Shown piece by piece: positions 1-64,000 of a stretch of 64,000 bases of DNA. This DNA is from Thiogranum longum (lineage in GTDB: Bacteria; Pseudomonadota; Gammaproteobacteria; DSM-19610), in assembly GCF_004339085.1 (NCBI RefSeq), contig NZ_SMFX01000001.1:2054242-2118241 (forward strand), given 5' to 3'. A program made the translations under genes and the position numbers. Below the pieces are notes generated by a model. That model was given only the letters and a program-made list of their open reading frames with translations, did not search any database and was not told the DNA's origin. The first letter of the stretch is position 1. Each line of letters begins with the position of its first letter.

Positions 1-324
1 CCTGAAGACCGCGAGTCGCTGGAAGCCCTGCCCGGTGTCGGTCGTAAAACCGCCAATGTTATTCTCAATACAGCCTTCGGCCACCCCACCATTGCGGTCG
101 ATACACACATTTTCCGTGTTTCCAACCGCACCGGTATCGCGCCGGGCAAGCATGTTAATGAGGTGGAGCGCAAGCTCAACAAGTTTGTGCCGGACGAATT
201 CAAACAGGATGCCCACCACTGGCTTATCCTGCACGGTCGCTACACCTGTATAGCCCGCAAACCCCGTTGTGGCAGCTGTATCATCGAAGACCTGTGCGAA
301 TACCGCGACAAAACAGAAAACTGA
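1..324 (+). CDS. nth: Endonuclease III, C-terminal part (5' end outside window)
   Basis: DNA glycosylase/AP lyase that removes oxidised pyrimidines in base excision repair. Only the last 107 residues are visible. The reading frame opens at base 1 and shows the helix-hairpin-helix LPGVGRKTAN with the catalytic Lys, followed by VDTHIFR with the conserved Asp. It ends in the [4Fe-4S] cluster signature C-X6-C-X2-C-X5-C, which closes this family. The stop is TGA at 322-324. The next gene, a DUF1841 protein, starts about 80 bp downstream on the same strand. The identification is secure; only the N-terminal half is missing because of the window edge. Confidence 0.97.
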   Translation, partial: PEDRESLEALPGVGRKTANVILNTAFGHPTIAVDTHIFRVSNRTGIAPGKHVNEVERKLNKFVPDEFKQDAHHWLILHGRYTCIARKPRCGSCIIEDLCEYRDKTEN

Positions 325-405
325 CGCCAATTGGCGACAGGTAAAACTTGCAACGCGATCAATGAACTGAGTACTCTCTCACCCCGATTCACGGTGGAAG
401 CGGAT

Positions 406-843
406 ATGCTGTTTGGACAAGACCGGGACCAGCTGCGTGGCTATTACTGCAAAGCATGGCAAGCCCGCTGCAAGGGTATGCCACTGGACCCCCTGCAGGC
501 CCAGATCATAAATGTGATCGAACAGCATCCGGAATACCAGCCTTTACTGGAAAACCCGGAACAGGCCCTTGGCCAGGACTATCTGCCGGAACTGGGTGAA
601 ACCAACCCTTTTCTGCACATGGGGATGCACCTGGGTCTACGTGAACAGATCGATACCGACCGCCCGGCAGGGATTAAAAGTCTCTACCGGCAACTGCTCG
701 ATCAGTGCCCCGAGGCCCATGAACTGGAACACAAAATGATGGAATGCCTGGCCGAAATGATCTGGCAGGCACAAAAAAACGGAACCGCGCCGGACGAAGC
801 GCACTACCTGGACTGCCTGCAGTCCCTGCAGAAGGAACGTTAA
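406..843 (+). CDS. DUF1841 family protein
   Basis: A 145-residue soluble protein beginning MLFGQDRDQLR, with the motif LGETNPFLHMGMHLGLREQ typical of the DUF1841 family, found in proteobacteria and of unknown function. An in-frame TTG at 331 would give a 25-residue longer product, but the extension does not resemble the family. The ATG at 406 gives the usual length of about 140 residues and has a purine-rich GGTGGAAG upstream. It contains no signal peptide or membrane segment. It follows nth and may share its transcript. No function can be assigned. Confidence 0.85.
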   Translation: MLFGQDRDQLRGYYCKAWQARCKGMPLDPLQAQIINVIEQHPEYQPLLENPEQALGQDYLPELGETNPFLHMGMHLGLREQIDTDRPAGIKSLYRQLLDQCPEAHELEHKMMECLAEMIWQAQKNGTAPDEAHYLDCLQSLQKER

Positions 844-1002
844 CCTGAAATTCTGTCAGATGGCTATTCTGAAACTTTTTCACTACCCACTGGTCGTACC
901 GGCTGTTGCTTGTAATCACAGATGGCACCGAGACTGCCAGTCCAACCACGGCGGCCCGACGGACGCCGTTATATGTTAAAAGCCTTAAGGAGGCATAACA
1001 CA

Positions 1003-1458
1003 ATGTCAAAATCCACTTCAATGAAACCCCTGGCCCTTGCAATGGGTGCAGCCTTTGTTACCTCACTGGCAGGTGCTTCCGTTGCCAATGCGGCCGAAAA
1101 TCCTTTTGGTATGACCGAACTGCCCAGCGGCTACATGGTTGCTGACAGTGACATGAAAGAAGGCAAATGCGGCGGCAGCATGAAGGAAGGCGCCGAGAAA
1201 ATGAAAGAAGGCAAGTGCGGCGGCAGCATGAAGGAAGGCGCCGAGAAAATGAAAGAAGGCAAGTGCGGCGAAGGCATGAAAAAAACCAAAGAAAAAATGG
1301 AAAAAGAAGGCAAGTGCGGTGAAGCAAAATGCGGCGCTAACAAGGCCAAAAGTATGAAGGAAGGCAAGTGTGGCGAAGGCAAGTGTGGTGAAGGCATGAT
1401 GAAAGGCCACGAAAAAGCCGACAAAATGAAAGAAGGCAAGTGCGGCGGCAGCAAGTAA
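1003..1458 (+). CDS. bufA: Bufferin/HvfA-type precursor peptide, EGKCG-repeat RiPP
   Basis: A 151-residue exported precursor. Residues 1 to about 31 form a signal peptide ending in a VANAA-like cleavage site. The mature part is Lys/Glu/Gly-rich and carries eight KCG sites, seven as EGKCG and one as EAKCG; these hold every cysteine in the protein. In known bufferins and HvfA, DUF692 enzymes convert the Cys of EGKCG-type motifs into heterocycles/thioamides that bind copper in the periplasm. That chemistry is inferred here from the motif and the three following genes (DUF692, DUF2063, DoxX). The start at 1003 is fixed by a perfect TAAGGAGG at 986-993 with 9-base spacing; a longer in-frame ATG at 922 would spoil the signal peptide. 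Confidence 0.88.
   Translation: MSKSTSMKPLALAMGAAFVTSLAGASVANAAENPFGMTELPSGYMVADSDMKEGKCGGSMKEGAEKMKEGKCGGSMKEGAEKMKEGKCGEGMKKTKEKMEKEGKCGEAKCGANKAKSMKEGKCGEGKCGEGMMKGHEKADKMKEGKCGGSK
1153..1248 (+). repeat. Two tandem 48-bp units inside bufA
   Basis: Units 1153-1200 and 1201-1248 differ by a single base and each encodes a 16-residue block of the form MKEGKCGGS-MKEGAEK. A third, truncated unit begins at 1249. The near identity at DNA level indicates recent duplication, so the number of Cys sites probably changes readily by unit gain and loss. Confidence 0.9.
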
Positions 1459-1470
1459 GCCGTATCTACC

Positions 1471-2331
1471 ATGAAAATGTCCCGCTACCCGGTTAACGGA
1501 GCAGGACTGGGCCTGCGGCGGACCCTGATGGGTCCGCTGACAGACCACCCCCCCGAACAGGTCGGCTTCTATGAAGTCGCCCCGGAGAACTGGATCGGCA
1601 TGGGTGGCCGCTGGGGCAAACAGTTCCGCGCTTTCACCGAGCGCTACCCTTTCGTTTGTCACGGACTGTCACTTTCCATTGGCAGCCCGTCACCACTGGA
1701 CGAAACTTTTCTCTACCGTGTAAAGCGATTCCTGGATGAACACCGGATTCGTGCCTATACCGAACACCTGAGCTACTGCAGCGACGACGGTCACCTCTAT
1801 GACCTGATGCCCATCCCGTTCACTGAAGAAGCTGTATATTACGTAGCTGAACGCATCCGCCGTACCCAGGACATTCTCGAGCGACGTATCGCCATGGAAA
1901 ATGTGTCCTATTACGCAGCACCCGGCAAGGAGATGGAGGAAATTGATTTCATCACTGCCGTCCTCGAAGAGGCCGACTGCGATCTGCTTCTCGACGTAAA
2001 CAATATTTATGTCAACAGTATCAACCACCGCTATGATGCGGAAAAATTCCTGATGGCACTGCCCGCTGAACGAGTGGTGTATTTTCACGTCGCCGGTCAT
2101 TACGAAGAGGCCGACGATCTCGTTGTCGACACTCATGGCGCCGACATTATCGACCCGGTGTGGAGCCTGCTCGACAAGGCTTATGCCCACTTCGGGCCGG
2201 TACCAACACTGCTTGAGAGGGATTTCAATATTCCCCCGTTACCTGAATTGCTGACCGAAGTTGAACGTATTGCGGCCATGCAGGAACAGTGGCGACAACA
2301 GGCAAACACGCCAAGCAAAACACATGGCTAG
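1471..2331 (+). CDS. bufB: DUF692 / MNIO family multinuclear iron oxidase (BufB-like)
   Basis: A 286-residue TIM-barrel enzyme of the DUF692 family (MbnB/BufB/HvfB). These multinuclear iron enzymes oxidise cysteines of a partner precursor peptide. Putative metal-ligand segments are visible in order: [10 protein letters not shown] (His64), TEHLSY (97-102), AMENVSY (141-147), LLLDVNNIY (172-180), YFHVAGH (His206, His210) and VDTHG (219-223). The gene starts 12 bp after bufA, and ATG codons at 1471 and 1477 are both possible. Its end overlaps the start of the DUF2063 gene by 8 bp, which suggests translational coupling. The substrate is very probably the adjacent EGKCG peptide. Confidence 0.93.
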
Positions 2332-3100
2332 ACAAGGCTTCAGGCAACAGCAGTACGCCTTCGCAGCACATATTCGCCAACCCGACAGAAACCCTGCACC
2401 GGACGATATCGAAGACCGGCGCATGGCAATCTACCGCGACCTCTTCTACAACAACGTGGAAGGATTCCTCTCCGGCGGCTTCCCGGTATTGCGCGAGCTT
2501 ATGGACGACACAAGCTGGCACGCCATGGTACGAGACTTTTTCGCCCGCCATCACTGTCACTCGCCGCTGTTCATGGAAATCTCCCGCGAGTTTCTTGCCT
2601 ACCTCGAGCAGGAACGAGGCGCGCACGAAAATGATTTCCCGTTCCTGCGCGAGCTGGCCCACTACGAGTGGGTCGAGCTGGCATTGTCGATTGCCGAAGA
2701 AGATCCTGTACAGGTCAATGATCCTGATGGCGACCTTCTGGAAGGCACACCGGTGCTTTCCAGCCTGGCGTGGCCCCTGAGTTACCACTACCCGGTACAC
2801 CAGATTGCAGAGTCCTTTCAGCCGGAGACACCCGCTGAACAGCCGGTATACCTCATGGTGTACCGGGACAAGACTGATGAAGTGAACTTTATTGAACTCA
2901 ATGCGATCAGCGCGCGTTTGTTCTCTCTGCTTCAGGAAGATGATTCATTGACCGGTCGCGAGACTCTGGAGAAAATCGCTGCTGAACTGAAGCACCCGAA
3001 ACCGGAAGTTGTTATCGAAGGCGGCAGGCAAATACTGGAAGCCTGGCGGCAGCGCGACATTGTACTCGGCGTTAATGTGCCGAATAGCACAAACATATAA
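2324..3100 (+). CDS. bufC: DUF2063 (BufC/HvfC-type) partner of the MNIO enzyme
   Basis: A 258-residue soluble protein. The N-terminal region contains the DUF2063 hallmark [16 protein letters not shown] and, downstream, [17 protein letters not shown]. The C-terminal half resembles the RRE-like extension of BufC/MbnC partners, which bind the leader or precursor peptide for the DUF692 enzyme. The start was put at ATG 2324, overlapping the bufB stop, because the upstream extension to 2261 lies wholly inside bufB and matches nothing in the family. The partner role is family knowledge; direct binding to the peptide is inferred. Confidence 0.9.
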
Positions 3101-3180
3101 CGTATTTTTCTAACCTGGCGGAACACCCACTCATCGGGGTGGTCTGAAGTCGCCGCAACCTATCGACCGGAGAACCAACC

Positions 3181-3771
3181 ATGTATCTGCTCGTTCAGCT
3201 CCAGCGCCTGTTAGACAAGACCCGTGCCTTTGACTTCCTCGGGCCACTCGCATTGCGTCTTTACCTGGTACCCATCTTCTGGATGGCCGGCACCAAGAAA
3301 CTTGCGGATATGGACAGCATCATTGCCTGGTTCGGTAACACGGAATGGGGCCTCGGCCTGCCCTTCCCGGAAGTCATGGCCTGGGCTGCCGCACTGACCG
3401 AAACTGCCGGCGCCATTATGCTGCTGGTCGGTTTTGCGGTGCGCTGGATTTCCATTCCGTTGATGGTCACCATGGTCGTGGCGATCGTTACTGTCCACCT
3501 GCCCAATGGTTGGCTGGCGATTGCCGAAGGCAGCGGGCCGTTCGCTACCGAACGCACCATGGCCGCCATCGAGCGTCTGGACCGTGCCAAGGAAATCCTC
3601 CAGCAGTACGGGAATTACGACTGGCTGACCGAGTACGGTAATTTCGTGGTACTGAATAACGGTATTGAATTTGCCGTCACCTATTTCATCATGCTGCTGG
3701 TGCTGTTCTTTATCGGTGGCGGGCGTTATTTCAGTATGGACTACTGGATCCGCAAGGCCTTTATGCGCTGA
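3181..3771 (+). CDS. DoxX-family membrane protein of the bufferin operon
   Basis: A 196-residue integral membrane protein with about four hydrophobic segments (near residues 22-36, 66-85, 88-106 and 163-182) and the DoxX signature GPLALRLYLVPIFWMAGTKKL. DoxX proteins are common as the last gene of bufferin operons, where their role is unclear, possibly redox- or membrane-linked. The gap from bufC is 80 bp, and a GGAGAA Shine-Dalgarno precedes the ATG. A loop of about 60 residues (roughly 106-162) is predicted to lie outside the membrane. Confidence 0.88.
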   Translation: MYLLVQLQRLLDKTRAFDFLGPLALRLYLVPIFWMAGTKKLADMDSIIAWFGNTEWGLGLPFPEVMAWAAALTETAGAIMLLVGFAVRWISIPLMVTMVVAIVTVHLPNGWLAIAEGSGPFATERTMAAIERLDRAKEILQQYGNYDWLTEYGNFVVLNNGIEFAVTYFIMLLVLFFIGGGRYFSMDYWIRKAFMR

Positions 3772-3818
3772 TAGGGTATCATGTCGTCTTACATGAACCG
3801 CGACAAAGGAAAATCATC

Positions 3819-4835
3819 ATGCAGATGGGAATGATCGGGCTCGGACGTATGGGCGCCAATATGGTCAGGCGCCTGATCAGGGACGGACACTCGTGTGTAG
3901 TGCATAATCGAAGTCACGGCCCCGTGGAGCAGATGGTTAGCGAAGGCGCCATTGGTTCAGAAAACCTTGACGATTTCCTGTCAAAACTCGACAGCCCGCG
4001 TGTCGTCTGGCTGATGGTGCCGGCTGCTGCGGTCGGCCAGCAGATCGATATACTGGAAACTCGACTGGATGCCGGCGACATTGTGATCGATGGCGGCAAT
4101 TCCTGGTACAAGGACGACATTGTCCGTGCCCGCCGCCTGGGTAAAAAAGGCATTCACTATCTCGATGTCGGTACCAGTGGCGGTGTCTGGGGCCTGGAGC
4201 GCGGCTACTGCCTGATGATCGGCGGTAATGACGGCGCGGTAAAACATATTAACCCGCTATTCGCCACACTGGCGCCCGGTACCGGTGATATTGAACGCAC
4301 GGCTGGACGTGAGGGCGAGCGATCGACCTCTGAACTGGGTTACCTGCACTGTGGCCCCGCCGGTGCCGGACATTTTGTGAAAATGGTTCACAACGGTATC
4401 GAGTACGGCCTGATGGCTGCCTACGCGGAAGGCTTCAACATTCTCAAACACGCCGGTATCGGCAAACAAAGCCAGGACTCGGACGCCGAGACTTCACCGC
4501 TGCGCAACCCGGAGGAATACCAGTACGATATTGATCTGCCCGAAGTCGCCGAACTATGGCGACGTGGCAGCGTGATCTCTTCGTGGTTACTGGATCTTAC
4601 CGCCACCGCCTTGCGTGACGATGCCGAGCTGGGCGACTTCAGCGGCCAGGTATCCGATTCCGGGGAAGGCCGCTGGACCAGCATCGCAGCCATTGAAATC
4701 GGTGCACCTGCACCATTACTGACTACGGCGCTGTACAACCGCTTCAGCTCGCGTGGTGAAGCGGATTTTGCCGACAAGATCCTTTCCGCCATGCGTTTCC
4801 AGTTTGGTGGTCACCACGAAAAAGGCAAGGGCTGA
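3819..4835 (+). CDS. gnd: 6-phosphogluconate dehydrogenase, decarboxylating (short form)
   Basis: Converts 6-phosphogluconate to ribulose-5-phosphate and CO2 with NAD(P)+ in the pentose phosphate pathway. It has 338 residues, as in the short GntZ/YqeC-like class rather than the roughly 470-residue E. coli Gnd. Visible features are the nucleotide-binding MIGLGRMGANM at the N-terminus, GTSGGVWGLERG in the substrate site, and GPAGAGHFVKMVHNGIEYG containing the catalytic Lys and the substrate-contact His-Asn. The start has an AAAGGA ribosome site. It is not obviously linked to its neighbours. Cofactor preference cannot be read with certainty. Confidence 0.93.
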   Translation: MQMGMIGLGRMGANMVRRLIRDGHSCVVHNRSHGPVEQMVSEGAIGSENLDDFLSKLDSPRVVWLMVPAAAVGQQIDILETRLDAGDIVIDGGNSWYKDDIVRARRLGKKGIHYLDVGTSGGVWGLERGYCLMIGGNDGAVKHINPLFATLAPGTGDIERTAGREGERSTSELGYLHCGPAGAGHFVKMVHNGIEYGLMAAYAEGFNILKHAGIGKQSQDSDAETSPLRNPEEYQYDIDLPEVAELWRRGSVISSWLLDLTATALRDDAELGDFSGQVSDSGEGRWTSIAAIEIGAPAPLLTTALYNRFSSRGEADFADKILSAMRFQFGGHHEKGKG

Positions 4836-4912
4836 GAACAACTGAGCGCTGGTTAAAGTCCCACTCAGCGACCTTCTTCGCCGAGACAGCGAAATCCCGC
4901 TATACTTTCCCA

Positions 4913-5833
4913 ATGATAATTAAAGCCTGCCAGCTGGCACTCCGTAGACCAGCGGACAGCATTGCCGATGTGTTTCACCCGCTGATTCTCGTCGCACTGT
5001 TATCCCTGCTACTTCCCTACCCGGCCAGGAGTGATACAAACGCTGTCGAAACCATCCATTTTGGCGTGCTATCTATTGCTCCGCCAGCTCGCATACTCGC
5101 AAAATGGCAACCCTTTGCGGACTACCTGGGCGAGAAACTGGGGAAACCTGTCAAGATTGTTGTTCCCCGTGGTTTTGGCCGCATGAAAAAAGCCGTCGCG
5201 AACCGACAGGTCGAATTTTTCTATATCAACTCGCATGTGTTCTACCGGCTCAAACAGGCCGGGCACGCTATCGGCGTTGCGCAAATGCAGAACATCGATG
5301 GTAAAAAGACCAGCCGCAGCGAGATTTTCGTTCGGGGTGACAGCGGAATATCCAGCATCAGCGGCCTGAAAGGAAAACAGATCGCCTTTATCAGCCCGAT
5401 GGGTGCAGGAGGCTACCTGGCACCACGCGCCTACCTGCGCTCGCACGGCGTCAAAAGCGGTGATGAGGTCGATGAAACCTTCACCAAAAATCTATCGACA
5501 TCGATCCACAAGGTCCTGTTGAATGAAACCGGTGCCGCCAGCATGTGCGGCGTGAATTTCCGCCTGATGGGCGAAAAGGTCGATACGGGAGAACTGAAAA
5601 TTATTGCCGTGAGTGATGAATACCCGGAAAACCTGATCGCCGCCCGCGCGGACCTTGACCCGAAGCTGGTGGAGCGTTTCCGAAATATCGTTGTAAACAT
5701 GCAGGATGACCCTGAAGGATTTGGTGTGCTGACCGGGATGACTACCATGAAGATCAAACGCTTCCTTCCCTATGACCCGGCCATGGAAGACCTGACCCGG
5801 AAACTGCTGGAGCAGGCCGGCCTGAAACCCTGA
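4913..5833 (+). CDS. PhnD-like phosphate/phosphonate-type periplasmic binding protein
   Basis: A 306-residue protein with an N-terminal hydrophobic export segment (about residues 20-40), followed by the opening typical of PhnD-type solute-binding proteins (HFGVLSIAPPARILAKWQPFADYLGEKLG). A TATACT -10 hexamer at 4901-4906 sits so close to the ATG that a leaderless or near-leaderless mRNA is possible. No ABC permease or ATPase follows. Two bases after its stop begins a histidine kinase, so it is more likely a ligand-sensing partner of that kinase than a transporter subunit. A paralogous pair exists at 34.9-37.2 kb. The ligand is unknown. Confidence 0.85.
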   Translation: MIIKACQLALRRPADSIADVFHPLILVALLSLLLPYPARSDTNAVETIHFGVLSIAPPARILAKWQPFADYLGEKLGKPVKIVVPRGFGRMKKAVANRQVEFFYINSHVFYRLKQAGHAIGVAQMQNIDGKKTSRSEIFVRGDSGISSISGLKGKQIAFISPMGAGGYLAPRAYLRSHGVKSGDEVDETFTKNLSTSIHKVLLNETGAASMCGVNFRLMGEKVDTGELKIIAVSDEYPENLIAARADLDPKLVERFRNIVVNMQDDPEGFGVLTGMTTMKIKRFLPYDPAMEDLTRKLLEQAGLKP

Positions 5834-5835
5834 TC

Positions 5836-7293
5836 ATGCGCTGGGGCCTGTATACACGGTTGGCCATCAGCCTTGGCGTGCTGCTCGCTGTCGCCATGCT
5901 GACCCTCGGCTACATGCTGCTGTCAGATGCGACAAAGCGCCTTGAAAACGAACGCCTGATGGTTACCCGCACGCTGGCCCGCACACTCGCTGAAGGCAGT
6001 GTTGATGCCCTGGCGGCGGATGACTACGAGCTGATGGAGCGCTGGGTGTCATCTGTTCTGCCGGACAACAATTATGCCTACGCTTTTCTTTCCCGGCCTG
6101 ACGGCCTGATCCTGACGCATACCCAACTCGACAGAATCGGACACCGTATCGATACTGACAAGCGTATCGAAACCGGGCCTGACAGCTTCCAGACAATGTT
6201 TAAAGATCAACCGGTGCAGGAAGTCGTCTACCCGGTCAATATCGGAAACAAACATCTGGCTGATGCCCACATTGCCTATTATGTGAATCGCAGCGACCTG
6301 CTGGACAGTGAAACAACGACCAGAATACTGGGAATCGTGGCCCTGTTCCTGTTGCTGCTGCTCGGGGCAGCCCTGCTTATCATCCGTCGGCATACCCGCC
6401 CGTTGAGCGAGCTTGCCACCTCTATCACAAACGTATCACTGGACGCCGCGCATACCACGCAGCTGGACAGGAAATTACTGCAACGAACAGATGAGATTGG
6501 TGCGCTGGCGCGCGAGTACAGCGATATGCTGGATCGCCTTGGCGCTGCGTACACGGAGCTGCAGAACGAGGAACAACGCCTGCGCGAGCGGGTGGAAGAA
6601 CGCACCAGCGAATTGCGTCAATCCAACCTGGAACTGGAATCATTCAGTTATTCTGTATCGCATGATCTTCGCGCACCGCTACGCGCCATGGCTGGCTACA
6701 GCCAGATTTTACTGGAAGATCATGCATCGTCTATTGATGCTGAAGGCCGGCACGCCCTGCAACGTATCCGTGACAGCACCTTCCATATGGATCAGCTGAT
6801 TTCTGACCTGCTGGCACTGTCCCGGGTCAGCCGTCACACTATGCAACATAAACCTGTCGACCTCTCTGCGATGGCCACGGAAATCGTTGCTGGACTACGC
6901 CAGCAGCAGCCAGATCGTGACATCGAGATACAGATCAAGCCGACATCAAAAGTCGATGGTGACCCGGGATTACTACGCGTTGCACTGCAGAACCTGATCG
7001 ATAATGCCTGGAAGTATACGGGTAAATCTGCATCGCCCCGCATAGAGTTTGGTGAAGTGGAAGGAGAACCCGGCAGTTTTTACATCAGGGACAATGGAGC
7101 AGGATTCGATATGCGCTTTGCTGACAAGATGTTCGGGGTATTTCAACGACTGCACCACAGCGATGAATTCGAAGGCACCGGCATCGGGCTTGCCACCGTG
7201 GAACGTATTTTACACCGGCACAAGGGAACCATTCGAGCCGAATCGGCTGCGGGCAATACGGTTTTCACCTTCACCCTGCATCGCGCCGGCTAG
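5836..7293 (+). CDS. Membrane sensor histidine kinase (partner of PhnD-like protein)
   Basis: A 485-residue kinase. TM1 is near residues 8-30, a periplasmic sensor region covers about 31-160, and TM2 is near 163-184. A HAMP-like linker and a coiled coil (to about 268) follow. The HisKA domain carries SVSHDLRAPLR with phospho-acceptor His276, and the HATPase domain has N-box NLIDNAWKYT and G-boxes DNGAGF and GTGIGLATV. There is no receiver domain and no adjacent response regulator. It is translationally coupled to the upstream binding protein (2-bp gap). The sensing partner role of that protein is inferred from gene order and from the duplicated arrangement elsewhere in the window. Confidence 0.93.
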   Translation: MRWGLYTRLAISLGVLLAVAMLTLGYMLLSDATKRLENERLMVTRTLARTLAEGSVDALAADDYELMERWVSSVLPDNNYAYAFLSRPDGLILTHTQLDRIGHRIDTDKRIETGPDSFQTMFKDQPVQEVVYPVNIGNKHLADAHIAYYVNRSDLLDSETTTRILGIVALFLLLLLGAALLIIRRHTRPLSELATSITNVSLDAAHTTQLDRKLLQRTDEIGALAREYSDMLDRLGAAYTELQNEEQRLRERVEERTSELRQSNLELESFSYSVSHDLRAPLRAMAGYSQILLEDHASSIDAEGRHALQRIRDSTFHMDQLISDLLALSRVSRHTMQHKPVDLSAMATEIVAGLRQQQPDRDIEIQIKPTSKVDGDPGLLRVALQNLIDNAWKYTGKSASPRIEFGEVEGEPGSFYIRDNGAGFDMRFADKMFGVFQRLHHSDEFEGTGIGLATVERILHRHKGTIRAESAAGNTVFTFTLHRAG

Positions 7294-8477
7294 AAATATC
7301 TCGACAATCTAAAGGTCACGTGACTGTCCTGTTTGAACGCGGACAATACGGGACTTTTACGTGTATTCAGGAACCAGCGGCTTTCCAGCTCCAGTTTCCA
7401 GCGATCACCCAGACGACGCTCGGCTTCCACCGACAACTGGTATGCACGATCATTGCGATCGACGATCACTCCGGCAAGTAGCTCGCTGCTCTGGGTATCA
7501 TTCAGTGCCAGCCGGGCCCCGGCAAAGATATCATCGTCCAGTACTGTTGGCGGTGACACGGTGAAATCATCGTCGCGGCCATCGCGCGACACTTCCAGTA
7601 GCAGACCAAGATCGGCACTGCTGCCCACAATCTGGTACAGCGTGTACTCAAAACCACCGACCGCGGCAACAAAGTGATTGCCGTTTTGCGAGCGCCACAG
7701 GCCTTCGAATTTCCATAACCAGCTGTCGTGTGTGTACTGGATATCCACGCTGGCCTGATCGATGATGTCGTAGACCGCAAAGAAACGGGTGAAAGTCGCA
7801 TCAGGAACAAAGCGTGGTTCACGCCCGGTACCGTGAAAGATCGACAGACCAAAATCCCAGTCGCCGATATAGTGTGAGTAACGCGCTGCCACGTCGACGT
7901 GCCGCTGTTCCTGACTGTTGCTGTAACGCGCCTCCCCGTCAATAACCAGTGGGAAGCGCAGGCGCCCTTGCTTGCCGGGAAAGGTGCGCTCCCTGAAGCC
8001 TGGCAGGACGTATAGCGCCAGATCACCCCAGTCGCGCTGGAACGACAGCTGCAACATCGGCTGACCCAGCTTGTCTTCGCCGTCGATATTGCCGACCTGG
8101 TCTGTCTGGTTAATGATATCGACCAGGTGATTGGACTCTGTTACACCCCAGAACACCCGGTTCACACCTGCCAGCAATTCCCATTTATCGGTGATATGCA
8201 GCCACCAGGCTTCACGCAGGTCAGCACGTGTGCGCCGCTGGTCCTGGCTGTCGAGGTGGGCAAAGGGGATGAAAGCATACTGGTTGCGCCGGTCACCGGT
8301 TTCGAAACGGAACTCCGGCTGCCCGATCAGCGCGGCCTGCACGCCATCGAACTGATCGGGGTAGGCGGCATTGGATACAAATCCGATTGCCTCGCCAGCC
8401 AGGAAGCCGGATACCTGCAGCCCACCAGCCTGCGCCTGGATCGGCAGAAACAGCAATAACAGTACCCTTCTGAACAT
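7290..8477 (-). CDS. Predicted outer-membrane beta-barrel protein, function unknown
   Basis: A 395-residue exported protein with a short signal peptide (MFRRVLLLLFLPIQAQA). Alternating-hydrophobicity strands rich in Trp, Tyr and Phe follow, and the terminal residues LSRYF end in the aromatic residue recognised by the BAM complex. No enzymatic motif is visible. It converges on the histidine kinase so tightly that both stop codons lie in the same palindromic CTAG. Downstream on the same strand, after a hairpin, comes the MFS transporter gene. I do not recognise a family with a known substrate. Confidence 0.75.
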   Translation of the reverse strand: MFRRVLLLLFLPIQAQAGGLQVSGFLAGEAIGFVSNAAYPDQFDGVQAALIGQPEFRFETGDRRNQYAFIPFAHLDSQDQRRTRADLREAWWLHITDKWELLAGVNRVFWGVTESNHLVDIINQTDQVGNIDGEDKLGQPMLQLSFQRDWGDLALYVLPGFRERTFPGKQGRLRFPLVIDGEARYSNSQEQRHVDVAARYSHYIGDWDFGLSIFHGTGREPRFVPDATFTRFFAVYDIIDQASVDIQYTHDSWLWKFEGLWRSQNGNHFVAAVGGFEYTLYQIVGSSADLGLLLEVSRDGRDDDFTVSPPTVLDDDIFAGARLALNDTQSSELLAGVIVDRNDRAYQLSVEAERRLGDRWKLELESRWFLNTRKSPVLSAFKQDSHVTFRLSRYF

Positions 8478-8513
8478 TTCCCCTCCTTCCCCACAGACAA
8501 GGTAAAATCCGGT

Positions 8514-8548
8514 CGCCCCGTCATTGCGAGGAACGAAGTGACGGGGCG
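8514..8548. repeat. GTCATT-type intergenic palindrome
   Basis: A perfect 10-bp stem (8514-8523 with 8539-8548) encloses a 15-base loop. It fills most of the 72-bp gap between two minus-strand genes. The sequence around GTCATTGCGAGGAACGAAG resembles a dispersed palindromic repeat seen in many bacterial genomes. It could also act as a weak terminator or mRNA-stabilising hairpin. Confidence 0.6.
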
Positions 8549-8549
8549 G

Positions 8550-9695
8550 TTAAGGTGCAACAGACATAGTCTCCTCACGAATGCCACGCCAGGCGACGAT
8601 GCCGGCAAGTAATGCTGTCAGTGCAGCGCCGGCATACATCCACTGTGCACCAAAACCTTCCCAGACATAACCGGCCAGCAAGCTGCCGATTGCTCCTCCT
8701 GCACCGAAACTCAGACTACTGTACAGGGCCTGCCCACGCCCCTGATGGCGACCGACGAACTGACGATGCACCAGGTGAATCGCTACCGCATGATACACAC
8801 CAAAACTGGCCGCATGCAGGGTCTGTACGAATATCATAATGCCGGGTTGATCGACAAACAGGGCCAGTAATAACCAGCGCAGCGCCGTCAACAGTGTTGC
8901 CGCCAGCAGCAGGCGGCGCGCACCGAATCGCGGCAACCAGTGATGCATGCGCAGAAACACTCCGATCTCTGCAACCACGCCAAGTGCCCACAGCTGGCCG
9001 ATGGCTGACTCGCTGTAACCATGATCTGTGAGATAGAGGCTGTAGAAGGTGTAATAAGGTCCGTGGCTGGCCTGGATCAGGAAACACACCAGCAATAAAG
9101 AAATAACCGCCGGTCTTCGCAATACCGTCAGGATCGGTTCGTGGCCCATTGCCTGCTGTCCTGCCGCGCGTTCAGGCACGGCCAGGCTGCTGAACCAGAT
9201 CGCGGCAAACAGCAGCACAAGCACCTCAGGCAGCAAGCCGGTACCGGTAAAATCCAGCACGGCGCCAAGCCCTGCGACAGAAACGATGAAGCCGATCGAA
9301 CCCCACAGACGGATGCTGCTGTAGCGGTGTGTTTCATCCCCCAGGTGGCTGAGCGTGGTCGCCTCGAACTGTGGTAGTGCGGCGTTCCAGAAAAAACTGA
9401 ACACACCCATCACCAGTGCCAGCCACCAGTAGCCGTGCGCAATAAAGACACCGCAGAAAGACAACGCCGCCAGCAGGCTGGCAATGCGGATAATCCTCAT
9501 GCGCCGGCCGGTGTGATCGGCAATCCAGCCCCAGATATTGGGCGCAATGATTTTGGTCGCCATAATAATAGCGATCAACTCACCGATCTCAACCGCGTTG
9601 AATCCCTGCGACTTGAGATACAGGCCCCAGTACGGAATCAATGCGCCAAGGGAGGCAAAATAGAAAAAGTAGAAACCGGAAAGTCGCCAGTACAT
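8550..9695 (-). CDS. Major facilitator superfamily transporter (HcaT/NupG-like)
   Basis: A roughly 381-residue protein with twelve predicted membrane segments and the MFS_1-like opening MYWRLSGFYFFYFASLGALI. It also has the loop 2-3 signature GWIADHTGRRMRIIR, and resembles the phenylpropionate-permease (HcaT) type. The substrate cannot be inferred. The start is uncertain: ATG at 9695 begins at the family-typical MYWRLS, while an in-frame TTG at 9722 adds nine residues and would place it 3 bp from aroC. Neither has a strong ribosome site. It is probably co-transcribed with aroC. Confidence 0.85.
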   Translation of the reverse strand: MYWRLSGFYFFYFASLGALIPYWGLYLKSQGFNAVEIGELIAIIMATKIIAPNIWGWIADHTGRRMRIIRIASLLAALSFCGVFIAHGYWWLALVMGVFSFFWNAALPQFEATTLSHLGDETHRYSSIRLWGSIGFIVSVAGLGAVLDFTGTGLLPEVLVLLFAAIWFSSLAVPERAAGQQAMGHEPILTVLRRPAVISLLLVCFLIQASHGPYYTFYSLYLTDHGYSESAIGQLWALGVVAEIGVFLRMHHWLPRFGARRLLLAATLLTALRWLLLALFVDQPGIMIFVQTLHAASFGVYHAVAIHLVHRQFVGRHQGRGQALYSSLSFGAGGAIGSLLAGYVWEGFGAQWMYAGAALTALLAGIVAWRGIREETMSVAP

Positions 9696-9725
9696 GACGT
9701 CAGGCAAACCGAACTGCCGCAATGA

Positions 9726-10826
9726 TCACTCGGGGGCTGCGGGGATCACAGGGGTTGCGGACTGAACGTCTGCGTTCTGCGCCCGGTGGCGCAGCAAATG
9801 ATCCATCAGCACAATTGCCAGCATGGCTTCGGCAATTGGTGTCGCACGAATGCCGACACAGGGGTCATGGCGTCCGGTGGTGATGACTTCAACCGGGTTA
9901 CCGTGAATATCAACCGTACGCCCGGGCAGGCGCAGGCTCGAGGTCGGCTTCAATGCAATGCTGACCAGAATGTCCTGCCCGGAGGAAATACCACCCAGCA
10001 CACCGCCCGCGTGATTACTGAGAAAGCCCTGCGGGGTCATCTCGTCACGGTGTTCCGTACCCTTTTGCGCCACACTGTCAAAACCGGCCCCGATTTCGAC
10101 ACCCTTGACTGCATTGATACTGACCATAGCGTGTGCAATCTCGGCATCCAGGCGATCAAAAATCGGCTCACCCAGACCGGGAATCATCCCGGTCGCGACC
10201 ACATTTACCCGTGCACCGACCGAGTCACCTGCCTTGCGCAACGCATCCATGTAGGTTTCCAGTTCTGGCACCTTGCCAGGGTCGGGACAGAAGAACGGGT
10301 TCTGGCCCACTGCGTCCCAGTCTTTCAACTCAAGTGCAATGGGACCAAGCTGGGCCAGGTAGCCACGGATCTCGATGCCGCAGGACTGCCTGAGATATTT
10401 TTTTGCAACGGCACCCGCTGCGACGCGCATAGCCGTTTCACGCGCCGATGAACGACCACCACCCCGGTAGTCGCGGATACCGAATTTCTGCTGATAGGTG
10501 TAGTCCGCATGGCCGGGACGGAAACGATCCATGATGGTCGAGTAGTCCTTGGAACGCTGGTCGGTGTTGTGAATGATCAAACCAATGGGCGCACCGGTGG
10601 TTTTACCCTCGAATACACCCGAAAGGATATGCACCTCGTCAGCCTCGCGGCGCTGGGTGGTATGGCGTGAGGTACCGGGTTTACGGCGATCCAGGTCATC
10701 CTGCAGGTCGGCCTCGGACAGCTCCATACCGGGCGGGCAACCGTCCACGATGCAGCCGATGGCCGGCCCGTGACTTTCACCGAAACCGGTGACGGTAAAG
10801 AGTTTTCCAATGCTGTTTCCCGACAT
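9726..10826 (-). CDS. aroC: Chorismate synthase
   Basis: Last step of the shikimate pathway: converts 5-enolpyruvylshikimate-3-phosphate to chorismate using reduced FMN. The 366-residue length is normal. Signatures visible are [16 protein letters not shown] near the N-terminus, [18 protein letters not shown] with the FMN/phosphate-binding residues, [11 protein letters not shown] and, later, GGISSGQDI. It lies upstream of the MFS gene on the same strand. In many gammaproteobacteria aroC follows prmB; here hemN and a small gene lie between them. Confidence 0.98.
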
Positions 10827-10966
10827 GGGGGCTTATTGTACAGGACTTTAGGCGCAGGGGAATTGCCTGCGGGTAGACCTGAAACCAGCATGGTTAAAGG
10901 CGCCGGGCGTTACGCCGTTATTAAACCCGTAACCTTCAATCAATCCGACCAGACAAGGGGATCACA

Positions 10967-11155
10967 GTGAGCCACCGGGGAAACGCCATCGGCACCTATT
11001 TTGGCAAGCCGATTTTTGAATCCATTGAATTACAGAACGAACCCTATGTGTTCGACCGCATCGCACAGTATGAAGACGACGAATTCCCGCTCGATCGCCT
11101 GAGTGAAAATGAAGTTCTGGTAGAACCCGGCCTGATCTACCGCCACAAGGATTGA
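10967..11155 (+). CDS. Small conserved-looking hypothetical protein (62 aa)
   Basis: An acidic 62-residue protein starting at GTG 10967 with an AAGGGG Shine-Dalgarno 6 bases upstream. The sequence (GTYFGKPIFESIELQNEPYVFDRI...) is not low-complexity and has balanced codon use, which supports a real gene. It has no signal peptide, membrane segment or metal motif. It stands alone between divergent aroC and convergent hemN. I cannot assign a function. Confidence 0.6.
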   Translation: MSHRGNAIGTYFGKPIFESIELQNEPYVFDRIAQYEDDEFPLDRLSENEVLVEPGLIYRHKD

Positions 11156-11191
11156 CACATCTCTCTTGCCAGGAAGGCACTGATTCACCGT

Positions 11192-11206
11192 GTCATTCGC
11201 AATGAC
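11192..11206. repeat. Short GTCATT palindrome between convergent genes
   Basis: GTCATT-CGC-AATGAC is a perfect 6-bp stem with a 3-base loop, lying between the end of the 62-aa gene and the end of hemN. It resembles the ends of the palindromes at 8514-8548 and 63154-63199. It may be a remnant of the same repeat class or a simple hairpin. Confidence 0.45.
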
Positions 11207-11212
11207 GGGGGG

Positions 11213-12592
11213 CTAAATCAGCTTCGAGAAACGTACTTCCTGGTCCGCACGATAACGATCGAACACCTTGCAGATATTTCGAATCAGCAGACGGCCGCGT
11301 TCGCTGATGTGGATGTATCGCTCATCGACTTCCAGCAAACCATCAGCCTGCATTTGCTGTAACTGTTGCAGCTCAGCGGCAAAATAATCATCAAAATGGA
11401 CGGCAAACTCGCTTTCCACCCGCCGGATATTCAGACTGCCGTGGCAAATCAGCTGCTGGATCACTTCTGCCCGCAAACGATCGTCGTCGTCTATCGCCAC
11501 GCCGCGCGCGACCGGCAGGCGTGCTTCATCCAGGTCGCGGTAATAATCACGCACATCGGTATGGTTCTGGGTATAACCGCCCGGCATCGAACTGATTGCA
11601 CTGACGCCCATGGCGACAAGATCTGATTCAGCGTGTGTCGAGTAACCCTGGAAGTTCCTGTGCAGACTGCCGCTACGTTGCGCCTGGGCCAGTTCATCGT
11701 CGCGTAACGCGAAGTGATCCATACCGATGTACTGGTAACCGGCGTCTGTCAATCGCTCGATAGTCAGCGCCAGGATGGCCAGCTTCTCATCGGAATCCGG
11801 CAGGTCTTCGGTATTGATACGCCGTTGCGGCTTGAAGCGCTCTGGCAGATGGGCGTAGTTAAACACGGACAAACGTTCAGGCCGTGCAGCAATCACGGCT
11901 TCCAGTGTGGCCGAAAAACTGTCCACGGTCTGTAACGGCAAGCCATACATCAGGTCCATGTTGGTGGAACGAAATCCCAGCCGACGCGCCTCGTCGAGGA
12001 CGGCCAGTGTTTCGTCCAGCGGCTGTTCCCGGTGCACGGCTTTCTGCACAGCCGGGTTGATGTCCTGCACCCCCAGGCTGAGCCGGTTGAAACCCAGTTC
12101 ACGCAAAACGCCCAGCGTATCCTTGCGCAGTTCGCGCGGATCAATCTCAATGGAATATTCACCACTGTCGTCTTCGGCAAGGTGAAAATTCTCACGCAGC
12201 ACAGCCATTAACTCGCAGAGTTCCTGTTCGCTGAGGAAGGTTGGCGTACCCCCACCGAAATGCAGCTGCTCCACACGGCGGTCCGGATCAACCAGCGACG
12301 CCTGCAGGCGAATTTCCCGGTACAGGTAATCAAGATAGTTGCGGGCCCGGCTGCGGTCGGCGGTGACAATCTTGTTGCAGGCGCAGTAATAGCAGACATG
12401 GGCACAGAACGGGATATGCACGTATAGCGACAGGGGCCGCCCAGTTTCGTTACTGGCATGTACCCAGTGCTGGTGCTCGGCCGAACCCACTTCCGGCCTG
12501 AATTCCATGGCAGTCGGGTAGGATGTATAGCGCGGACCACTACCGGCATAGCGCCGTATCAGATCAGCGTCGAAATCGACCGTCTGCTGCAT
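11213..12592 (-). CDS. hemN: Oxygen-independent coproporphyrinogen III dehydrogenase
   Basis: Radical SAM enzyme converting coproporphyrinogen III to protoporphyrinogen IX in heme synthesis without oxygen. It has 459 residues. The N-terminus YAGSGPRYTSYPTAMEF is typical of HemN, and the cluster motif C-X3-C-X2-C is at Cys63, Cys67 and Cys70, followed by another Cys in the ACN extension that distinguishes true HemN from HemW. The start at 12592 has a GGGGAGAAG ribosome site; the longer in-frame ATG at 12637 is rejected. An FNR/Anr-type palindrome centred about 60 bp upstream suggests induction under low oxygen. Confidence 0.96.
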   Translation of the reverse strand: MQQTVDFDADLIRRYAGSGPRYTSYPTAMEFRPEVGSAEHQHWVHASNETGRPLSLYVHIPFCAHVCYYCACNKIVTADRSRARNYLDYLYREIRLQASLVDPDRRVEQLHFGGGTPTFLSEQELCELMAVLRENFHLAEDDSGEYSIEIDPRELRKDTLGVLRELGFNRLSLGVQDINPAVQKAVHREQPLDETLAVLDEARRLGFRSTNMDLMYGLPLQTVDSFSATLEAVIAARPERLSVFNYAHLPERFKPQRRINTEDLPDSDEKLAILALTIERLTDAGYQYIGMDHFALRDDELAQAQRSGSLHRNFQGYSTHAESDLVAMGVSAISSMPGGYTQNHTDVRDYYRDLDEARLPVARGVAIDDDDRLRAEVIQQLICHGSLNIRRVESEFAVHFDDYFAAELQQLQQMQADGLLEVDERYIHISERGRLLIRNICKVFDRYRADQEVRFSKLI

Positions 12593-12636
12593 GCTCTTCT
12601 CCCCTGTATTGAGGCGGAGTCTAGGCTGGTGGCCCA

Positions 12637-12819
12637 TCAGCCACCTTGACCTCGGTCAAGAGAACGCTCATCACGCTCCAGCTCCTCCAGAAACCCGCTG
12701 GCCGCACCCGGCGAATTCATAACGTATTCTGTTGCGGCGCGAAGCTCCTCGATTTCAAACAAGGCCTGCTCGACCGGGTCAACGTACGGGTGTGCTGTTT
12801 TCGTTCTTTCTAATATGGA
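12637..12819 (-). CDS. Possible small ORF between prmB and hemN, start unclear
   Basis: A 60-codon open frame with protein-like composition (acidic, helical: PYVDPVEQALFEIEELRAAT then SGFLEELERDE). It lies downstream of prmB on the same strand, but no ATG or GTG occurs near its 5' end. A TAA precedes codon 1, and the first conventional starts are a TTG at about codon 20 and an ATG at codon 34. It may be a gene with a non-standard start, a 5'-truncated remnant, or chance. Its last codons overlap the FNR-type box of hemN. Confidence 0.3.
   Translation of the reverse strand, partial: SILERTKTAHPYVDPVEQALFEIEELRAATEYVMNSPGAASGFLEELERDERSLDRGQGG
12646..12659 (-). promoter_or_regulatory. FNR/Anr/Dnr-type binding site upstream of hemN
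   Basis: TTGAC-CTCG-GTCAA is a perfect inverted repeat matching the CRP/FNR-family pattern TTGAY-N4-RTCAA. Its centre lies 60 bp upstream of the hemN ATG. If it acts as a class II activator site at -41.5, transcription would start near 12611, leaving a roughly 19-base leader with a good ribosome site. Oxygen or nitric oxide control of hemN by this protein family is well known; which regulator acts here is inferred. Confidence 0.75.
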
Positions 12820-12832
12820 TTAATATTCGCTA

Positions 12833-13753
12833 CTAACTACATAGAATACTTCGAAATACTCCCTGGAATTCACGCGTCTGGCCCGCATCAAGCAGGAACA
12901 CACCGTGACCACCGCGCTCAAAGTCGAGCCAGGTAAAAGGCACGTCGGGAAAACATTCCATCAACATATCCTGACTGTTGCCAACCTCGACTACCAGTAT
13001 GCCGTCATCCGCCAGCCAGTCAGCCGCCTGCGCCAGAATGCGCACCACAATGGCCAGTCCCGCCTGTTCGGCCCGCAGGCCCAGTTCCGGCTCGTGATGA
13101 TATTCCTCGGGCAAGGCCTGCATTTCTTCATCAGGCACATAGGGCGGGTTGCTGATAATCAACTGATAGCGTGCCGGTTCCAGCGCATCGAACAGGTCGG
13201 ACTCGACAAGCCTGACCCAGTCCTCCAGACCATGCCGCTCCACGTTGCGCTTCGCCACCGCCAGCGCCTCCGGCGAAATATCCACGGCATCGACCTCGGC
13301 ATTGTCAAAATGGACGGCACAGGCGACGGCGATACAACCACTGCCGGTACACAGATCCAGCACCCGCTCGACATTGTCCGGCTCCAGCCAGGGGGTAAAA
13401 CCCCGCTCGATCCACTCAGCCATTGGCGAACGTGGCACCAGCACCCGCTCATCGACATAAAATGGCAGACCTGCAAACCACGCTTCCCCGGTCAGGTAGG
13501 CTGCCGGCCTGCGTGTTTCAATACGCTGGCCCAGCAAATCCAGTACCACACTGCGTTCAGCTGTGGTCACATTGGCGCCCAGGTAATGCTCCGGAAAACC
13601 CACCGGCAGATGCAGTGCGTGGCTGACCAGTACCAGCGCCTCATCGAAGGCATTGTCAGTGCCATGACCAAATACCAGACCGTTTTCACGGAAACGGCTC
13701 GCACCCCAGCGCACCAGGTCACGGATGGTTTGTAGCTCTGCCTGATCGGCCAT
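12833..13753 (-). CDS. prmB: Ribosomal protein uL3 glutamine methyltransferase
   Basis: SAM-dependent methyltransferase that N5-methylates a glutamine of ribosomal protein L3. It has 306 residues: an N-terminal helical domain, the AdoMet motif VLDLCTGSGCIAVA, and the catalytic ISNPPYV that contacts the glutamine side chain. The C-terminus has the expected FERGGHGVFLLDAG, then a short tail. Length and the PrmB-type N-terminus (LRDLVRWGASRF) favour PrmB over PrmC. It is transcribed divergently from the SCO gene with a gap of only about 50 bp. Confidence 0.94.
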   Translation of the reverse strand: MADQAELQTIRDLVRWGASRFRENGLVFGHGTDNAFDEALVLVSHALHLPVGFPEHYLGANVTTAERSVVLDLLGQRIETRRPAAYLTGEAWFAGLPFYVDERVLVPRSPMAEWIERGFTPWLEPDNVERVLDLCTGSGCIAVACAVHFDNAEVDAVDISPEALAVAKRNVERHGLEDWVRLVESDLFDALEPARYQLIISNPPYVPDEEMQALPEEYHHEPELGLRAEQAGLAIVVRILAQAADWLADDGILVVEVGNSQDMLMECFPDVPFTWLDFERGGHGVFLLDAGQTREFQGVFRSILCS

Positions 13754-13803
13754 GCAAAATGATCCCTACCGTCGCGGCCGCGTCAGTGGAATAATACGCG
13801 CCC

Positions 13804-14439
13804 ATGTTAAATTCAAATATCACGACCCGTGTCGCGGGGCGCATTATACCGGTACTGGCCGCTCTATGGTTGCTGACGTCCTGCAGCTCGCCCGAACCCC
13901 CTCAGCTGGCGGGTGGTACGCTGCTGCCCACGCCCCGCGAAGTGGTGCCTTTCACGCTGGTCGACCACCACAATGCTCCGTTTACCCGGGACTCTTTGCG
14001 TGGTCAGTGGAGTTTTGCCTTTTTTGGCTATACACACTGCCCGGATGTCTGCCCCAATGCCCTTGGCATGCTGAAACGGGTTGAGACGCTGCTTGAAGCC
14101 GATGGTGTGACGCCGCTGCCACGGGTCCTGTTTGTCAGCGTGGACCCGGCACGCGACACGCCAGAAGTGCTGGCAAGCTATGTTGCCTACTTTCACCCGG
14201 CCTTTGTCGGCGTAACCGGTGAAGACGCCGAACTGAAGCGCCTGACGCGTCAGCTCGGGATCCTCTACGGGCGCTCACCTGGCGAAACCGACAAGGACTA
14301 CCTGGTCGACCACAGCGCAGCGATTATCCTGTTTAACCCGGAAGGCCACTACCAGGCACTGTTCAACGTGCCACACGATCCGCAAAAGATCGCTGCAGAC
14401 TTTGTGGCCATCCGTAACTGGTATGAGGCAAGCCGATGA
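13804..14439 (+). CDS. SCO1/SenC-family copper-binding lipoprotein
   Basis: A 211-residue thioredoxin-fold protein that delivers copper to, or keeps reduced, the CuA site of cytochrome c oxidase. It has a signal sequence with lipobox LTSC, so it is probably a membrane-anchored periplasmic lipoprotein. The copper site is CPDVC (Cys-X3-Cys) after FFGYTHC, and the third ligand is the His in VDHSA. Its TGA overlaps the ATG of the PCu(A)C gene, showing tight coupling of two copper-delivery proteins. Confidence 0.94.
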   Translation: MLNSNITTRVAGRIIPVLAALWLLTSCSSPEPPQLAGGTLLPTPREVVPFTLVDHHNAPFTRDSLRGQWSFAFFGYTHCPDVCPNALGMLKRVETLLEADGVTPLPRVLFVSVDPARDTPEVLASYVAYFHPAFVGVTGEDAELKRLTRQLGILYGRSPGETDKDYLVDHSAAIILFNPEGHYQALFNVPHDPQKIAADFVAIRNWYEASR

Positions 14440-14903
14440 AACGAGAACTGAATCCCGCAACTGCCGGCAGAGAAAGCGCTCCGGGCAAATGGATGCTGTC
14501 TGTTTGCCTTGCCCTGTGGGCAGTAATGGCGAGTGCAGCCGACAGTCTTGAGATTGACCATGCCTGGATTCGTGAGGCCCCGCCCGGGGCACCAATGATG
14601 GCGGGCTACCTGTGCCTCGAAAATAACGCTGACGCCCCTGTCACGCTGGTTGGCGTAGAAAGTCCGCAGTTCGAATTTATTATGATGCACCGCACCGAAA
14701 CCGTGAAGGGTATGGCGCGCATGCTGCACCAGGACAAGGTAGTGATAGCAGCAGGGAAGCGCGTCTGTTTTGAGCCCGGTGGACTCCACCTGATGATGCC
14801 CGCTCCTGAACCACGCCTGGTTGCCGGCGACCGGGTCGAACTGGATCTGCTGTTTGAGGATGAATCAAGACGGCGCATCACGGTACCGGTCAAGGCCCCC
14901 TGA
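14436..14903 (+). CDS. PCu(A)C-family periplasmic copper chaperone
   Basis: A 155-residue exported protein with an N-terminal hydrophobic segment (about 20-34) ending in an Ala-rich cleavage region. The Met/His copper motif is visible: MMHRTETVKGMARM early and GGLHLMM later, giving the H-M...M...H-X-M ligand pattern of PCu(A)C. It supplies Cu(I) to cytochrome oxidase assembly together with SCO. It overlaps the SCO gene by 4 bp and is followed 5 bp later by psd. Confidence 0.93.
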   Translation: MKRELNPATAGRESAPGKWMLSVCLALWAVMASAADSLEIDHAWIREAPPGAPMMAGYLCLENNADAPVTLVGVESPQFEFIMMHRTETVKGMARMLHQDKVVIAAGKRVCFEPGGLHLMMPAPEPRLVAGDRVELDLLFEDESRRRITVPVKAP

Positions 14904-14908
14904 TACGC

Positions 14909-15793
14909 ATGCCAGCCGTACCGACTGCATCCTGGCAGGACTACCTCAAGTCACTGCCGCTCTACCTGCTGCCCCATCACGCCATTTCCAGGCTGACATT
15001 GCGCCTGACGCGACTCCGTACCCGCTGGTTCAAAAACGCCTTTATTCACTGGTTCACCCATCAATACGACGTAAACCTGGATGAATCCCTGTATCGCCAG
15101 GCGCAAGACTTCGAGCATTTCAATGCCTTCTTCACCCGCGAACTGGCGCCTGGCACACGTCCCATTGAAGGTGATGCCTGCACGGTTGTGAGCCCCGCGG
15201 ACGGACATATCAGCCAGATCGGTGACATTGACGATGACACTGTGTTCCAGGCCAAGGGACACAGCTTCAGCGTTACGGAACTGCTGGGCGGTGATACACA
15301 AGACGCCGGTCTGTTTCGCAATGGCAGTTTCATTACCGTGTACCTGTCGCCTCGTGACTACCATCGGGTACACATGCCGCTGGAAGGCAAGCTGCGCAGG
15401 ACAATCTACGTACCCGGCCGCCTGTTCAGTGTTGCACCCCATACCACGCGCGTTATTCCGCGACTGTTCGCACGAAATGAGCGCCTGGTGGCCCTGTTCG
15501 ATACCTGCGCCGGACCGATGGCCATGGTGCTGGTTGGCGCCATCAATGTAGCCGCCATTGAAACTGTCTGGGCAGGACTGGTCACACCCCCGCACCGCCG
15601 GCAGATTGAGGCCCGCGACTTCACCGATAGCGATATCATCCTGCAACGCGGCAGTGAGATGGGGCGTTTCAATATGGGGTCCACTGTCATCGTACTGTTC
15701 GGGGAACATGCCGTACGCTGGCAGTCCATGTTTGCTGCAGAAGCGCCGCTGCGCATGGGAGAAGCCATAGGATCAGCGGAAAACCCGCGTTAA
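14909..15793 (+). CDS. psd: Phosphatidylserine decarboxylase proenzyme
   Basis: Makes phosphatidylethanolamine by decarboxylating phosphatidylserine at the inner membrane. It is a 294-residue proenzyme. Visible motifs are FNAFFTRELAPGTRPI, VSPADGHI with the catalytic Asp, SPRDYHRVHMP with the His, and the self-cleavage site MGST near residue 262, where the usual residue before GST is Leu. Cleavage produces the pyruvoyl group on Ser. It is probably in one operon with the SCO and PCu(A)C genes. Confidence 0.96.
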   Translation: MPAVPTASWQDYLKSLPLYLLPHHAISRLTLRLTRLRTRWFKNAFIHWFTHQYDVNLDESLYRQAQDFEHFNAFFTRELAPGTRPIEGDACTVVSPADGHISQIGDIDDDTVFQAKGHSFSVTELLGGDTQDAGLFRNGSFITVYLSPRDYHRVHMPLEGKLRRTIYVPGRLFSVAPHTTRVIPRLFARNERLVALFDTCAGPMAMVLVGAINVAAIETVWAGLVTPPHRRQIEARDFTDSDIILQRGSEMGRFNMGSTVIVLFGEHAVRWQSMFAAEAPLRMGEAIGSAENPR

Positions 15794-15816
15794 CCTTATC
15801 GGGTCCACTGCGTTAG
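15793..15816 (+). promoter_or_regulatory. Candidate ECF-sigma promoter (autoregulation)
   Basis: AAC at 15793-15795 and CGT at 15812-15814 are separated by 16 bases, matching the AAC...CGT core shared by many ECF promoters. The site lies 35-55 bp upstream of the first gene of the ECF operon and just past the psd stop. ECF factors usually drive their own operon, which makes the site plausible, but the match is short and could be chance. Confidence 0.35.
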
Positions 15817-15848
15817 TCGTCTATCAGGAACCCCTGGAGGATGACACC

Positions 15849-16250
15849 ATGAACCTGATCACACGCACCATTCCCGCCCTGCTGCTGGGCCTGTCCGGAC
15901 TGACCCTGAGCGGGGCCAGCCAGGCCGACAGCAGCTTCAGCGTTACCATTTCAAGTGGCTATGCCACGCCCCGTGCCAGCTTTGCCTACCACGACAGCTA
16001 CCGGCCTGCAGGGCGAGCCTGCAAGATTTACCGTCGCCAGCCGGTATACGTTGACCGCTACGTGGAAAAACACATATACAGGGACAACCGGCATAAAAGG
16101 CGTCATCACAGGGATGATGACCATGATTCCTACGGGAATCGCCACCACTATCGTAAATACCGTAACCGTGACAATCACCATTCACGCAAACATGATGACC
16201 ATAACGACCGACGCCGCCACTCCGGTTATGCTGTTACCGCCCGTTACTGA
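15849..16250 (+). CDS. Exported His/Arg/Asp-rich protein of the ECF operon
   Basis: A 133-residue protein with a clear signal peptide (hydrophobic stretch about residues 8-22, cleavage after SQA) and a GGAGGATG ribosome site. The mature C-terminal half, about residues 70-125, is dominated by His, Arg, Lys and Asp, for example RHKRRHHRDDDHDSYG-like runs. This suggests metal binding or strong charge interaction in the periplasm. It overlaps the sigma factor gene and precedes the anti-sigma and DUF3106 genes, so it is probably part of the same stress response. I do not recognise the family. Confidence 0.75.
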   Translation: MNLITRTIPALLLGLSGLTLSGASQADSSFSVTISSGYATPRASFAYHDSYRPAGRACKIYRRQPVYVDRYVEKHIYRDNRHKRRHHRDDDHDSYGNRHHYRKYRNRDNHHSRKHDDHNDRRRHSGYAVTARY

Positions 16251-16917
16251 GCCGCCGGTAAACCTGTATGCTGGACAGACACTGGAGCAGTTGTCCTTGA
16301 ACCCACTGGAGGCAGGCATTCCTGCGTGCAAACCCGTGTCTGTCCAGACATCGCTGAACGATTTCCTTGCCGGGGTACAGAGTCGGGCCTATCACGTCGC
16401 CTATGGCGCTTTGTGGGAGCGCGAGGTTTCGCTCGACGTGGTACAGGACAGTATGCTGCGCTTTGTCGAATACTACCGCGACAAACCGGAAAAAGAGTGG
16501 CCTGCACTGTTCCGTACTGTCCTCAACAGCAAGATCAATGACCAGCGCCGAAAGCGCTTGCTGGGCAACACGACCCGCAAGTTACTATCACTCACCGGAC
16601 TGGGGTATTCACGTGATAATGAGGATACCGGCATGCTGGAGAATGAACTCCCGCAACCTGCACATGAAGACGGCTTCAGCCAACCGGAGGCCGGTGCCAC
16701 GGATGGTGAGCTGAAGGGAAAAATCGAATTAGCCCTGCGCAAACTGGCGGAACGCCAGCGACAGGTTTTCCTGCTGCGCGAGCAACTGGGATTAAGCATC
16801 CGCGAAACCGCCGAGACGCTGGGTATCTCTGAAAACAGCATCAAACAACACCACTTCCGCGCCCTGCGCGCCATGCGCAAGTCACTTGCAGAGGTATGGG
16901 AACATGAACATGCATGA
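16228..16917 (+). CDS. ECF-type RNA polymerase sigma factor
   Basis: A roughly 229-residue sigma-70 family factor lacking region 3. Region 2 is recognisable around SLDVVQDSMLRFVEYY. Region 4 is clear: LRKLAERQRQVFLLREQL, then the helix-turn-helix LSIRETAETLGISENSIKQH. A linker of about 60 residues separates them, longer than usual. The start is uncertain: ATG 16228 (used here) or ATG 16192, neither with a good ribosome site, so coupling to the upstream gene ending at 16250 is likely. The stop overlaps the anti-sigma gene, the usual pairing. Confidence 0.88.
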   Translation: MLLPPVTEPPVNLYAGQTLEQLSLNPLEAGIPACKPVSVQTSLNDFLAGVQSRAYHVAYGALWEREVSLDVVQDSMLRFVEYYRDKPEKEWPALFRTVLNSKINDQRRKRLLGNTTRKLLSLTGLGYSRDNEDTGMLENELPQPAHEDGFSQPEAGATDGELKGKIELALRKLAERQRQVFLLREQLGLSIRETAETLGISENSIKQHHFRALRAMRKSLAEVWEHEHA

Positions 16918-17338
16918 AAAACACCCGGACAGCGAACAACTCGACAGCCTGCGCGCAGGCCTGCTCGATGATAACCCGGAGCTGAAAGCGGATGTCGAGG
17001 CACACCTCGATAACTGTACAACCTGTCGCAAGCTTTACGACCTGGCTGGCCATTTGCTGCCGGGCAGACTGCCCGTCGATACACCCGCTGTGCAACTGGA
17101 CCAGATTCGCCAGCAGGCCCTGCAAGCCCGCTCTTCCCGCCATCGCCTGTTACCCTTCGCCGTGGCCGCTGCACTGGCGCTGGTTGCCGTAGTGCTGGTA
17201 AAACCCTCACTGCAGGACACCCCACCGGACATTCGCGTGGCACAGAACCCGCAGGAAACCGGCCCGGTCCTGTACGAAGACCTGGACTTCTACCTGTGGC
17301 TGGCCGACCATAAGGAAAACAGTGACTCCAGCACCTGA
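16904..17338 (+). CDS. Membrane anti-sigma factor with zinc-finger (zf-HC2-like) domain
   Basis: A 144-residue protein. The N-terminal cytosolic domain has the anti-sigma zinc motif H-X3-C-X2-C at His34, Cys38 and Cys41 (AHLDNCTTC). One membrane segment at about residues 82-99 follows, then a short periplasmic tail. It would hold the upstream ECF factor inactive at the membrane. ATG 16904 has GAGG nine bases upstream; an ATG at 16910 is the alternative. It overlaps the sigma gene by 14 bp. Confidence 0.87.
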   Translation: MNMHEKHPDSEQLDSLRAGLLDDNPELKADVEAHLDNCTTCRKLYDLAGHLLPGRLPVDTPAVQLDQIRQQALQARSSRHRLLPFAVAAALALVAVVLVKPSLQDTPPDIRVAQNPQETGPVLYEDLDFYLWLADHKENSDSST

Positions 17339-17346
17339 ATCCAGCC

Positions 17347-17694
17347 ATGACTGACAGACATAAATTATCGCTTGCCATAACCCTCGGCGCCCTGCTGCTG
17401 GGTGGTGCAGCGCACGCCTCTATCAACCCGGAACGCCTCTACCTGGCTGCAAACGGGCATATTCCCTGGCAATCACTGAGCAAGGAAGAACAGGAAGCGC
17501 TGCGGGATTACCGGGGTCGCTGGAATGACTTCGACACAGGCCGCCAGCAGCGCATTCGTGAAGGCGCCCGGCGTTATCAGCAGTTACCCCCGGAAAAACG
17601 CCGCAAGATCGAACAGAAACAGCACGAATACGAACAACTGTCCCCACAGGAGCGCCGCCGCCTGCGCAAGGAATACCAGCGCCAGCACAAATAG
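17347..17694 (+). CDS. DUF3106 family exported protein
   Basis: A 115-residue protein with a signal peptide (cleavage after GGAAHA) and a charged helical body. The body contains W-X2-L-S-X2-EQ-X-AL and repeated L-X-P-X-E-R/K-R motifs (LPPEKRRKIEQ, LSPQERRRLRKE) characteristic of DUF3106. Members commonly sit beside ECF sigma/anti-sigma pairs. The Arg/Glu-rich helices recall Spy/CpxP-like periplasmic sensors, but that comparison is inference. It starts 8 bp after the anti-sigma gene. Confidence 0.85.
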   Translation: MTDRHKLSLAITLGALLLGGAAHASINPERLYLAANGHIPWQSLSKEEQEALRDYRGRWNDFDTGRQQRIREGARRYQQLPPEKRRKIEQKQHEYEQLSPQERRRLRKEYQRQHK

Positions 17695-17772
17695 CCTCGC
17701 ACAACGATTCACAGCCCGGCGCCAACCCGGTACAATCGCCTGCCGTTTGACGTCAGAAAGCCGGTAGCCCCT

Positions 17773-18573
17773 ATGAATCCCATGCTGAACATTGCAGTAA
17801 CCGCCGCACGCAATGCCGGCGACATTATCGTCAAACACCTGAATCACCTTGACCGGCTGACCGTCACCAGCAAGGATCGCAACGATTACGTCTCTGAAGT
17901 GGACCGTCAGGCAGAAGACGAAATCATTGCGGTTATCCGCAAGTCCTTCCCCGGCCACGGCATACTGGCGGAAGAAAGTGGCCAGCATCCGGGCAAGGAC
18001 GAGTATCAATGGATTATTGACCCGCTCGACGGTACCACCAACTTCCTGCACAGCTTTCCGCAGTTTGCTGTTTCCATTGCGCTTCAGCACAAGGGGAAAC
18101 TTGAGCAGGCCGTGATCTACGACCCGATGCGCCAGGAACTGTTTACCGCAAGCCGTGGTGGTGGCGCCTTCCTGGACAACCGTCGCATTCGTGTCACTAA
18201 CCAGAAAGGTCTTGAAGGGGCGTTGCTCGGTACCGGTTTCCCCTACAAGGACATGCAGCACCTCGATGCCTATCTCGGCATGTTCCGCGCCATGATCACC
18301 GATGTCGCCGGTATTCGCCGACCAGGCTCAGCTGCGCTGGACCTCGCCTATGTAGCCGCCGGACGCTTCGATGGCTTCTGGGAAATCGGATTGAATCCCT
18401 GGGACATTGCTGCCGGGATTCTTCTGGTGCGTGAGGCTGGCGGCCTGATAGGTGACCTTGCCGGCGGTCACTCCCATCTTGAAAGCGGTAATATCGTTGC
18501 TGCTACACCAAAACTGTTCCCGGCCATGCTGAGAGAAATACGCCCTCACCTCACCGATGCGCTGAAAAGCTGA
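17773..18573 (+). CDS. suhB: Inositol-1-monophosphatase family protein
   Basis: A 266-residue Mg-dependent phosphatase; in enterobacteria SuhB also acts in Nus-dependent rRNA antitermination. Metal-binding motifs are GILAEESG (Glu), WIIDPLDGTTNFLH (Asp-X-Leu-Asp-Gly-Thr), and, near the C-terminus, WDIAAGILLVREAGG with the catalytic Asp. The RRPGSAALDLAYVAAGRFDGFWE segment is typical of the SuhB subgroup. The gene appears to stand alone, 78 bp after the DUF3106 gene. Confidence 0.95.
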   Translation: MNPMLNIAVTAARNAGDIIVKHLNHLDRLTVTSKDRNDYVSEVDRQAEDEIIAVIRKSFPGHGILAEESGQHPGKDEYQWIIDPLDGTTNFLHSFPQFAVSIALQHKGKLEQAVIYDPMRQELFTASRGGGAFLDNRRIRVTNQKGLEGALLGTGFPYKDMQHLDAYLGMFRAMITDVAGIRRPGSAALDLAYVAAGRFDGFWEIGLNPWDIAAGILLVREAGGLIGDLAGGHSHLESGNIVAATPKLFPAMLREIRPHLTDALKS

Positions 18574-18661
18574 ACCTGTCACAAAACCCGCCTGTCACCC
18601 CCGCAGGAAGTTCAAGAAGCCTGCTTTTTCGCCGCTACATTTTTCAGTGGCGACAGTGTTG

Positions 18662-18689
18662 TTGACCACTCATATAAGCACAATAAAAC
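18662..18689 (+). promoter_or_regulatory. Candidate sigma-70 promoter for the 69-aa gene
   Basis: TTGACC at 18662-18667, a 16-base spacer and TAAAAC at 18684-18689, ending 30 bp before the ATG of the small downstream gene. The -35 is a good match and the -10 is moderate. The rest of the 146-bp gap after suhB contains one imperfect hairpin (around 18636-18658) and nothing else recognisable. Confidence 0.35.
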
Positions 18690-18719
18690 TGTACAACAGG
18701 ATATCCACCAGATTCCCGC

Positions 18720-18929
18720 ATGATGAAAATTAGCGATAAAGCATTAAAGCTGATTGGGCGGAAACTGTTGAGCAGCATGGAAGCATCATCGGATCAGGAT
18801 AGCTCGACATCGACCCACGACAGCACACTGGCAGCCTACGAACGCGCGATGAGTCTCGAACCTGGAACGCGACCGGAGCCGAAAAAAGCGCAAGTTCTTC
18901 TCTTCCGGGACAACTCCCGGGATGATTAA
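18720..18929 (+). CDS. Small hypothetical protein (69 aa)
   Basis: A 69-residue hydrophilic protein starting at tandem ATG codons (18720, 18723). The Ser/Thr/Asp-rich middle (about residues 20-40) is probably disordered; it has no membrane segment or Cys. The frame is preceded by a candidate promoter. I do not recognise it, and it could be a lineage-specific gene. It is separated from the next gene by a 7-bp perfect inverted repeat (GTAAAGC...GCTTTAC, 18946-18969). Confidence 0.45.
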   Translation: MMKISDKALKLIGRKLLSSMEASSDQDSSTSTHDSTLAAYERAMSLEPGTRPEPKKAQVLLFRDNSRDD

Positions 18930-19029
18930 CCGCACGACGCACCCGTAAAGCACGAAACCAGGCTTTACCCCTCATCCTGATGTGTGATATACACACAGGG
19001 CATACATTAATATGTTTCGGGATGTGCGT

Positions 19030-19368
19030 ATGAAGCGAGCTGTACTGACTCTTTTGATTCCCCCGTTTGCCGCCTGCCGGTTTGGTTGCGCCGGTTGTTG
19101 CGCGGCCCCTATCGGAGTGTTCTGGCTGGCCAGTATTACCAGTATAATTTATGGCTTGCTGGGTGGCCCGACCAACCTGATGGGGCCCAGTATAAATACC
19201 ATACTTCTGGGCGTGGGAATGTGGGGCATCGCATCAGTCTGGACCGCCATTACGATACGTAGTGCGGGTGATGATAAATGCGAAAATCGCAGCAGCGCTG
19301 TGTGCAATAAAATCCTGCCGGACAACGACGAAAGCGACCCTTTCGACGAAGTCCGCAAGGCGCGCTAG
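19030..19368 (+). CDS. Small Cys-rich two-helix membrane protein
   Basis: A 112-residue protein with two predicted membrane helices (about residues 28-47 and 56-78). The N-terminal motif CRFGCAGCCAAP contains four cysteines in eleven residues, spaced like a metal or redox site at the membrane edge, and two further Cys lie in the C-terminal tail. I believe similar conserved hypotheticals occur in sulfur-oxidising gammaproteobacteria, but cannot confirm it. ATG 19030 matches that N-terminus better than the ATG at 19012. A TGTGT-GATAT-ACACA palindrome lies upstream near 18981. Confidence 0.6.
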   Translation: MKRAVLTLLIPPFAACRFGCAGCCAAPIGVFWLASITSIIYGLLGGPTNLMGPSINTILLGVGMWGIASVWTAITIRSAGDDKCENRSSAVCNKILPDNDESDPFDEVRKAR

Positions 19369-19392
19369 GCCAACTGCCGGAACGAACCTGCT

Positions 19393-20331
19393 TCAGGGCC
19401 GGTCGTCGACCTCTTCCGCACCTTCTTTCTGCACCGGCATCAGGTCGGCCTTGCTGATGCCCAGCGCCAGTGCTGTCGAGCCGGCAACAAATATCGATGA
19501 ATAGGTACCGATAAACACACCCACAATCAGTGCCAGTGCAAAGGCGTGGATGATTTCCCCGCCCAGGAAGAACAGTGCCAACAGCACCAGCAGGGTGGTC
19601 AGCGATGTCATCAGGGTCCGGGAAAGCGTCTGGTTGATCGAGGCATTCATGATGCTGACCGGCGTTCCCTTGCGCATGCGGCGGAAATTTTCGCGTATAC
19701 GATCAAACACAACGATCGTGTCATTCAACGAGTAACCGATCACCGCCAGCAATGCCGCCAGTACGGTCAGGTCAAATTCAACCTGTGCCAGCGAGAATAC
19801 GCCGAGCGTGATAATCACATCGTGCACCAACGCGGCCACTGCACCGAGAGAAAACCGGTATTCAAACCGCAGCGTGACATAAATCAGGATACCGATCAGC
19901 GCATAGAGCATGGCCAGGCCGCCCTGCTCGGTCAGTTCCTCCCCGACCTGTGGCCCCACAAATTCGACACGGCGCTTCTCCACGGCAGGATCAGCAGCCT
20001 GCAAGGCTGATAACACTTCGTCGCTCAGCTCAGCGCGATTGCGTCCCTCCTGTGGTGCAATCCGGATCAGCACATCGCGTGAAGTTCCGAAGTGTTGCAC
20101 CTGCGCATCGGGGTGGCCGGCATCGGCAAGCACCTGGCGTAACTCGGCAAGATCAGCCGTATCCGGGTAGGCGACCTCGATAATGGTGCCACCGGTAAAG
20201 TCGATACCAAAATTCAGCCCACGCACAATAAGTGAGGCAAACGCAATCACGATCAACAAGGTCGAAAATGCCATGGCAATCTTTCGCTTGCCCATGAAGT
20301 CGATTTCTGTCGCTTTACCGAGGATTCGCAT
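19393..20331 (-). CDS. secF: Protein translocase subunit SecF
   Basis: A 312-residue inner-membrane RND-type subunit that, with SecD, uses the proton gradient to complete protein translocation through SecYEG. It has six predicted membrane segments, the N-terminal GLNFGIDFTGGTIIEV typical of SecF, and IGYSLNDTIVVFDRIRE in the TM4 region. It lies 18 bp downstream of secD in a five-gene minus-strand run queA-tgt-yajC-secD-secF, the standard gammaproteobacterial order. The C-terminus is slightly extended and acidic. Confidence 0.97.
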   Translation of the reverse strand: MRILGKATEIDFMGKRKIAMAFSTLLIVIAFASLIVRGLNFGIDFTGGTIIEVAYPDTADLAELRQVLADAGHPDAQVQHFGTSRDVLIRIAPQEGRNRAELSDEVLSALQAADPAVEKRRVEFVGPQVGEELTEQGGLAMLYALIGILIYVTLRFEYRFSLGAVAALVHDVIITLGVFSLAQVEFDLTVLAALLAVIGYSLNDTIVVFDRIRENFRRMRKGTPVSIMNASINQTLSRTLMTSLTTLLVLLALFFLGGEIIHAFALALIVGVFIGTYSSIFVAGSTALALGISKADLMPVQKEGAEEVDDRP

Positions 20332-20349
20332 GACTGTATTCCTTTGAAA

Positions 20350-22200
20350 TCAGATCGGCAGCCGCTGAAGACGACGGCCCCCGTAGGCAAGGTTGATGAC
20401 CGCACGTGTTCCCATAATGGCGGTGAACATTGACGTCAGGATACCGATGGACAATGTCACCGCAAAGCCCTTGACCGGACCGCTGCCAAAACTGAACAGT
20501 ACGATCGCGGCAATCAGGGTGGTCACGTTGGCATCTGCAATGGTGGAAAATGCTTTCGCATAACCGGCATGAATACTGGCCTGCGGTGTATTGCCATTGC
20601 GCAGCTCTTCGCGGATACGCTCGAAGATAAGTACGTTGGCGTCAACCGCCATACCCACCGTCAATACGATACCGGCAATACCCGGCATGGTCAGGGTGGC
20701 CTGCAGCATGGAAAGTATGGCAATAATAAGCACCAGATTCATCGCCAGTGCCAGGTCGGCCACCAGGCCGAACACCTTGTAGTACACCGCCATGAACACC
20801 AGTACCAGGACAAAACCGATCACAACAGAGGTGAAACCCTGTTTGATATTATCCGCACCCAGGCTTGGGCCAATGGTGCGCTCTTCGATAATGCGGATAG
20901 GTGCAGCCAGCGCGCCGGAACGCAGCAACAATGCCAGTTCATGGGCTTCCTGCGGACTGTCCAGCCCGGTGGTCTGGAAACGTTTGCTGAACACATCGCG
21001 AATGGTTGCAATACTGATGATTTCCTCGACCTTGCGATTGACCACTTCAGGATTGCCATCAACCATGCGCGTGGTCGACTTGTTCTCGATAAACACCACT
21101 GCCATCGGCTTGCCGACATTGGCCTTGGTGAACTCGAGCATCTTGCGTGCACCCTTGCCATCCAGCGTCACCGTCACCTGTGGCTGGCCTCCCTGGCTGT
21201 CAAAGCCGGAACGCGCATTGATGATCTGGTCACCCGTCACAATGATACGATTCTTCAGCAGGTGATACCGCCCGTCACGATCCTTGTATAACTTCGAACC
21301 GGCCGGTACCTTGCCGTTTATGGCGTCTTCCACATCGTGCTCGGTATCAACTGCCCGGTATTCCAGGGTTGCCGTAGCGCCGATAATACGCTTTGCCGCA
21401 ACGGTATCCTGGACACCCGGCAACTGGACAACCACACGCCGGTCACCCTGCTGCTGAATAACCGGTTCTGCGACACCCAGTTCATTCACGCGATTTCGCA
21501 AGGTAGTGATATTCTGCTGCAAGGCCAGCTTGCGTATTTCCCTTACCTCGCTTTCACTGACCCGGATCTCAAGCGCAAAAGCCTTGCCATCATTGACATC
21601 CTTCAATTCGAGATCACTGAACTCGCCATGGATCAACTCGCGCCCTTTCTCGCGGTCTTCCGCAGAACGGAATTTGACCTGCAACACTTCAGCCTGCGGA
21701 CGAATGCTGAGATAACGAATTTTATCCTTGCGCAGCAGTGTACGCAGGTCAGAACTGTAACGTTCCAGTGCCTTCTGCAAGGCAGCATCCATGTCAACTT
21801 CCATCAGGAAGTGCACGCCACCACGTAAATCCAGGCCAAGGTACATGGGTTGCGCATTGATCGCCTGCAGCCAGGCCGGTGTGGACGGTGCAAGGTTCAG
21901 TGCCACAGCATAATCCGGTCCCAGCACGTCCTTGATCTGGTCAGCAGCCGCCAGTTGTTCTTCTGTGTTGCCAAACCGGACCAGCAAACGTCGCTTGTCG
22001 AATTCAATCGACTTGACCGGAATTTTTTTCTCTGACAAACGGGCCTCGATCTGCCCCTTGACGGTATCGCTGAGTTCACCGCGCATGGCAGACACCTGTA
22101 CCGCAGGGTCCGCCTCGTAAAGATTTGGCAAGGCATACAGGAAGCCAAAGATCATCACGACGACAATCAGAATATATTTCCAGGCCGGGTATTGATTCAT
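20350..22200 (-). CDS. secD: Protein translocase subunit SecD
   Basis: A 616-residue partner of SecF. TM1 near the N-terminus (YILIVVVMIFGFLYALPN) is followed by a large periplasmic P1 domain. The signature GLDLRGGVHFLMEVD occurs near residue 121, and the C-terminal membrane domain has GMAVDANVLIFERIREEL in TM4, with the proton-pathway Asp. Length is normal for the family. It is 31 bp downstream of yajC. Confidence 0.97.
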   Translation of the reverse strand: MNQYPAWKYILIVVVMIFGFLYALPNLYEADPAVQVSAMRGELSDTVKGQIEARLSEKKIPVKSIEFDKRRLLVRFGNTEEQLAAADQIKDVLGPDYAVALNLAPSTPAWLQAINAQPMYLGLDLRGGVHFLMEVDMDAALQKALERYSSDLRTLLRKDKIRYLSIRPQAEVLQVKFRSAEDREKGRELIHGEFSDLELKDVNDGKAFALEIRVSESEVREIRKLALQQNITTLRNRVNELGVAEPVIQQQGDRRVVVQLPGVQDTVAAKRIIGATATLEYRAVDTEHDVEDAINGKVPAGSKLYKDRDGRYHLLKNRIIVTGDQIINARSGFDSQGGQPQVTVTLDGKGARKMLEFTKANVGKPMAVVFIENKSTTRMVDGNPEVVNRKVEEIISIATIRDVFSKRFQTTGLDSPQEAHELALLLRSGALAAPIRIIEERTIGPSLGADNIKQGFTSVVIGFVLVLVFMAVYYKVFGLVADLALAMNLVLIIAILSMLQATLTMPGIAGIVLTVGMAVDANVLIFERIREELRNGNTPQASIHAGYAKAFSTIADANVTTLIAAIVLFSFGSGPVKGFAVTLSIGILTSMFTAIMGTRAVINLAYGGRRLQRLPI

Positions 22201-22231
22201 GTCGGGAACAAACCTTGTTTTAGGGTTGGTA

Positions 22232-22558
22232 TCAGGAAGCCTTGGCCGTGCCCTTGGGCATCAGACTGGCGATAGCCTGGCGTTGCACCTTGACCTCGAC
22301 ATTATCTGCGATCTTCAGGGTAACGAAATTATCATCCGCCTGGGTGATACGCCCAAGCAAGCCGCCGTTGGTGACGACTTCATCACCCTTGGCTAGCGCC
22401 TGAACCATGGCCTTGTGCTCTTTGGCGCGTTTGGTCTGGGGACGAATCAACAGAAAGTAGAACACGACGAAAATCAGCAGCAGGGGCAAAAACTGCATAA
22501 TCGGATCGGCCTGCTGTGCCGGGGCGGCGGCCAGTGCATCGCTGATGAAAAAGCTCAT
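22232..22558 (-). CDS. yajC: Sec translocon accessory protein YajC
   Basis: A 108-residue protein with one membrane segment (about residues 24-42: LPLLLIFVVFYFLLIRPQ) and the hallmark RPQTKRAKEH followed by GDEVVTNGGLLGRI. It associates with SecDF in the inner membrane. It sits between tgt and secD, the usual position. The N-terminal MSFFISDALAAAP matches family starts. Confidence 0.96.
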   Translation of the reverse strand: MSFFISDALAAAPAQQADPIMQFLPLLLIFVVFYFLLIRPQTKRAKEHKAMVQALAKGDEVVTNGGLLGRITQADDNFVTLKIADNVEVKVQRQAIASLMPKGTAKAS

Positions 22559-22651
22559 AGGTGTATTCCTGTATTCTGTTGATAAGTCGTCGGTTCAGGA
22601 CCGCCGGTTCTGCAGGCCTCTCCTGCGAATCCGGCAAATTCAAGCGCGCTA

Positions 22652-24824
<2,173 letters not shown>

Positions 24825-24851
24825 GGCGCGGCATGTTACCACAGCGCTTGC

Positions 24852-24879
24852 TTGCGGCAGGCGCAGGAATCCTTATACT
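24852..24879 (+). promoter_or_regulatory. Sigma-70 promoter of tRNA-Leu
   Basis: TTGCGG (24852-24857), a 16-base spacer and TATACT (24874-24879). The -10 ends 11 bp before the mature tRNA 5' end and is followed by a GC-only stretch (GGCGCGCC), the stringent-type discriminator common in stable-RNA promoters. Confidence 0.65.
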
Positions 24880-24890
24880 GGCGCGCCTGT

Positions 24891-24977
24891 GCCGGGGTGG
24901 CGGAACTGGTAGACGCGCCGGATTCAAAATCCGGTTCCTTCACGGGAGTGTGGGTTCGATTCCCACCCTCGGCACCA
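24891..24977 (+). tRNA. tRNA-Leu (anticodon CAA)
   Basis: The 7-bp acceptor stem GCCGGGG/CCTCGGC (one G-U pair) is followed by an encoded CCA. The D-arm has TGGTAGAC. The anticodon stem CCGGA/TCCGG encloses the loop TTCAAAA with CAA at 24925-24927. A long class II variable arm and the T-loop GGTTCGATTCC follow. It reads UUG leucine codons. It stands alone, 24 bp upstream of the glgP start, and may share a primary transcript with glgP. Confidence 0.97.
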
Positions 24978-25001
24978 TTATCAAATTTACCTGGAGACAG
25001 C

Positions 25002-27560
25002 ATGTCCGGAACCCGTTTTGCCCTTGAAGTCCAGCCCGAGCTTCCGGAAAACCTGGCGCGCCTTCGCGAGCTGGCCAATGACCTGTTATACAGTTGGGAC
25101 CGGGGGGTGCGCTCCCTGTTTTTCCGGCTCGACCCGGCACTCTGGGAGAGTTGCGGGCATAACCCGAAAGTTTTCCTGCGCCGTGTCTCGCAGCAACGCA
25201 TCAACGAAGCCGCCGAAGACCGCATCTACGTCGAAGCCTATAACCGCGTATTGTCGACCTATGACACCTATCTCAATGAACATCAGCGCAAGAGCATCGA
25301 TGAATACCTGAATCCCAAAAACGACCTGGTTGCCTACTTCTGCGCCGAGTTTGGCCTGCACGAAAGCCTGCCTATCTACTCCGGTGGCCTGGGTATTCTT
25401 GCCGGTGATCACTGCAAGGCCGCCAGTGACCTGGGCATTCCGTTTGTGGCCGTCGGCTTGCTTTATCGTCAGGGCTACTTCATCCAGACTATCGATGAAC
25501 ACGGCAACCAGATTGCACATTACAAGACAACTGAATTCGACCAACTCCCGTTGACACCCGCCTGTAACGAAAACGGTGAGGAATTGCACGTTGTTGTGGA
25601 TTTCCCGGGTCGCCCGGTGCAACTGAAGATCTGGCAGGCGCGTGCCGGGCATATCAAACTGTACCTGCTGGACAGTGACCTGCCGAAAAACAGTGAAGCT
25701 GATCGCGCCATTACCTACCAGCTCTACGGTGGAGACATCAACACCCGCATCCAGCAGGAAATCGTGCTGGGTATCGGTGGTGTGCGCGCCCTGCGTGCGC
25801 TGGGACTGGAACCGTCAGCGTGGCACATCAATGAAGGTCACGCGGCATTCCAGGTGCTGGAGCGATGCCGTGAGCTGGTGGCTTCCGGGCTCGATTTTTC
25901 CAGCGCCATAGAACAGGTTGCAGGCGCCACAGTATTTACAACACACACCCCGGTTCCTGCCGGCCATGACATTTTCGATCACAGCCTGATTTCCAGCTAT
26001 TTCAGTGATTATATCGAACAGCTCGGCCTGTCCATGGAAGATTTTCTGCAACTCGGCACCAGTCCGTCGAACCAGGGTGGTTTCAACCAGACTGTGCTGG
26101 CACTGCACGGCTCGCGCTTCCATAACGGTGTGAGTAAAATTCACGGTGAGGTTGCTTCACAAATGGAGGGCTATGTCTGGCCCCAGATACCCTACCGCGA
26201 AAACCCGATGCGTCATGTCACCAACGGGGTACATGTACAGACCTTCCTCGCCCACGAGTGGAGTAACCTGTATGACATGCGTTTTGGCATGGAATGGCGA
26301 AATGAATTGCTTAACGAGGAATACTGGGATCGCATTGATGAAATCCCGGATCACAGTTTCTGGAGCCTGCGTCAGTCGCTCAAATCGGAACTCCTCAACC
26401 AGGTACGCCGGCGCGTGGTATTGCAATGTCGCCGCAACCGCTGCGGTGAAGCACACATCGATCGCATCACCAAACTGCTCAGCCCGCACGAATCCGATAT
26501 TCTGACCATCGGTTTTGCGCGTCGTTTCGCCACCTACAAACGCGCCACCTTGTTGTTCTCCGATCCGGAACGACTGGCACGTCTGCTCAATGACCCCAGG
26601 CGCCCGGTCATGCTGGTTTTTGCCGGCAAGGCGCACCCCAGTGACCTGCCCGGCCAGCAATTAATCCAGGTGATTCATGAATTTTCCCGGCGGCCGGAGT
26701 TTGTCGGCAAGATCCTGTTGCTGGAAGGCTATGATCTGTCACTGGCGCGCCGTCTGGTGTCGGGTGTCGATGTCTGGCTGAACACACCGGAATACCCGAT
26801 GGAAGCCAGCGGCACGTCCGGCCAGAAAGCCGGCCTCAACGGCGTGATCAACCTGAGCGTACTGGATGGCTGGTGGGGCGAAGGCTATAACGGCGAAAAC
26901 GGCTGGGCGATCACTTCGCATGACGAACACTACGATGCCGCTTTCCGTAACCAGGAAGAAGCCAACGAGTTGCTGGATATCCTCGAACACCAGGTCATCC
27001 CGCTGTACTACGACCGTAACGGCCACGGTTTCTCGGAAGGCTGGGTGCGTATGTCCAAGAACTCCATGAAATCCGCCCTTCCGCAGTTCAACTCACAGCG
27101 TATGGTAATGGATTACATCAAGGGGTTTTACAGTCCTGCCACCAGACAGGGGCGCGCGCTGGCAAAGAACCGTTCGCGTGGCGCAAGGGAACTGGCGGCC
27201 TGGAAGGACAGGATTAGTCAGCTTTGGTCGTCGGTATCGCTACGACGTATTGATCATTCACCGCGTGCCGTGAAGGCCGGCGAGCGTTTCCGTATCGAGG
27301 TTGCCGCCCAACTGGGGAAACTTACACCCGACGACGTACGACTCGAATGTCTTATTGGCAAGGAAGACGAACACCATGAATTTGTCGCAACAGAATATTT
27401 TGGTTTCACGGCTGAAGGGCAAATGGATAGCGGAGAAACACGCTTCATACTCGATCTTGAACCACCGCTGCCAGGCCTGCAGCACTTCCAGATCCGGATC
27501 TATCCGTGCCATCCGTTACTGAGCCACCGTTTTGAAACCGGCCGCATGATCTGGCTATAG
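25002..27560 (+). CDS. glgP: Alpha-glucan (glycogen/maltodextrin) phosphorylase
   Basis: A GT35 phosphorylase releasing glucose-1-phosphate from alpha-1,4-glucans. It has 852 residues in the alpha-glucan-phosphorylase subfamily with an N-terminal DUF3417 domain ([16 protein letters not shown]...LWESCGHNP). The pyridoxal-phosphate and active-site region is [20 protein letters not shown], followed by [19 protein letters not shown] 25002 follows a CTGGAG ribosome site; the frame is open farther upstream through the tRNA gene, which is meaningless. It opens the glycogen locus but is convergent with the malQ-side genes. Confidence 0.95.
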
Positions 27561-27594
27561 CCTGTTAGCTGGTCAAACAGGCACCACCGGCCAT

Positions 27595-27960
27595 TCAGGG
27601 TGCCGGGGCGAGTTTGTCCCGGACTTTCCTGAGTGCCTCGTCATTTTCACAAAAATCGGACTCGTCACCCATACCTTCGTTCAACAACCTGTCACAGTCT
27701 TCTGTACTGGAACATTCGGAACAGCGTTTTATCTGGTCGCGAATGCTCAGGACAGATTGCGCATGCAAATAGGCGTCCTGATCAATGTGATGGATACCCA
27801 GCATCCTGGCCAGACGCAGTTTTGACAGCTGCCTGGCGATAGCCTGCCGGTAACGCTGGCCGACTTGCAGATTACGGGTAATGGCCAGCGCCAGAAGCGC
27901 GACAAAGGCTACTGATAATACTGTAAAAAGACCTGCGATGATGAGGCTAAACAGATTCAT
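27595..27960 (-). CDS. Small membrane protein with DUF6455-like Cys motif
   Basis: A 121-residue protein: one N-terminal membrane segment (residues 2-27) and a cytosolic domain. That domain has RCSECSSTEDCDRLL and a later Cys (DFCENDEALRKV), a pattern resembling DUF6455 proteins, whose function is unknown. The ATG at 27960 is preferred over a TTG at 27972. It is the last gene of the minus-strand glgC-GH57-malQ run, 105 bp after malQ, and converges on glgP with a 34-bp gap. Confidence 0.65.
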   Translation of the reverse strand: MNLFSLIIAGLFTVLSVAFVALLALAITRNLQVGQRYRQAIARQLSKLRLARMLGIHHIDQDAYLHAQSVLSIRDQIKRCSECSSTEDCDRLLNEGMGDESDFCENDEALRKVRDKLAPAP

Positions 27961-28065
27961 GAATTCCGCCAATAACAGCTTTACTTGATTGTATATGTCG
28001 GCATGAAAACAGAATTCTTCGCGTCTTTATATGACCTTTATCAAGAAACCCGCCGAGAATTACTA

Positions 28066-29532
28066 TCAGGCCCGCCCGTACAGGTGCACCCAATCCCTTA
28101 ACCGTTCACCGTATTCAGGCAAAAGCTGCTCCCATTCAAATCTCCACTGCCAGTTACCATCGGCAATACCCGGCACATTCATACGGTGCGAAGCATCGAG
28201 TGCAAGTACATCCTGCATGGGCAACACGGACAGTCGCGCTACCGAGGCAAGCGCAGTGCGTACCAGTGGCCAGGGCATGTTGTCACTCCCGAGGTCGAGA
28301 TAGTGGCGCACAAAACCACGTTGTTCTTCCGGCAGCTCTTCATACCAGCCTAACGTCGTGTTGTTATCATGTGTGCCGGTATACACAACCGAAAGAGGCT
28401 CGTGGTTATGTGGCAGGTAGGGGTTATCCGATGAGCCATCAAAAGCAAATTGCAGGATCTTCATGCCCGGCAAACCAAACTGTCTGCGTAGCGCGGTAAC
28501 TTCCGGCGTAATGACCCCCAGGTCTTCGGCAACCAGGGGTAGCTTACCAAATGCCTGCCTGAGTGCTTCAAAAAAATCTGCGCCCGGTCCGGCCACCCAG
28601 CGTCCGTCAATGGCTGTATCAGAAGCGGCATTGATCTCCCAGTAGGCCTCGAAACCGCGAAAGTGATCGATGCGCATCAGGTCGAACAATTCAAGCTGGG
28701 TACGAATGCGCTCCAGCCACCAGCGATACCCGTCATCAGCCAGCGCCTGCCAGTTATAATGCGGGTTCCCCCAGCGCTGGCCGGTCTCGGAAAAATAATC
28801 TGGCGGCACCCCGGCAACCACCTTCAGTCCACCCTGCTCATCCAGGACAAACCATTGCCGGTTGGCCCACACGTCGGCACTGTCGTAAGCTACGAAAATA
28901 GGGATATCACCAAACAACAATACACCGTGATCATTGGCATAGTGGCGTAAATCCATCCACTGCCGGAAAAACAGGAACTGCTCAAACTGTACCTGTTCTA
29001 TAGCGCTGGCAAGTCGCCTGCGCGCTTCTTCCATTGCGCCTGGATCGCGGTCTCGCAGGGGCTTTGGCCAGTCGAACCAGGCACAGCCGTTGAAATCATC
29101 ACGCAGTGCCTGATAGAGTGAAAAGTCATCAAGCCAGTTGGCATGCTGTTCAATAAAAGCATCCAGCTCTGTCCTTATTTCGTTATCGGCATGGCGCATA
29201 AAGCCGTTATACGCTGCCGTCAGACGCGTCTTTCTTTGAACGCTAATATCCTGCTCTGGGTCGAGGCCAGCATCATCGAGCCAGCCAGCCTCGACCAGGC
29301 GCTGAAGGCTGATCAGCCGGGTATTCCCGGCGTGCACTGAAAAGCACTGGTAGGGGGATAAATCACTGTGGGTTGGGCCGAGCGGCAACATTTGCCACAG
29401 GCCAATCTGGCAATCTGCCAGAAAATCGATAAAACGGTACGCCTCTATACCGAGCTCACCATTGCCGACACTGCCGGGTAACGAAGTCGGGTGCAGCAGT
29501 ATGCCGGCACGCCGACGATCAAAAGGATCCAT
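28066..29532 (-). CDS. malQ: 4-alpha-glucanotransferase (amylomaltase)
   Basis: A GH77 enzyme that transfers alpha-1,4-glucan segments between maltodextrins. It has 488 residues. Signatures: RRAGILLHPTSLPG at the start, DIPIFVAYDSADVWANRQWF, the nucleophile region LMRIDHFRGFEAYWEI, the acid/base VAEDLGVITPEV and YTGTHDNNTTLGWY. A GGAGG ribosome site eight bases before ATG 29532 decides the start over an upstream GTG. It follows the GH57 gene by 20 bp. Confidence 0.95.
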   Translation of the reverse strand: MDPFDRRRAGILLHPTSLPGSVGNGELGIEAYRFIDFLADCQIGLWQMLPLGPTHSDLSPYQCFSVHAGNTRLISLQRLVEAGWLDDAGLDPEQDISVQRKTRLTAAYNGFMRHADNEIRTELDAFIEQHANWLDDFSLYQALRDDFNGCAWFDWPKPLRDRDPGAMEEARRRLASAIEQVQFEQFLFFRQWMDLRHYANDHGVLLFGDIPIFVAYDSADVWANRQWFVLDEQGGLKVVAGVPPDYFSETGQRWGNPHYNWQALADDGYRWWLERIRTQLELFDLMRIDHFRGFEAYWEINAASDTAIDGRWVAGPGADFFEALRQAFGKLPLVAEDLGVITPEVTALRRQFGLPGMKILQFAFDGSSDNPYLPHNHEPLSVVYTGTHDNNTTLGWYEELPEEQRGFVRHYLDLGSDNMPWPLVRTALASVARLSVLPMQDVLALDASHRMNVPGIADGNWQWRFEWEQLLPEYGERLRDWVHLYGRA

Positions 29533-29552
29533 ACTCACCGCCTCCCTGCGGT

Positions 29553-31262
29553 TCAGTCACGCGCCTGACCCTGACGCATGACGCCACCCAGAGTAGGCTG
29601 ACCTGTACCACGTGCAAAGGCGTGCGCGAGATACTCCGGCGCCTCCTGCCCGATCAACTGGTACAGGTTGGAAAGATGCAAGCGAAACAGGCTTTCAAAA
29701 TCACTGACCGAGTCAGCGGGGTTGTAGTCACCGAACCACCAGAACCAGTCAGAACCCTCGCAAATCGCCAGTTGAAGCTCAGCGGCAACAACCTGCTCGC
29801 TGTCGAGATTTCCGGAGGCGCAGGCTTTGTCGAAGGCGAGCTTGGCATCTCCCAGCATGTCCCAGCCACGATTCTTGTCAGGGTCACCGATCCAGGTGGA
29901 AAAGGTACCATACACCCAGGAACCACTCACCATTTCTGACAGTGAACCGATTTCTATATCATCATCGAGACATTCAGCAAAAGTCGAAAGACTGAGTGTG
30001 GGATGCGTCGCCAGCGCCTTGTACAACCCCCGTAAAAAGTAGTACCCGTTTTCCGGAAAGTGTTCCCAGGCGTTTTCACCATCGAGAATAATCGGTAACG
30101 CCAGCTTGCGCCCGGCATTGGCTTTGGCTATTTCTTCAAGGTGATGAACAAAATTGGCAACAGCGTCATCCGCGTGCCAGGTGGAATACTCGAAACCGAT
30201 CTTGTCGGAAAGATTATCGTCACGAAAGAAGCATGCCAGCTTGCCTGTACCGACCCGGTAGCCCTTGAGCACGGCATCCGCAGCACCTGCTGCCTTGTCG
30301 CCGTCACTTTCACGCAGGCTGTTGCGCAACACGGTTTCACCGCTGGCTGCCCAGCGGAAGCCGTGTTTCTCCAGCAGTGCCAGCGTGGGCTCACTGACAC
30401 TGCCTTCCGAAGGCCAGCAACCGACGGGTTTACGCTGGAAATACTGTTCAAAGACATTGAAGCCTTCACGAATATGCCAGTTGACCCGTTCCTCACCACC
30501 CGGGTAGGCACTGAGTTCCGGCAGCTCGGTGTCTGGCATGGCCTCACGTGCACTGTTGATATCGAGAAGCAGCGGTATGATCGGGTGGGCATAGGGTGTC
30601 ATCGAAAGTTCTACCTGGCCCCGATCGGCAAGCAGGGCATAGCGTTCGATCACACCGGACAGTAATTCACCAATCAGCACAAGTAGTTCGCGTCGATCAT
30701 GCAGGGAGAAATTATTTCCCTGTTCCTGCCAGCGCTGCATGCGTATGTCATCCCGGCGAACCGTCTCGGCAATCCAGCCGAGGTGATACCAGAACACCAG
30801 GTCAGAGAGGAACTGGTCGCCAACATAGACCATATCATCGCAATGTTTCGAGAAATGGTCCGCCAGGCTTGCAAGACGTTTGTAGGCGGGGAAGCGGTCA
30901 ATGACTCGCATACGGTTGACGCGCAGACAATTATTGACAAGCTCGGCACGCTGCTGGATATGTGTCGGTAGTACAGGTGCCACCAGCGCAGCCAGCAACG
31001 GGTCACGGATAGCCTTGTGGTCACGCAGGTAACCGCTTACCTGCGCCACATAATCATCCAGCTGTTCCAGCAGTACAGGGGCAAAATTGACTACCGCTTT
31101 AGCCCCGGGAACGGCCTCGATATGTGCAGCCATATCGACGTAGTCCTTGATGGCGTGCAGGTAGGTCCAGGGCAATTTATATTCGCCACTGATCAGGTCA
31201 CAGTACTGGGGCTGGTGCATATGCCAGCACAGCACAACACGCAGTTCTTCTTTAACGGACAT
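29553..31262 (-). CDS. Glycoside hydrolase family 57 protein
   Basis: A 569-residue retaining alpha-glucan-active enzyme of GH57 (amylase, 4-alpha-glucanotransferase or branching activities occur in the family). N-terminal CWHMHQPQY is the conserved region 1. The nucleophile motif is [10 protein letters not shown], and the [13 protein letters not shown] segment probably carries the acid/base Asp. It is cytosolic, with no signal peptide. The start MSVKEEL at 31262 overlaps the glgC end by 11 bp. Exact specificity cannot be read from sequence; context suggests glycogen turnover. Confidence 0.9.
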
Positions 31263-32520
31263 GATGCAGTTCCTGGCCAAGCATCTCCGGCGTTACCAGC
31301 ACCACGCCACCGGGTGTAATGTGGAAACGTTCCGCATCGGCTTCGTGGTCTTCCCCGATTACGGTACCTTCCGGAATACAGCACCCCTTGTCAATGACAG
31401 CATTACGAATACGGCAGCTGCGCTCAACAAGGACATCCGGCAGCACCACGGCATGCTCCAGTATCGAAAAGGAATCAACGCGAACATTTGAAAACAGCAG
31501 TGAGTGGCGTACTTGCGCACCGGAAATCACACAGCCCCCGGACACCATGGAGTCCACTGCCATGCCACGACGGTCATCGTCGTCAAAGACAAACTTGGCG
31601 GGTGGCATTTGTTCCTGGTAGGTCCAGATCGGCCAGTCCTTGTCGTAAAGATTCAGCTCCGGCGTCACGCCGATCAACTCCAGGTTGGTAGCCCAGAAGG
31701 CATCCACCGTACCAACATCCCGCCAGTAAGCCTGACGTCCGCTTTCCGCATCACGGAACGGGTAGCTGAACACGCGGTACTTGCTGATGATGTCCGGGAT
31801 AATGTCATGTCCGAAATCATGGCTCGAATAGGGCTTGTCAGCATCCTTGATAAGCTGTTCGAACAAAAAGTCGGTATTGAACACATAAATCCCCATCGAT
31901 GCCAGTGCCTTGCCGGGATCTCCGGGCAAGTGGGTCGGCTGCCCGGGCTTTTCATCAAACCCGAGCACCCTGCCTTCTTCGTCAACGGTCATTACGCCGA
32001 AAGCTGTGGCTGTTTCCAGGTCGACTTCAAGGCATCCCACTGTCATGTCCGCCGAATTCTCGACATGCTGGGCAATCATCGGTCCATAGTCCATTTTGTA
32101 AATATGGTCACCCGCGAGGATAAGAACGTACTCGGGGTGGTGGCTGCGAATAATGTCAAGGTTCTGGTAAATGGCATCCGCCGTACCGGCGTACCAGGAC
32201 GATTCAATACGTTGCTGCGCCGGCAATAGCTCGACAAACTCACCGAACTCACCGCGCAGGAAACTCCAGCCCCTTTGTAAATGCTGCAACAGGGAATGTG
32301 CCTTGTACTGGGTCAGCACACCGACACGTCTGATACCGGAATTCAGGCAGTTGGAAAGCGGGAAATCGATGATACGAAACTTGCCGCCGAACGGGACCGC
32401 CGGTTTGGCGCGCCACAAAGTCAACTGCTTGAGCCGTGAGCCCCGGCCACCGGCCAGAATAAGGGCCAGCGTATCGCGCGTCAGTCGACTGACAAAACGC
32501 GGCGTGGAAACTGCATCCAT
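31252..32520 (-). CDS. glgC: Glucose-1-phosphate adenylyltransferase
   Basis: Makes ADP-glucose from glucose-1-phosphate and ATP, the committed step of bacterial glycogen synthesis. It has 422 residues. Motifs: [15 protein letters not shown] (nucleotide binding, allosteric Arg/Lys region), [28 protein letters not shown] with the catalytic Asp, and GFDEKPGQP. The C-terminal left-handed beta-helix follows. The start is at ATG 32520 (MDAVSTPRF), divergent from glgB with about 78 bp between the coding regions. No glgA follows in this window. Confidence 0.95.
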
Positions 32521-32598
32521 AAAATTCCTCCGAACCGGTAATACACAACAAGGTGTATGGTACCATCTGAGCAGCCCACGGAAAGCCAAACAGGTTTT

Positions 32599-34818
32599 AT
32601 GAACAGAGATACTCAGTCTATGGCGTCGGGAACAGGTCGCAAGGTCACAACCCGGCCCTCGCTGCCCGACCCGTTACAACGCATTATCGATGCGCGACAC
32701 CATGATCCGTTCGAGGTGCTGGGACGTCATAAAGATGACGGACAAACCCTGGTTCGTGTTTTCATTCCCTGGTGTACACAGGTTCGGCTGACCGAGACAG
32801 GCGCACCCCTGCAACGCATCGAAGGTACCGACCTGTTCGAATGGCGTGGTGACGGCAGCAATCTGCCGGAACACTACCAGCTGACCTGGACCGATAACGA
32901 CGGTGTCGAGTGGACCGACTATGACCCCTACTGTTTCCCGGCCCTGATCGGTGACCTCGACCTGCACTGGTTTGGTGAAGGGCGCCACCTGCACGCCTAC
33001 CGTTTCCTGGGAGCACACTTCCGTGAAGTTGACGGCATCGATGGCGTGCACTTTGCTGTCTGGGCGCCCGGCGCCGAACGAATCAGTGTCGTCGGCGACT
33101 GGAACCGCTGGGATGGTCGCCGGCACCCGATGCGGGTACGTGGCGGCAGTGGCATCTGGGAACTGTTCATCCCCGGAGTCAGTTCACACAGCCACTACAA
33201 GTTTGAGATCCGCAATCGCGAACACGGCACTATCCATGTCAAGTGCGACCCCTACGGCCAGGCCTTTGAATTGCGCCCCGGTAATGCCTCCCTCGCCATG
33301 CGTCCCGGTCAGCACCACTGGCAGGACCAGACCTGGATGGAAGCCCGCCATGAACTCGACTGGCTGCATGCCCCCATGTCGATTTACGAAGTTCACCTGG
33401 GTTCCTGGCAACGCGATGAGCAAGGTCAGTTCCTCAACTACCGTGAACTTGCCGAACGACTGGTCAGCTGGGTCACTGAACTGGGTTTTACCCACATCGA
33501 ACTGCTACCGATAACAGAACACCCCCTTGATGCCTCCTGGGGCTACCAGACAACCGGTTACTTTGCGCCGACCAGTCGCTTTGGCAGTGCCGATGACTTC
33601 CGATGGTTTGTCGATTTCTGTCACCAGCACGGGGTAGGCGTATTACTCGACTGGGCACCCGGGCACTTTCCCAAGGACGACTGGGCACTGGCACGTTTCG
33701 ATGGAAGCCCCTTGTACGAACATGAAGACCCGCGACGTGGTGAACACCGTGACTGGGGCACGCTGATTTTTAACTACGGCCGCAACGAGGTTCGTAACTT
33801 TTTACTGTCCAGCGCAATCTTCTGGCTGGAGGAAATGCATATCGACGGACTGCGCGTCGATGCTGTGGCCTCGATGCTGTACCTCGATTACTCACGCGAC
33901 CCTGGTGACTGGATACCCAACGAATACGGCGGACGCGAAAATCTTGAAGCAATACACTTCCTGCGTCACCTCAATGAAGTCACTCACAGCGAAGCGCCGG
34001 GCAGCATGGTTATCGCCGAAGAATCCACCGCATGGCCACAGGTCACACGCCCGGTGGATGTCGGTGGACTCGGCTTCAGCATGAAGTGGAACATGGGCTG
34101 GATGCACGACACGCTCCAGTACATGAGCAAGGAACCGGTGCACCGCAAGTTTCACCACAGCCAGCTGACCTTCGGTCTGCTTTACGCCTTCAACGAAAAT
34201 TTCGTCCTGCCTTTTTCTCACGATGAAGTGGTGCACGGCAAGGGCTCGATGCTGGACAAGATGCCCGGTGACAGCTGGCAGCGTTTTGCCAACCTGCGAC
34301 TGTTATATACTTTTATGTATACCTACCCCGGCAAAAAACTGCTGTTTATGGGTAGCGAATTCGGCCAGTACGCCGAGTGGAATGCCGATACAGAGCTCGA
34401 CTGGCACCTGATGGAAGATGAACGTCACGCCGGCCTGAAGCAATTGCTCGGTGACCTCAACCGGCTGCATCGTTATGAACCTGCGCTGCATCAATACGAT
34501 TTTGAGGCAGAGGGTTTCCGCTGGATCGACTGCAATGACGCCGACCGCTCCCTACTCAGTTATGCACGGCGCAGCGATGGGCAACTGTCTATTGCCCTGA
34601 TGAACTTTACCCCTGTACCGCACCAGCGTTTCCGGCTTGGCGTACCCGAACATGGCAGCTACCACCTGGCGCTGAATTCAGATGCCGGTTTCTACAGCGG
34701 CAGCGACATGCCGGTACAAAGTGATTATCAAAGCGAATCTGTACCCTGGATGAACCAGCCGGTTTCAATTGTTATCGACATTCCCCCGCTGGCAGGGCTT
34801 GTGCTGCTGAAAAGCTGA
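32599..34818 (+). CDS. glgB: 1,4-alpha-glucan branching enzyme
   Basis: A GH13 enzyme creating alpha-1,6 branches in glycogen. About 739 residues: an N-terminal GlgB domain (DPFEVLGRH), CBM48 ([21 protein letters not shown]), and the catalytic barrel with [20 protein letters not shown] (nucleophile Asp), [10 protein letters not shown] (acid/base Glu) and [13 protein letters not shown]-terminal beta domain closes it. The start is uncertain: ATG 32599 is used, with ATG 32557 in frame as an alternative. The TGA overlaps the -35 of the following promoter. Confidence 0.95.
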
Positions 34819-34842
34819 CAACTGCTGTCATTTCGCTATACT
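34815..34842 (+). promoter_or_regulatory. Sigma-70 promoter of the second PhnD-like/kinase pair
   Basis: CTGACA (34815-34820), a 16-base spacer and TATACT (34837-34842). Both hexamers match consensus at five of six positions. The expected start point near 34849 leaves a 25-base leader containing AAGG ahead of the ATG at 34874. Confidence 0.6.
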
Positions 34843-34873
34843 TGGACAACTGCCACAAAAACAAGGTTAGCGC

Positions 34874-35740
34874 ATGCACCCGGCCAGACCTGCACTAGCA
34901 CTCCTTGCGCTGCTCTGCCTGGGCTGGCATGGCATGTCACAAGCCAACGACGAGGTGCCGCTGTTGTTTGGCGTATTCCCGTTCCTTCCACCGACACAAC
35001 TTGAAACCCTGTTTGTCCCGGTAGCGATTGACCTGTCCAGAACCATCAGACGACCTGTGCAATTCCGTACCCGACCAAGCTTTGCCGAATTCGACGATGA
35101 GGTGGCACGTCAAACCTATGATCTTGTGTTCATGCAGCCATTTTCCTATGCCAGGCTGGCACGCCAGAACGGCTATGAATCTTTCGTCCGTTCCGCAACG
35201 CCGATAAATGCTGTTTTTGTCACGACTGAAGATTCACCTGTCAAGACAATCGACGATCTGCGTGGCAGGGTGCTGGCAACACCCCCCGCCAGCGCAGCTG
35301 TCACCCTGCTGGGGCTGCAGCTACTATTGGAAAACCATTTACAACCTGGAAAAGATATCAGGCTCGACAACCGGAACAGTCATTTTTCCTGTATCCGGCG
35401 AATCCGGATTGGCAAAGCCGCAGCCTGTGTCACGGCTAAACATCCGTTGGGTGTTTTCGAGCAAAAGAGTGGCATCCACCTGCGTACGATTGCTGAAAGT
35501 GAAACAATTCCTGCCTCGACTTATGCCATACACCGGCGTGTTGATCCTGTACTGCGTGACAAGCTGGCGCAGCGCATTATCGGCTGGAAGGACAACGAAG
35601 AAGGACAAAAGATACTGAAAGATTTCCGTCATAGTTACTACATTCCCAGCCGCGACAGTGACTATGATCCGGTGCGCAATATACTGGACAAGCTAAACAG
35701 GATTATGCCGCACGAAACCCGCGGAGAACGCCCCGAGTGA
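34874..35740 (+). CDS. PhnD-like periplasmic binding protein, second copy
   Basis: A 288-residue exported protein with a signal peptide (cleavage near SQA, about residue 24) and the PhnD-like fold signature LFGVFPFLPPTQLETLFVP, then YDLVFMQPFSYARLA and later TPPASAAVTLLG. It differs clearly in sequence from the protein at 4.9 kb but shares architecture and genomic partner. No transporter genes adjoin it; a histidine kinase follows after about 37 bp. The ligand is unknown, and phosphate- or phosphonate-like anions are only a family-based guess. Confidence 0.83.
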   Translation: MHPARPALALLALLCLGWHGMSQANDEVPLLFGVFPFLPPTQLETLFVPVAIDLSRTIRRPVQFRTRPSFAEFDDEVARQTYDLVFMQPFSYARLARQNGYESFVRSATPINAVFVTTEDSPVKTIDDLRGRVLATPPASAAVTLLGLQLLLENHLQPGKDIRLDNRNSHFSCIRRIRIGKAAACVTAKHPLGVFEQKSGIHLRTIAESETIPASTYAIHRRVDPVLRDKLAQRIIGWKDNEEGQKILKDFRHSYYIPSRDSDYDPVRNILDKLNRIMPHETRGERPE

Positions 35741-35777
35741 CGTGGATCGTATTACCGGCCATTAACAGGTCTTGCCT

Positions 35778-37187
35778 GTGAAGATTTCACTGAAGTACCG
35801 CATCGCCGGGCTGATCTTTATACTGGAAGCCGTGATGATGGCTGTCGTTTTGTGGGCCACTCTGAGCTATACCATTAACAGTTCTGTACAACAGATTGAA
35901 TCCGCAAGACAGGTTACACTCAACATCATAAGTAGTATTGCCCGTGTAGCACTGTTGTATGGAGACTACGACAACATACAGGGGTATGTGGAAGAACTCC
36001 CCCGCAACCCAGGCATACTTTCCGCCATGCTGGCAGACGACCGCAACATTATTGTGGCAAGCAGTGACCTCTCGTCTATCGGGAAATCGCTTCCGACATT
36101 GAAGAACAACTCCGACATCAGCTGGCAAGTCACATCGATCAGTAACCCGGCAGGTGTACTGGGCACGCTGGCCGTCCAATTCTCAAATGAAGAGACAAAC
36201 GCTATTCTCCGGCACGCACTGACCCGAGGCGCAGTAATCGCCGCCATTGGCATGATGGCAATTGCTGTTTTCAGTATTGGTTTTGGACACCTGCTGACAA
36301 GAAGACTCGGCACCGTGGTTCACGCAGCCGAGCAGGTTGCGGCCGGTAACTACCAGGTCAGAACAGGCCTGTCCAGCCATGATGAAGTCGGCCAGGTCGG
36401 CCAGGCATTTGACACCATGGCCGGCGTCATTGCCGAGGAAAAACGCTCCCTGTCCCGAACCAACGAGGAACTGGAACAACGGGTTGAAGAACGCACCAGC
36501 AAACTGCAGGAAGCCAATTCCGAATATGAAGCCTTCGCTTACGCGGTTTCGCACGATCTTCGCGCGCCCCTGCGCAGCATGAACGGGTTCTCCGATATAT
36601 TACTGGAAGACTACGGGGACAAGCTTGATGAGACCGCAACAGGTTACCTGCAGCGGATCAAGAACGCTTCCCTGAACATGAGCCAGCTCATTGATGATCT
36701 GCTGACACTGTCACGTGTTAACCGTGCTGAAATAGGTAACCAGCCGGTAAACCTGAGTGCTATTTGCCAGGAGGTTGTCGATGAATTATCAAGCCACACA
36801 CCAGGGCGTAAAATCCAGGTTGATATCAAACCTGATATGCAGGTGCAGGGAGATCCGCAACTGCTCCGTGATGCCATGATGAACCTGATCGGGAATGCCT
36901 GGAAGTTTACCGGTAAAACCGAAAACCCGTATATCCGCATCGGCATGGAAAAGTGCGATGGCCGTACAGTATTCAGCATCGAGGACAACGGCTCCGGTTT
37001 CGACGAGACCTACCTCGATAAACTTTTTGTCCCCTTCCAGCGCCTGCATACCAACCAGGAATTTCCTGGCACAGGTATCGGCCTGTCAACCGTTATGCGC
37101 GTCATAAAACGGCATGGCGGTAATATCTGGGCCGAAAGCCGCACCGATTCCGGCGCTGTGTTCCGTTTTACACTGGGTGAAACCTGA
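35778..37187 (+). CDS. Membrane sensor histidine kinase, second copy
   Basis: A 469-residue kinase from GTG 35778 (MKISLKYRIAGL...). TM1 is at about residues 9-32 and the periplasmic sensor region at 33-148. TM2 is at about 150-172, with a HAMP domain to about 222 and a coiled coil after it. HisKA carries AVSHDLRAPLRSM (His259), and the ATPase domain has NLIGNAWKFT, DNGSGF and GTGIGLSTV. It is closely similar to the kinase at 5.8-7.3 kb through HisKA and the ATPase domain and different in the sensor region. No response regulator is adjacent. Confidence 0.92.
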   Translation: MKISLKYRIAGLIFILEAVMMAVVLWATLSYTINSSVQQIESARQVTLNIISSIARVALLYGDYDNIQGYVEELPRNPGILSAMLADDRNIIVASSDLSSIGKSLPTLKNNSDISWQVTSISNPAGVLGTLAVQFSNEETNAILRHALTRGAVIAAIGMMAIAVFSIGFGHLLTRRLGTVVHAAEQVAAGNYQVRTGLSSHDEVGQVGQAFDTMAGVIAEEKRSLSRTNEELEQRVEERTSKLQEANSEYEAFAYAVSHDLRAPLRSMNGFSDILLEDYGDKLDETATGYLQRIKNASLNMSQLIDDLLTLSRVNRAEIGNQPVNLSAICQEVVDELSSHTPGRKIQVDIKPDMQVQGDPQLLRDAMMNLIGNAWKFTGKTENPYIRIGMEKCDGRTVFSIEDNGSGFDETYLDKLFVPFQRLHTNQEFPGTGIGLSTVMRVIKRHGGNIWAESRTDSGAVFRFTLGET

Positions 37188-37314
37188 CGCAGACTGATGC
37201 CAAAATTCCGGCGCCGGCACAACATCTTCCTGTCTCCCTACTTGCATTTTGTACCGGCTGGACGTATTTATTAAACAGGTAATCGCCAACTGCATCCACA
37301 GGGAGGGTTGCAAG

Positions 37315-38103
37315 GTGCCACAAATACGTGAACCCGCTGTTGCAGGTATGTTTTACCCGGATGATCCATTGCTGTTACAGCAACAGGTAGAGGGACTGCT
37401 GGCCCGTGAGGCGCCAGTGGAAATATGCCCGAAGGCTCTGGTCGTACCGCATGCAGGCTACATCTATTCCGGCCCGGTAGCTGCCAGCGCCTATTCACTC
37501 CTGCCACCCTGCCGGGAGCGCATAAAACGCGTGGTGTTGCTCGGTCCCGCACACCGTGTTCCCTTTACAGGGATTGCTGCCAGCAGTGCGCAGTACTTTG
37601 CCAGCCCCCTGGGTACGATGCGTGTGGATCAGGAAGCCATGAACAGCATCCTGACCAAACCCCAGCTACGTATTCTGGATGAGGCGCACCAGGACGAGCA
37701 CAGTCTTGAAGTGCAGCTGCCCTTTCTGCAAACCGTACTCAACAAGGACGTCGGGCTGGTGCCATTACTGGTTGGCGACGCAAGTCCCCGGGAAGTCACA
37801 GACATTATCGAAACATTGTGGGATGGACCGGAAACCCTGATCGTAATCAGTTCCGACCTTAGTCACTACCATGATTACCACACGGCGCAACATCTCGACC
37901 AGGCGACGTCCATGGCGATCGAGCAACTCAATCCTGAAGCCATTGATTACCCGCAGGCCTGCGGACGCACACCGCTCAACGGGCTGTTGTACGCCGCACG
38001 CCATCACAAGTTGCATGCCACGGCACTGGATGTGCGCAATTCGGGCGATACCGCCGGCAGCCGTGACCGGGTGGTGGGTTACGGTGCCTATGCATTTGCG
38101 TGA
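37315..38103 (+). CDS. amrB: AmmeMemoRadiSam system protein B (MEMO1 family)
   Basis: A 262-residue protein of the MEMO/LigB-like dioxygenase fold family, of unknown biochemical role. Motifs: REPAVAGMFYP, VVPHAGYIYSGPVAASAY with a putative metal His, LLGPAHRVPF, DEHSLEVQLPFLQ and ISSDLSHYHDY. The start is set at GTG 37315 because a strong GGGAGGG lies seven bases upstream and the family begins at this point; the ATG at 37249 would add 22 unrelated residues. It is followed 12 bp later by amrA. Confidence 0.92.
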   Translation: MPQIREPAVAGMFYPDDPLLLQQQVEGLLAREAPVEICPKALVVPHAGYIYSGPVAASAYSLLPPCRERIKRVVLLGPAHRVPFTGIAASSAQYFASPLGTMRVDQEAMNSILTKPQLRILDEAHQDEHSLEVQLPFLQTVLNKDVGLVPLLVGDASPREVTDIIETLWDGPETLIVISSDLSHYHDYHTAQHLDQATSMAIEQLNPEAIDYPQACGRTPLNGLLYAARHHKLHATALDVRNSGDTAGSRDRVVGYGAYAFA

Positions 38104-38115
38104 GTCACTGAAGCC

Positions 38116-38682
38116 ATGTTGACTGAAACACAGCGCAGGCAACTCATTGACATTGCCCGGGAGTCCCTGCATCACGGGCTTATGCATGGAAGTCCGTTAC
38201 AGGTTGACACCAACAGCCTGGATGCCACCTTGTCTGCACCCGGTGCAAGCTTCGTCACCCTGCACCGGCATGGACAGCTACGTGGCTGTATCGGCAGCCT
38301 TGAACCTTACCAGGCACTGGCAGCTGACGTTGCCCACAATGCTTTTTCTGCTGCTTTTCGCGACCCGCGCTTCCCTCCACTGGATCAAAGTGAAGTGGAT
38401 GACCTGGCACTCGAAGTCTCGGTGCTCGGCACACCGGAGGAAATCACTTTTTCATCCGAGCAGGACCTGCTGAACCAACTCCGACCCGGAACCGATGGCC
38501 TGATCCTTGAAGAGAACGGACGACGTGGCACCTTCCTTCCTTCGGTATGGGAATCCTTGCCGCAGCCCGAGGAATTTCTGCGCCAGTTAAAACTCAAGGC
38601 CGGACTTCCGGCAGACTACTGGTCGGACACTATCAGGGTATGGCGCTACAGCACGGAAAGCTTCGGCGACAAGACCTTGTAG
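38116..38682 (+). CDS. amrA: AmmeMemoRadiSam system protein A (AMMECR1 family)
   Basis: A 188-residue protein with the AMMECR1 domain, including the invariant LRGCIGSLEP and AFRDPRFPPL, and the closing VWRYSTESF. It is paired with amrB. The third member of the usual trio, the radical-SAM protein AmrS, is not in this window. The function of the system is unknown. The gene is convergent with the pentapeptide-repeat gene with a 31-bp gap. Confidence 0.93.
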   Translation: MLTETQRRQLIDIARESLHHGLMHGSPLQVDTNSLDATLSAPGASFVTLHRHGQLRGCIGSLEPYQALAADVAHNAFSAAFRDPRFPPLDQSEVDDLALEVSVLGTPEEITFSSEQDLLNQLRPGTDGLILEENGRRGTFLPSVWESLPQPEEFLRQLKLKAGLPADYWSDTIRVWRYSTESFGDKTL

Positions 38683-38713
38683 ACCTTGCAAGCCACGGAT
38701 GCAGCCTCTGTAA

Positions 38714-39634
38714 TTACTGTTTTTTAAACAGACAGCGCCCGCGCGAGCCGGGAAGGCAGGTGCGCTCATCTATCCAGATAGCATTATCCAGCACTGCGCC
38801 GCTCAGATCTGCAGCTTCGATCGTTGCGCCACTGAGGTTGGCGTAGGACAGGTTGGTTTCTGTCAGGCGTGCCGCGCGAAGATTGGCACCGCGCAATGTT
38901 GCACCAAACAGATTGGCGTGAGAAAGATTGGACTGCTCGAGGTTGGCAAGGTCAAAGCGGGCGTATTCCAGACTTGCACCACTGAGATTTGCCCGGCTGA
39001 GCCGTGCCAGTTCAAGCCGGGCATTTCCCAGTCTGGCACCGACCAGGTTGGCATCCTCCAGTTTTACCCCGGATAAATTACAATGACTCCAGTCCACGCC
39101 GGGGTGTGGTCTGGCGCTGCAATCCGGTGGTGCCACATCAGGCTCGACTTTTTCCAGCATAAAGCTGATGGCAAAACCGGCCAAAACCATCATGGTAAAG
39201 ATCAGCGGGTAGCGGTACAGCTTTCCGTTAGCATGTGCAGCATGCGCCACCCGGTATTTGAGGTCACGGTGTCGCAGGGCATTGTCTGTTTCAGCCTGTC
39301 TACGCTCCTGGCCACTGCGCCGCTCCTTGACGGACTGAGGCACATCCGTTTCCCGGTCACGCCGGTCGCCCGGGGCGCGTTCATCTTCACGCATCTGCGC
39401 CATGAGTAATAACTGACTGGTCTCTTCACTGGGCGGAAGTTTCATAATCTCCGGAATCAGTTCCGGGTAATCCCTTACAAGCGCCCATTCACCACCTTCC
39501 GGCTTCAGTTCGTCGGTTTCACGAATCCGGCCCAGCAGGATATATCGGCTGATCTGGCGGTCGGGGTAGGGCCCTCTTGCCACATTGTTGCGGCGTGTAT
39601 ACCAAAGCACCCGCCTGCTACCGTCTGCACTCAT
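38714..39634 (-). CDS. Membrane-anchored pentapeptide-repeat protein with GYF-like N-terminus
   Basis: A 306-residue protein in three parts. Residues 8-45 (VLWYTRRNNVARGPYPDRQI...) resemble a GYF_2-type module. A charged linker follows, then a membrane helix at about residues 143-160 (YPLIFTMMVLAGFAISFML). The C-terminal part, about 185-285, consists of A(D/N)LXX pentapeptide repeats that should form a quadrilateral beta-helix. The topology places the helix on the opposite side of the membrane from the N-terminus. The function is unknown; gyrase-protection-type roles are not supported by anything visible. Confidence 0.8.
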   Translation of the reverse strand: MSADGSRRVLWYTRRNNVARGPYPDRQISRYILLGRIRETDELKPEGGEWALVRDYPELIPEIMKLPPSEETSQLLLMAQMREDERAPGDRRDRETDVPQSVKERRSGQERRQAETDNALRHRDLKYRVAHAAHANGKLYRYPLIFTMMVLAGFAISFMLEKVEPDVAPPDCSARPHPGVDWSHCNLSGVKLEDANLVGARLGNARLELARLSRANLSGASLEYARFDLANLEQSNLSHANLFGATLRGANLRAARLTETNLSYANLSGATIEAADLSGAVLDNAIWIDERTCLPGSRGRCLFKKQ

Positions 39635-39726
39635 GATTATCCTTGTCCGTTACCCTGCTTTACATTCACTTCAGTCATGGAATGATGCAGTATAGATGCC
39701 AGTTTTATGCCACAGGACCAAACAGC

Positions 39727-41256
39727 ATGGAAACCTCGGGGCCTACGTCCGGCTCACCGCCGGTAACCGGTACAAATGTCGCTGCAACCACGATTCGCTG
39801 GCAGGTCGGTCAGTTGCTGCAGGCAACGGTTGCGGAATCACTTGCCGGCAAAATTCTGCTCTCCATCGGTAATCGGCAGGTCAGCAGCGACTCTTCACTG
39901 CCCCTCGAGAAAGGCCAGCAACTGACCGTACAGGTGCGCAGCCTGGGTGAAGTTCCCGTATTACGTATTACATCTGGCCCTGCAAGTACCACGCTGGCAC
40001 AGGCGATGCGTACCCTGACCCCACAGCAGGACAGCATGACACCACTGCTTGCCAGCCTCTCCCGGCTGGCGAATACCCCTCAGCCACCTGTTCCCCCGCT
40101 CATCCGTGAACTGACCCGTTCAATGATGCGCAACCTGCCGGACACTGCTGCGGTAACCCGACCGGACACGCTGCGAACCGCTATTGAACGGTCCGGTCTG
40201 TTACTTGAACGCCACCTTGCGCAACAGGCAAACAGACCCTCTGCGCAAAGTCCGGGACCTGGCCCGGTGGCGGCAATAGAAAAAGATTTCAAGGCCAACC
40301 TGTTACAACTGATAGACCGGTTGCGCAACTGGCCGGGCAGCACACCCGGACCACGGGCACCTTCTGTTGCAAGATCACCTGTTGCCCCGACATTGGCCGC
40401 TGCGCCTGTAGTGACAACCCCGGGCACTTTACGCGACACGCCACTGGCCCCACCGGCAAGTACTGTCCGCGGCGGTAACAGCAGTACCGGCAATCCCTCC
40501 CCCACAGGCGGCACCAGCCCGGCCAATACCGCACCGGCAACATCAACCGTCAGTGCCGACCAGTTGCACCGTGCGTTACAGTCGGGTGTACGTACACCGC
40601 TGGCTGACGCCCGACCTGTTCCAGTGAGCACTCCCCTGCCTGTAACAGCAGCCCTGCCGACCGCGGGTACAAGTAGCGGATCGCTGCTTCCTGCCCTGCC
40701 CGGCCCGGTTCTGCCACCTTTTCCTGGCGGCATGCCAGCACCACAGGCGGCTGTCCAGGCAACGATCGATCTGGCGAACAGGATCGGAAATCTTCGCACC
40801 GATCTTCTAAGACAAGCCGAAGCCGCGCTGGCACGCATTCAGTTACACCAGTTGGCCAGCCAGCCTCGTGAAGTCGAAAGGGGTCTGCTGGAGTGGCTGT
40901 TCGAGCTTCCCGTGCGACGCGGAGATGACATCGACTTGTGGTCGATGCGGTTTGCCCGGGAACAGGCAGACCCGCGCACGAAAAAGCGCCAGGCGCAACA
41001 CCGCTGGTCGGTACAACTGGCATTTGACCTGCCAGGACTGGGTCCGGTACAGGCACAGATTACACTCCGTGGCGAACGCGTATCGACGCGTTTCTGGACA
41101 GGTAATGAAGAAGCCTTGCCCCTGTTCCGGGATAACCTGCAAGCCCTGCAAAAAATGTTCGGTAAGGCAGGACTTGAAACCGGTGAACTGGACTGCGTAC
41201 CTGGCCCGATGCCCACGGGTGCAACAGCACCCTCTCTGATCAGGGAAAAAATATGA
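39727..41256 (+). CDS. fliK: FliK-like flagellar hook-length control protein
   Basis: A 509-residue protein. The N-terminal part is followed by a long Pro/Thr/Ala/Ser-rich linker (about residues 210-345) and a C-terminal Flg_hook domain (RWSVQLAFDLPGLGPVQAQI...LFRDNLQALQKMFGKAGLETGEL). It resembles the FliK paralogue found in Pseudomonas-type genomes next to an FlhB-C-like gene, rather than the fliK directly upstream of fliL. The start METSGPTSG at 39727 was chosen over upstream in-frame starts because those residues look non-coding. Its stop overlaps the next gene. Confidence 0.8.
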   Translation: METSGPTSGSPPVTGTNVAATTIRWQVGQLLQATVAESLAGKILLSIGNRQVSSDSSLPLEKGQQLTVQVRSLGEVPVLRITSGPASTTLAQAMRTLTPQQDSMTPLLASLSRLANTPQPPVPPLIRELTRSMMRNLPDTAAVTRPDTLRTAIERSGLLLERHLAQQANRPSAQSPGPGPVAAIEKDFKANLLQLIDRLRNWPGSTPGPRAPSVARSPVAPTLAAAPVVTTPGTLRDTPLAPPASTVRGGNSSTGNPSPTGGTSPANTAPATSTVSADQLHRALQSGVRTPLADARPVPVSTPLPVTAALPTAGTSSGSLLPALPGPVLPPFPGGMPAPQAAVQATIDLANRIGNLRTDLLRQAEAALARIQLHQLASQPREVERGLLEWLFELPVRRGDDIDLWSMRFAREQADPRTKKRQAQHRWSVQLAFDLPGLGPVQAQITLRGERVSTRFWTGNEEALPLFRDNLQALQKMFGKAGLETGELDCVPGPMPTGATAPSLIREKI

Positions 41257-41540
41257 GTCAGCGTAACAAACCCGTTGCGCTTGCAGTTGCACTGGAATAT
41301 GACGGTGATAGCGCTCCACGCGTTACCGCAAAGGGTCGTGACGCACTGGCAGAAAAGATACTGCAGGTTGCCCGCAAGCACGGTATCCCCATACAGGAAA
41401 ACCAGCCACTGGCTTCGATACTGGCCAATATAGAACTGGGAGAAGAAATTCCGGAATCACTGTACCTGGCCGTCGCACAGGTCATTGCCTTTGCGTACTA
41501 CCTGTCCGGGAAGGTACCGGAGGAACCCGGTACGGAATAG
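41253..41540 (+). CDS. FlhB C-terminal-domain-like protein (EscU/YscU/HrcU family)
   Basis: A 95-residue soluble protein equivalent to the cytosolic C-terminal domain of FlhB after the NPTH cleavage site. KPVALAVALEYDGDSAPRVTAKG aligns with the post-cleavage strand, but the Asn-Pro-Thr-His itself is absent. Proteins of this type can substitute for FlhB-C in substrate-specificity switching with FliK. It overlaps the FliK-like gene by 4 bp, which supports a joint role. It converges on the DUF2802 gene with only 6 bp between. Confidence 0.88.
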   Translation: MSQRNKPVALAVALEYDGDSAPRVTAKGRDALAEKILQVARKHGIPIQENQPLASILANIELGEEIPESLYLAVAQVIAFAYYLSGKVPEEPGTE

Positions 41541-41546
41541 AACTTG

Positions 41547-41945
41547 TCAGGCCGCGCCGCGGCGTTGCATCATCACCAGCAATTCGGCTTCACCACGCGT
41601 CAAACCGCAGGTATCGACCAGTTCTTCAATATCGGCGCCCTTGTTGACCAGCTGACTGGCCTGGTTATAGGGACGCTCACCGACTGCACGCATTTCCAGG
41701 TCGTTCTGTCGTTCGATAATACGTTGCATCTGGTGTTCCAGGCGTAAAACATGCTCTCCGGCACCCACCGAAGCATTGCACAATGCGCCCAGTTCCTGCT
41801 CCAGTTGCCGGATACGTTCGCGTGCACTGGCGTGCTGTTCGCGAATTTCAGTCTGTTCGCCCCTGAGCTGGAACACGGTAATGACCTGAAGCAGGATACA
41901 GCCAAGAAGGCCAACGACCAGAAATGACAGAATCAGGGTTGTCAT
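41547..41945 (-). CDS. DUF2802 membrane-anchored coiled-coil protein
   Basis: A 132-residue protein with an N-terminal membrane helix (residues 4-24) and a coiled coil (about 30-85). Its end, ADIEELVDTCGLTRGEAELLVMM, is a helix-turn-helix-like DUF2802 signature. Its place at the end of the cheW run is conserved in polar flagellates. The function is unknown; it may link the chemotaxis array to the pole. An AGGTGAT ribosome site precedes ATG 41945, nine bases after the stop of the 58-aa gene. Confidence 0.88.
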   Translation of the reverse strand: MTTLILSFLVVGLLGCILLQVITVFQLRGEQTEIREQHASARERIRQLEQELGALCNASVGAGEHVLRLEHQMQRIIERQNDLEMRAVGERPYNQASQLVNKGADIEELVDTCGLTRGEAELLVMMQRRGAA

Positions 41946-41954
41946 GATATCACC

Positions 41955-42131
41955 TCATACATACTCATCGATTTGGGACCCGTCATCCTTGCGAGGCTTG
42001 CGCTTGTCCTGCTGGTCCTTGCGCTCACTTTCCGGTTTGCGTTGTGGAGCTTTGTTGCTCTCACCCGGCCGCGAACCCGGCTGGCCAGGGAGTATTCGGT
42101 AGGCTGGTGGCAAGCTCCCGATATCGCCCAT
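41955..42131 (-). CDS. Small charged protein between cheW and DUF2802 (58 aa)
   Basis: The protein begins MGDIGSLPPAYRILPGQ, continues with a Lys/Arg/Glu/Gln-rich disordered middle and closes with DDGSQIDEYV. It lies in the same frame as cheW, separated by the cheW stop and 36 bp. The stop is 9 bp before the DUF2802 start, so it fits the operon with no wasted space. A different-frame ORF over the same DNA (41942-42160) lacks protein-like composition. Short genes with an acidic IDEY-type C-terminus occur at this place in other polar flagellates, as far as I recall. Function unknown. Confidence 0.7.
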   Translation of the reverse strand: MGDIGSLPPAYRILPGQPGSRPGESNKAPQRKPESERKDQQDKRKPRKDDGSQIDEYV

Positions 42132-42167
42132 GTCTGCATGTCCGCGTGAGCCACCGGCATGAACCAG

Positions 42168-42650
42168 TCAGAGACTGGCCAGCTCGTCCCACTCTTCGTC
42201 GGTGAGCAGTTTGTTCAGGTCCACAAGGATCAGCAACTCGTTCTCACGACTGGCGACACCCTGAATGTAATTGGCACTTTCGTCGCTACCGACATTTGGT
42301 GCCGATTCAACCTCGGAGGTTGCAACATCGACTACCTCAGCCACGCAGTCGACGAGAATCCCGACAACGTGCCTGGCGGTCTCGATAATCACGATACGGG
42401 TTGAATCGGTTACTTCCGTTGTTGCCAGACCCAGTCGAGTGCGGGTGTCGATGACTGTCACAACATTGCCGCGCAGGTTGATAATGCCAAGCACGTAATG
42501 GGGTGCGCCGGGGACGGGTGCGATCTCGGATACTCGCAGGACTTCCTGCACCTGCATCACGTTGATACCGTAGGTTTCATCCGCAAGGCGAAATGTAACC
42601 CACTGAACTATATCGTCTTTTGAATTTACATTGGCAACCGCGTTGGACAT
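42168..42650 (-). CDS. cheW: Chemotaxis coupling protein CheW
   Basis: A 160-residue adaptor linking chemoreceptors to CheA. It is a single CheW domain: QWVTFRLADETYGINVMQVQEVLR, PHYVLGIINLRGNVVTVIDTRTRLGL and a C-terminal ANYIQGVASRENELLILVDLNKLL. It is 86 bp downstream of parP. A short acidic tail follows the domain. Confidence 0.96.
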   Translation of the reverse strand: MSNAVANVNSKDDIVQWVTFRLADETYGINVMQVQEVLRVSEIAPVPGAPHYVLGIINLRGNVVTVIDTRTRLGLATTEVTDSTRIVIIETARHVVGILVDCVAEVVDVATSEVESAPNVGSDESANYIQGVASRENELLILVDLNKLLTDEEWDELASL

Positions 42651-42736
42651 GTCCGACCTCGCTCCAGTTTTTCATCATCGTGAAGGCCCGTCAAAAACCG
42701 GTCGCCATCACGCTCATGCAGGTAGAAATGCAGTAA

Positions 42737-43390
42737 TCATGCCATTGCCTCGGCGAGTTGCCGTGCCAGCTCGTCGATATCCAGCAAGGCGCACATCTGT
42801 TCTATAACGCTACCTGCCAGCCAGCGACGCTTGCCAGCGGCAGTGCGCCATTTCACTTGTCCGGCTTCAAGATCAATGACATCGCCGATTCTTGAGCAAG
42901 CCAGTGACCAGCGCCCCCCGTCTACCACAACCAGCTGTGCTGCCCGCTCGCTGATATCATCATCGAGTTGCGCAGCCCGGTCAGGGGGCAACACAAAGCG
43001 GGCCGTATCAACAACCGTCGACTGCACGCCCTGGTAAGGCATAACAGCGGGGAAAAGTGACGAATACCCCGGTATTTCTGTCAGCCCATGCATGTTCTGC
43101 ACGACACCCTTGAGTTTTGCCAGTGGCACCGCCAGCGTCAGGCCTGCCACTTCAAACAACAACGCCTGGAAACGTGTTTCAGCCCACTCTGGAACCGTGT
43201 CTGCAAGTGAGACAGTCACCTGCTCAGGCTGGACAGGCTGCACCTCAACCGGCGCCTGCTCCTCTGCCTTTCGCTGGATTTCTGTAACCTGCACAAGCGG
43301 CGTCGGCACACCTGTCAGCAACGCATCCAGGTAACTGCCCAGTGCCAGTTGCTGTTCCAGCAGACTGTCCTGTTTGGTCGTGGCCTTCAT
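42737..43390 (-). CDS. parP: ParP-like CheW-domain protein (array localisation)
   Basis: A 217-residue protein: an N-terminal Pro/Gln/Glu-rich segment to about residue 65, then a CheW-like domain (ARFQALLFEVAGLTLAVPLAKLKGVV...PAVMPYQGVQSTVVDTARFVLP). In Vibrio and Pseudomonas, ParP binds CheA and ParC and keeps chemotaxis arrays at the cell pole. The 4-bp ATGA overlap with parC and the order parC-parP-cheW support this identity. The N-terminal interaction segment is only weakly recognisable. Confidence 0.85.
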   Translation of the reverse strand: MKATTKQDSLLEQQLALGSYLDALLTGVPTPLVQVTEIQRKAEEQAPVEVQPVQPEQVTVSLADTVPEWAETRFQALLFEVAGLTLAVPLAKLKGVVQNMHGLTEIPGYSSLFPAVMPYQGVQSTVVDTARFVLPPDRAAQLDDDISERAAQLVVVDGGRWSLACSRIGDVIDLEAGQVKWRTAAGKRRWLAGSVIEQMCALLDIDELARQLAEAMA

Positions 43391-44187
43391 TGTGACGCTG
43401 CCTGCGCCATGGGTATATCCGGTTCCTGTAACCAGCGTACCAGTGAAGCATAGGCTTCCGTACCACGTGCCGACGGGCTGTGGAGGTCAATAGGCACACC
43501 GGCCCGACTGGCCTCACGGAACTGGGTATCAACGGGAATAACGCGCGACCACAGGTACTCACCGTGCTGGTCGCGCATGGCACGCAGTGCATCCATCGAG
43601 GCACGCGTGCGGCGATCAAAGAAGGTTGGAATGATGGTATAGGCCAGATTCCCGCCACGTGCGCGACTGATCATTTGCAAGGTATGTAACATACGCTCCA
43701 GCCCTTTCAGTGCCAGGAACTCGGTTTGCACCGGAATCAGAAGCTGCTGGCAGGCAGCCAGTGCATTCACCATCAGGATACCCAGCATGGGCGGGCAATC
43801 CATGAGAACGTAGTCGAACCGGTCAGACAGGCGCCTGAGTGTATCGGCAATCACCAGCCCCATACCGTCACGTGCGCCGAGCTGGCGGTCCAGAGTAGCC
43901 ATGGCAGTGGATGCAGGCATTAAAGTCAAACCTTCGACACCGGTCGGGTATAGCAGTCTATCCAGTGCCGTCAGTGGCTCTCCGGCAGCCTTTGCATTAA
44001 ACAGGGTGTATACGCTGTACTCGACACTATCCGGGTCAAACCTGAAATAGGCACTCAGAGAGCCCTGAGGATCCAGGTCTATCAGTAGTACACGCTTGCC
44101 CTGCTTTGCCAGCAAACTACCAACGCTTACCGCCGTCGTGGTTTTTCCGACCCCGCCTTTCTGGTTGGATACCGTCCAGATGATCAT
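43387..44187 (-). CDS. parC: ParA-family ATPase ParC, chemotaxis cluster positioning
   Basis: A 266-residue MinD/ParA ATPase with the deviant Walker A KGGVGKTTTAVSVGSLLA right at the N-terminus (residues 10-27), DLDPQGSL, and DYVLMDCPPMLGILMVNAL. In the chemotaxis operon this protein directs polar recruitment and segregation of chemoreceptor arrays together with ParP. Overlaps with motD upstream and parP downstream (4 bp each) show it belongs to the motility operon and is not a chromosome-partition parA. Confidence 0.93.
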   Translation of the reverse strand: MIIWTVSNQKGGVGKTTTAVSVGSLLAKQGKRVLLIDLDPQGSLSAYFRFDPDSVEYSVYTLFNAKAAGEPLTALDRLLYPTGVEGLTLMPASTAMATLDRQLGARDGMGLVIADTLRRLSDRFDYVLMDCPPMLGILMVNALAACQQLLIPVQTEFLALKGLERMLHTLQMISRARGGNLAYTIIPTFFDRRTRASMDALRAMRDQHGEYLWSRVIPVDTQFREASRAGVPIDLHSPSARGTEAYASLVRWLQEPDIPMAQAASQ

Positions 44188-45113
44188 GGTCCGGCACCTG
44201 TTGCAGTGACCGGGCGGGTTGCATCCCGCTCTGTCTGCAGATGCTCTACACTCTGACTGACGCGCGGATCCGCGCCGGACATTATCACCAGTACGACACG
44301 CCGGTTTCGTGAACGGCCTTCCGGCGTATCATTACTGGCTATTGGGCGATATTCACCATAACCAATCGCTGCCATCCGTTCCGGGCTGACACCAAGACGG
44401 GTAAACAGATGCACCACACTCGCAGCCCTTGCCGCCGACAGCTCCCAATTGGAACGGAACTCGAAGTTATCGATAGGTACATTATCGGTGAAACCTTCAA
44501 CGTGTATTGTATTGTTCAAAGGAGCCAGCTTCTCTGCCAACTTGCGCAATACAGGTTGTGCACCGGCTGCCAGTTCCGCACTACCTGAGCCAAAAAGAAT
44601 GCTCGACTTGATCTCGACTTCGATCCAGCGTTTGTCACGGCGTACATCAATCAACCCGTTGTCCATCAGTTCGGACATAGCCTGTTCAATGGAATCTGCC
44701 AGTGCTTCAGAAGCCGCATCAATTTCTTTTTCCTGCCGGGCAGCTTTTTCCTCGGCTTCATGCGCAGCCTTTTCCCGTTCTTCCTTTAGCTTCTTGTCGA
44801 GTCTTTCACGAATATCCCGTTCAGGCAGAGGAAGCCTGAACAGCTCGATGACGGGTTTATTACGGTTGAGGGGGTTCTCGGACTGAATAGGTGAACGCAT
44901 CAGGTCGCCAATCTGAACAGGCTCCATACTGCGTGTCGGATCAGCGAACGCAGCCACCATGGAATCTGACAGCACACGGTACTTGCCCTCGTTTACCGAC
45001 GAAATTGAATACATAACGACGAAGAAAGCAAACAACAGGGTAATAAAATCCGCATAGGAAACCAGCCATCGATCGTGGTTTTCATGTTCCTCTACGCGTT
45101 TTCTTCTTGCCAT
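44184..45113 (-). CDS. motD: Flagellar motor stator protein MotD (MotB family)
   Basis: A 309-residue stator B subunit. The N-terminal membrane helix contains SYADFITLLFAFFVVMYS with the proton-carrying Asp in the YADF motif. A Lys/Glu-rich coiled region (about 115-160) and a C-terminal OmpA-like peptidoglycan-binding domain (VEGFTDNVPI...SAARAASVVHLF) follow. The start at 45113 (MARRKRVEEHENHDRW) is the family start; an upstream extension is rejected. It is paired with motC. Confidence 0.95.
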   Translation of the reverse strand: MARRKRVEEHENHDRWLVSYADFITLLFAFFVVMYSISSVNEGKYRVLSDSMVAAFADPTRSMEPVQIGDLMRSPIQSENPLNRNKPVIELFRLPLPERDIRERLDKKLKEEREKAAHEAEEKAARQEKEIDAASEALADSIEQAMSELMDNGLIDVRRDKRWIEVEIKSSILFGSGSAELAAGAQPVLRKLAEKLAPLNNTIHVEGFTDNVPIDNFEFRSNWELSAARAASVVHLFTRLGVSPERMAAIGYGEYRPIASNDTPEGRSRNRRVVLVIMSGADPRVSQSVEHLQTERDATRPVTATGAGP

Positions 45114-45165
45114 ATTTCTTGTCCCGCGGTAATCGCAGCAGATCCTGTCTTGTGTCAACAAGCCG

Positions 45166-45906
45166 CTACAGATAGTACCCCTGTAATTTGGTTTCAATAT
45201 TGCGCGGATTCTCCCCTTCAGCAATCGATATCACACCCTCTACTATCATCTCCCGGAACTGGCTCTGGGCATGGACCTGGCTCTTCAGTTTGTTCGCCAT
45301 GGGAAGAAAAAGCAGGTTGGCGAATCCGACTCCGTAAATGGTGGCAACAAAAGCTGTCGCGATCCCGCTTCCCAGCTTGGAGGGGTCTGCCAGGTTGTTC
45401 ATCACATGTATCAGACCCATGACGGCCCCGATGATGCCGATAGTCGGACTATAGCCGCCCAGTCCATCGAAAACTTTTGCTGCCTGCGTATCCTGGTGTT
45501 CCTTACTGTCGATTTCCACTTCAAGAATCGAACGGATAACTTCCGGCTCACTGCCATCGACCAGCAACTGCAATCCCTTGCGGGCAAACTCGTCCGGTTC
45601 TTCCTCAGCGATTGCCTCCAGACCCAGCAGACCTTCGCGGCGTGCAATATTGCTCCAGTTGACAATTTTTTCCGCAGCCTCTTCCGGCTGCAGTTTCACC
45701 GGGAATACCACCCACGAAGATATTTTCATAGCACGCACAAAGGTACGTATCGGTGTCTGCACCATAACCGCACCCAGCGTGCCGCCGGCAACAATGACGA
45801 ATGCTGTCAGCTGCACCAGTGAAGACATATGCCCGCCTTCCAGCACATTGCCACCCAGTATGGCGAACAACGCAAGCAGGATACCGGTGATCGTCAGGAT
45901 ATCCAT
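45166..45906 (-). CDS. motC: Flagellar motor stator protein MotC (MotA family)
   Basis: A 246-residue stator A subunit with four membrane helices and a cytosolic loop (about 58-150) for rotor contact. Motifs: GGTLGAVMVQTP, ARREGLLGLEAI, and GGYSPTIGIIGAVMGLIHVM near TM3. MotC/MotD form the second stator set in Pseudomonas-type flagella; here it is the only stator pair in the window. It lies 3 bp after cheB. Confidence 0.95.
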   Translation of the reverse strand: MDILTITGILLALFAILGGNVLEGGHMSSLVQLTAFVIVAGGTLGAVMVQTPIRTFVRAMKISSWVVFPVKLQPEEAAEKIVNWSNIARREGLLGLEAIAEEEPDEFARKGLQLLVDGSEPEVIRSILEVEIDSKEHQDTQAAKVFDGLGGYSPTIGIIGAVMGLIHVMNNLADPSKLGSGIATAFVATIYGVGFANLLFLPMANKLKSQVHAQSQFREMIVEGVISIAEGENPRNIETKLQGYYL

Positions 45907-45909
45907 ACG

Positions 45910-46971
45910 TCAGGCCCCTGTTGCCTGTGCAATACCGGGGCCGATATCACGTAATGCCATCACCTGGTCACTCAGCCCGGCCTCTGCAACTGCCATCGGC
46001 ATACCATAGATGACACTGGTTTCTTCATCCTGACTCCAGACAGTAGAACCCTGCGCCTTGAGAGTACGCACACCCTCACGACCATCTGCACCCATGCCGG
46101 TCAGTACGACTGCAAGCACCCTTCCGCCGAATACGGAAGCTACAGAATCGAATGTCACATCTGCGCAGGGTTTGTAATGCAGTGACGCATCACCGTCCGA
46201 AATAACGACGCGGACTTCACCCGCCTGTTGTTTCAATGTCATTTGCCGCCCCCCTGGAGCAAGCAGTACCTGGCCCCCACGAACGATGTCGCCATCTTCA
46301 GCTTCCTTGACCTTGATGGCACACTGCTGGTCAAGCCGTGCAGCAAATGCCGGCGTAAAACTTGCGGGCATATGCTGGACCACAACAAGCGGCAGATTGA
46401 AACTGGCCGGCAACCGGCTCAACACCTGGGCAAGCGCCACAGGGCCACCGGTTGAGCTGGCAATGGCTACAATCCGGTAGTCGTCTCTTTTTTTAGCGAC
46501 GGGTGCCCGCACCCGCGTAACGGGCAGGGCAGAAGTAATACGCTTTGCCGGCCGTGCTCTTATGCTGCCCGAAGCCGGTTTAACAACATCACGAATACGC
46601 CTGCACAGGAGCATCCTGGCCTCTTCCCTGTCCTTGGCGATATCCTCAAAACGCTTGGGCAGGAAATCCACCGCGCCCGCCTCAAGTGCATCAAGCGTGG
46701 CTCGCGCACCATCGTGCGTCAGTGAAGAAAACATCAGAATGGGTAAGGGGTTTGATTGCATGATATGACGAACAGCAGTAATGCCATCCATGACAGGCAT
46801 TTCGATATCCATCGTGATGACGTCGGGTTTCAACACAGCAACCTGATCAATGGCCTCCTGGCCATTGGCTGCCGTGCCGATAACTTTCAGCCCGGGATCT
46901 GCTTCCAGTATTTCAACGATGCGCCGGCGAAAAAAACCCGAATCATCGACAACCAATACACGCGTTACCAT
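45910..46971 (-). CDS. cheB: Chemotaxis response regulator methylesterase CheB
   Basis: A 353-residue protein that demethylates or deamidates chemoreceptors. The N-terminal receiver domain carries DDSGFFRRRIVE and VITMDIEMPVMDG with the phosphorylated Asp. A linker follows, then the methylesterase domain with catalytic Ser in IASSTGGPVAL, His in VVVQHMP and Asp in LTGMGADGREG. It lies 114 bp downstream of cheA, a gap large enough for an extra promoter, though none is clear. Confidence 0.97.
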   Translation of the reverse strand: MVTRVLVVDDSGFFRRRIVEILEADPGLKVIGTAANGQEAIDQVAVLKPDVITMDIEMPVMDGITAVRHIMQSNPLPILMFSSLTHDGARATLDALEAGAVDFLPKRFEDIAKDREEARMLLCRRIRDVVKPASGSIRARPAKRITSALPVTRVRAPVAKKRDDYRIVAIASSTGGPVALAQVLSRLPASFNLPLVVVQHMPASFTPAFAARLDQQCAIKVKEAEDGDIVRGGQVLLAPGGRQMTLKQQAGEVRVVISDGDASLHYKPCADVTFDSVASVFGGRVLAVVLTGMGADGREGVRTLKAQGSTVWSQDEETSVIYGMPMAVAEAGLSDQVMALRDIGPGIAQATGA

Positions 46972-47085
46972 GGACTCCGTCCCTTGAATCCTGCACCGAT
47001 CGGCACATATCTGTTATTGATAGAAACAACCTGAGGCAAAACTGGTCTGCATTCCCGGAAATAGCAGTTCACACCTCATTCCTTT

Positions 47086-49143
47086 CTACATGTGGCTTGA
47101 ATACGCTTTCATCAAGCTGGGCACATCGAGTATCAACGCGATGCGACCATCACCGGTAATTGTTGCACCGGCAAACCCGGCAAGACCCTGCAAGAATGCA
47201 CCCAGGGGTTTGATAACCACCTCTTCCTGACCGACCAATTGTTCGACAACAAAACCAACCTTGCGGCTGCCGACATGAACGACCACTACGTGATTAACAG
47301 TATCTTCCTGTGATACACCACTGCCGGTAACCAGCCAGTCACGTAAATAGAAAAGCGGCAGCGCCTTGTCCCGTACCATCACAACCAGTTGACCATCCAC
47401 AATATTGGTGCGTTCCGTATCGAGATCGAATATTTCACTTACGCTGCCAAGCGGTAAAGCAAACGGCTGCTCACCGAGCTTGACCATCAGAGTCGGCATG
47501 ATCGCCAGCGTCAATGGCACGCGTATAGTCAAACGGCTTCCCTTACCAGGCTCGGAATCGACCTCTACGCTACCATTGAGCTGTCCTATACGGGTCTTGA
47601 CAACATCCATACCCACTCCGCGCCCGGACACATCAGAAATTTGATCCTTGGTTGAGAAACCTGCCGCAAAGATAAGGTTAAAGCACTCTCTGTCATCCAG
47701 TCGGGCAGCCGAATCAGCATCCATCATGCCCTTCTCGACAGCCTTGCGTCGCAACACATCCGCATCCATACCTTTTCCATCATCGTCTATGGACAACAGG
47801 ATATGATCGCCTTCCTGCTCTGCAGCAAGTACAACTGTCCCCTGCCGGGGCTTGCCTTTTGCTTCCCGTTCATCCGGTGTTTCAATACCATGATCAACAG
47901 CATTGCGCACCAGGTGGACCAGAGGGTCTGCCAGGGCCTCGACCAGGTTCTTGTCCAGGTCTGTCTCTTCGCCCTGCATTTCGAGATTCACTTCCTTGTC
48001 GAGGCTGCGGGCAAGATCACGGACCACGCGCGGGAAACGGCCAAATACTTTCTTGATTGGCTGCATACGTGTCTTCATGACAGCATTCTGCAAATCCGCT
48101 GTAACAACGTCCAGGTTCGCAATTGCCATGGAAACATCTTCATTGGCAAGCGATTCCTTGAGGTTGGACAGACGGTTTCTCGCCAATACCAGCTCACCGA
48201 CCATATTCATAATCTCGTCGAGACGACTGGTATCTACACGTACAGATGTTTCCGTCTTGCTGGCTGACGCAACAGCGGGTTTGGCTTTGGTCTTTTCCGG
48301 TGCCGCTTTCTTTTCCGTGACTTGAGGTTCCGGCTCTGTCTTCGTTGACGGCTCACTTACGTCCGCTTTTTCGGCGGCCATTGCCGGACCCTTTCCTTCA
48401 CCGTGCAACTGGTCCAGCAGCGCATCGAATTCATCTTCTGTGATATCGTCACTGGCTGCAGGCGTACTCTTTCCACTTGCAGGTGCAGCCACTATCTCAT
48501 TATCTGTATTATTGTGTGCCACTGGCCCCTTGCCATCACCATGTAACTGGTCCAGTAACGCCTCGAATTCATCTTCTGTAATATCATCACCACCAACAAC
48601 AGAGGCTTTCTGCCCGGTGGGTATTGCGCTCCCGGCCTGGTCCAGCATGGCCTCAAAATCGCTATCAACCTCATCACCCTGAATTTCAGTGGACACTCCT
48701 GTAGCCCCCGAATCAGGTGCTGACGATACATCCGGCTCCGGCGGTGCGGTAGCTTCCGGCACTGCAAGTTTTTCCAGCGCATTCAATAATGAGGCTTCTG
48801 CCGGGGTCGGCATCTCGCCACCCTGCACCTCGGCAAACATATTGTTAACCACGTCCAGTACCTGGAGGACAGTATCCATCAGGTCGCCATCGACTGAGCG
48901 TTCACCATTGCGCAGGATGTTAAATACATCTTCAGCACGGTGACACACGTCCACCAGTCCATCCAGACTCAGGAAACTGGCACCGCCTTTAATCGTATGG
49001 AAGCTGCGAAATACGCCATTGAGCATCTCCATATCGTCCGGACTCTGCTCCAGTTCAACCAGTTCCTCGTTGAGCCGTTCAAGTATCTCGCCCGCTTCGA
49101 CCAGAAAGTCCTGCAGAATCTCATCATCGGTATCAAGACTCAT
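47086..49143 (-). CDS. cheA: Chemotaxis histidine kinase CheA
   Basis: A 685-residue kinase of the chemotaxis array. The Hpt domain has FHTIKGGASFL with His49. A long linker (about residues 125-290) contains two near-identical copies of a motif beginning DDITEDEFEALLDQLHG and a degenerate third (DSDFEAMLDQAG), probably CheY/CheB docking helices. Dimerisation, HATPase (HLVRNAVDHGIE, GRGVGMDVV) and the CheW-like regulatory domain follow. It sits directly downstream of cheZ with a 12-bp gap. Confidence 0.97.
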   Translation of the reverse strand: MSLDTDDEILQDFLVEAGEILERLNEELVELEQSPDDMEMLNGVFRSFHTIKGGASFLSLDGLVDVCHRAEDVFNILRNGERSVDGDLMDTVLQVLDVVNNMFAEVQGGEMPTPAEASLLNALEKLAVPEATAPPEPDVSSAPDSGATGVSTEIQGDEVDSDFEAMLDQAGSAIPTGQKASVVGGDDITEDEFEALLDQLHGDGKGPVAHNNTDNEIVAAPASGKSTPAASDDITEDEFDALLDQLHGEGKGPAMAAEKADVSEPSTKTEPEPQVTEKKAAPEKTKAKPAVASASKTETSVRVDTSRLDEIMNMVGELVLARNRLSNLKESLANEDVSMAIANLDVVTADLQNAVMKTRMQPIKKVFGRFPRVVRDLARSLDKEVNLEMQGEETDLDKNLVEALADPLVHLVRNAVDHGIETPDEREAKGKPRQGTVVLAAEQEGDHILLSIDDDGKGMDADVLRRKAVEKGMMDADSAARLDDRECFNLIFAAGFSTKDQISDVSGRGVGMDVVKTRIGQLNGSVEVDSEPGKGSRLTIRVPLTLAIMPTLMVKLGEQPFALPLGSVSEIFDLDTERTNIVDGQLVVMVRDKALPLFYLRDWLVTGSGVSQEDTVNHVVVVHVGSRKVGFVVEQLVGQEEVVIKPLGAFLQGLAGFAGATITGDGRIALILDVPSLMKAYSSHM

Positions 49144-49155
49144 TATGTTGTTCCC

Positions 49156-49926
49156 TCAAAAGCCCAGGCTGGACAATAAATCATCGACTTCATCCTGGCC
49201 GGATACAGATTCACCATCGGCCTCCACACCAGGTACCGCAGGACCAACACCTTGCATCATGTCATCAGCCTCACCGGTATTGACGGCAGGTTTCCCTTCT
49301 GTCTTTTCAACATGCTCGATGCCACCTGACAGCCTGACAAGATCCACCAGATTATCCTCGACCTCCTGGACCAATGTGATTACCCTGCTGAGTATCTGAC
49401 CGGTGAGATCCTGGAAGTCCTGCGCCATCATAATGTCGGACAAGCCGCTATGAATGGTTTCAGTACTCTCTGTTGTAATTGTAAGGAACTCATCGATTTC
49501 CCTGCTCATGGCCCGGAACTCGTCAACATCCATTTCCTTGTTACGAAAACGGTCCCATTTTTCATGCAATGCGTTGGCACGTGACTTGAGAGCTTCTGAC
49601 ACCGGCAAGGTGCTTTCTACAGCCCCCAGGGTACGGTTAGCAGAGCTCTCGGTCATTTCTATAACGTGGTTCAGGCGAGCCTTGGCGTCAGGAATATCTG
49701 ACCTGGCCAGAGACTGCATACGGTCATCCAGCACAAAACTGTTAATGGATTCGTGTAGCTGGCGAGTCATCTTGCCAAGCTCCTGGAACAGGCTCTGCTC
49801 CCGCATACGTCCCAGTTGCTCGATCAGTTTCTCCGCACCAGCTTCGTTACCGGATTCCAGCTCGGCAACCAGTGCACGGGCATTGTCAAGCAGGGATTCA
49901 GTTTCGACTTCGATCACGGCCTCCAT
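49156..49926 (-). CDS. cheZ: Protein phosphatase CheZ
   Basis: A 256-residue helical protein that dephosphorylates CheY-P. The central hairpin contains DIMMAQDFQDLTGQILSRVI with the catalytic Asp-Phe-Gln-Asp region. The C-terminal peptide, DEVDDLLSSLGF, is the CheY-binding helix. The start at 49926 (MEAVIEVETE) follows an AGGGTGAT ribosome site; upstream in-frame codons are not conserved-looking. Its start lies 4 bp after the cheY stop. Confidence 0.95.
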   Translation of the reverse strand: MEAVIEVETESLLDNARALVAELESGNEAGAEKLIEQLGRMREQSLFQELGKMTRQLHESINSFVLDDRMQSLARSDIPDAKARLNHVIEMTESSANRTLGAVESTLPVSEALKSRANALHEKWDRFRNKEMDVDEFRAMSREIDEFLTITTESTETIHSGLSDIMMAQDFQDLTGQILSRVITLVQEVEDNLVDLVRLSGGIEHVEKTEGKPAVNTGEADDMMQGVGPAVPGVEADGESVSGQDEVDDLLSSLGF

Positions 49927-49930
49927 ACAA

Positions 49931-50326
49931 TCACCCTGCCGTTGCTTCGAGACGTTCAAAGATCTTGTCGATTTTCTCTTTAAGTGTTACAGCGGTAAAC
50001 GGTTTGACCACGTAACCGTTTACCCCGGCCTGTGCAGCCTCGATAATCTGCTCGCGCTTGGATTCAGCCGTCACCATAAGCACCGGCAACGGCGCCAGCT
50101 TTTCGTCTGATCGCACCGCCTTCAGCAGATCGATTCCTGACATTCCCGGCATATTCCAGTCAGTAACCAGGAAATCGAAATTCCCGTTCTGCAACATTGG
50201 CAATGCAGTATTTCCGTCATCGGCTTCCTGCGTATTGTTGAACCCAAGGTCGCGCAACAGGTTTTTAATGATGCGCCGCATCGTGGAAAAATCGTCCACG
50301 ATGAGAATTTTCATGTCATTGTCCAA
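49931..50326 (-). CDS. cheY: Chemotaxis response regulator CheY
   Basis: A single receiver domain that binds the flagellar switch (FliM) when phosphorylated. Motifs: [37 protein letters not shown] with phospho-Asp, VTAESK and GYVVKPF with the conserved Lys. The start is ambiguous: a TTG at 50326 has an ideal GGGAG seven bases upstream (131 aa), while the ATG at 50314 gives the usual MKILIVDDF start (127 aa) without a good ribosome site. It follows fliA by 66 bp. Confidence 0.96.
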
Positions 50327-50392
50327 GGGTCTTCTCCCGTCTTGCGCTGTTAACCATGTGCTGTTTCGGCATGTGCCGGTATATCCTGACCA

Positions 50393-51124
50393 TCACTTGC
50401 CCGTCCATTCTCCCATTCTTGCTCTCAAACGGATCAGTGCCTGGCCATGTATCTGGCAAACGCGGGATTCACTGACACCGAGCACTTCGCCAATCTCCCG
50501 CAAGTTGAGTTCTTCGTCGTAGTACATGGCCATAACCAGGCGTTCCCGCTCCGGCAAGCCCGAAATTGAATGGGCCAGTGCAGCCTTGAAGTCGGAATTA
50601 TGCAGGCAGTCGAGTGGCTCATTACGAGGCTCACCCGATGCCTGCTGTGGTGATTCCTCGCCATTGATACCCGCATCATCGATACTGAAAACCCTGCAGC
50701 CTGTCGCATCCTGGAGGATGCGGTGATAGTCTTTCAGTTCGATGCCCAGTTTCTCGGCAACCTCGACATCCCTTGCATCACGACCTTCCTGGTTTTCGAT
50801 CTCGCGAACCGCCTCGGCGACCTGTCTTGCCTTGCGGTGTACCGAACGCGGTGTCCAGTCAGTACGACGGATTTCATCCAGCATTGATCCGCGAATTCGA
50901 ATACCGGCATATGTCTCAAAACTGGCGCCCTGTGTGGCATCATAATTTCTCGATGCCTCGAGCAAACCAATCATCCCTGCCTGTATCAGGTCATCTGCCT
51001 GCACGCTGGGCGGCAAACGACTCATCAGGTGGTAGGCAATACGTTTGACCAGGGCAGCATGCTTGGTGACCAGGTCATCACTGTCAGGATCGGGGGTAGT
51101 GACGTACATAGCAGCTCCATTCAT
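50393..51124 (-). CDS. fliA: Flagellar sigma factor FliA (sigma-28)
   Basis: A 243-residue sigma factor for late flagellar and chemotaxis genes. Region 2 is AYHLMSRLPPSVQADDLIQAGMIGLL and SFETYAGIRIRGSMLDEIR; region 4 is LPERERLVMAMYYDEELNLREIGEVLGVSESRVCQI. ATG 51124 overlaps the flhG stop (ATGA) and has GGAG eight bases upstream. ATG 51109, with its own GGAG, is an equally plausible start giving five fewer residues. Confidence 0.97.
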   Translation of the reverse strand: MNGAAMYVTTPDPDSDDLVTKHAALVKRIAYHLMSRLPPSVQADDLIQAGMIGLLEASRNYDATQGASFETYAGIRIRGSMLDEIRRTDWTPRSVHRKARQVAEAVREIENQEGRDARDVEVAEKLGIELKDYHRILQDATGCRVFSIDDAGINGEESPQQASGEPRNEPLDCLHNSDFKAALAHSISGLPERERLVMAMYYDEELNLREIGEVLGVSESRVCQIHGQALIRLRARMGEWTGK

Positions 51125-52008
51125 ACCGGCATCTCCATGTGTCCGTTGTGCGACTGAATAAGACGTTCCACAAAAAACTCAAGATGTCCACCAGCCGCAC
51201 TCGGCACAGGCCATTTATCGGTTTTCTGTGCGAGGTTCTTGAAAGCCATCGAAGAACGGCTGCGCGGATAAGCCTGCACGACTGCGCGCTGCTTGCGCAC
51301 TGCCTTCTTCAGATAGTCGTCGTGGGGAACAACCCCCATAAACTCCAGCGTTACATCGAGGTAACGATCGGTAACCCGTGATATCTTGTTAAACAATTCC
51401 CTTCCCTCCTGGGCACTGTGGGCCTGATTTGCAAGCACCCGGAAACGCTGAATGCCGTATTCGACATTCAACACCTTGATGAGCGCATAGGCGTCTGTTA
51501 TTGATGCGGGTTCGTCGCACACCACCACTACTACCTCCTGGGCGGCACGACTGAAACTGGTCACACTTTCATTGATTCCTGCAGCGGTATCGATAATCAG
51601 TGTGTCGACATCATGGGTCAACTCACTGAAGGCCCTGATCAGGCCGGCATTTTCCATGACAGAAAGCTCTGCCAGACGTTTCACGCCGGACGATGCCGGA
51701 ACCACCATGATTCCCGATGGACCGGTAATAATGACTTCTTCAAGCGAGCGTTCGCCATCGATGACATGAGAAAGATTCTTGTCCGGATGCAATCCCAGCA
51801 ATACATCGATATTGGCAAGGCTGAGGTCGGCGTCGAGCACCATGACCTGCTTGCCGGTGTCGGCCAGTGCGACAGCCAGGTTGACCGAAACATTGGTCTT
51901 TCCCACGCCACCCTTGCCACTGGTCACTGCAATTACTCTTACTGGATTCGGTTGTGCCATACGTCGTAGCCCGGCTGCCTGATCAACTCGCATTTCAGAC
52001 ATGAACAT
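51121..52008 (-). CDS. flhG: FlhG/FleN, MinD-like regulator of flagellar number
   Basis: A 295-residue MinD/ParA-type ATPase restricting flagella to one per pole, in part by acting on the master regulator FleQ/FlrA. Walker A is SGKGGVGKTNVSVNLAVALA, then DADLSLANIDVLLGL and TLIIDTAAGI. A C-terminal amphipathic segment (HLEFFVERLIQSH) probably binds the membrane. The start at 52008 has GGAGGG upstream and overlaps the flhF end by 14 bp. Confidence 0.95.
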   Translation of the reverse strand: MFMSEMRVDQAAGLRRMAQPNPVRVIAVTSGKGGVGKTNVSVNLAVALADTGKQVMVLDADLSLANIDVLLGLHPDKNLSHVIDGERSLEEVIITGPSGIMVVPASSGVKRLAELSVMENAGLIRAFSELTHDVDTLIIDTAAGINESVTSFSRAAQEVVVVVCDEPASITDAYALIKVLNVEYGIQRFRVLANQAHSAQEGRELFNKISRVTDRYLDVTLEFMGVVPHDDYLKKAVRKQRAVVQAYPRSRSSMAFKNLAQKTDKWPVPSAAGGHLEFFVERLIQSHNGHMEMPV

Positions 52009-53245
52009 TTGCCCGGCACCCTCCAAAAGTTTCTGCCATCATCGATTCCGCAGGAAGTCCACGTTCAGATGCAAGATCTGTCGCCTGCTGTATCAGTTCA
52101 CTGACACGGGCAACCTGAATATCTTCCGGAACACGCTGGCCATTGGCGACAAAACGCAACGGGATCTGCTGTTCGATGACTGCAGAAAGCACACCGCCAA
52201 GACTGGCAGCCTCGTCAAGTTTGGTAAGAATTGCACCGTCCAGCGGTACACCGGAAAAGGCGCGAATGGTTTCTTCCATTACCGACGGATGAACCGTCGC
52301 GGAAAGAACCAGCAGGGTACGGATTGGCAGACCGGTGTCAGCCAGTGTGGCGAACTGTTCTGTCAGGCGCACATCGCGCTGGCTCATCCCTGCCGTGTCG
52401 ATCAGCACCAGGCGCTTGTCTGACAGGCTGTTGAGTGTGGAGCGCAGTTCGTTATGATCGGATGCAACCTGAACCGGTATGCCCAGCAGGCGTCCGTAGG
52501 TCATCAGTTGCTCGTGTGCGCCGATACGATAGCTGTCGGTGGTTACCAACGCCACATGGCGCTGGCCGTGACGGAGTACATAGCGCGCCGCCAGTTTGGC
52601 GATGCTGGTTGTTTTACCGACCCCGGTCGAACCGACCAGTGCGACAATACCGCCCTGATCAAGAAAATCTTCTCCTGCAACCGGCACATTGGCCGCCAGT
52701 TCCGCCATGGCCAGTTTCCAGGCGTGTGCTTCGTCCCGCGCATGTACGGCAGGGGCAGAAATCCGCTCGACCAGCCGGCTGTTGATTTCCATGCTGCTGA
52801 GACGCCGTATGACATCGGCATGCAAGGGCTCGCGACGCTTCATATCGCCCCACGCCAGGTGTGCCAGCTGATCTTCCAGCAAACCACGGAGCTGACGAAT
52901 CTCGTCACGCATGGCGACAATGGAAGGGTCCTGTGACCAGTCGACAGATGGTGATGGCAAGGCTGTTTCTTGTGCTTCAGGTTGGGCATTTCGTGTGTAG
53001 GTTTCGGTTGCCCTGTGTACTTCTGCAGGTTCTGCAACATTATCCTGCGCCGATGATTCCTCAGGTTGCGTGGAGCCGGTGGTTTCACGCTCCAACCATG
53101 CCTCGTCGTAGTCGACCGAGGCAATGATTTCGATACCACCGTCTACCTGGCGATTGGAAAGAATGACTGCATCAGGTCCCTGCTCTTCACGTACCAGGCG
53201 GATAGCCTGGCGCATGTCCGGTGCAAAAAATCGCTTCACCTTCAT
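51995..53245 (-). CDS. flhF: FlhF, SRP-type GTPase placing the polar flagellum
   Basis: A 416-residue protein: N-terminal B domain (MKVKRFFAPDMRQAIRLVRE), a Gln/Glu-rich linker, and the NG GTPase domain with the P-loop ALVGSTGVGKTTSIAKLAA, then TDSYRIGAHEQLMTYG, LIDTAGMSQRD and LTKLDEAASLGG. FlhF recruits early flagellar components to the cell pole. The start has AGGTGCAGGT upstream. It is 74 bp after flhA. Confidence 0.96.
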   Translation of the reverse strand: MKVKRFFAPDMRQAIRLVREEQGPDAVILSNRQVDGGIEIIASVDYDEAWLERETTGSTQPEESSAQDNVAEPAEVHRATETYTRNAQPEAQETALPSPSVDWSQDPSIVAMRDEIRQLRGLLEDQLAHLAWGDMKRREPLHADVIRRLSSMEINSRLVERISAPAVHARDEAHAWKLAMAELAANVPVAGEDFLDQGGIVALVGSTGVGKTTSIAKLAARYVLRHGQRHVALVTTDSYRIGAHEQLMTYGRLLGIPVQVASDHNELRSTLNSLSDKRLVLIDTAGMSQRDVRLTEQFATLADTGLPIRTLLVLSATVHPSVMEETIRAFSGVPLDGAILTKLDEAASLGGVLSAVIEQQIPLRFVANGQRVPEDIQVARVSELIQQATDLASERGLPAESMMAETFGGCRANVHV

Positions 53246-53319
53246 ACCTGCACCTCGTCAATGTGTGTCGCCAAGCGGTCTGTGTTCACGTACCTGGTAT
53301 CCTTCTTCATGCTGCCGTT

Positions 53320-55431
53320 TTACCCCGCCTGAACACCGAGACTCGGTGCATCGGTTCCGATATTGGCAACAACCTTTATCTGTTTGTTGTCCGGTATCTC
53401 GTTGTAGGCCAGCACGTTCAGCATCGGGATACTGTGTCTGACCAGTCGTGCCAACCAGGCCCGTATTGCCGGTGTCACCAGCAGGATGGCAGGCTTGCCC
53501 GCTGCCTCCTGCCGCTGCGCACTTTCCGCCAGTGACTGGTGCATCCTTTCGGCCAGGCCGGGTTCAATTCCGGCGCCGCCTTCCGAGATGGCCTGAATTG
53601 AGGATTGCAATATCTGTTCCAGAGATGGATCCAGCGTAATGACTTCAATCTCAGGCCCCATCCCATTGATATGCTGGACGATTGATCGGCCAAGTGAAAC
53701 ACGCACAGCCGCCGTCAAAGCGCCGGGATCTTGACTTCTGGCGCCAGCTTCGGCCAATGTTTCCGCAATGGTGCGCATATCCTTGACGGGAATACGCTCT
53801 TCCAGAAGATTCTGCAGTACCTTAAGTACAATACCGATCGACAGGGTTTTAGGTACCAGGTCTTCGACCAGCTTGGGTGCATTTTTCGCGAGGACGTCGA
53901 GCAACTGCTGCACTTCCTCGTGACCAATCAGTTCGTGGGCGTGGCTCTGCAACAACTCACTGAGGTGCGTGGCCACCACAGTACTGGCGTCGACCACGGT
54001 GTAGCCCAGTGTTGTTGCATTGTCGCGTTCAGCGGGAGAAATCCAGACGGCCTCGAGACCAAATGCCGGGTCGCGGGTCTCTATACCCTGCAAGGTACCA
54101 AACACACGGCCCGGGTTGATCGCCAGTTCATGATCCGGGTAGATCTCCGCTTCACCAACCGGCACACCCATCAACAGAATGCGGTAAGCATTTGGTGCCA
54201 GCTCAAGGTTGTCACGGATGTGTACAGGCTGAACCAGGAAACCCAGTTCCTGTGACAGTTTCTTGCGAACGCCCTTGATGCGATCCATCATCTGCCCGCC
54301 CTGGGAACGATCAACCAGCGGGATCAACCGGTAACCCACTTCAAGACCGATGATGTCAACAGGGCCAACATCCTCCCAGCTAAGGTCGCGAGCTTCCGTC
54401 GGTATTTCCTGTTCAACGGGCTCCTGCACGGCGGGCAGCAGTTCCTGCTGCTGACGCTTCCAGGTATAATAAGCGCCCGCACCGGCTGCTACACCAAGCG
54501 TCAGGAAGGCAAAGTTTGGCATCCCCGGAATAAGACCCATAAAGCCCATGATGCCCCCCACCACTGCCAGTACCATCGGGTTACCGAACAACTGACTCAT
54601 AACCTGGTCGGACATTTTTGTTTCACTCGAAACCCGGGTCACGATGATTGCAGTTGCCGAGGACAGAACCAGTGACGGAATCTGTGCGACCAGACCGTCA
54701 CCGATAGTCAGCAGTGTGTAATTGCGCAGTGCATCTGCAACCGGCATATCAAACTGCAATGTACCGATAGCCAGCCCGCCGATGATATTTATGAACAGGA
54801 TCAGGATGCCTGCAATAGCATCACCGCGTACAAACTTGGATGCGCCATCCATTGCACCGTAAAAGTCTGCCTCACGCGTGACATCCTCACGCCGGCTACG
54901 CGCATCGTCCTGGGTGATCAGGCCGGCATTGAGGTCGGCATCAATGGCCATCTGTTTGCCTGGCATGGCATCGAGCGTGAATCTGGCGCTGACTTCCGAG
55001 ACACGCCCGGCACCCTTGGTGACCACCACAAAGTTAATAATCACCAGGATCGAGAATACGACCAGGCCGACGGCATAGTTACCGCCAACCACAAAGTCAC
55101 CAAACGACTCGATAACCTTGCCGGCCGCGCCGGTACCGGTATGGCCATTAAGCAGAACCACGCGGGTCGAGGCCACGTTAAGCGCCAGCCTCAGCAGCGT
55201 GGTCACCAGCAGTACTGTCGGAAATACACCGAAGTCCAGGGGGCGCAAGGCATAAACCGTTACCATCAGGATGGCCAGCGAAAGTGTGATGTTGAAGGTG
55301 AAGAACATGTCCAGCGCAATCGGTGGCAGCGGTACAATCACCATTGCCAGCATCATGACCAGCAAAATCGGCGCACCGAGTCCATTGCGTCCAATATCCC
55401 GTAAGTTGAGAGTGGCTGCTTCAGTTGCCAT
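53320..55431 (-). CDS. flhA: Flagellar export gate protein FlhA
   Basis: A 703-residue export-apparatus component. The N-terminal membrane domain has eight helices including the FHIPEP-family signature region (GKQMAIDADLNAGLI and the following Arg/Glu-rich loop). The large cytosolic C-terminal domain binds chaperone-substrate complexes. It forms the nonameric ring below the FliPQR-FlhB gate. It starts 2 bp after flhB. Confidence 0.97.
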   Translation of the reverse strand: MATEAATLNLRDIGRNGLGAPILLVMMLAMVIVPLPPIALDMFFTFNITLSLAILMVTVYALRPLDFGVFPTVLLVTTLLRLALNVASTRVVLLNGHTGTGAAGKVIESFGDFVVGGNYAVGLVVFSILVIINFVVVTKGAGRVSEVSARFTLDAMPGKQMAIDADLNAGLITQDDARSRREDVTREADFYGAMDGASKFVRGDAIAGILILFINIIGGLAIGTLQFDMPVADALRNYTLLTIGDGLVAQIPSLVLSSATAIIVTRVSSETKMSDQVMSQLFGNPMVLAVVGGIMGFMGLIPGMPNFAFLTLGVAAGAGAYYTWKRQQQELLPAVQEPVEQEIPTEARDLSWEDVGPVDIIGLEVGYRLIPLVDRSQGGQMMDRIKGVRKKLSQELGFLVQPVHIRDNLELAPNAYRILLMGVPVGEAEIYPDHELAINPGRVFGTLQGIETRDPAFGLEAVWISPAERDNATTLGYTVVDASTVVATHLSELLQSHAHELIGHEEVQQLLDVLAKNAPKLVEDLVPKTLSIGIVLKVLQNLLEERIPVKDMRTIAETLAEAGARSQDPGALTAAVRVSLGRSIVQHINGMGPEIEVITLDPSLEQILQSSIQAISEGGAGIEPGLAERMHQSLAESAQRQEAAGKPAILLVTPAIRAWLARLVRHSIPMLNVLAYNEIPDNKQIKVVANIGTDAPSLGVQAG

Positions 55432-55433
55432 GC

Positions 55434-56627
55434 TTAATCACCTTGTGTTGTTGAGTCGGGATGCTGTTCATCACCGTCTGCAGGCTTTTCATGCCCGGGC
55501 CCCTGGAAGTAATCCTCCGGTACCGGAATGTCGCCGGGACGGTCGGGTACGGGTGCACCGTGTACACTGGCCTTTAACTGGAAAACGTAGGCAAGAATCT
55601 GTGCGACGGCGAGATACAGGCCGGCGGGGACTTCCTGGTCAATTTCAGTACTGTAATAAAGCGCTCGAGCCAGCGGAGGCGCCTCGAACAACGGCACCTT
55701 GTTGGCCACAGCCACGGTTCGGATCTGGCTGGCCACCAGCTCAACACCTTTGGCCACAACAAGTGGCGCGGCCATGGTTTTTGCGTCATAGCGCAAGGCA
55801 ATAGCGTAGTGCGTCGGGTTGGTGATGATGACATCCGCTTTGGGAACTTCCGACATCATGCGGCGCTGTGCAATCTCACGCTGCATACTGCGTATGCGAG
55901 ATTTTACCTCGGGCTTGCCTTCTGTATTCTTGTTCTCGTCCTTGAGTTCCTGGCGGGTCATCTTGAGATTTCTGGAGTGTTCCCATAGCTGGAACGGTAC
56001 ATCGATACCTGCGATCACCAGCAGCGATGCACTGAGTACGATAAATGAATGGGAAAGGATCTGCCCGGTATGTGCCAATGCATGTTCTACCGATTCACGG
56101 CCCAGGCCCATCAGTTCCGGGAAGTACCCCATCAGCAACCATGCGCCCACGCTGCCGATCAGGATAAATTTGGCCAGCGCCTTGACCAGTTCAACCAGCC
56201 CGCGCACGGCGAAAATTCGTTTCAGACCCGACAACGGGTTGAGTTTGTCGAACTTGAATTCAAGCGCCTTGGTGCTGAAATTCCATCCGCCCAGAGCCGC
56301 TGGAGCTGCGATTGACGTGATCACCATAACCAGCATAAATGGCAACAACAATGAAATACCCTGGTAAATACCTTCCTGGAGGACTTCCAGCATGGCCCAA
56401 TGGTCGAATGCCTTTTCACGCTCAAAATCAAGCCCCAGGCTCATGATATTACCAAGCTGTGTGATCATGCTTTCACCCAGCATGAGTAATGCAAAAGAGG
56501 CAATGAGCAACATCGCCATAGTGGTCAGTTCCTTGGAGCGGGGAACCTGGCCCTTCTCGCGCGCCTCCTCCTGTCGTTTGGGGGTCGCTTCTTCTGTTTT
56601 TTCCTGACCGTCTTCATTCTCGGCCAT
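55434..56627 (-). CDS. flhB: Flagellar export switch protein FlhB
   Basis: A 397-residue protein with four membrane helices and the autocleavage site NPTH within VIITNPTHYAIALRYDAKTM. Cleavage switches export from rod/hook to filament substrates. N-terminal KTEEATPKRQEEAREKGQVPRSKEL is the family hallmark. The start at 56627 has GGAGGG eight bases upstream; a longer frame to 56729 lies inside fliR and is rejected. The C-terminal tail beyond the switch domain is about 35 residues, charged. Confidence 0.97.
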   Translation of the reverse strand: MAENEDGQEKTEEATPKRQEEAREKGQVPRSKELTTMAMLLIASFALLMLGESMITQLGNIMSLGLDFEREKAFDHWAMLEVLQEGIYQGISLLLPFMLVMVITSIAAPAALGGWNFSTKALEFKFDKLNPLSGLKRIFAVRGLVELVKALAKFILIGSVGAWLLMGYFPELMGLGRESVEHALAHTGQILSHSFIVLSASLLVIAGIDVPFQLWEHSRNLKMTRQELKDENKNTEGKPEVKSRIRSMQREIAQRRMMSEVPKADVIITNPTHYAIALRYDAKTMAAPLVVAKGVELVASQIRTVAVANKVPLFEAPPLARALYYSTEIDQEVPAGLYLAVAQILAYVFQLKASVHGAPVPDRPGDIPVPEDYFQGPGHEKPADGDEQHPDSTTQGD

Positions 56628-56628
56628 G

Positions 56629-57408
56629 CTAGCGCCCTCCGCTTCCGAAACTGCTGGCCGCGCCAAACGCGCCGTCAAGCAGATGTTGCATTTGCGGCAA
56701 CAGGTTGGAAATGGCAAACACCAGCACAATGAAGCCGAGCGTCAGGGTAACCGGGAAACCGACACCGAAAACATTGAGCTGTGGCGCAGAACGACTGACC
56801 ACACCAAATGAAAGATTGACCAGCAGAATGGAAGCGACTGCCGGCAGTGCCACCATCATGGCGTCGGCAAACATACGTGTTCCCCATTCCGCCACATTTC
56901 GGAATTCTTCACGCGTCAGACTGTCCGTACCAATCGGAAGTGACTGGAAACTGTCCGCCAGAATGCGAATCAGCGCCAGGTGACCGTTCAATGCAAGGAA
57001 TAATAATGTGGCAATCACAACAAAATACTGACCGATAACCGGTACATTGATGCCGTTCTGTGGGTCAACCATCTGCGCAAAACCCAGTCCCATACCCATG
57101 GCAATGGTCTGCCCGGCGATAACCAGCGTTGCGAACACCAGTTGCAGGCTGAAACCGATCGCCATACCGATAAGCATCTGCTGGATTGTGACCAGCACGC
57201 CGGAGGCTGACAGGGGATCTGCTGCCGGTATCGGCGGTATCAGGGGAATAATGATCCAGGTCATCAGTAACGCGATGACCAGCCGGGCACGTACCGGAAC
57301 CATTTTCGCGCCAAAAATCGGCGCAATCGCAAGCATTGCCGCAATGCGGACAAAGGGCCAGAAGAAGGTGCCGATCCAGGAAGTTATGTCCGCAGTGGTG
57401 AACAGCAT
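56629..57408 (-). CDS. fliR: Flagellar export gate protein FliR
   Basis: A 259-residue membrane protein of the FliP5-Q4-R1 gate, with hydrophobic helices throughout. Signatures: FFWPFVRIAAMLAIAPIFG, GMAIGFSLQLVFATLVIAGQ and GMGLGFAQMVDPQ. Its TAG lies two bases before the flhB ATG. It follows fliQ by 14 bp. Confidence 0.96.
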   Translation of the reverse strand: MLFTTADITSWIGTFFWPFVRIAAMLAIAPIFGAKMVPVRARLVIALLMTWIIIPLIPPIPAADPLSASGVLVTIQQMLIGMAIGFSLQLVFATLVIAGQTIAMGMGLGFAQMVDPQNGINVPVIGQYFVVIATLLFLALNGHLALIRILADSFQSLPIGTDSLTREEFRNVAEWGTRMFADAMMVALPAVASILLVNLSFGVVSRSAPQLNVFGVGFPVTLTLGFIVLVFAISNLLPQMQHLLDGAFGAASSFGSGGR

Positions 57409-57422
57409 CAGATCAATCCTGC

Positions 57423-57692
57423 TCAGCCTATTCTGCTAGGGATACTCTCGATAATGCCGGTAGCAAAATCGAGTAGTGCGCTGAGCATGGACGGACCGGC
57501 AAATAACAATACCAGCACAACAACGGCCAGCTTGGGAACAAATGTCAGTGTCATTTCGTTGATCTGTGTGGCCGCCTGGATCATCCCGACCAACAGGCCC
57601 ACTACCAGCGCTGACAGCAACAGCGGCGCTGCCAGCGACGCTGTAATTATCATTGTCTGGGTACCGACTTCGATAACGGTTTCCGGTGTCAT
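57423..57692 (-). CDS. fliQ: Flagellar export gate protein FliQ
   Basis: An 89-residue protein with two membrane helices. It has LLVGMIQAATQINEMTLTFVPK, the family signature, between them. Four copies surround the FliP/FliR core of the export gate. It lies 16 bp after fliP. Confidence 0.96.
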   Translation of the reverse strand: MTPETVIEVGTQTMIITASLAAPLLLSALVVGLLVGMIQAATQINEMTLTFVPKLAVVVLVLLFAGPSMLSALLDFATGIIESIPSRIG

Positions 57693-57708
57693 GACTTTAT
57701 GCTCCGGG

Positions 57709-58452
57709 TCAGACGACGAAACTCGCCGCCAGCGTGCCCATAATCAGTGACCAGCCATCTATAAGGACAAACAGCATGATCTTGAACGGAAGGGAAATGA
57801 TCATCGGTGACAACATCATCATGCCCATGGACATGAGCAGGGTTGCCACAACCAGGTCGATAACCAGGAATGGAATCAGCACCAGGAAACCGATCTGAAA
57901 GGCTGTCTTCAACTCGCTGGTTACAAAGGCGGGCATCAACAGCGTAAACGGTACATCGTCTGGTGTTTCAAACTCCCCGCTGCGTGAAATATCCGAAAAC
58001 AGCATGAGATCCTCGTCACGCGTCTGGGCGAGCATGAATCCACGCAAAGGGACGGCTGCCTTCTGCAATGCCTCCTCGGCCGGAATCTGTTCTTCCAGGT
58101 AAGGGCCGACAGCATCATCGTAGATATTGTCGAATACCGGCATCATGATGAACAGGCTGAGAAACAGGGCCAGCCCGATCAATACCTGGTTGGACGGTGA
58201 TGACTGTGTGCCCAGTGCCTGTCGCAGAATGCCAAGCACAATGAGAATACGGACAAACGAGGTCATCATCATCAGTGCTGCAGGCAACAAGCTGAGCGCT
58301 GTCATGAATGCCAGCACCTGCAGGGTAACGGAATAGGTCTCGCCACCACTGCCGGACGGCTCGACGGTCAGGGCAGCGAAGCCTGGTGCGGCAGAGGCCA
58401 GTGAAGGGATAACCATAAACAGGGAAAGCAACACTATAATACGAGTCTTCAT
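57709..58452 (-). CDS. fliP: Flagellar export gate protein FliP
   Basis: A 247-residue protein with a cleavable signal sequence ([21 protein letters not shown]) and four membrane helices. Signatures: [35 protein letters not shown] and [23 protein letters not shown] 58452 overlaps the fliO stop as ATGA, which fixes the start; the much longer open frame to 58878 is an antisense-like shadow of fliO in another frame. Confidence 0.97.
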
Positions 58453-58895
58453 TTTGAACCGGCCTTGCCCATCATGCGTCCAAGTTGATCTGCAAAACCG
58501 CCACCGGCCGGTTGATCCTGTGCGTCCAGCGGCTGGTCGAGCACATGCAGGGTTTGTACGCGGCCAGGTGCCACACCAACCAGCAACTGTGTATCGCCGA
58601 CCTGCAGCAGGACCACACGTTCGCGTGTACCCATTGACAGACCGCCAAGAATTTTCAGGCTGCCACCTGCCGCCATCTGGAACTTTCCGGTGCGCTTCAG
58701 TATCCACGCCAGGCCCAGCATGAGAGCAAGCACTGCAACCATGCCCAGCGTCAACTGCCAGAGGTTGCTTACGGCCATCGGGTTTGCACCCGAAGCTGGA
58801 GAAGATGGATTGCCGGCTTCCTCGACGGCATGCGCTGATGCCGTTACCAGCATTCCTGCAAACACAAGCACCCTGCACTGCATGGTCTGAAACAT
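58449..58895 (-). CDS. fliO: Flagellar assembly protein FliO
   Basis: A 148-residue protein with a signal-like N-terminus (cleavage near AHA, residue 22) and one membrane helix ([19 protein letters not shown]). The cytosolic domain has [37 protein letters not shown], the FliO/MopB pattern. It stabilises FliP during gate assembly. Poorly conserved, as usual, but position between fliN and fliP is diagnostic. Confidence 0.93.
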
Positions 58896-58906
58896 GTACT
58901 GGAATC

Positions 58907-59323
58907 CTACTTTAACTTCTTGACCCGCTCGGCGGGGCTGATGACATCCGTCAGACGGATACCGAATTTTTCGTTGACGACAACAACTTCACCATGCGCA
59001 ACCAGTGTGCCGTTGACCAGAACATCCATCGGTTCGCCTGCCAGTCTGTCCAGCTCTACTACTGAACCCTGGTTCAGCTGTAACAGATTCCGGATACTGA
59101 TGTGCGTACGACCAATCTCCATGGAGATGGTGACCGGAATGTCGAGGATGACATCCATATTGGCTTCATTACCGGCTGGCCCACCCGAGGTATCCTCGAG
59201 GTTTTCGAACTCGGCCGCTGCTGTATCCTCGCCACCCCCGGCTTCGGCTACAGCCTGTTCCGCCATGGCGTCATCCCAGTCATCTGTGGGCTCTGTTTCC
59301 TGGCTTTCGTTTTCTTCACTCAT
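58907..59323 (-). CDS. fliN: Flagellar motor switch protein FliN
   Basis: A 138-residue C-ring protein: an acidic N-terminal tail of about 55 residues, then the SpoA domain ([33 protein letters not shown]...[23 protein letters not shown]). It forms the lower C-ring, where CheY-P and FliH bind. It lies 24 bp after fliM. Confidence 0.97.
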
Positions 59324-59347
59324 TGGCCTCTCCTGCTGCCACTTCCA

Positions 59348-60328
59348 CTAATCGATCCGATCAGGGATAATTTTTTTAACAATCTTGATAGCCCGGCTAC
59401 CGTTATGGTTGCCGTACGTTCCACGAAATACCGGTGTTTCCTCTGCTTCCAGCATCACCAGCTCAGGCAAATCTACCGGTATCACATCGCCGGCCTGCAA
59501 ACCGTTGATCTCGCGTAGTGACAGCGAGGTTTCCAGGAGCGTCGAGCTTAATTCGACTCTCGCTTCCTTCATTTCCTCACGGATTGACCGCATCCAGCGT
59601 TCATCACGGTCAGAACTGTCACTCTGTACGCCTGCATCGAGCAAATCACGAATCGGCTCCACCATCGAATACGGCATTGTGACGTGAAGATCACCGCCAC
59701 CTCCCTCAAGCTCAATGCGGAAAGTATTGACTACAACAACTTCTGTCGGGCTGACGATATTGGCAAAATGCGGATTGACTTCAGAACTCTGGTATTCAAA
59801 ACCGAGTTCCATGACCGGCTTCCATGCCTGCATCAGGTCCTTGAAAGCGATCTCCAGCACCATATTGATAACGCGCAACTCAGTAGGCGTAAACTCACGC
59901 CCCTCGATCTTGGTGTGGAAACGACCGCCACCGCCAAAGAAATTATCAACCAGCGCAAATACCAGCTTGGGTTCCAGCACGAACAGTGCTGTACCTCGCA
60001 GTGGCTGCACCTTGACAAGGTTAAGGCTGGTTGGCACGAACAGGCTGTGCACATACTCGGCAAACTTGAGCATTTGTACGCCTGATACAGAAATCTCGCC
60101 GGCACGGCGTAACATATTGAACAGACTGATGCGGAAGTAACGGGCGAAACGCTCGTTAATCATCTCCAGCGTCGGCATACGACCGCGAACAATGCGGTCC
60201 TGGCTGGCAAAGTCGTAACCGCGGACTTCGCCTTCCGGCAATTCCTCGTCTGATTCAGTTTCTACGTCGCCGCCGGACACACCGTGTAACAGCGCATCAA
60301 TTTCATCCTGTGAGAGAAGATCATTCAA
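59348..60328 (-). CDS. fliM: Flagellar motor switch protein FliM
   Basis: A 326-residue switch protein. The N-terminal CheY-P-binding peptide LLSQDEIDALL is followed by the CheC-like middle domain (LVDNFFGGGGRF) and a C-terminal SpoA domain. It controls rotation direction. It sits 12 bp after fliL and starts with MNDLLSQDEID, the usual family start. Confidence 0.97.
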   Translation of the reverse strand: MNDLLSQDEIDALLHGVSGGDVETESDEELPEGEVRGYDFASQDRIVRGRMPTLEMINERFARYFRISLFNMLRRAGEISVSGVQMLKFAEYVHSLFVPTSLNLVKVQPLRGTALFVLEPKLVFALVDNFFGGGGRFHTKIEGREFTPTELRVINMVLEIAFKDLMQAWKPVMELGFEYQSSEVNPHFANIVSPTEVVVVNTFRIELEGGGGDLHVTMPYSMVEPIRDLLDAGVQSDSSDRDERWMRSIREEMKEARVELSSTLLETSLSLREINGLQAGDVIPVDLPELVMLEAEETPVFRGTYGNHNGSRAIKIVKKIIPDRID

Positions 60329-60340
60329 TGTGGGATCGCC

Positions 60341-60910
60341 TTATTGCATGACAAAGCTGGTGAAGTAGACATTCTCGACACCCGGTTCGCCGGTTTCGGC
60401 TTTCAGCACTTCCTGAACCGCGACAAGTGTTTCCTGGCGAAGTTTTTCCATGCCTTCGCGGGTATCGAGCGCAACAGGGTCCTGGGACTTGAACAAAAAC
60501 ACCAGGTTATTACGAATGGCCGGACGATGTTCCTTGATCTGTTCTACAACCTCCGGGTTGCGGGTACCGGCTTCAACCGTTATCTGCAAAAAACGTACGT
60601 CCGTATCACCACTGAAGTTCACAACAAAGGGCGGATCCAGCGGGACATAACTCAATGGCGCTTTGGGTTCCTTTTTCTTACCCTTGGCTTTCTTTTCGGC
60701 ACCCTTTGCTGGCTTGTCCTTACTGTCGGTTTCCTCTGCGACAGCCTCATCGTCGCCGCCAAGTACGCCGGTCAACACCAGTGTTGCTGCTGCCGATACA
60801 CTCAACAGCACGACCACCAGTGCGATTATGATAATCATCTTCTTTGAACCCGATTTTGGCTTCTCATCGCCGCCGTCGATATCAAGGTCCAGATCGTCTT
60901 CCTTAGCCAT
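60341..60910 (-). CDS. fliL: Flagellar basal-body protein FliL
   Basis: A 189-residue protein with an acidic cytosolic tip, one membrane helix (about residues 24-46) and a Lys-rich linker. The periplasmic stomatin-like FliL domain follows (YVPLDPPFVVNFSGD...FLQITVEAGTR). It surrounds the stator and supports torque under load. ATG 60910 follows AAGGGG; an upstream TTG is rejected. It is the first gene of the flagellar operon, driven by a sigma-54-type promoter. Confidence 0.96.
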   Translation of the reverse strand: MAKEDDLDLDIDGGDEKPKSGSKKMIIIIALVVVLLSVSAAATLVLTGVLGGDDEAVAEETDSKDKPAKGAEKKAKGKKKEPKAPLSYVPLDPPFVVNFSGDTDVRFLQITVEAGTRNPEVVEQIKEHRPAIRNNLVFLFKSQDPVALDTREGMEKLRQETLVAVQEVLKAETGEPGVENVYFTSFVMQ

Positions 60911-60944
60911 TTGCAAATCCCCTTATGCTTTCAACTACGGGATT

Positions 60945-60960
60945 AGCAAGACGTATGCCA
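60945..60960 (-). promoter_or_regulatory. Sigma-54 (RpoN) promoter upstream of fliL
   Basis: Read on the minus strand, TGGCAT-ACGTC-TTGCT matches the TGGCAC-N5-TTGCW consensus with exact GG/GC spacing. A start near 60934 would leave a leader of about 24 bases with an AAGGGG ribosome site before fliL. RpoN/FleQ control of the fliL operon is known in polar flagellates; the activator is not in this window. Confidence 0.85.
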
Positions 60961-61171
60961 CGAAACCGGTTTGCAATATTTCTATTATTTACAGTTGGTT
61001 ATAGATGCTTAATTTTCGTGCGACAGAGTTTTGACTAAATTGACACCTATCAGCCGACGAAAGTCTGGCTGGGTAAGGTGAAAGAAAGGGTGGAGAATTT
61101 TGTAATCAGCTCACCAGTACTGTCCTGACTGGCAGCTTCCTTTCAGTGAATGGTGGTTGAAATCGTCACGA

Positions 61172-61348
61172 GTGAGGCACTTTTTCACCGTCAACGGTTT
61201 GCCCGCTACGCGGGTTCCCTGCGCTTCTCGCGACAGGTGGCGCGATTCCAAACTCGCGGTTTCTGCGAAACCACTCAAACAGGGATCGCTTCTTCCACCT
61301 GTCACTGCGATGCTCGGCTGCACCGAAGCCGGTGAAAAAGTGCCACAC
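61172..61348 (+). repeat. Structured repeat, copy 1
   Basis: Terminal arms 61172-61190 and 61330-61348 are inverted repeats matching at 18 of 19 positions. Inside are a hairpin CCCGC-TAC-GCGGG (61202-61214), a hairpin TCGCG/CGCGA (61228-61232, 61241-61245) whose 8-base loop ACAGGTGG is exactly complementary to CCACCTGT at 61295-61302, and a hairpin GGTTTC-TGC-GAAACC (61258-61272). The core (about 61193-61327) recurs inverted at 63.3-63.5 kb. The frames open across it are by-products of the repeat. Together with the sigma-54 promoter and the terminator, this accounts for part of the gap between fliL and the secreted-protein gene; 60961-61171 shows nothing else I recognise. Confidence 0.85.
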
Positions 61349-61420
61349 CCGTAACTTGTTCGGTGCATGCCCTGTGAATGACCGTCTTCGGCCACAACCG
61401 GACCTTTAGCGTAATGCAAA

Positions 61421-61442
61421 ACGGCGACCCGAAGGCCGCCGT
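61421..61442 (-). terminator. Rho-independent terminator of the secreted-protein gene
   Basis: Read on the minus strand, a GC-rich stem of nine pairs with one mismatch closes a UUCG-type tetraloop and is followed by TTTT. It lies six bases after the stop codon of the 470-aa gene and points away from it. Confidence 0.75.
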
Positions 61443-61448
61443 CTATAG

Positions 61449-62861
61449 TTATGGCTCCGGCTCCCCTCTACACCTACCTGTTGTTGTGTCGAACCAAGGT
61501 CCGGCAGTAATACACGAGCTATCGTATACCATCATATGAGGATGGAGCGGGGCTGTTCCAGTATCACAGTTCCCACCGTTGTCACAGTCGGTTTCAACAA
61601 AGGTATCAGCGCCCTGAACTGAAATTATATCAGGCGGCGTATCACTCTGTGGCCATTGAAACGGTGACTGGATCGGATTACTTGAAGTGGATGCGGCCCT
61701 TTTAGCAATACCGTTCCCCGAGGCGGCGACATTGAATGCCGTGTCCACGATATGAGCTTTCGCATCTTGTACGGTTACTATACCCGATACGCTAATATCA
61801 GTACTAGCTGACCCATTCGCTATGGCACTTATGATGCCGCCGTGCATATGGAACGTACTATTTGCCGTTGCTTTAACTCCGTTGATGCAACAACCGCCGC
61901 CAAATGTCGCCCCAACTTCAGTAATACTACGTACCGCCGAACCAAATACTTGCATTGTCGCGCTGTCAATGAGCTCTATTGCCACGCTGGTGCTTGTCCC
62001 TGAAACAGTTGCAATAGCATTTATCTCGCCTCCATAAAACCAGTGTTCGCTGAAACACTCGTTTAGAAAACCCTTAATAGTCACGCCGCCTTTTGCTGTC
62101 ACTTTGGAGCCAAACCAATAGTGAATCGGCCGGTTTGATTTCGGTGCACAGAGACCGTTACCGGCACCCCCATAATCCCACCAACCAAAAACACTTGAAA
62201 TAGAACCAATTCCCTCTGCCAATACTTCCACGTTTGAGTAAGAAGAGCTCCCAGCGCCACTCCAAATGACACCAGCCGTTACGTCTCCATTTGCACCGCC
62301 CGGTGTTGCTTTGATCTTTAGATCCTGAACAGACAAATTATCACAATCGTGCCCCCACAGTTCCGGCATAATAGTATTGTCGCGCCCAGATCCTCTGTAC
62401 GTAATATGTCCTACCTCCCAGCACTCAAAGAAAGCACCTTGTTCGATAAAATTACCTGGCCCGATATCGACCAGTAAAGGCGAGTTAACACTCGGCTTTG
62501 GCTGTCTAACGAAGTGAATCCAGTTATCGAGAACGCCGAGAGATGTAAAACAGTCATCGAGGGTTCCGCAATCCTTGCGAAGCTGTACGACAGCAGCATC
62601 AGCATTAATTACTGGGGTATGTAGCGTTGTAATTCTACTGTCGATAGCCGCAATATCACCTTCGGCCGTCGTAATCCTACTTTCGGCCGCCGAAATATCA
62701 CTTTGTGCCGTTGCAATATCACCTTCTGCCGTTGTAACTCTACCTTCAAGGGCCTCCAATTCCGGATCATGTGTTGCGAACGAAATAAGCGGCATTGCTG
62801 TTAAGAGCGCTATCGTAAGTAGTTTTCCTAAATATGAGTTTATATTCATTAGTGTTTTCAT
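61449..62861 (-). CDS. Secreted protein with N-terminal coiled-coil repeats, function unknown
   Basis: A 470-residue protein with a signal peptide (about residues 12-29, cleavage near SFA). Residues 36-80 repeat blocks such as RVTTAEGDIATAQ and RITTAEGDIAAID, an 11-14-residue periodicity suggesting a trimeric coiled coil or stalk. The rest has short beta-strand-like Gly/Ser/Thr repeats with TVSG, ITKG-like turns and about a dozen Cys, resembling a right-handed beta-helix passenger. GGAGG four bases before ATG 62861 is a strong ribosome site. Codons are more A/T-rich than in neighbours, suggesting transfer. No enzyme motif is visible; adhesin-like or phage-tail-like roles are guesses. Confidence 0.75.
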   Translation of the reverse strand: MKTLMNINSYLGKLLTIALLTAMPLISFATHDPELEALEGRVTTAEGDIATAQSDISAAESRITTAEGDIAAIDSRITTLHTPVINADAAVVQLRKDCGTLDDCFTSLGVLDNWIHFVRQPKPSVNSPLLVDIGPGNFIEQGAFFECWEVGHITYRGSGRDNTIMPELWGHDCDNLSVQDLKIKATPGGANGDVTAGVIWSGAGSSSYSNVEVLAEGIGSISSVFGWWDYGGAGNGLCAPKSNRPIHYWFGSKVTAKGGVTIKGFLNECFSEHWFYGGEINAIATVSGTSTSVAIELIDSATMQVFGSAVRSITEVGATFGGGCCINGVKATANSTFHMHGGIISAIANGSASTDISVSGIVTVQDAKAHIVDTAFNVAASGNGIAKRAASTSSNPIQSPFQWPQSDTPPDIISVQGADTFVETDCDNGGNCDTGTAPLHPHMMVYDSSCITAGPWFDTTTGRCRGEPEP

Positions 62862-63153
62862 GCATCCTCCATAATGACGTGATTTAGCCCAACCTCAGGC
62901 AATGGTTGTAACAAACTTCAGATGGGAACTACGGAACTGCTGGGGCTTATTCTAGACCCCTGAAAGCAGAGTACTTATAAGGAGTTTGAAAGGCAAACGC
63001 GCATAAGTCGGTCATGCAAGTCTGTATGCGATTTTCTTGGGAGGTGTGCAATTCTAGTTAAATCCCGAATGACCGTTTAGGGTCGTACCCTGCCTGTTGA
63101 AGGAACCACGGGCATTCTGAGCTATCCAATGGGCGGTTTACCGGCGACTTCCC

Positions 63154-63199
63154 GTCATTGCGGTGCCTTGACCCGCAAGGGTAAGGTACCCGTAATGAC
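63154..63199. repeat. Imperfect 46-bp palindrome with GTCATT/AATGAC ends
   Basis: GTCATT at 63154-63159 pairs with AATGAC at 63194-63199. The centre is ACCC-GCAA-GGGT (63171-63182) flanked by CCTT/AAGG with a one-base bulge. The ends match those of the palindromes at 8514-8548 and 11192-11206, suggesting one dispersed family. Confidence 0.55.
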
Positions 63200-63328
63200 A
63201 TGAGAAGGACGAATTCGGATCGTTTCCGGAAGTACATGCAAACAGGACTCACTGAATACCAGGACGTGGATTCCAGCTTATATCGGAATGACGTAAGTGA
63301 GCGCGAAGAATCTGCCGCAAAGTTTCAG

Positions 63329-63521
63329 GCGCTGGCTTGCCGGGGTTTTCCGGTTCGTCGGTGCAGCCGAGCATCGCAGTGACAGGTGGATGAAGCGATC
63401 CCTGTTTGAGCGGCTCACGCTGTGAGCAGCGAGTTTGGGGTCGCGCCACATGTCGCGAGAAGCGCAGGGAACCCGCGCAGCGGGCAAACCGTTGAACCGG
63501 AAAACCCCGGCAAGCCAGCGC
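63329..63521 (-). repeat. Structured repeat, copy 2 (inverted relative to copy 1)
   Basis: The terminal arms 63329-63356 and 63494-63521 are a perfect 28-bp inverted repeat, unrelated in sequence to the arms of copy 1. The core between them, read on the minus strand, matches copy 1 over about 135 bp with few changes. It includes CCCGC/GCGGG (63472-63484) and TCGCG/CGCGA. The internal hairpin here is GCTCAC-GCT-GTGAGC (63413-63427) instead of the GGTTTC/GAAACC stem of copy 1, at nearly the same place. Confidence 0.88.
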
Positions 63522-63613
63522 TATCACCGCAACCTGCAATCTTTACAGGAATGTGTTTATTGTCTGGAGACTACTTCACTACGTTCGCAGTGATGCGGGC
63601 GGGAAGAATAAAC

Positions 63614-64000
63614 TCAGTGTGTGGAGTGTGAAAGCCACTCGCGGAAACCGGCATCCGGCAGCGGTTTGCTGATGTAGAAGCCCTGCACCAGGTCACAACC
63701 CAGACCCTTCAGTTGTTCGCGCACTCCCTGGGCTTCAACACCCTCGGCGACAACCTTGCAATTCAGGTTATGTCCCAGTTCGATAATAGAACGCACAATG
63801 GCAACATCACGCGGGTCATTGGCCATATCCTGCAGGAAGGACTGGTCAATTTTCAGGGTATTGATGGGGAGACGCTTGAGGTACGACAACGAGGAATAAC
63901 CCGTCCCGAAATCATCAATGGCTATTGAAACGCCAAGCTTGCTGAGTTCTTCCAGGATGCCTGCGCCATGATCAAGATCCGCCATCAGGGTATCTTCTGT
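63614..64000 (-). CDS. EAL-domain protein, C-terminal part (5' end outside window)
   Basis: The last 128 residues of a cyclic-di-GMP phosphodiesterase-type EAL domain. Visible motifs are IAIDDFGTGYSSLSYLKRLP (the Asp-Asp-Phe-Gly metal/substrate region), LKIDQSFLQDM with the catalytic Lys, VVAEGVEAQGV with the conserved Glu, and QGFYISKPL near the end. The frame continues through base 64000, so upstream domains (often PAS, GGDEF or sensory) are unseen. The conserved residues visible suggest an active enzyme. Confidence 0.95.
   Translation of the reverse strand, partial: TEDTLMADLDHGAGILEELSKLGVSIAIDDFGTGYSSLSYLKRLPINTLKIDQSFLQDMANDPRDVAIVRSIIELGHNLNCKVVAEGVEAQGVREQLKGLGCDLVQGFYISKPLPDAGFREWLSHSTH

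Follow-up and report, generated by a model that had tools for sequence, protein, structure and literature searches.

A widespread and apparently uncatalogued family of folded intergenic elements, seen from a pair of copies in Thiogranum longum

What kind of element occupies the interval between fliL and an EAL-domain gene in Thiogranum longum? The interval lies in a stretch of 64,000 nucleotides (hereafter the window; contig NZ_SMFX01000001.1, positions 2,054,242 to 2,118,241), and it holds two inverted copies of a structured repeat. An original prediction, made from the sequence alone, saw in these copies a fold under selection with a possible pseudoknot, and offered a non-autonomous mobile element, a retron- or IS200/IS605-like single-stranded fold or a structured RNA as their nature. 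That view survives in part: the selected fold and the mobile element are supported, the IS200/IS605 likeness and the pseudoknot are not. The reading that we put first, and hold tentatively, takes the copies as two halves of a single unit, which belongs to a repeat family that is dispersed and resides in chromosomes. Such a unit would be a non-autonomous mobile repeat, REPIN-like, with ends that act in folded, single-stranded form. The family of intergenic elements is widespread and apparently uncatalogued.

The fold and its selected strand

Copy 1 occupies positions 61165-61355, with its folded strand (arm to arm) on the minus strand, and copy 2 occupies 63329-63521, folded on the plus strand. 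That the two are inverted and nearly identical in their cores is confirmed, since 61182-61326 and 63358-63504 match in opposite orientation over 76 nt (89%) and over 56 nt (96%). Their folding energies have z-scores of -8.9 for copy 1 and -10.5 for copy 2, none of 200 dinucleotide shuffles being as good in either case. The arms are 82% complementary in copy 1 (61165-61198 with 61322-61355) and 94% complementary in copy 2 (63329-63362 with 63488-63521). They contain helix P1, formed in copy 1 by the outer arm GGCACTTTTTCACCG (61176-61190) and the inner arm CGGTGAAAAAGTGCC (61330-61344), and in copy 2 by the inner arm 63329-63356 and the outer arm 63494-63521.

We drew the structure on an alignment of 31 copies from this genome and its relatives, and built from them a covariance model, R1, which matches copy 1 at 61181-61341 on the minus strand (167.3 bits, E 2.2e-46) and copy 2 at 63343-63505 on the plus strand (175.6 bits, E 8.6e-49). 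A single half spans a multi-helix fold of 130-190 nt, consisting in order of the arm P1, P2, hairpin P3, the imperfect helix P4, P5, P6 with its tandem G.A, and hairpin P7. On the plus strand of copy 2, P3 is the hairpin CCCGC-GCA-GCGGG at 63472-63484, P5 joins 63379-63389 to 63446-63456, and P7 lies at 63410-63430, with a GA/GA at its base that appears conserved by eye. The reported change of an internal stem from GGTTTC/GAAACC to GCTCAC/GTGAGC is real, and that stem is P7. The tandem G.A of P6 is found in about two thirds of the copies (21 and 20 of 31), and internal loops are conserved among copies. The pseudoknot did not hold up: the pairing of ACAGGTGG with CCACCTGT exists, but it is nested, being helix P5 itself (11 pairs, with P6 and P7 inside it), which pairs in 339 of 341 cells of the 31 copies, against 72 of 155 for the local hairpin needed to place ACAGGTGG in a loop.

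Each half is a conserved fold, and selection on it is supported. In the 31 aligned copies 36 of the 52 pairs have changed on both sides, and the covariation score is 0.549, compared with 0.157 when shuffled and 0.08-0.13 when slid. In 78 named loci outside the training set, L330 and L383 being left out as coming from genomes already used, R1 detects another 109 copies of this fold at E<=1e-9. In an alignment of these copies that is fitted to R1, and hence leans to the model, 47 of the 52 pairs have changed on both sides; the score of 0.514 compares with 0.120 after shuffling and 0.05-0.07 after sliding. Covariation outside the training set, which the original prediction proposed to look for in a larger alignment, is present in this model-fitted form. 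One P4 position that is UA in 29 of the 31 copies is GC in 30, UA in 29, AU in 26 and CG in 22 of the wider set.

Were a double-stranded cruciform selected, G.T would be as common as A.C on one strand. On the folded strand, which is opposite to the one first read for copy 1, we count 44 G.U against 6 A.C pairs in the 31 copies; in 77 non-redundant copies of the wider set the counts are 132 and 49, and sequence by sequence 49 have more G.U and 10 more A.C. The wider-set counts come from an alignment fitted to R1, which was itself trained on this strand. Sign tests that ignore kinship give 3e-8 for 44:6, 5e-10 for 132:49 and 3e-7 for 49:10. Because G.U exceeds A.C on one strand, a single strand seems to be selected, as RNA or as single-stranded DNA, and not a symmetric cruciform.

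This excess is also where the main rival to our reading begins, namely that the halves are transcribed on the folded strand and function at the RNA level, whether in end formation, in trans or otherwise, their dispersal being secondary. The tandem G.A in P6 and the conserved internal loops speak for such an RNA as well. The strand counts themselves fit RNA and single-stranded DNA alike, as single-stranded DNA too tolerates G.T, and the window unit shows no excess of promoters (2 found, 3.2 expected). The sole gathering-level Rfam match in the window is a tRNA at 24891-24974; no match up to E 1 was obtained in ten loci of this genome, and looser searches of 10 and 12 loci placed no copy above a gathering score. 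TwoAYGGAY (RF01731) matches inside one copy, at L260 712-780 in genome G143, with 34.4 bits where the gathering score is 43 (E 0.035); the match is sub-threshold, and the window and the ten loci of this genome have none. Presence of the repeats, moreover, differs among sister genomes at the same sites. We consider the RNA account possible, and somewhat doubtful.

The arms bear on a second rival. Random unpaired flanks elsewhere would have told against the original prediction, and the arms of other copies are in fact paired: in most copies in this genome the outer arms are unlike in sequence yet mutually paired. L006 and L007 have the same arms, L003 and L004 have one arm in common, and the arms of L004 are partly broken. 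Outside the genus and G091, P1 appears by eye to be short in many copies, which carry a tail hairpin of TTTCTTTTGGTTACTTTTCTTTGG type in place of the long arm. The unit upstream of argG looks inherited in genomes G007 and G016, and in its left copy the 164 nt between the outer arms are identical. The changes inside this copy are confined to a patch of 7 bp in one arm and the patch that pairs with it: three pairs differ on both sides, one G-C has become G.T and one A.C has become G-C. In this one case, the clustered change looks more like copying from arm to arm than like separate point changes. Such a pattern is what favours the view that template-switch repair keeps these DNA palindromes paired and that their fold has no function. 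An excess of G.U over A.C is not expected from repair between arms, which would leave the strands symmetric; the conserved internal loops also tell against this view, as do the right halves at these two loci, which appear to differ much more, and we judge it unlikely.

Sites, pairs and passengers

By BLASTN and by the sequences, the block at 61076-63615 between fliL and the EAL gene is absent from G012 and other sister genomes. Eight loci were compared; six hold both flanks, and all six are empty. G012, 83% identical here, has only about 115 bp instead of the block, the interval is short in G006, G001 and G002, and it measures about 1.1 kb in G010 and about 0.55 kb in G007. No BLAST match to the copies occurs in any of these six intervals; G009 and G016 hold one flank only. 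Likewise, a unit at metG/rsxA is missing in all seven genomes compared (of nine matched), and a unit at a third site in all five genomes with both flanks (of seven matched). Upstream of argG, 14 genomes of the genus divide into six with copies and eight with no significant copy; the argG units are of mixed type, and only those of G007 and G016 were treated as one inherited insertion. Since the compared sister genomes lack them at three sites, we take the units to be insertions. Copy number and the empty sites, including those at argG, suggest that they are mobile, in keeping with the non-autonomous element first proposed. A spacer motif of the metG/rsxA unit is present also at the unoccupied G012 site, and as a shared motif it may suit two separate insertions.

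The further suggestion that a core inserts into pre-existing palindromes is highly improbable: the arms do differ between most copies and one of 18 empty sister sites (the third site in G011) holds a long unrelated palindrome with 31-bp arms, but conserved sequence is also found outside the arms, and the other 17 sites have no inverted repeat with arms longer than 11 bp. The G011 palindrome (L457 1350-1540) is 62 bp long (ATTGGGGTCAGAGCACATAT...) and unlike the window arms.

A preference for convergent genes was considered and dropped. A crude rule, wrong for at least one unit (L032), gave 17 of 32; a better ORF rule gives 7 of 27, the 28 units (short G130 loci and some others being left out) comprising 7 convergent, 17 same-direction, 3 divergent and 1 one-sided. 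Because of this revised count, location lends no support to our reading.

Orientation is more regular. Among 150 copies listed in 12 genomes, a lower bound, neighbours lying within 5 kb of each other are head to head in all 38 cases, their folded strands outward, and in 80 named loci 39 pairs are outward and 8 inward. The count covers the listed copies and loci with at least two matches, leaving out four weak or distant matches (L307 5649, L344 5155, L350 3288 and L315 472). The inward pairs come from Luteimonas, Stenotrophomonas nitritireducens, Pseudoxanthomonas, Xanthomonas and another Lysobacteraceae record; taxonomy look-up places Luteimonas and Stenotrophomonas in the Lysobacteraceae, to which the Pseudoxanthomonas and Xanthomonas carriers belong as well. 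One pair of S. maltophilia is outward (L307). Outside the Lysobacteraceae the 3' end of the folded strand points outward at both ends of the unit. Hexamer-like short tandem repeats border the inward Lysobacteraceae pairs (L305 3800-3934 and 4440-4570; L316; L368). Gaps within pairs are mostly below 350 bp, five in the 12 genomes being 0.9-3.8 kb, and 5 of the 13 copies in the T. longum genome have no partner within 5 kb.

In genome G130, all 13 listed pairs join one half of each of two types, with a mean distance of 0.066 within types and 0.327 between them. Within the genus of T. longum, 7 of 10 pairs consist of two unlike halves by core and 3 do not, the window pair among the latter (L011, with one half incomplete, was left out, and L032 and L033 represent one inherited site). 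By core the window pair is A+A, and its flanks look by eye like B and A: copy 1 has an A-like core with B-like flanks, and copy 2 is of type A in both. Also by eye, the outer end GGTGGTTGAAATCGTCACG adjoining copy 1 (61152-61170) resembles that of the B-flank copies L001, L006, L007, L009, L010 and L012, the inner flank CGTAACTTGTTCGGTGCATGC (61350-61370) carries the B-flank motif RACTTGYTCNGTGC, and the inner flank AATCTGCCGCAAAGTTTCAG of copy 2 (63309-63328) is an A-flank motif. Between both copies, positions 63270-63293 hold a remnant of another dispersed repeat (ATTCCAGCTTATATCGGAATGACG). Terminal inverted repeats are clear in G130, where the inverted ends of a unit lie about 560 bp from each other, roughly GCTRGTG...CACYAGC by eye, and short and partial in the genus of T. 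longum. No target-site duplication was seen by eye in the G130 flanks. Extra copies of a terminal motif, GCTGGTGTCGGTTTCGGCC, lie outside the G130 units, in the flanks of L232, L235 and L238.

The window pair encloses a 470-aa ORF (61449-62861, minus strand) as a passenger. It matches no Pfam family, has a coiled-coil stretch resembling tail-needle gp26, and has homologues in 3 of 16 other genomes of the genus. It was rejected as a constant partner: none of six homologue loci has a copy within 1.5 kb. The ORFs between wide pairs are mutually unrelated. A 192-aa ORF matches Pfam Ion_trans_2 above the cut-off; ORFs of 261, 136 and 315 aa have no match above the cut-off in Pfam and NCBIfam, nor has one of 131 aa in NCBIfam, and a wide pair of G010 holds what is presumably an IS-like remnant. 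Six translated ORFs of the repeats have no Pfam family except GIY-YIG in one.

Distribution and known families

A BLASTN search, the check first advised for this locus, found further copies in the 2,916,906-base, one-contig genome, and R1 brings the total to 13 (E<=0.001). BLASTN matches occur in 9 of 17 genomes of the genus. Across the class, at least 55 of 369 sampled genomes and at least 47 of 271 genera are positive at E<=1e-4, a lower bound with seven candidates scored per genome; G091 holds 34 copies. An exact pattern occurs in at least 120 stretches of genome contigs, 80 of which were scanned with R1. Carriers among the matches listed include Stenotrophomonas, Luteimonas, Lysobacter, Variovorax, Dechloromonas, Zoogloea, Silvimonas, Marinobacterium, Methylophaga and Desulfobulbaceae, among others. 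The named carriers are Gamma- and Betaproteobacteria with a few desulfobacterial contigs, the classes of Luteimonas, Dechloromonas and Desulfobulbaceae being from taxonomy look-up.

Very few copies lie on plasmids, phages or viral contigs. Three queries found no match among plasmids; a Variovorax query found four plasmid records, of which one is a Variovorax replicon of 2.5 Mb (37% covered) and the other three are short spacer matches. Phages gave no match. In viral contigs a 14-base pattern proved too loose, and the specific pattern that replaced it has one match, a real copy of 123 bits.

Two enzymes were tried as general partners and rejected. Y1_Tnp (PF01797) has no match in this genome and is present in 30 of 38 other positive genomes, the eight without it being G091, G112, G117, G246, G307, G316, G045 and G021. 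Only one strong copy (L284) neighbours the 40 Y1 loci scanned of 104 matches, with weak copies at L299, L294 and L298. A group of Y1 transposases of about 178 aa (MxYRR..PGG..YFFTV; L284-L303) occurs in many positive genomes, one of them 200 bp from a copy (L284). For GIY-YIG, 30 loci scanned of 90 matches gave one strong neighbour, with one more by coordinates; such genes lie about 230 nt from a copy in G012 (L498 / L043) and about 0.5 kb from one in G143 (G143:C1:316216-316437).

Miniature inverted-repeat elements (MITEs) and mobile insertion cassettes are non-autonomous, have inverted ends and can enclose passenger genes. The present units would be non-autonomous too, can enclose genes, and have clear inverted ends at least in G130; they differ in that no target duplication was seen, no related IS was identified and the ends carry a strand-specific fold.

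In the open-licence literature searched, including PMC3733652, PMC4666352 and PMC2267715, we did not meet the family. Like REPINs and BIMEs (REP doublets moved by RAYT), it is short, many-copy, chromosomal and arranged in inverted pairs. In contrast to REPs, which PMC3733652 gives as 20-40 bp, its halves are multi-helix folds, those of G130 are of two unlike types, and no link to a RAYT was found. Inverted doublets are thus present; this genome and eight other positive ones lack a RAYT, and a 20-40 bp hairpin with a GTAG or CGTC tag is lacking, CGTC being visible by eye in some B flanks only. As to gene 3' ends, the convergent fractions are those given above for the crude and the better rule. 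The family is REPIN-like at genome level but fails the defining tests of REP, and for this reason we do not file it as REPIN.

That it is nevertheless a REPIN/RAYT element of IS200/IS605 type would suit the inverted pairs and many copies, and tyrosine transposases do have self-complementary terminal repeats (PMC3733652). With PF01797 absent from this genome and eight other carriers, and one strong copy beside the 40 Y1 loci scanned, we give this idea, and with it the IS200/IS605 likeness first suggested, very little credence. The same paper, PMC3733652, describes TIRYT ends as inverted, partly self-complementary and in dimers, and names S. maltophilia. By description our repeats are alike in these respects, and S. 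maltophilia carries both (L307); they are unlike in that the 40 Y1 loci scanned have one strong copy nearby. The TMECO intrastrand triplex (PMC4666352) consists of a hairpin with a matching third arm and also occurs in inverted tandem pairs, as do the repeats here, and has a G/C-rich CCCTCNCCC motif as against the TTTCTTTTGGTTACTTTTCTTTGG tail of many distant copies.

Weighing the preferred reading

In our preferred reading, the unit would be a non-autonomous mobile element working like a REPIN. An enzyme provided in trans would recognise its ends in their folded, single-stranded state, and the space between the halves could hold foreign genes. The arms would perhaps turn over fast, one arm being rewritten with the other as template, as the single argG case suggests. 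The evidence for this reading comprises the 13 copies, the empty sites, the covariation, the G.U excess, the uniform orientation of the 38 neighbours, the unlike halves and inverted ends of G130, and the compensated arm change. Against it must be set that no mobiliser was found, Y1_Tnp being missing both here and in G091 with its 34 copies. The lack of a visible target-site duplication, the unpaired copies in this genome, the three own-genus pairs that are not unlike, the metG/rsxA spacer motif at an empty site, the eight inward pairs, and the near-absence from plasmids, phages and viral contigs weigh on the same side.

A bolder form of the reading, which we think rather unlikely as a whole, is that chromosomes of Gamma- and Betaproteobacteria carry a mobile or mobilisable unit of a new class. 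Its ends (unlike at least in G130) would be recognised only as folded single strands, 3' ends outward, it would be able to capture single genes, and its enzyme would not be of the tested Y1/RAYT or GIY-YIG types.

A fold kept across Gamma- and Betaproteobacteria, with neither an enzyme nor an RNA family identified for it, points to a single-strand mobile system or an RNA that has so far gone unrecognised. Both readings become testable through the covariance model and the empty sites, and in the arms nature provides a case where selection on pairing might be told apart from the repair of palindromes.
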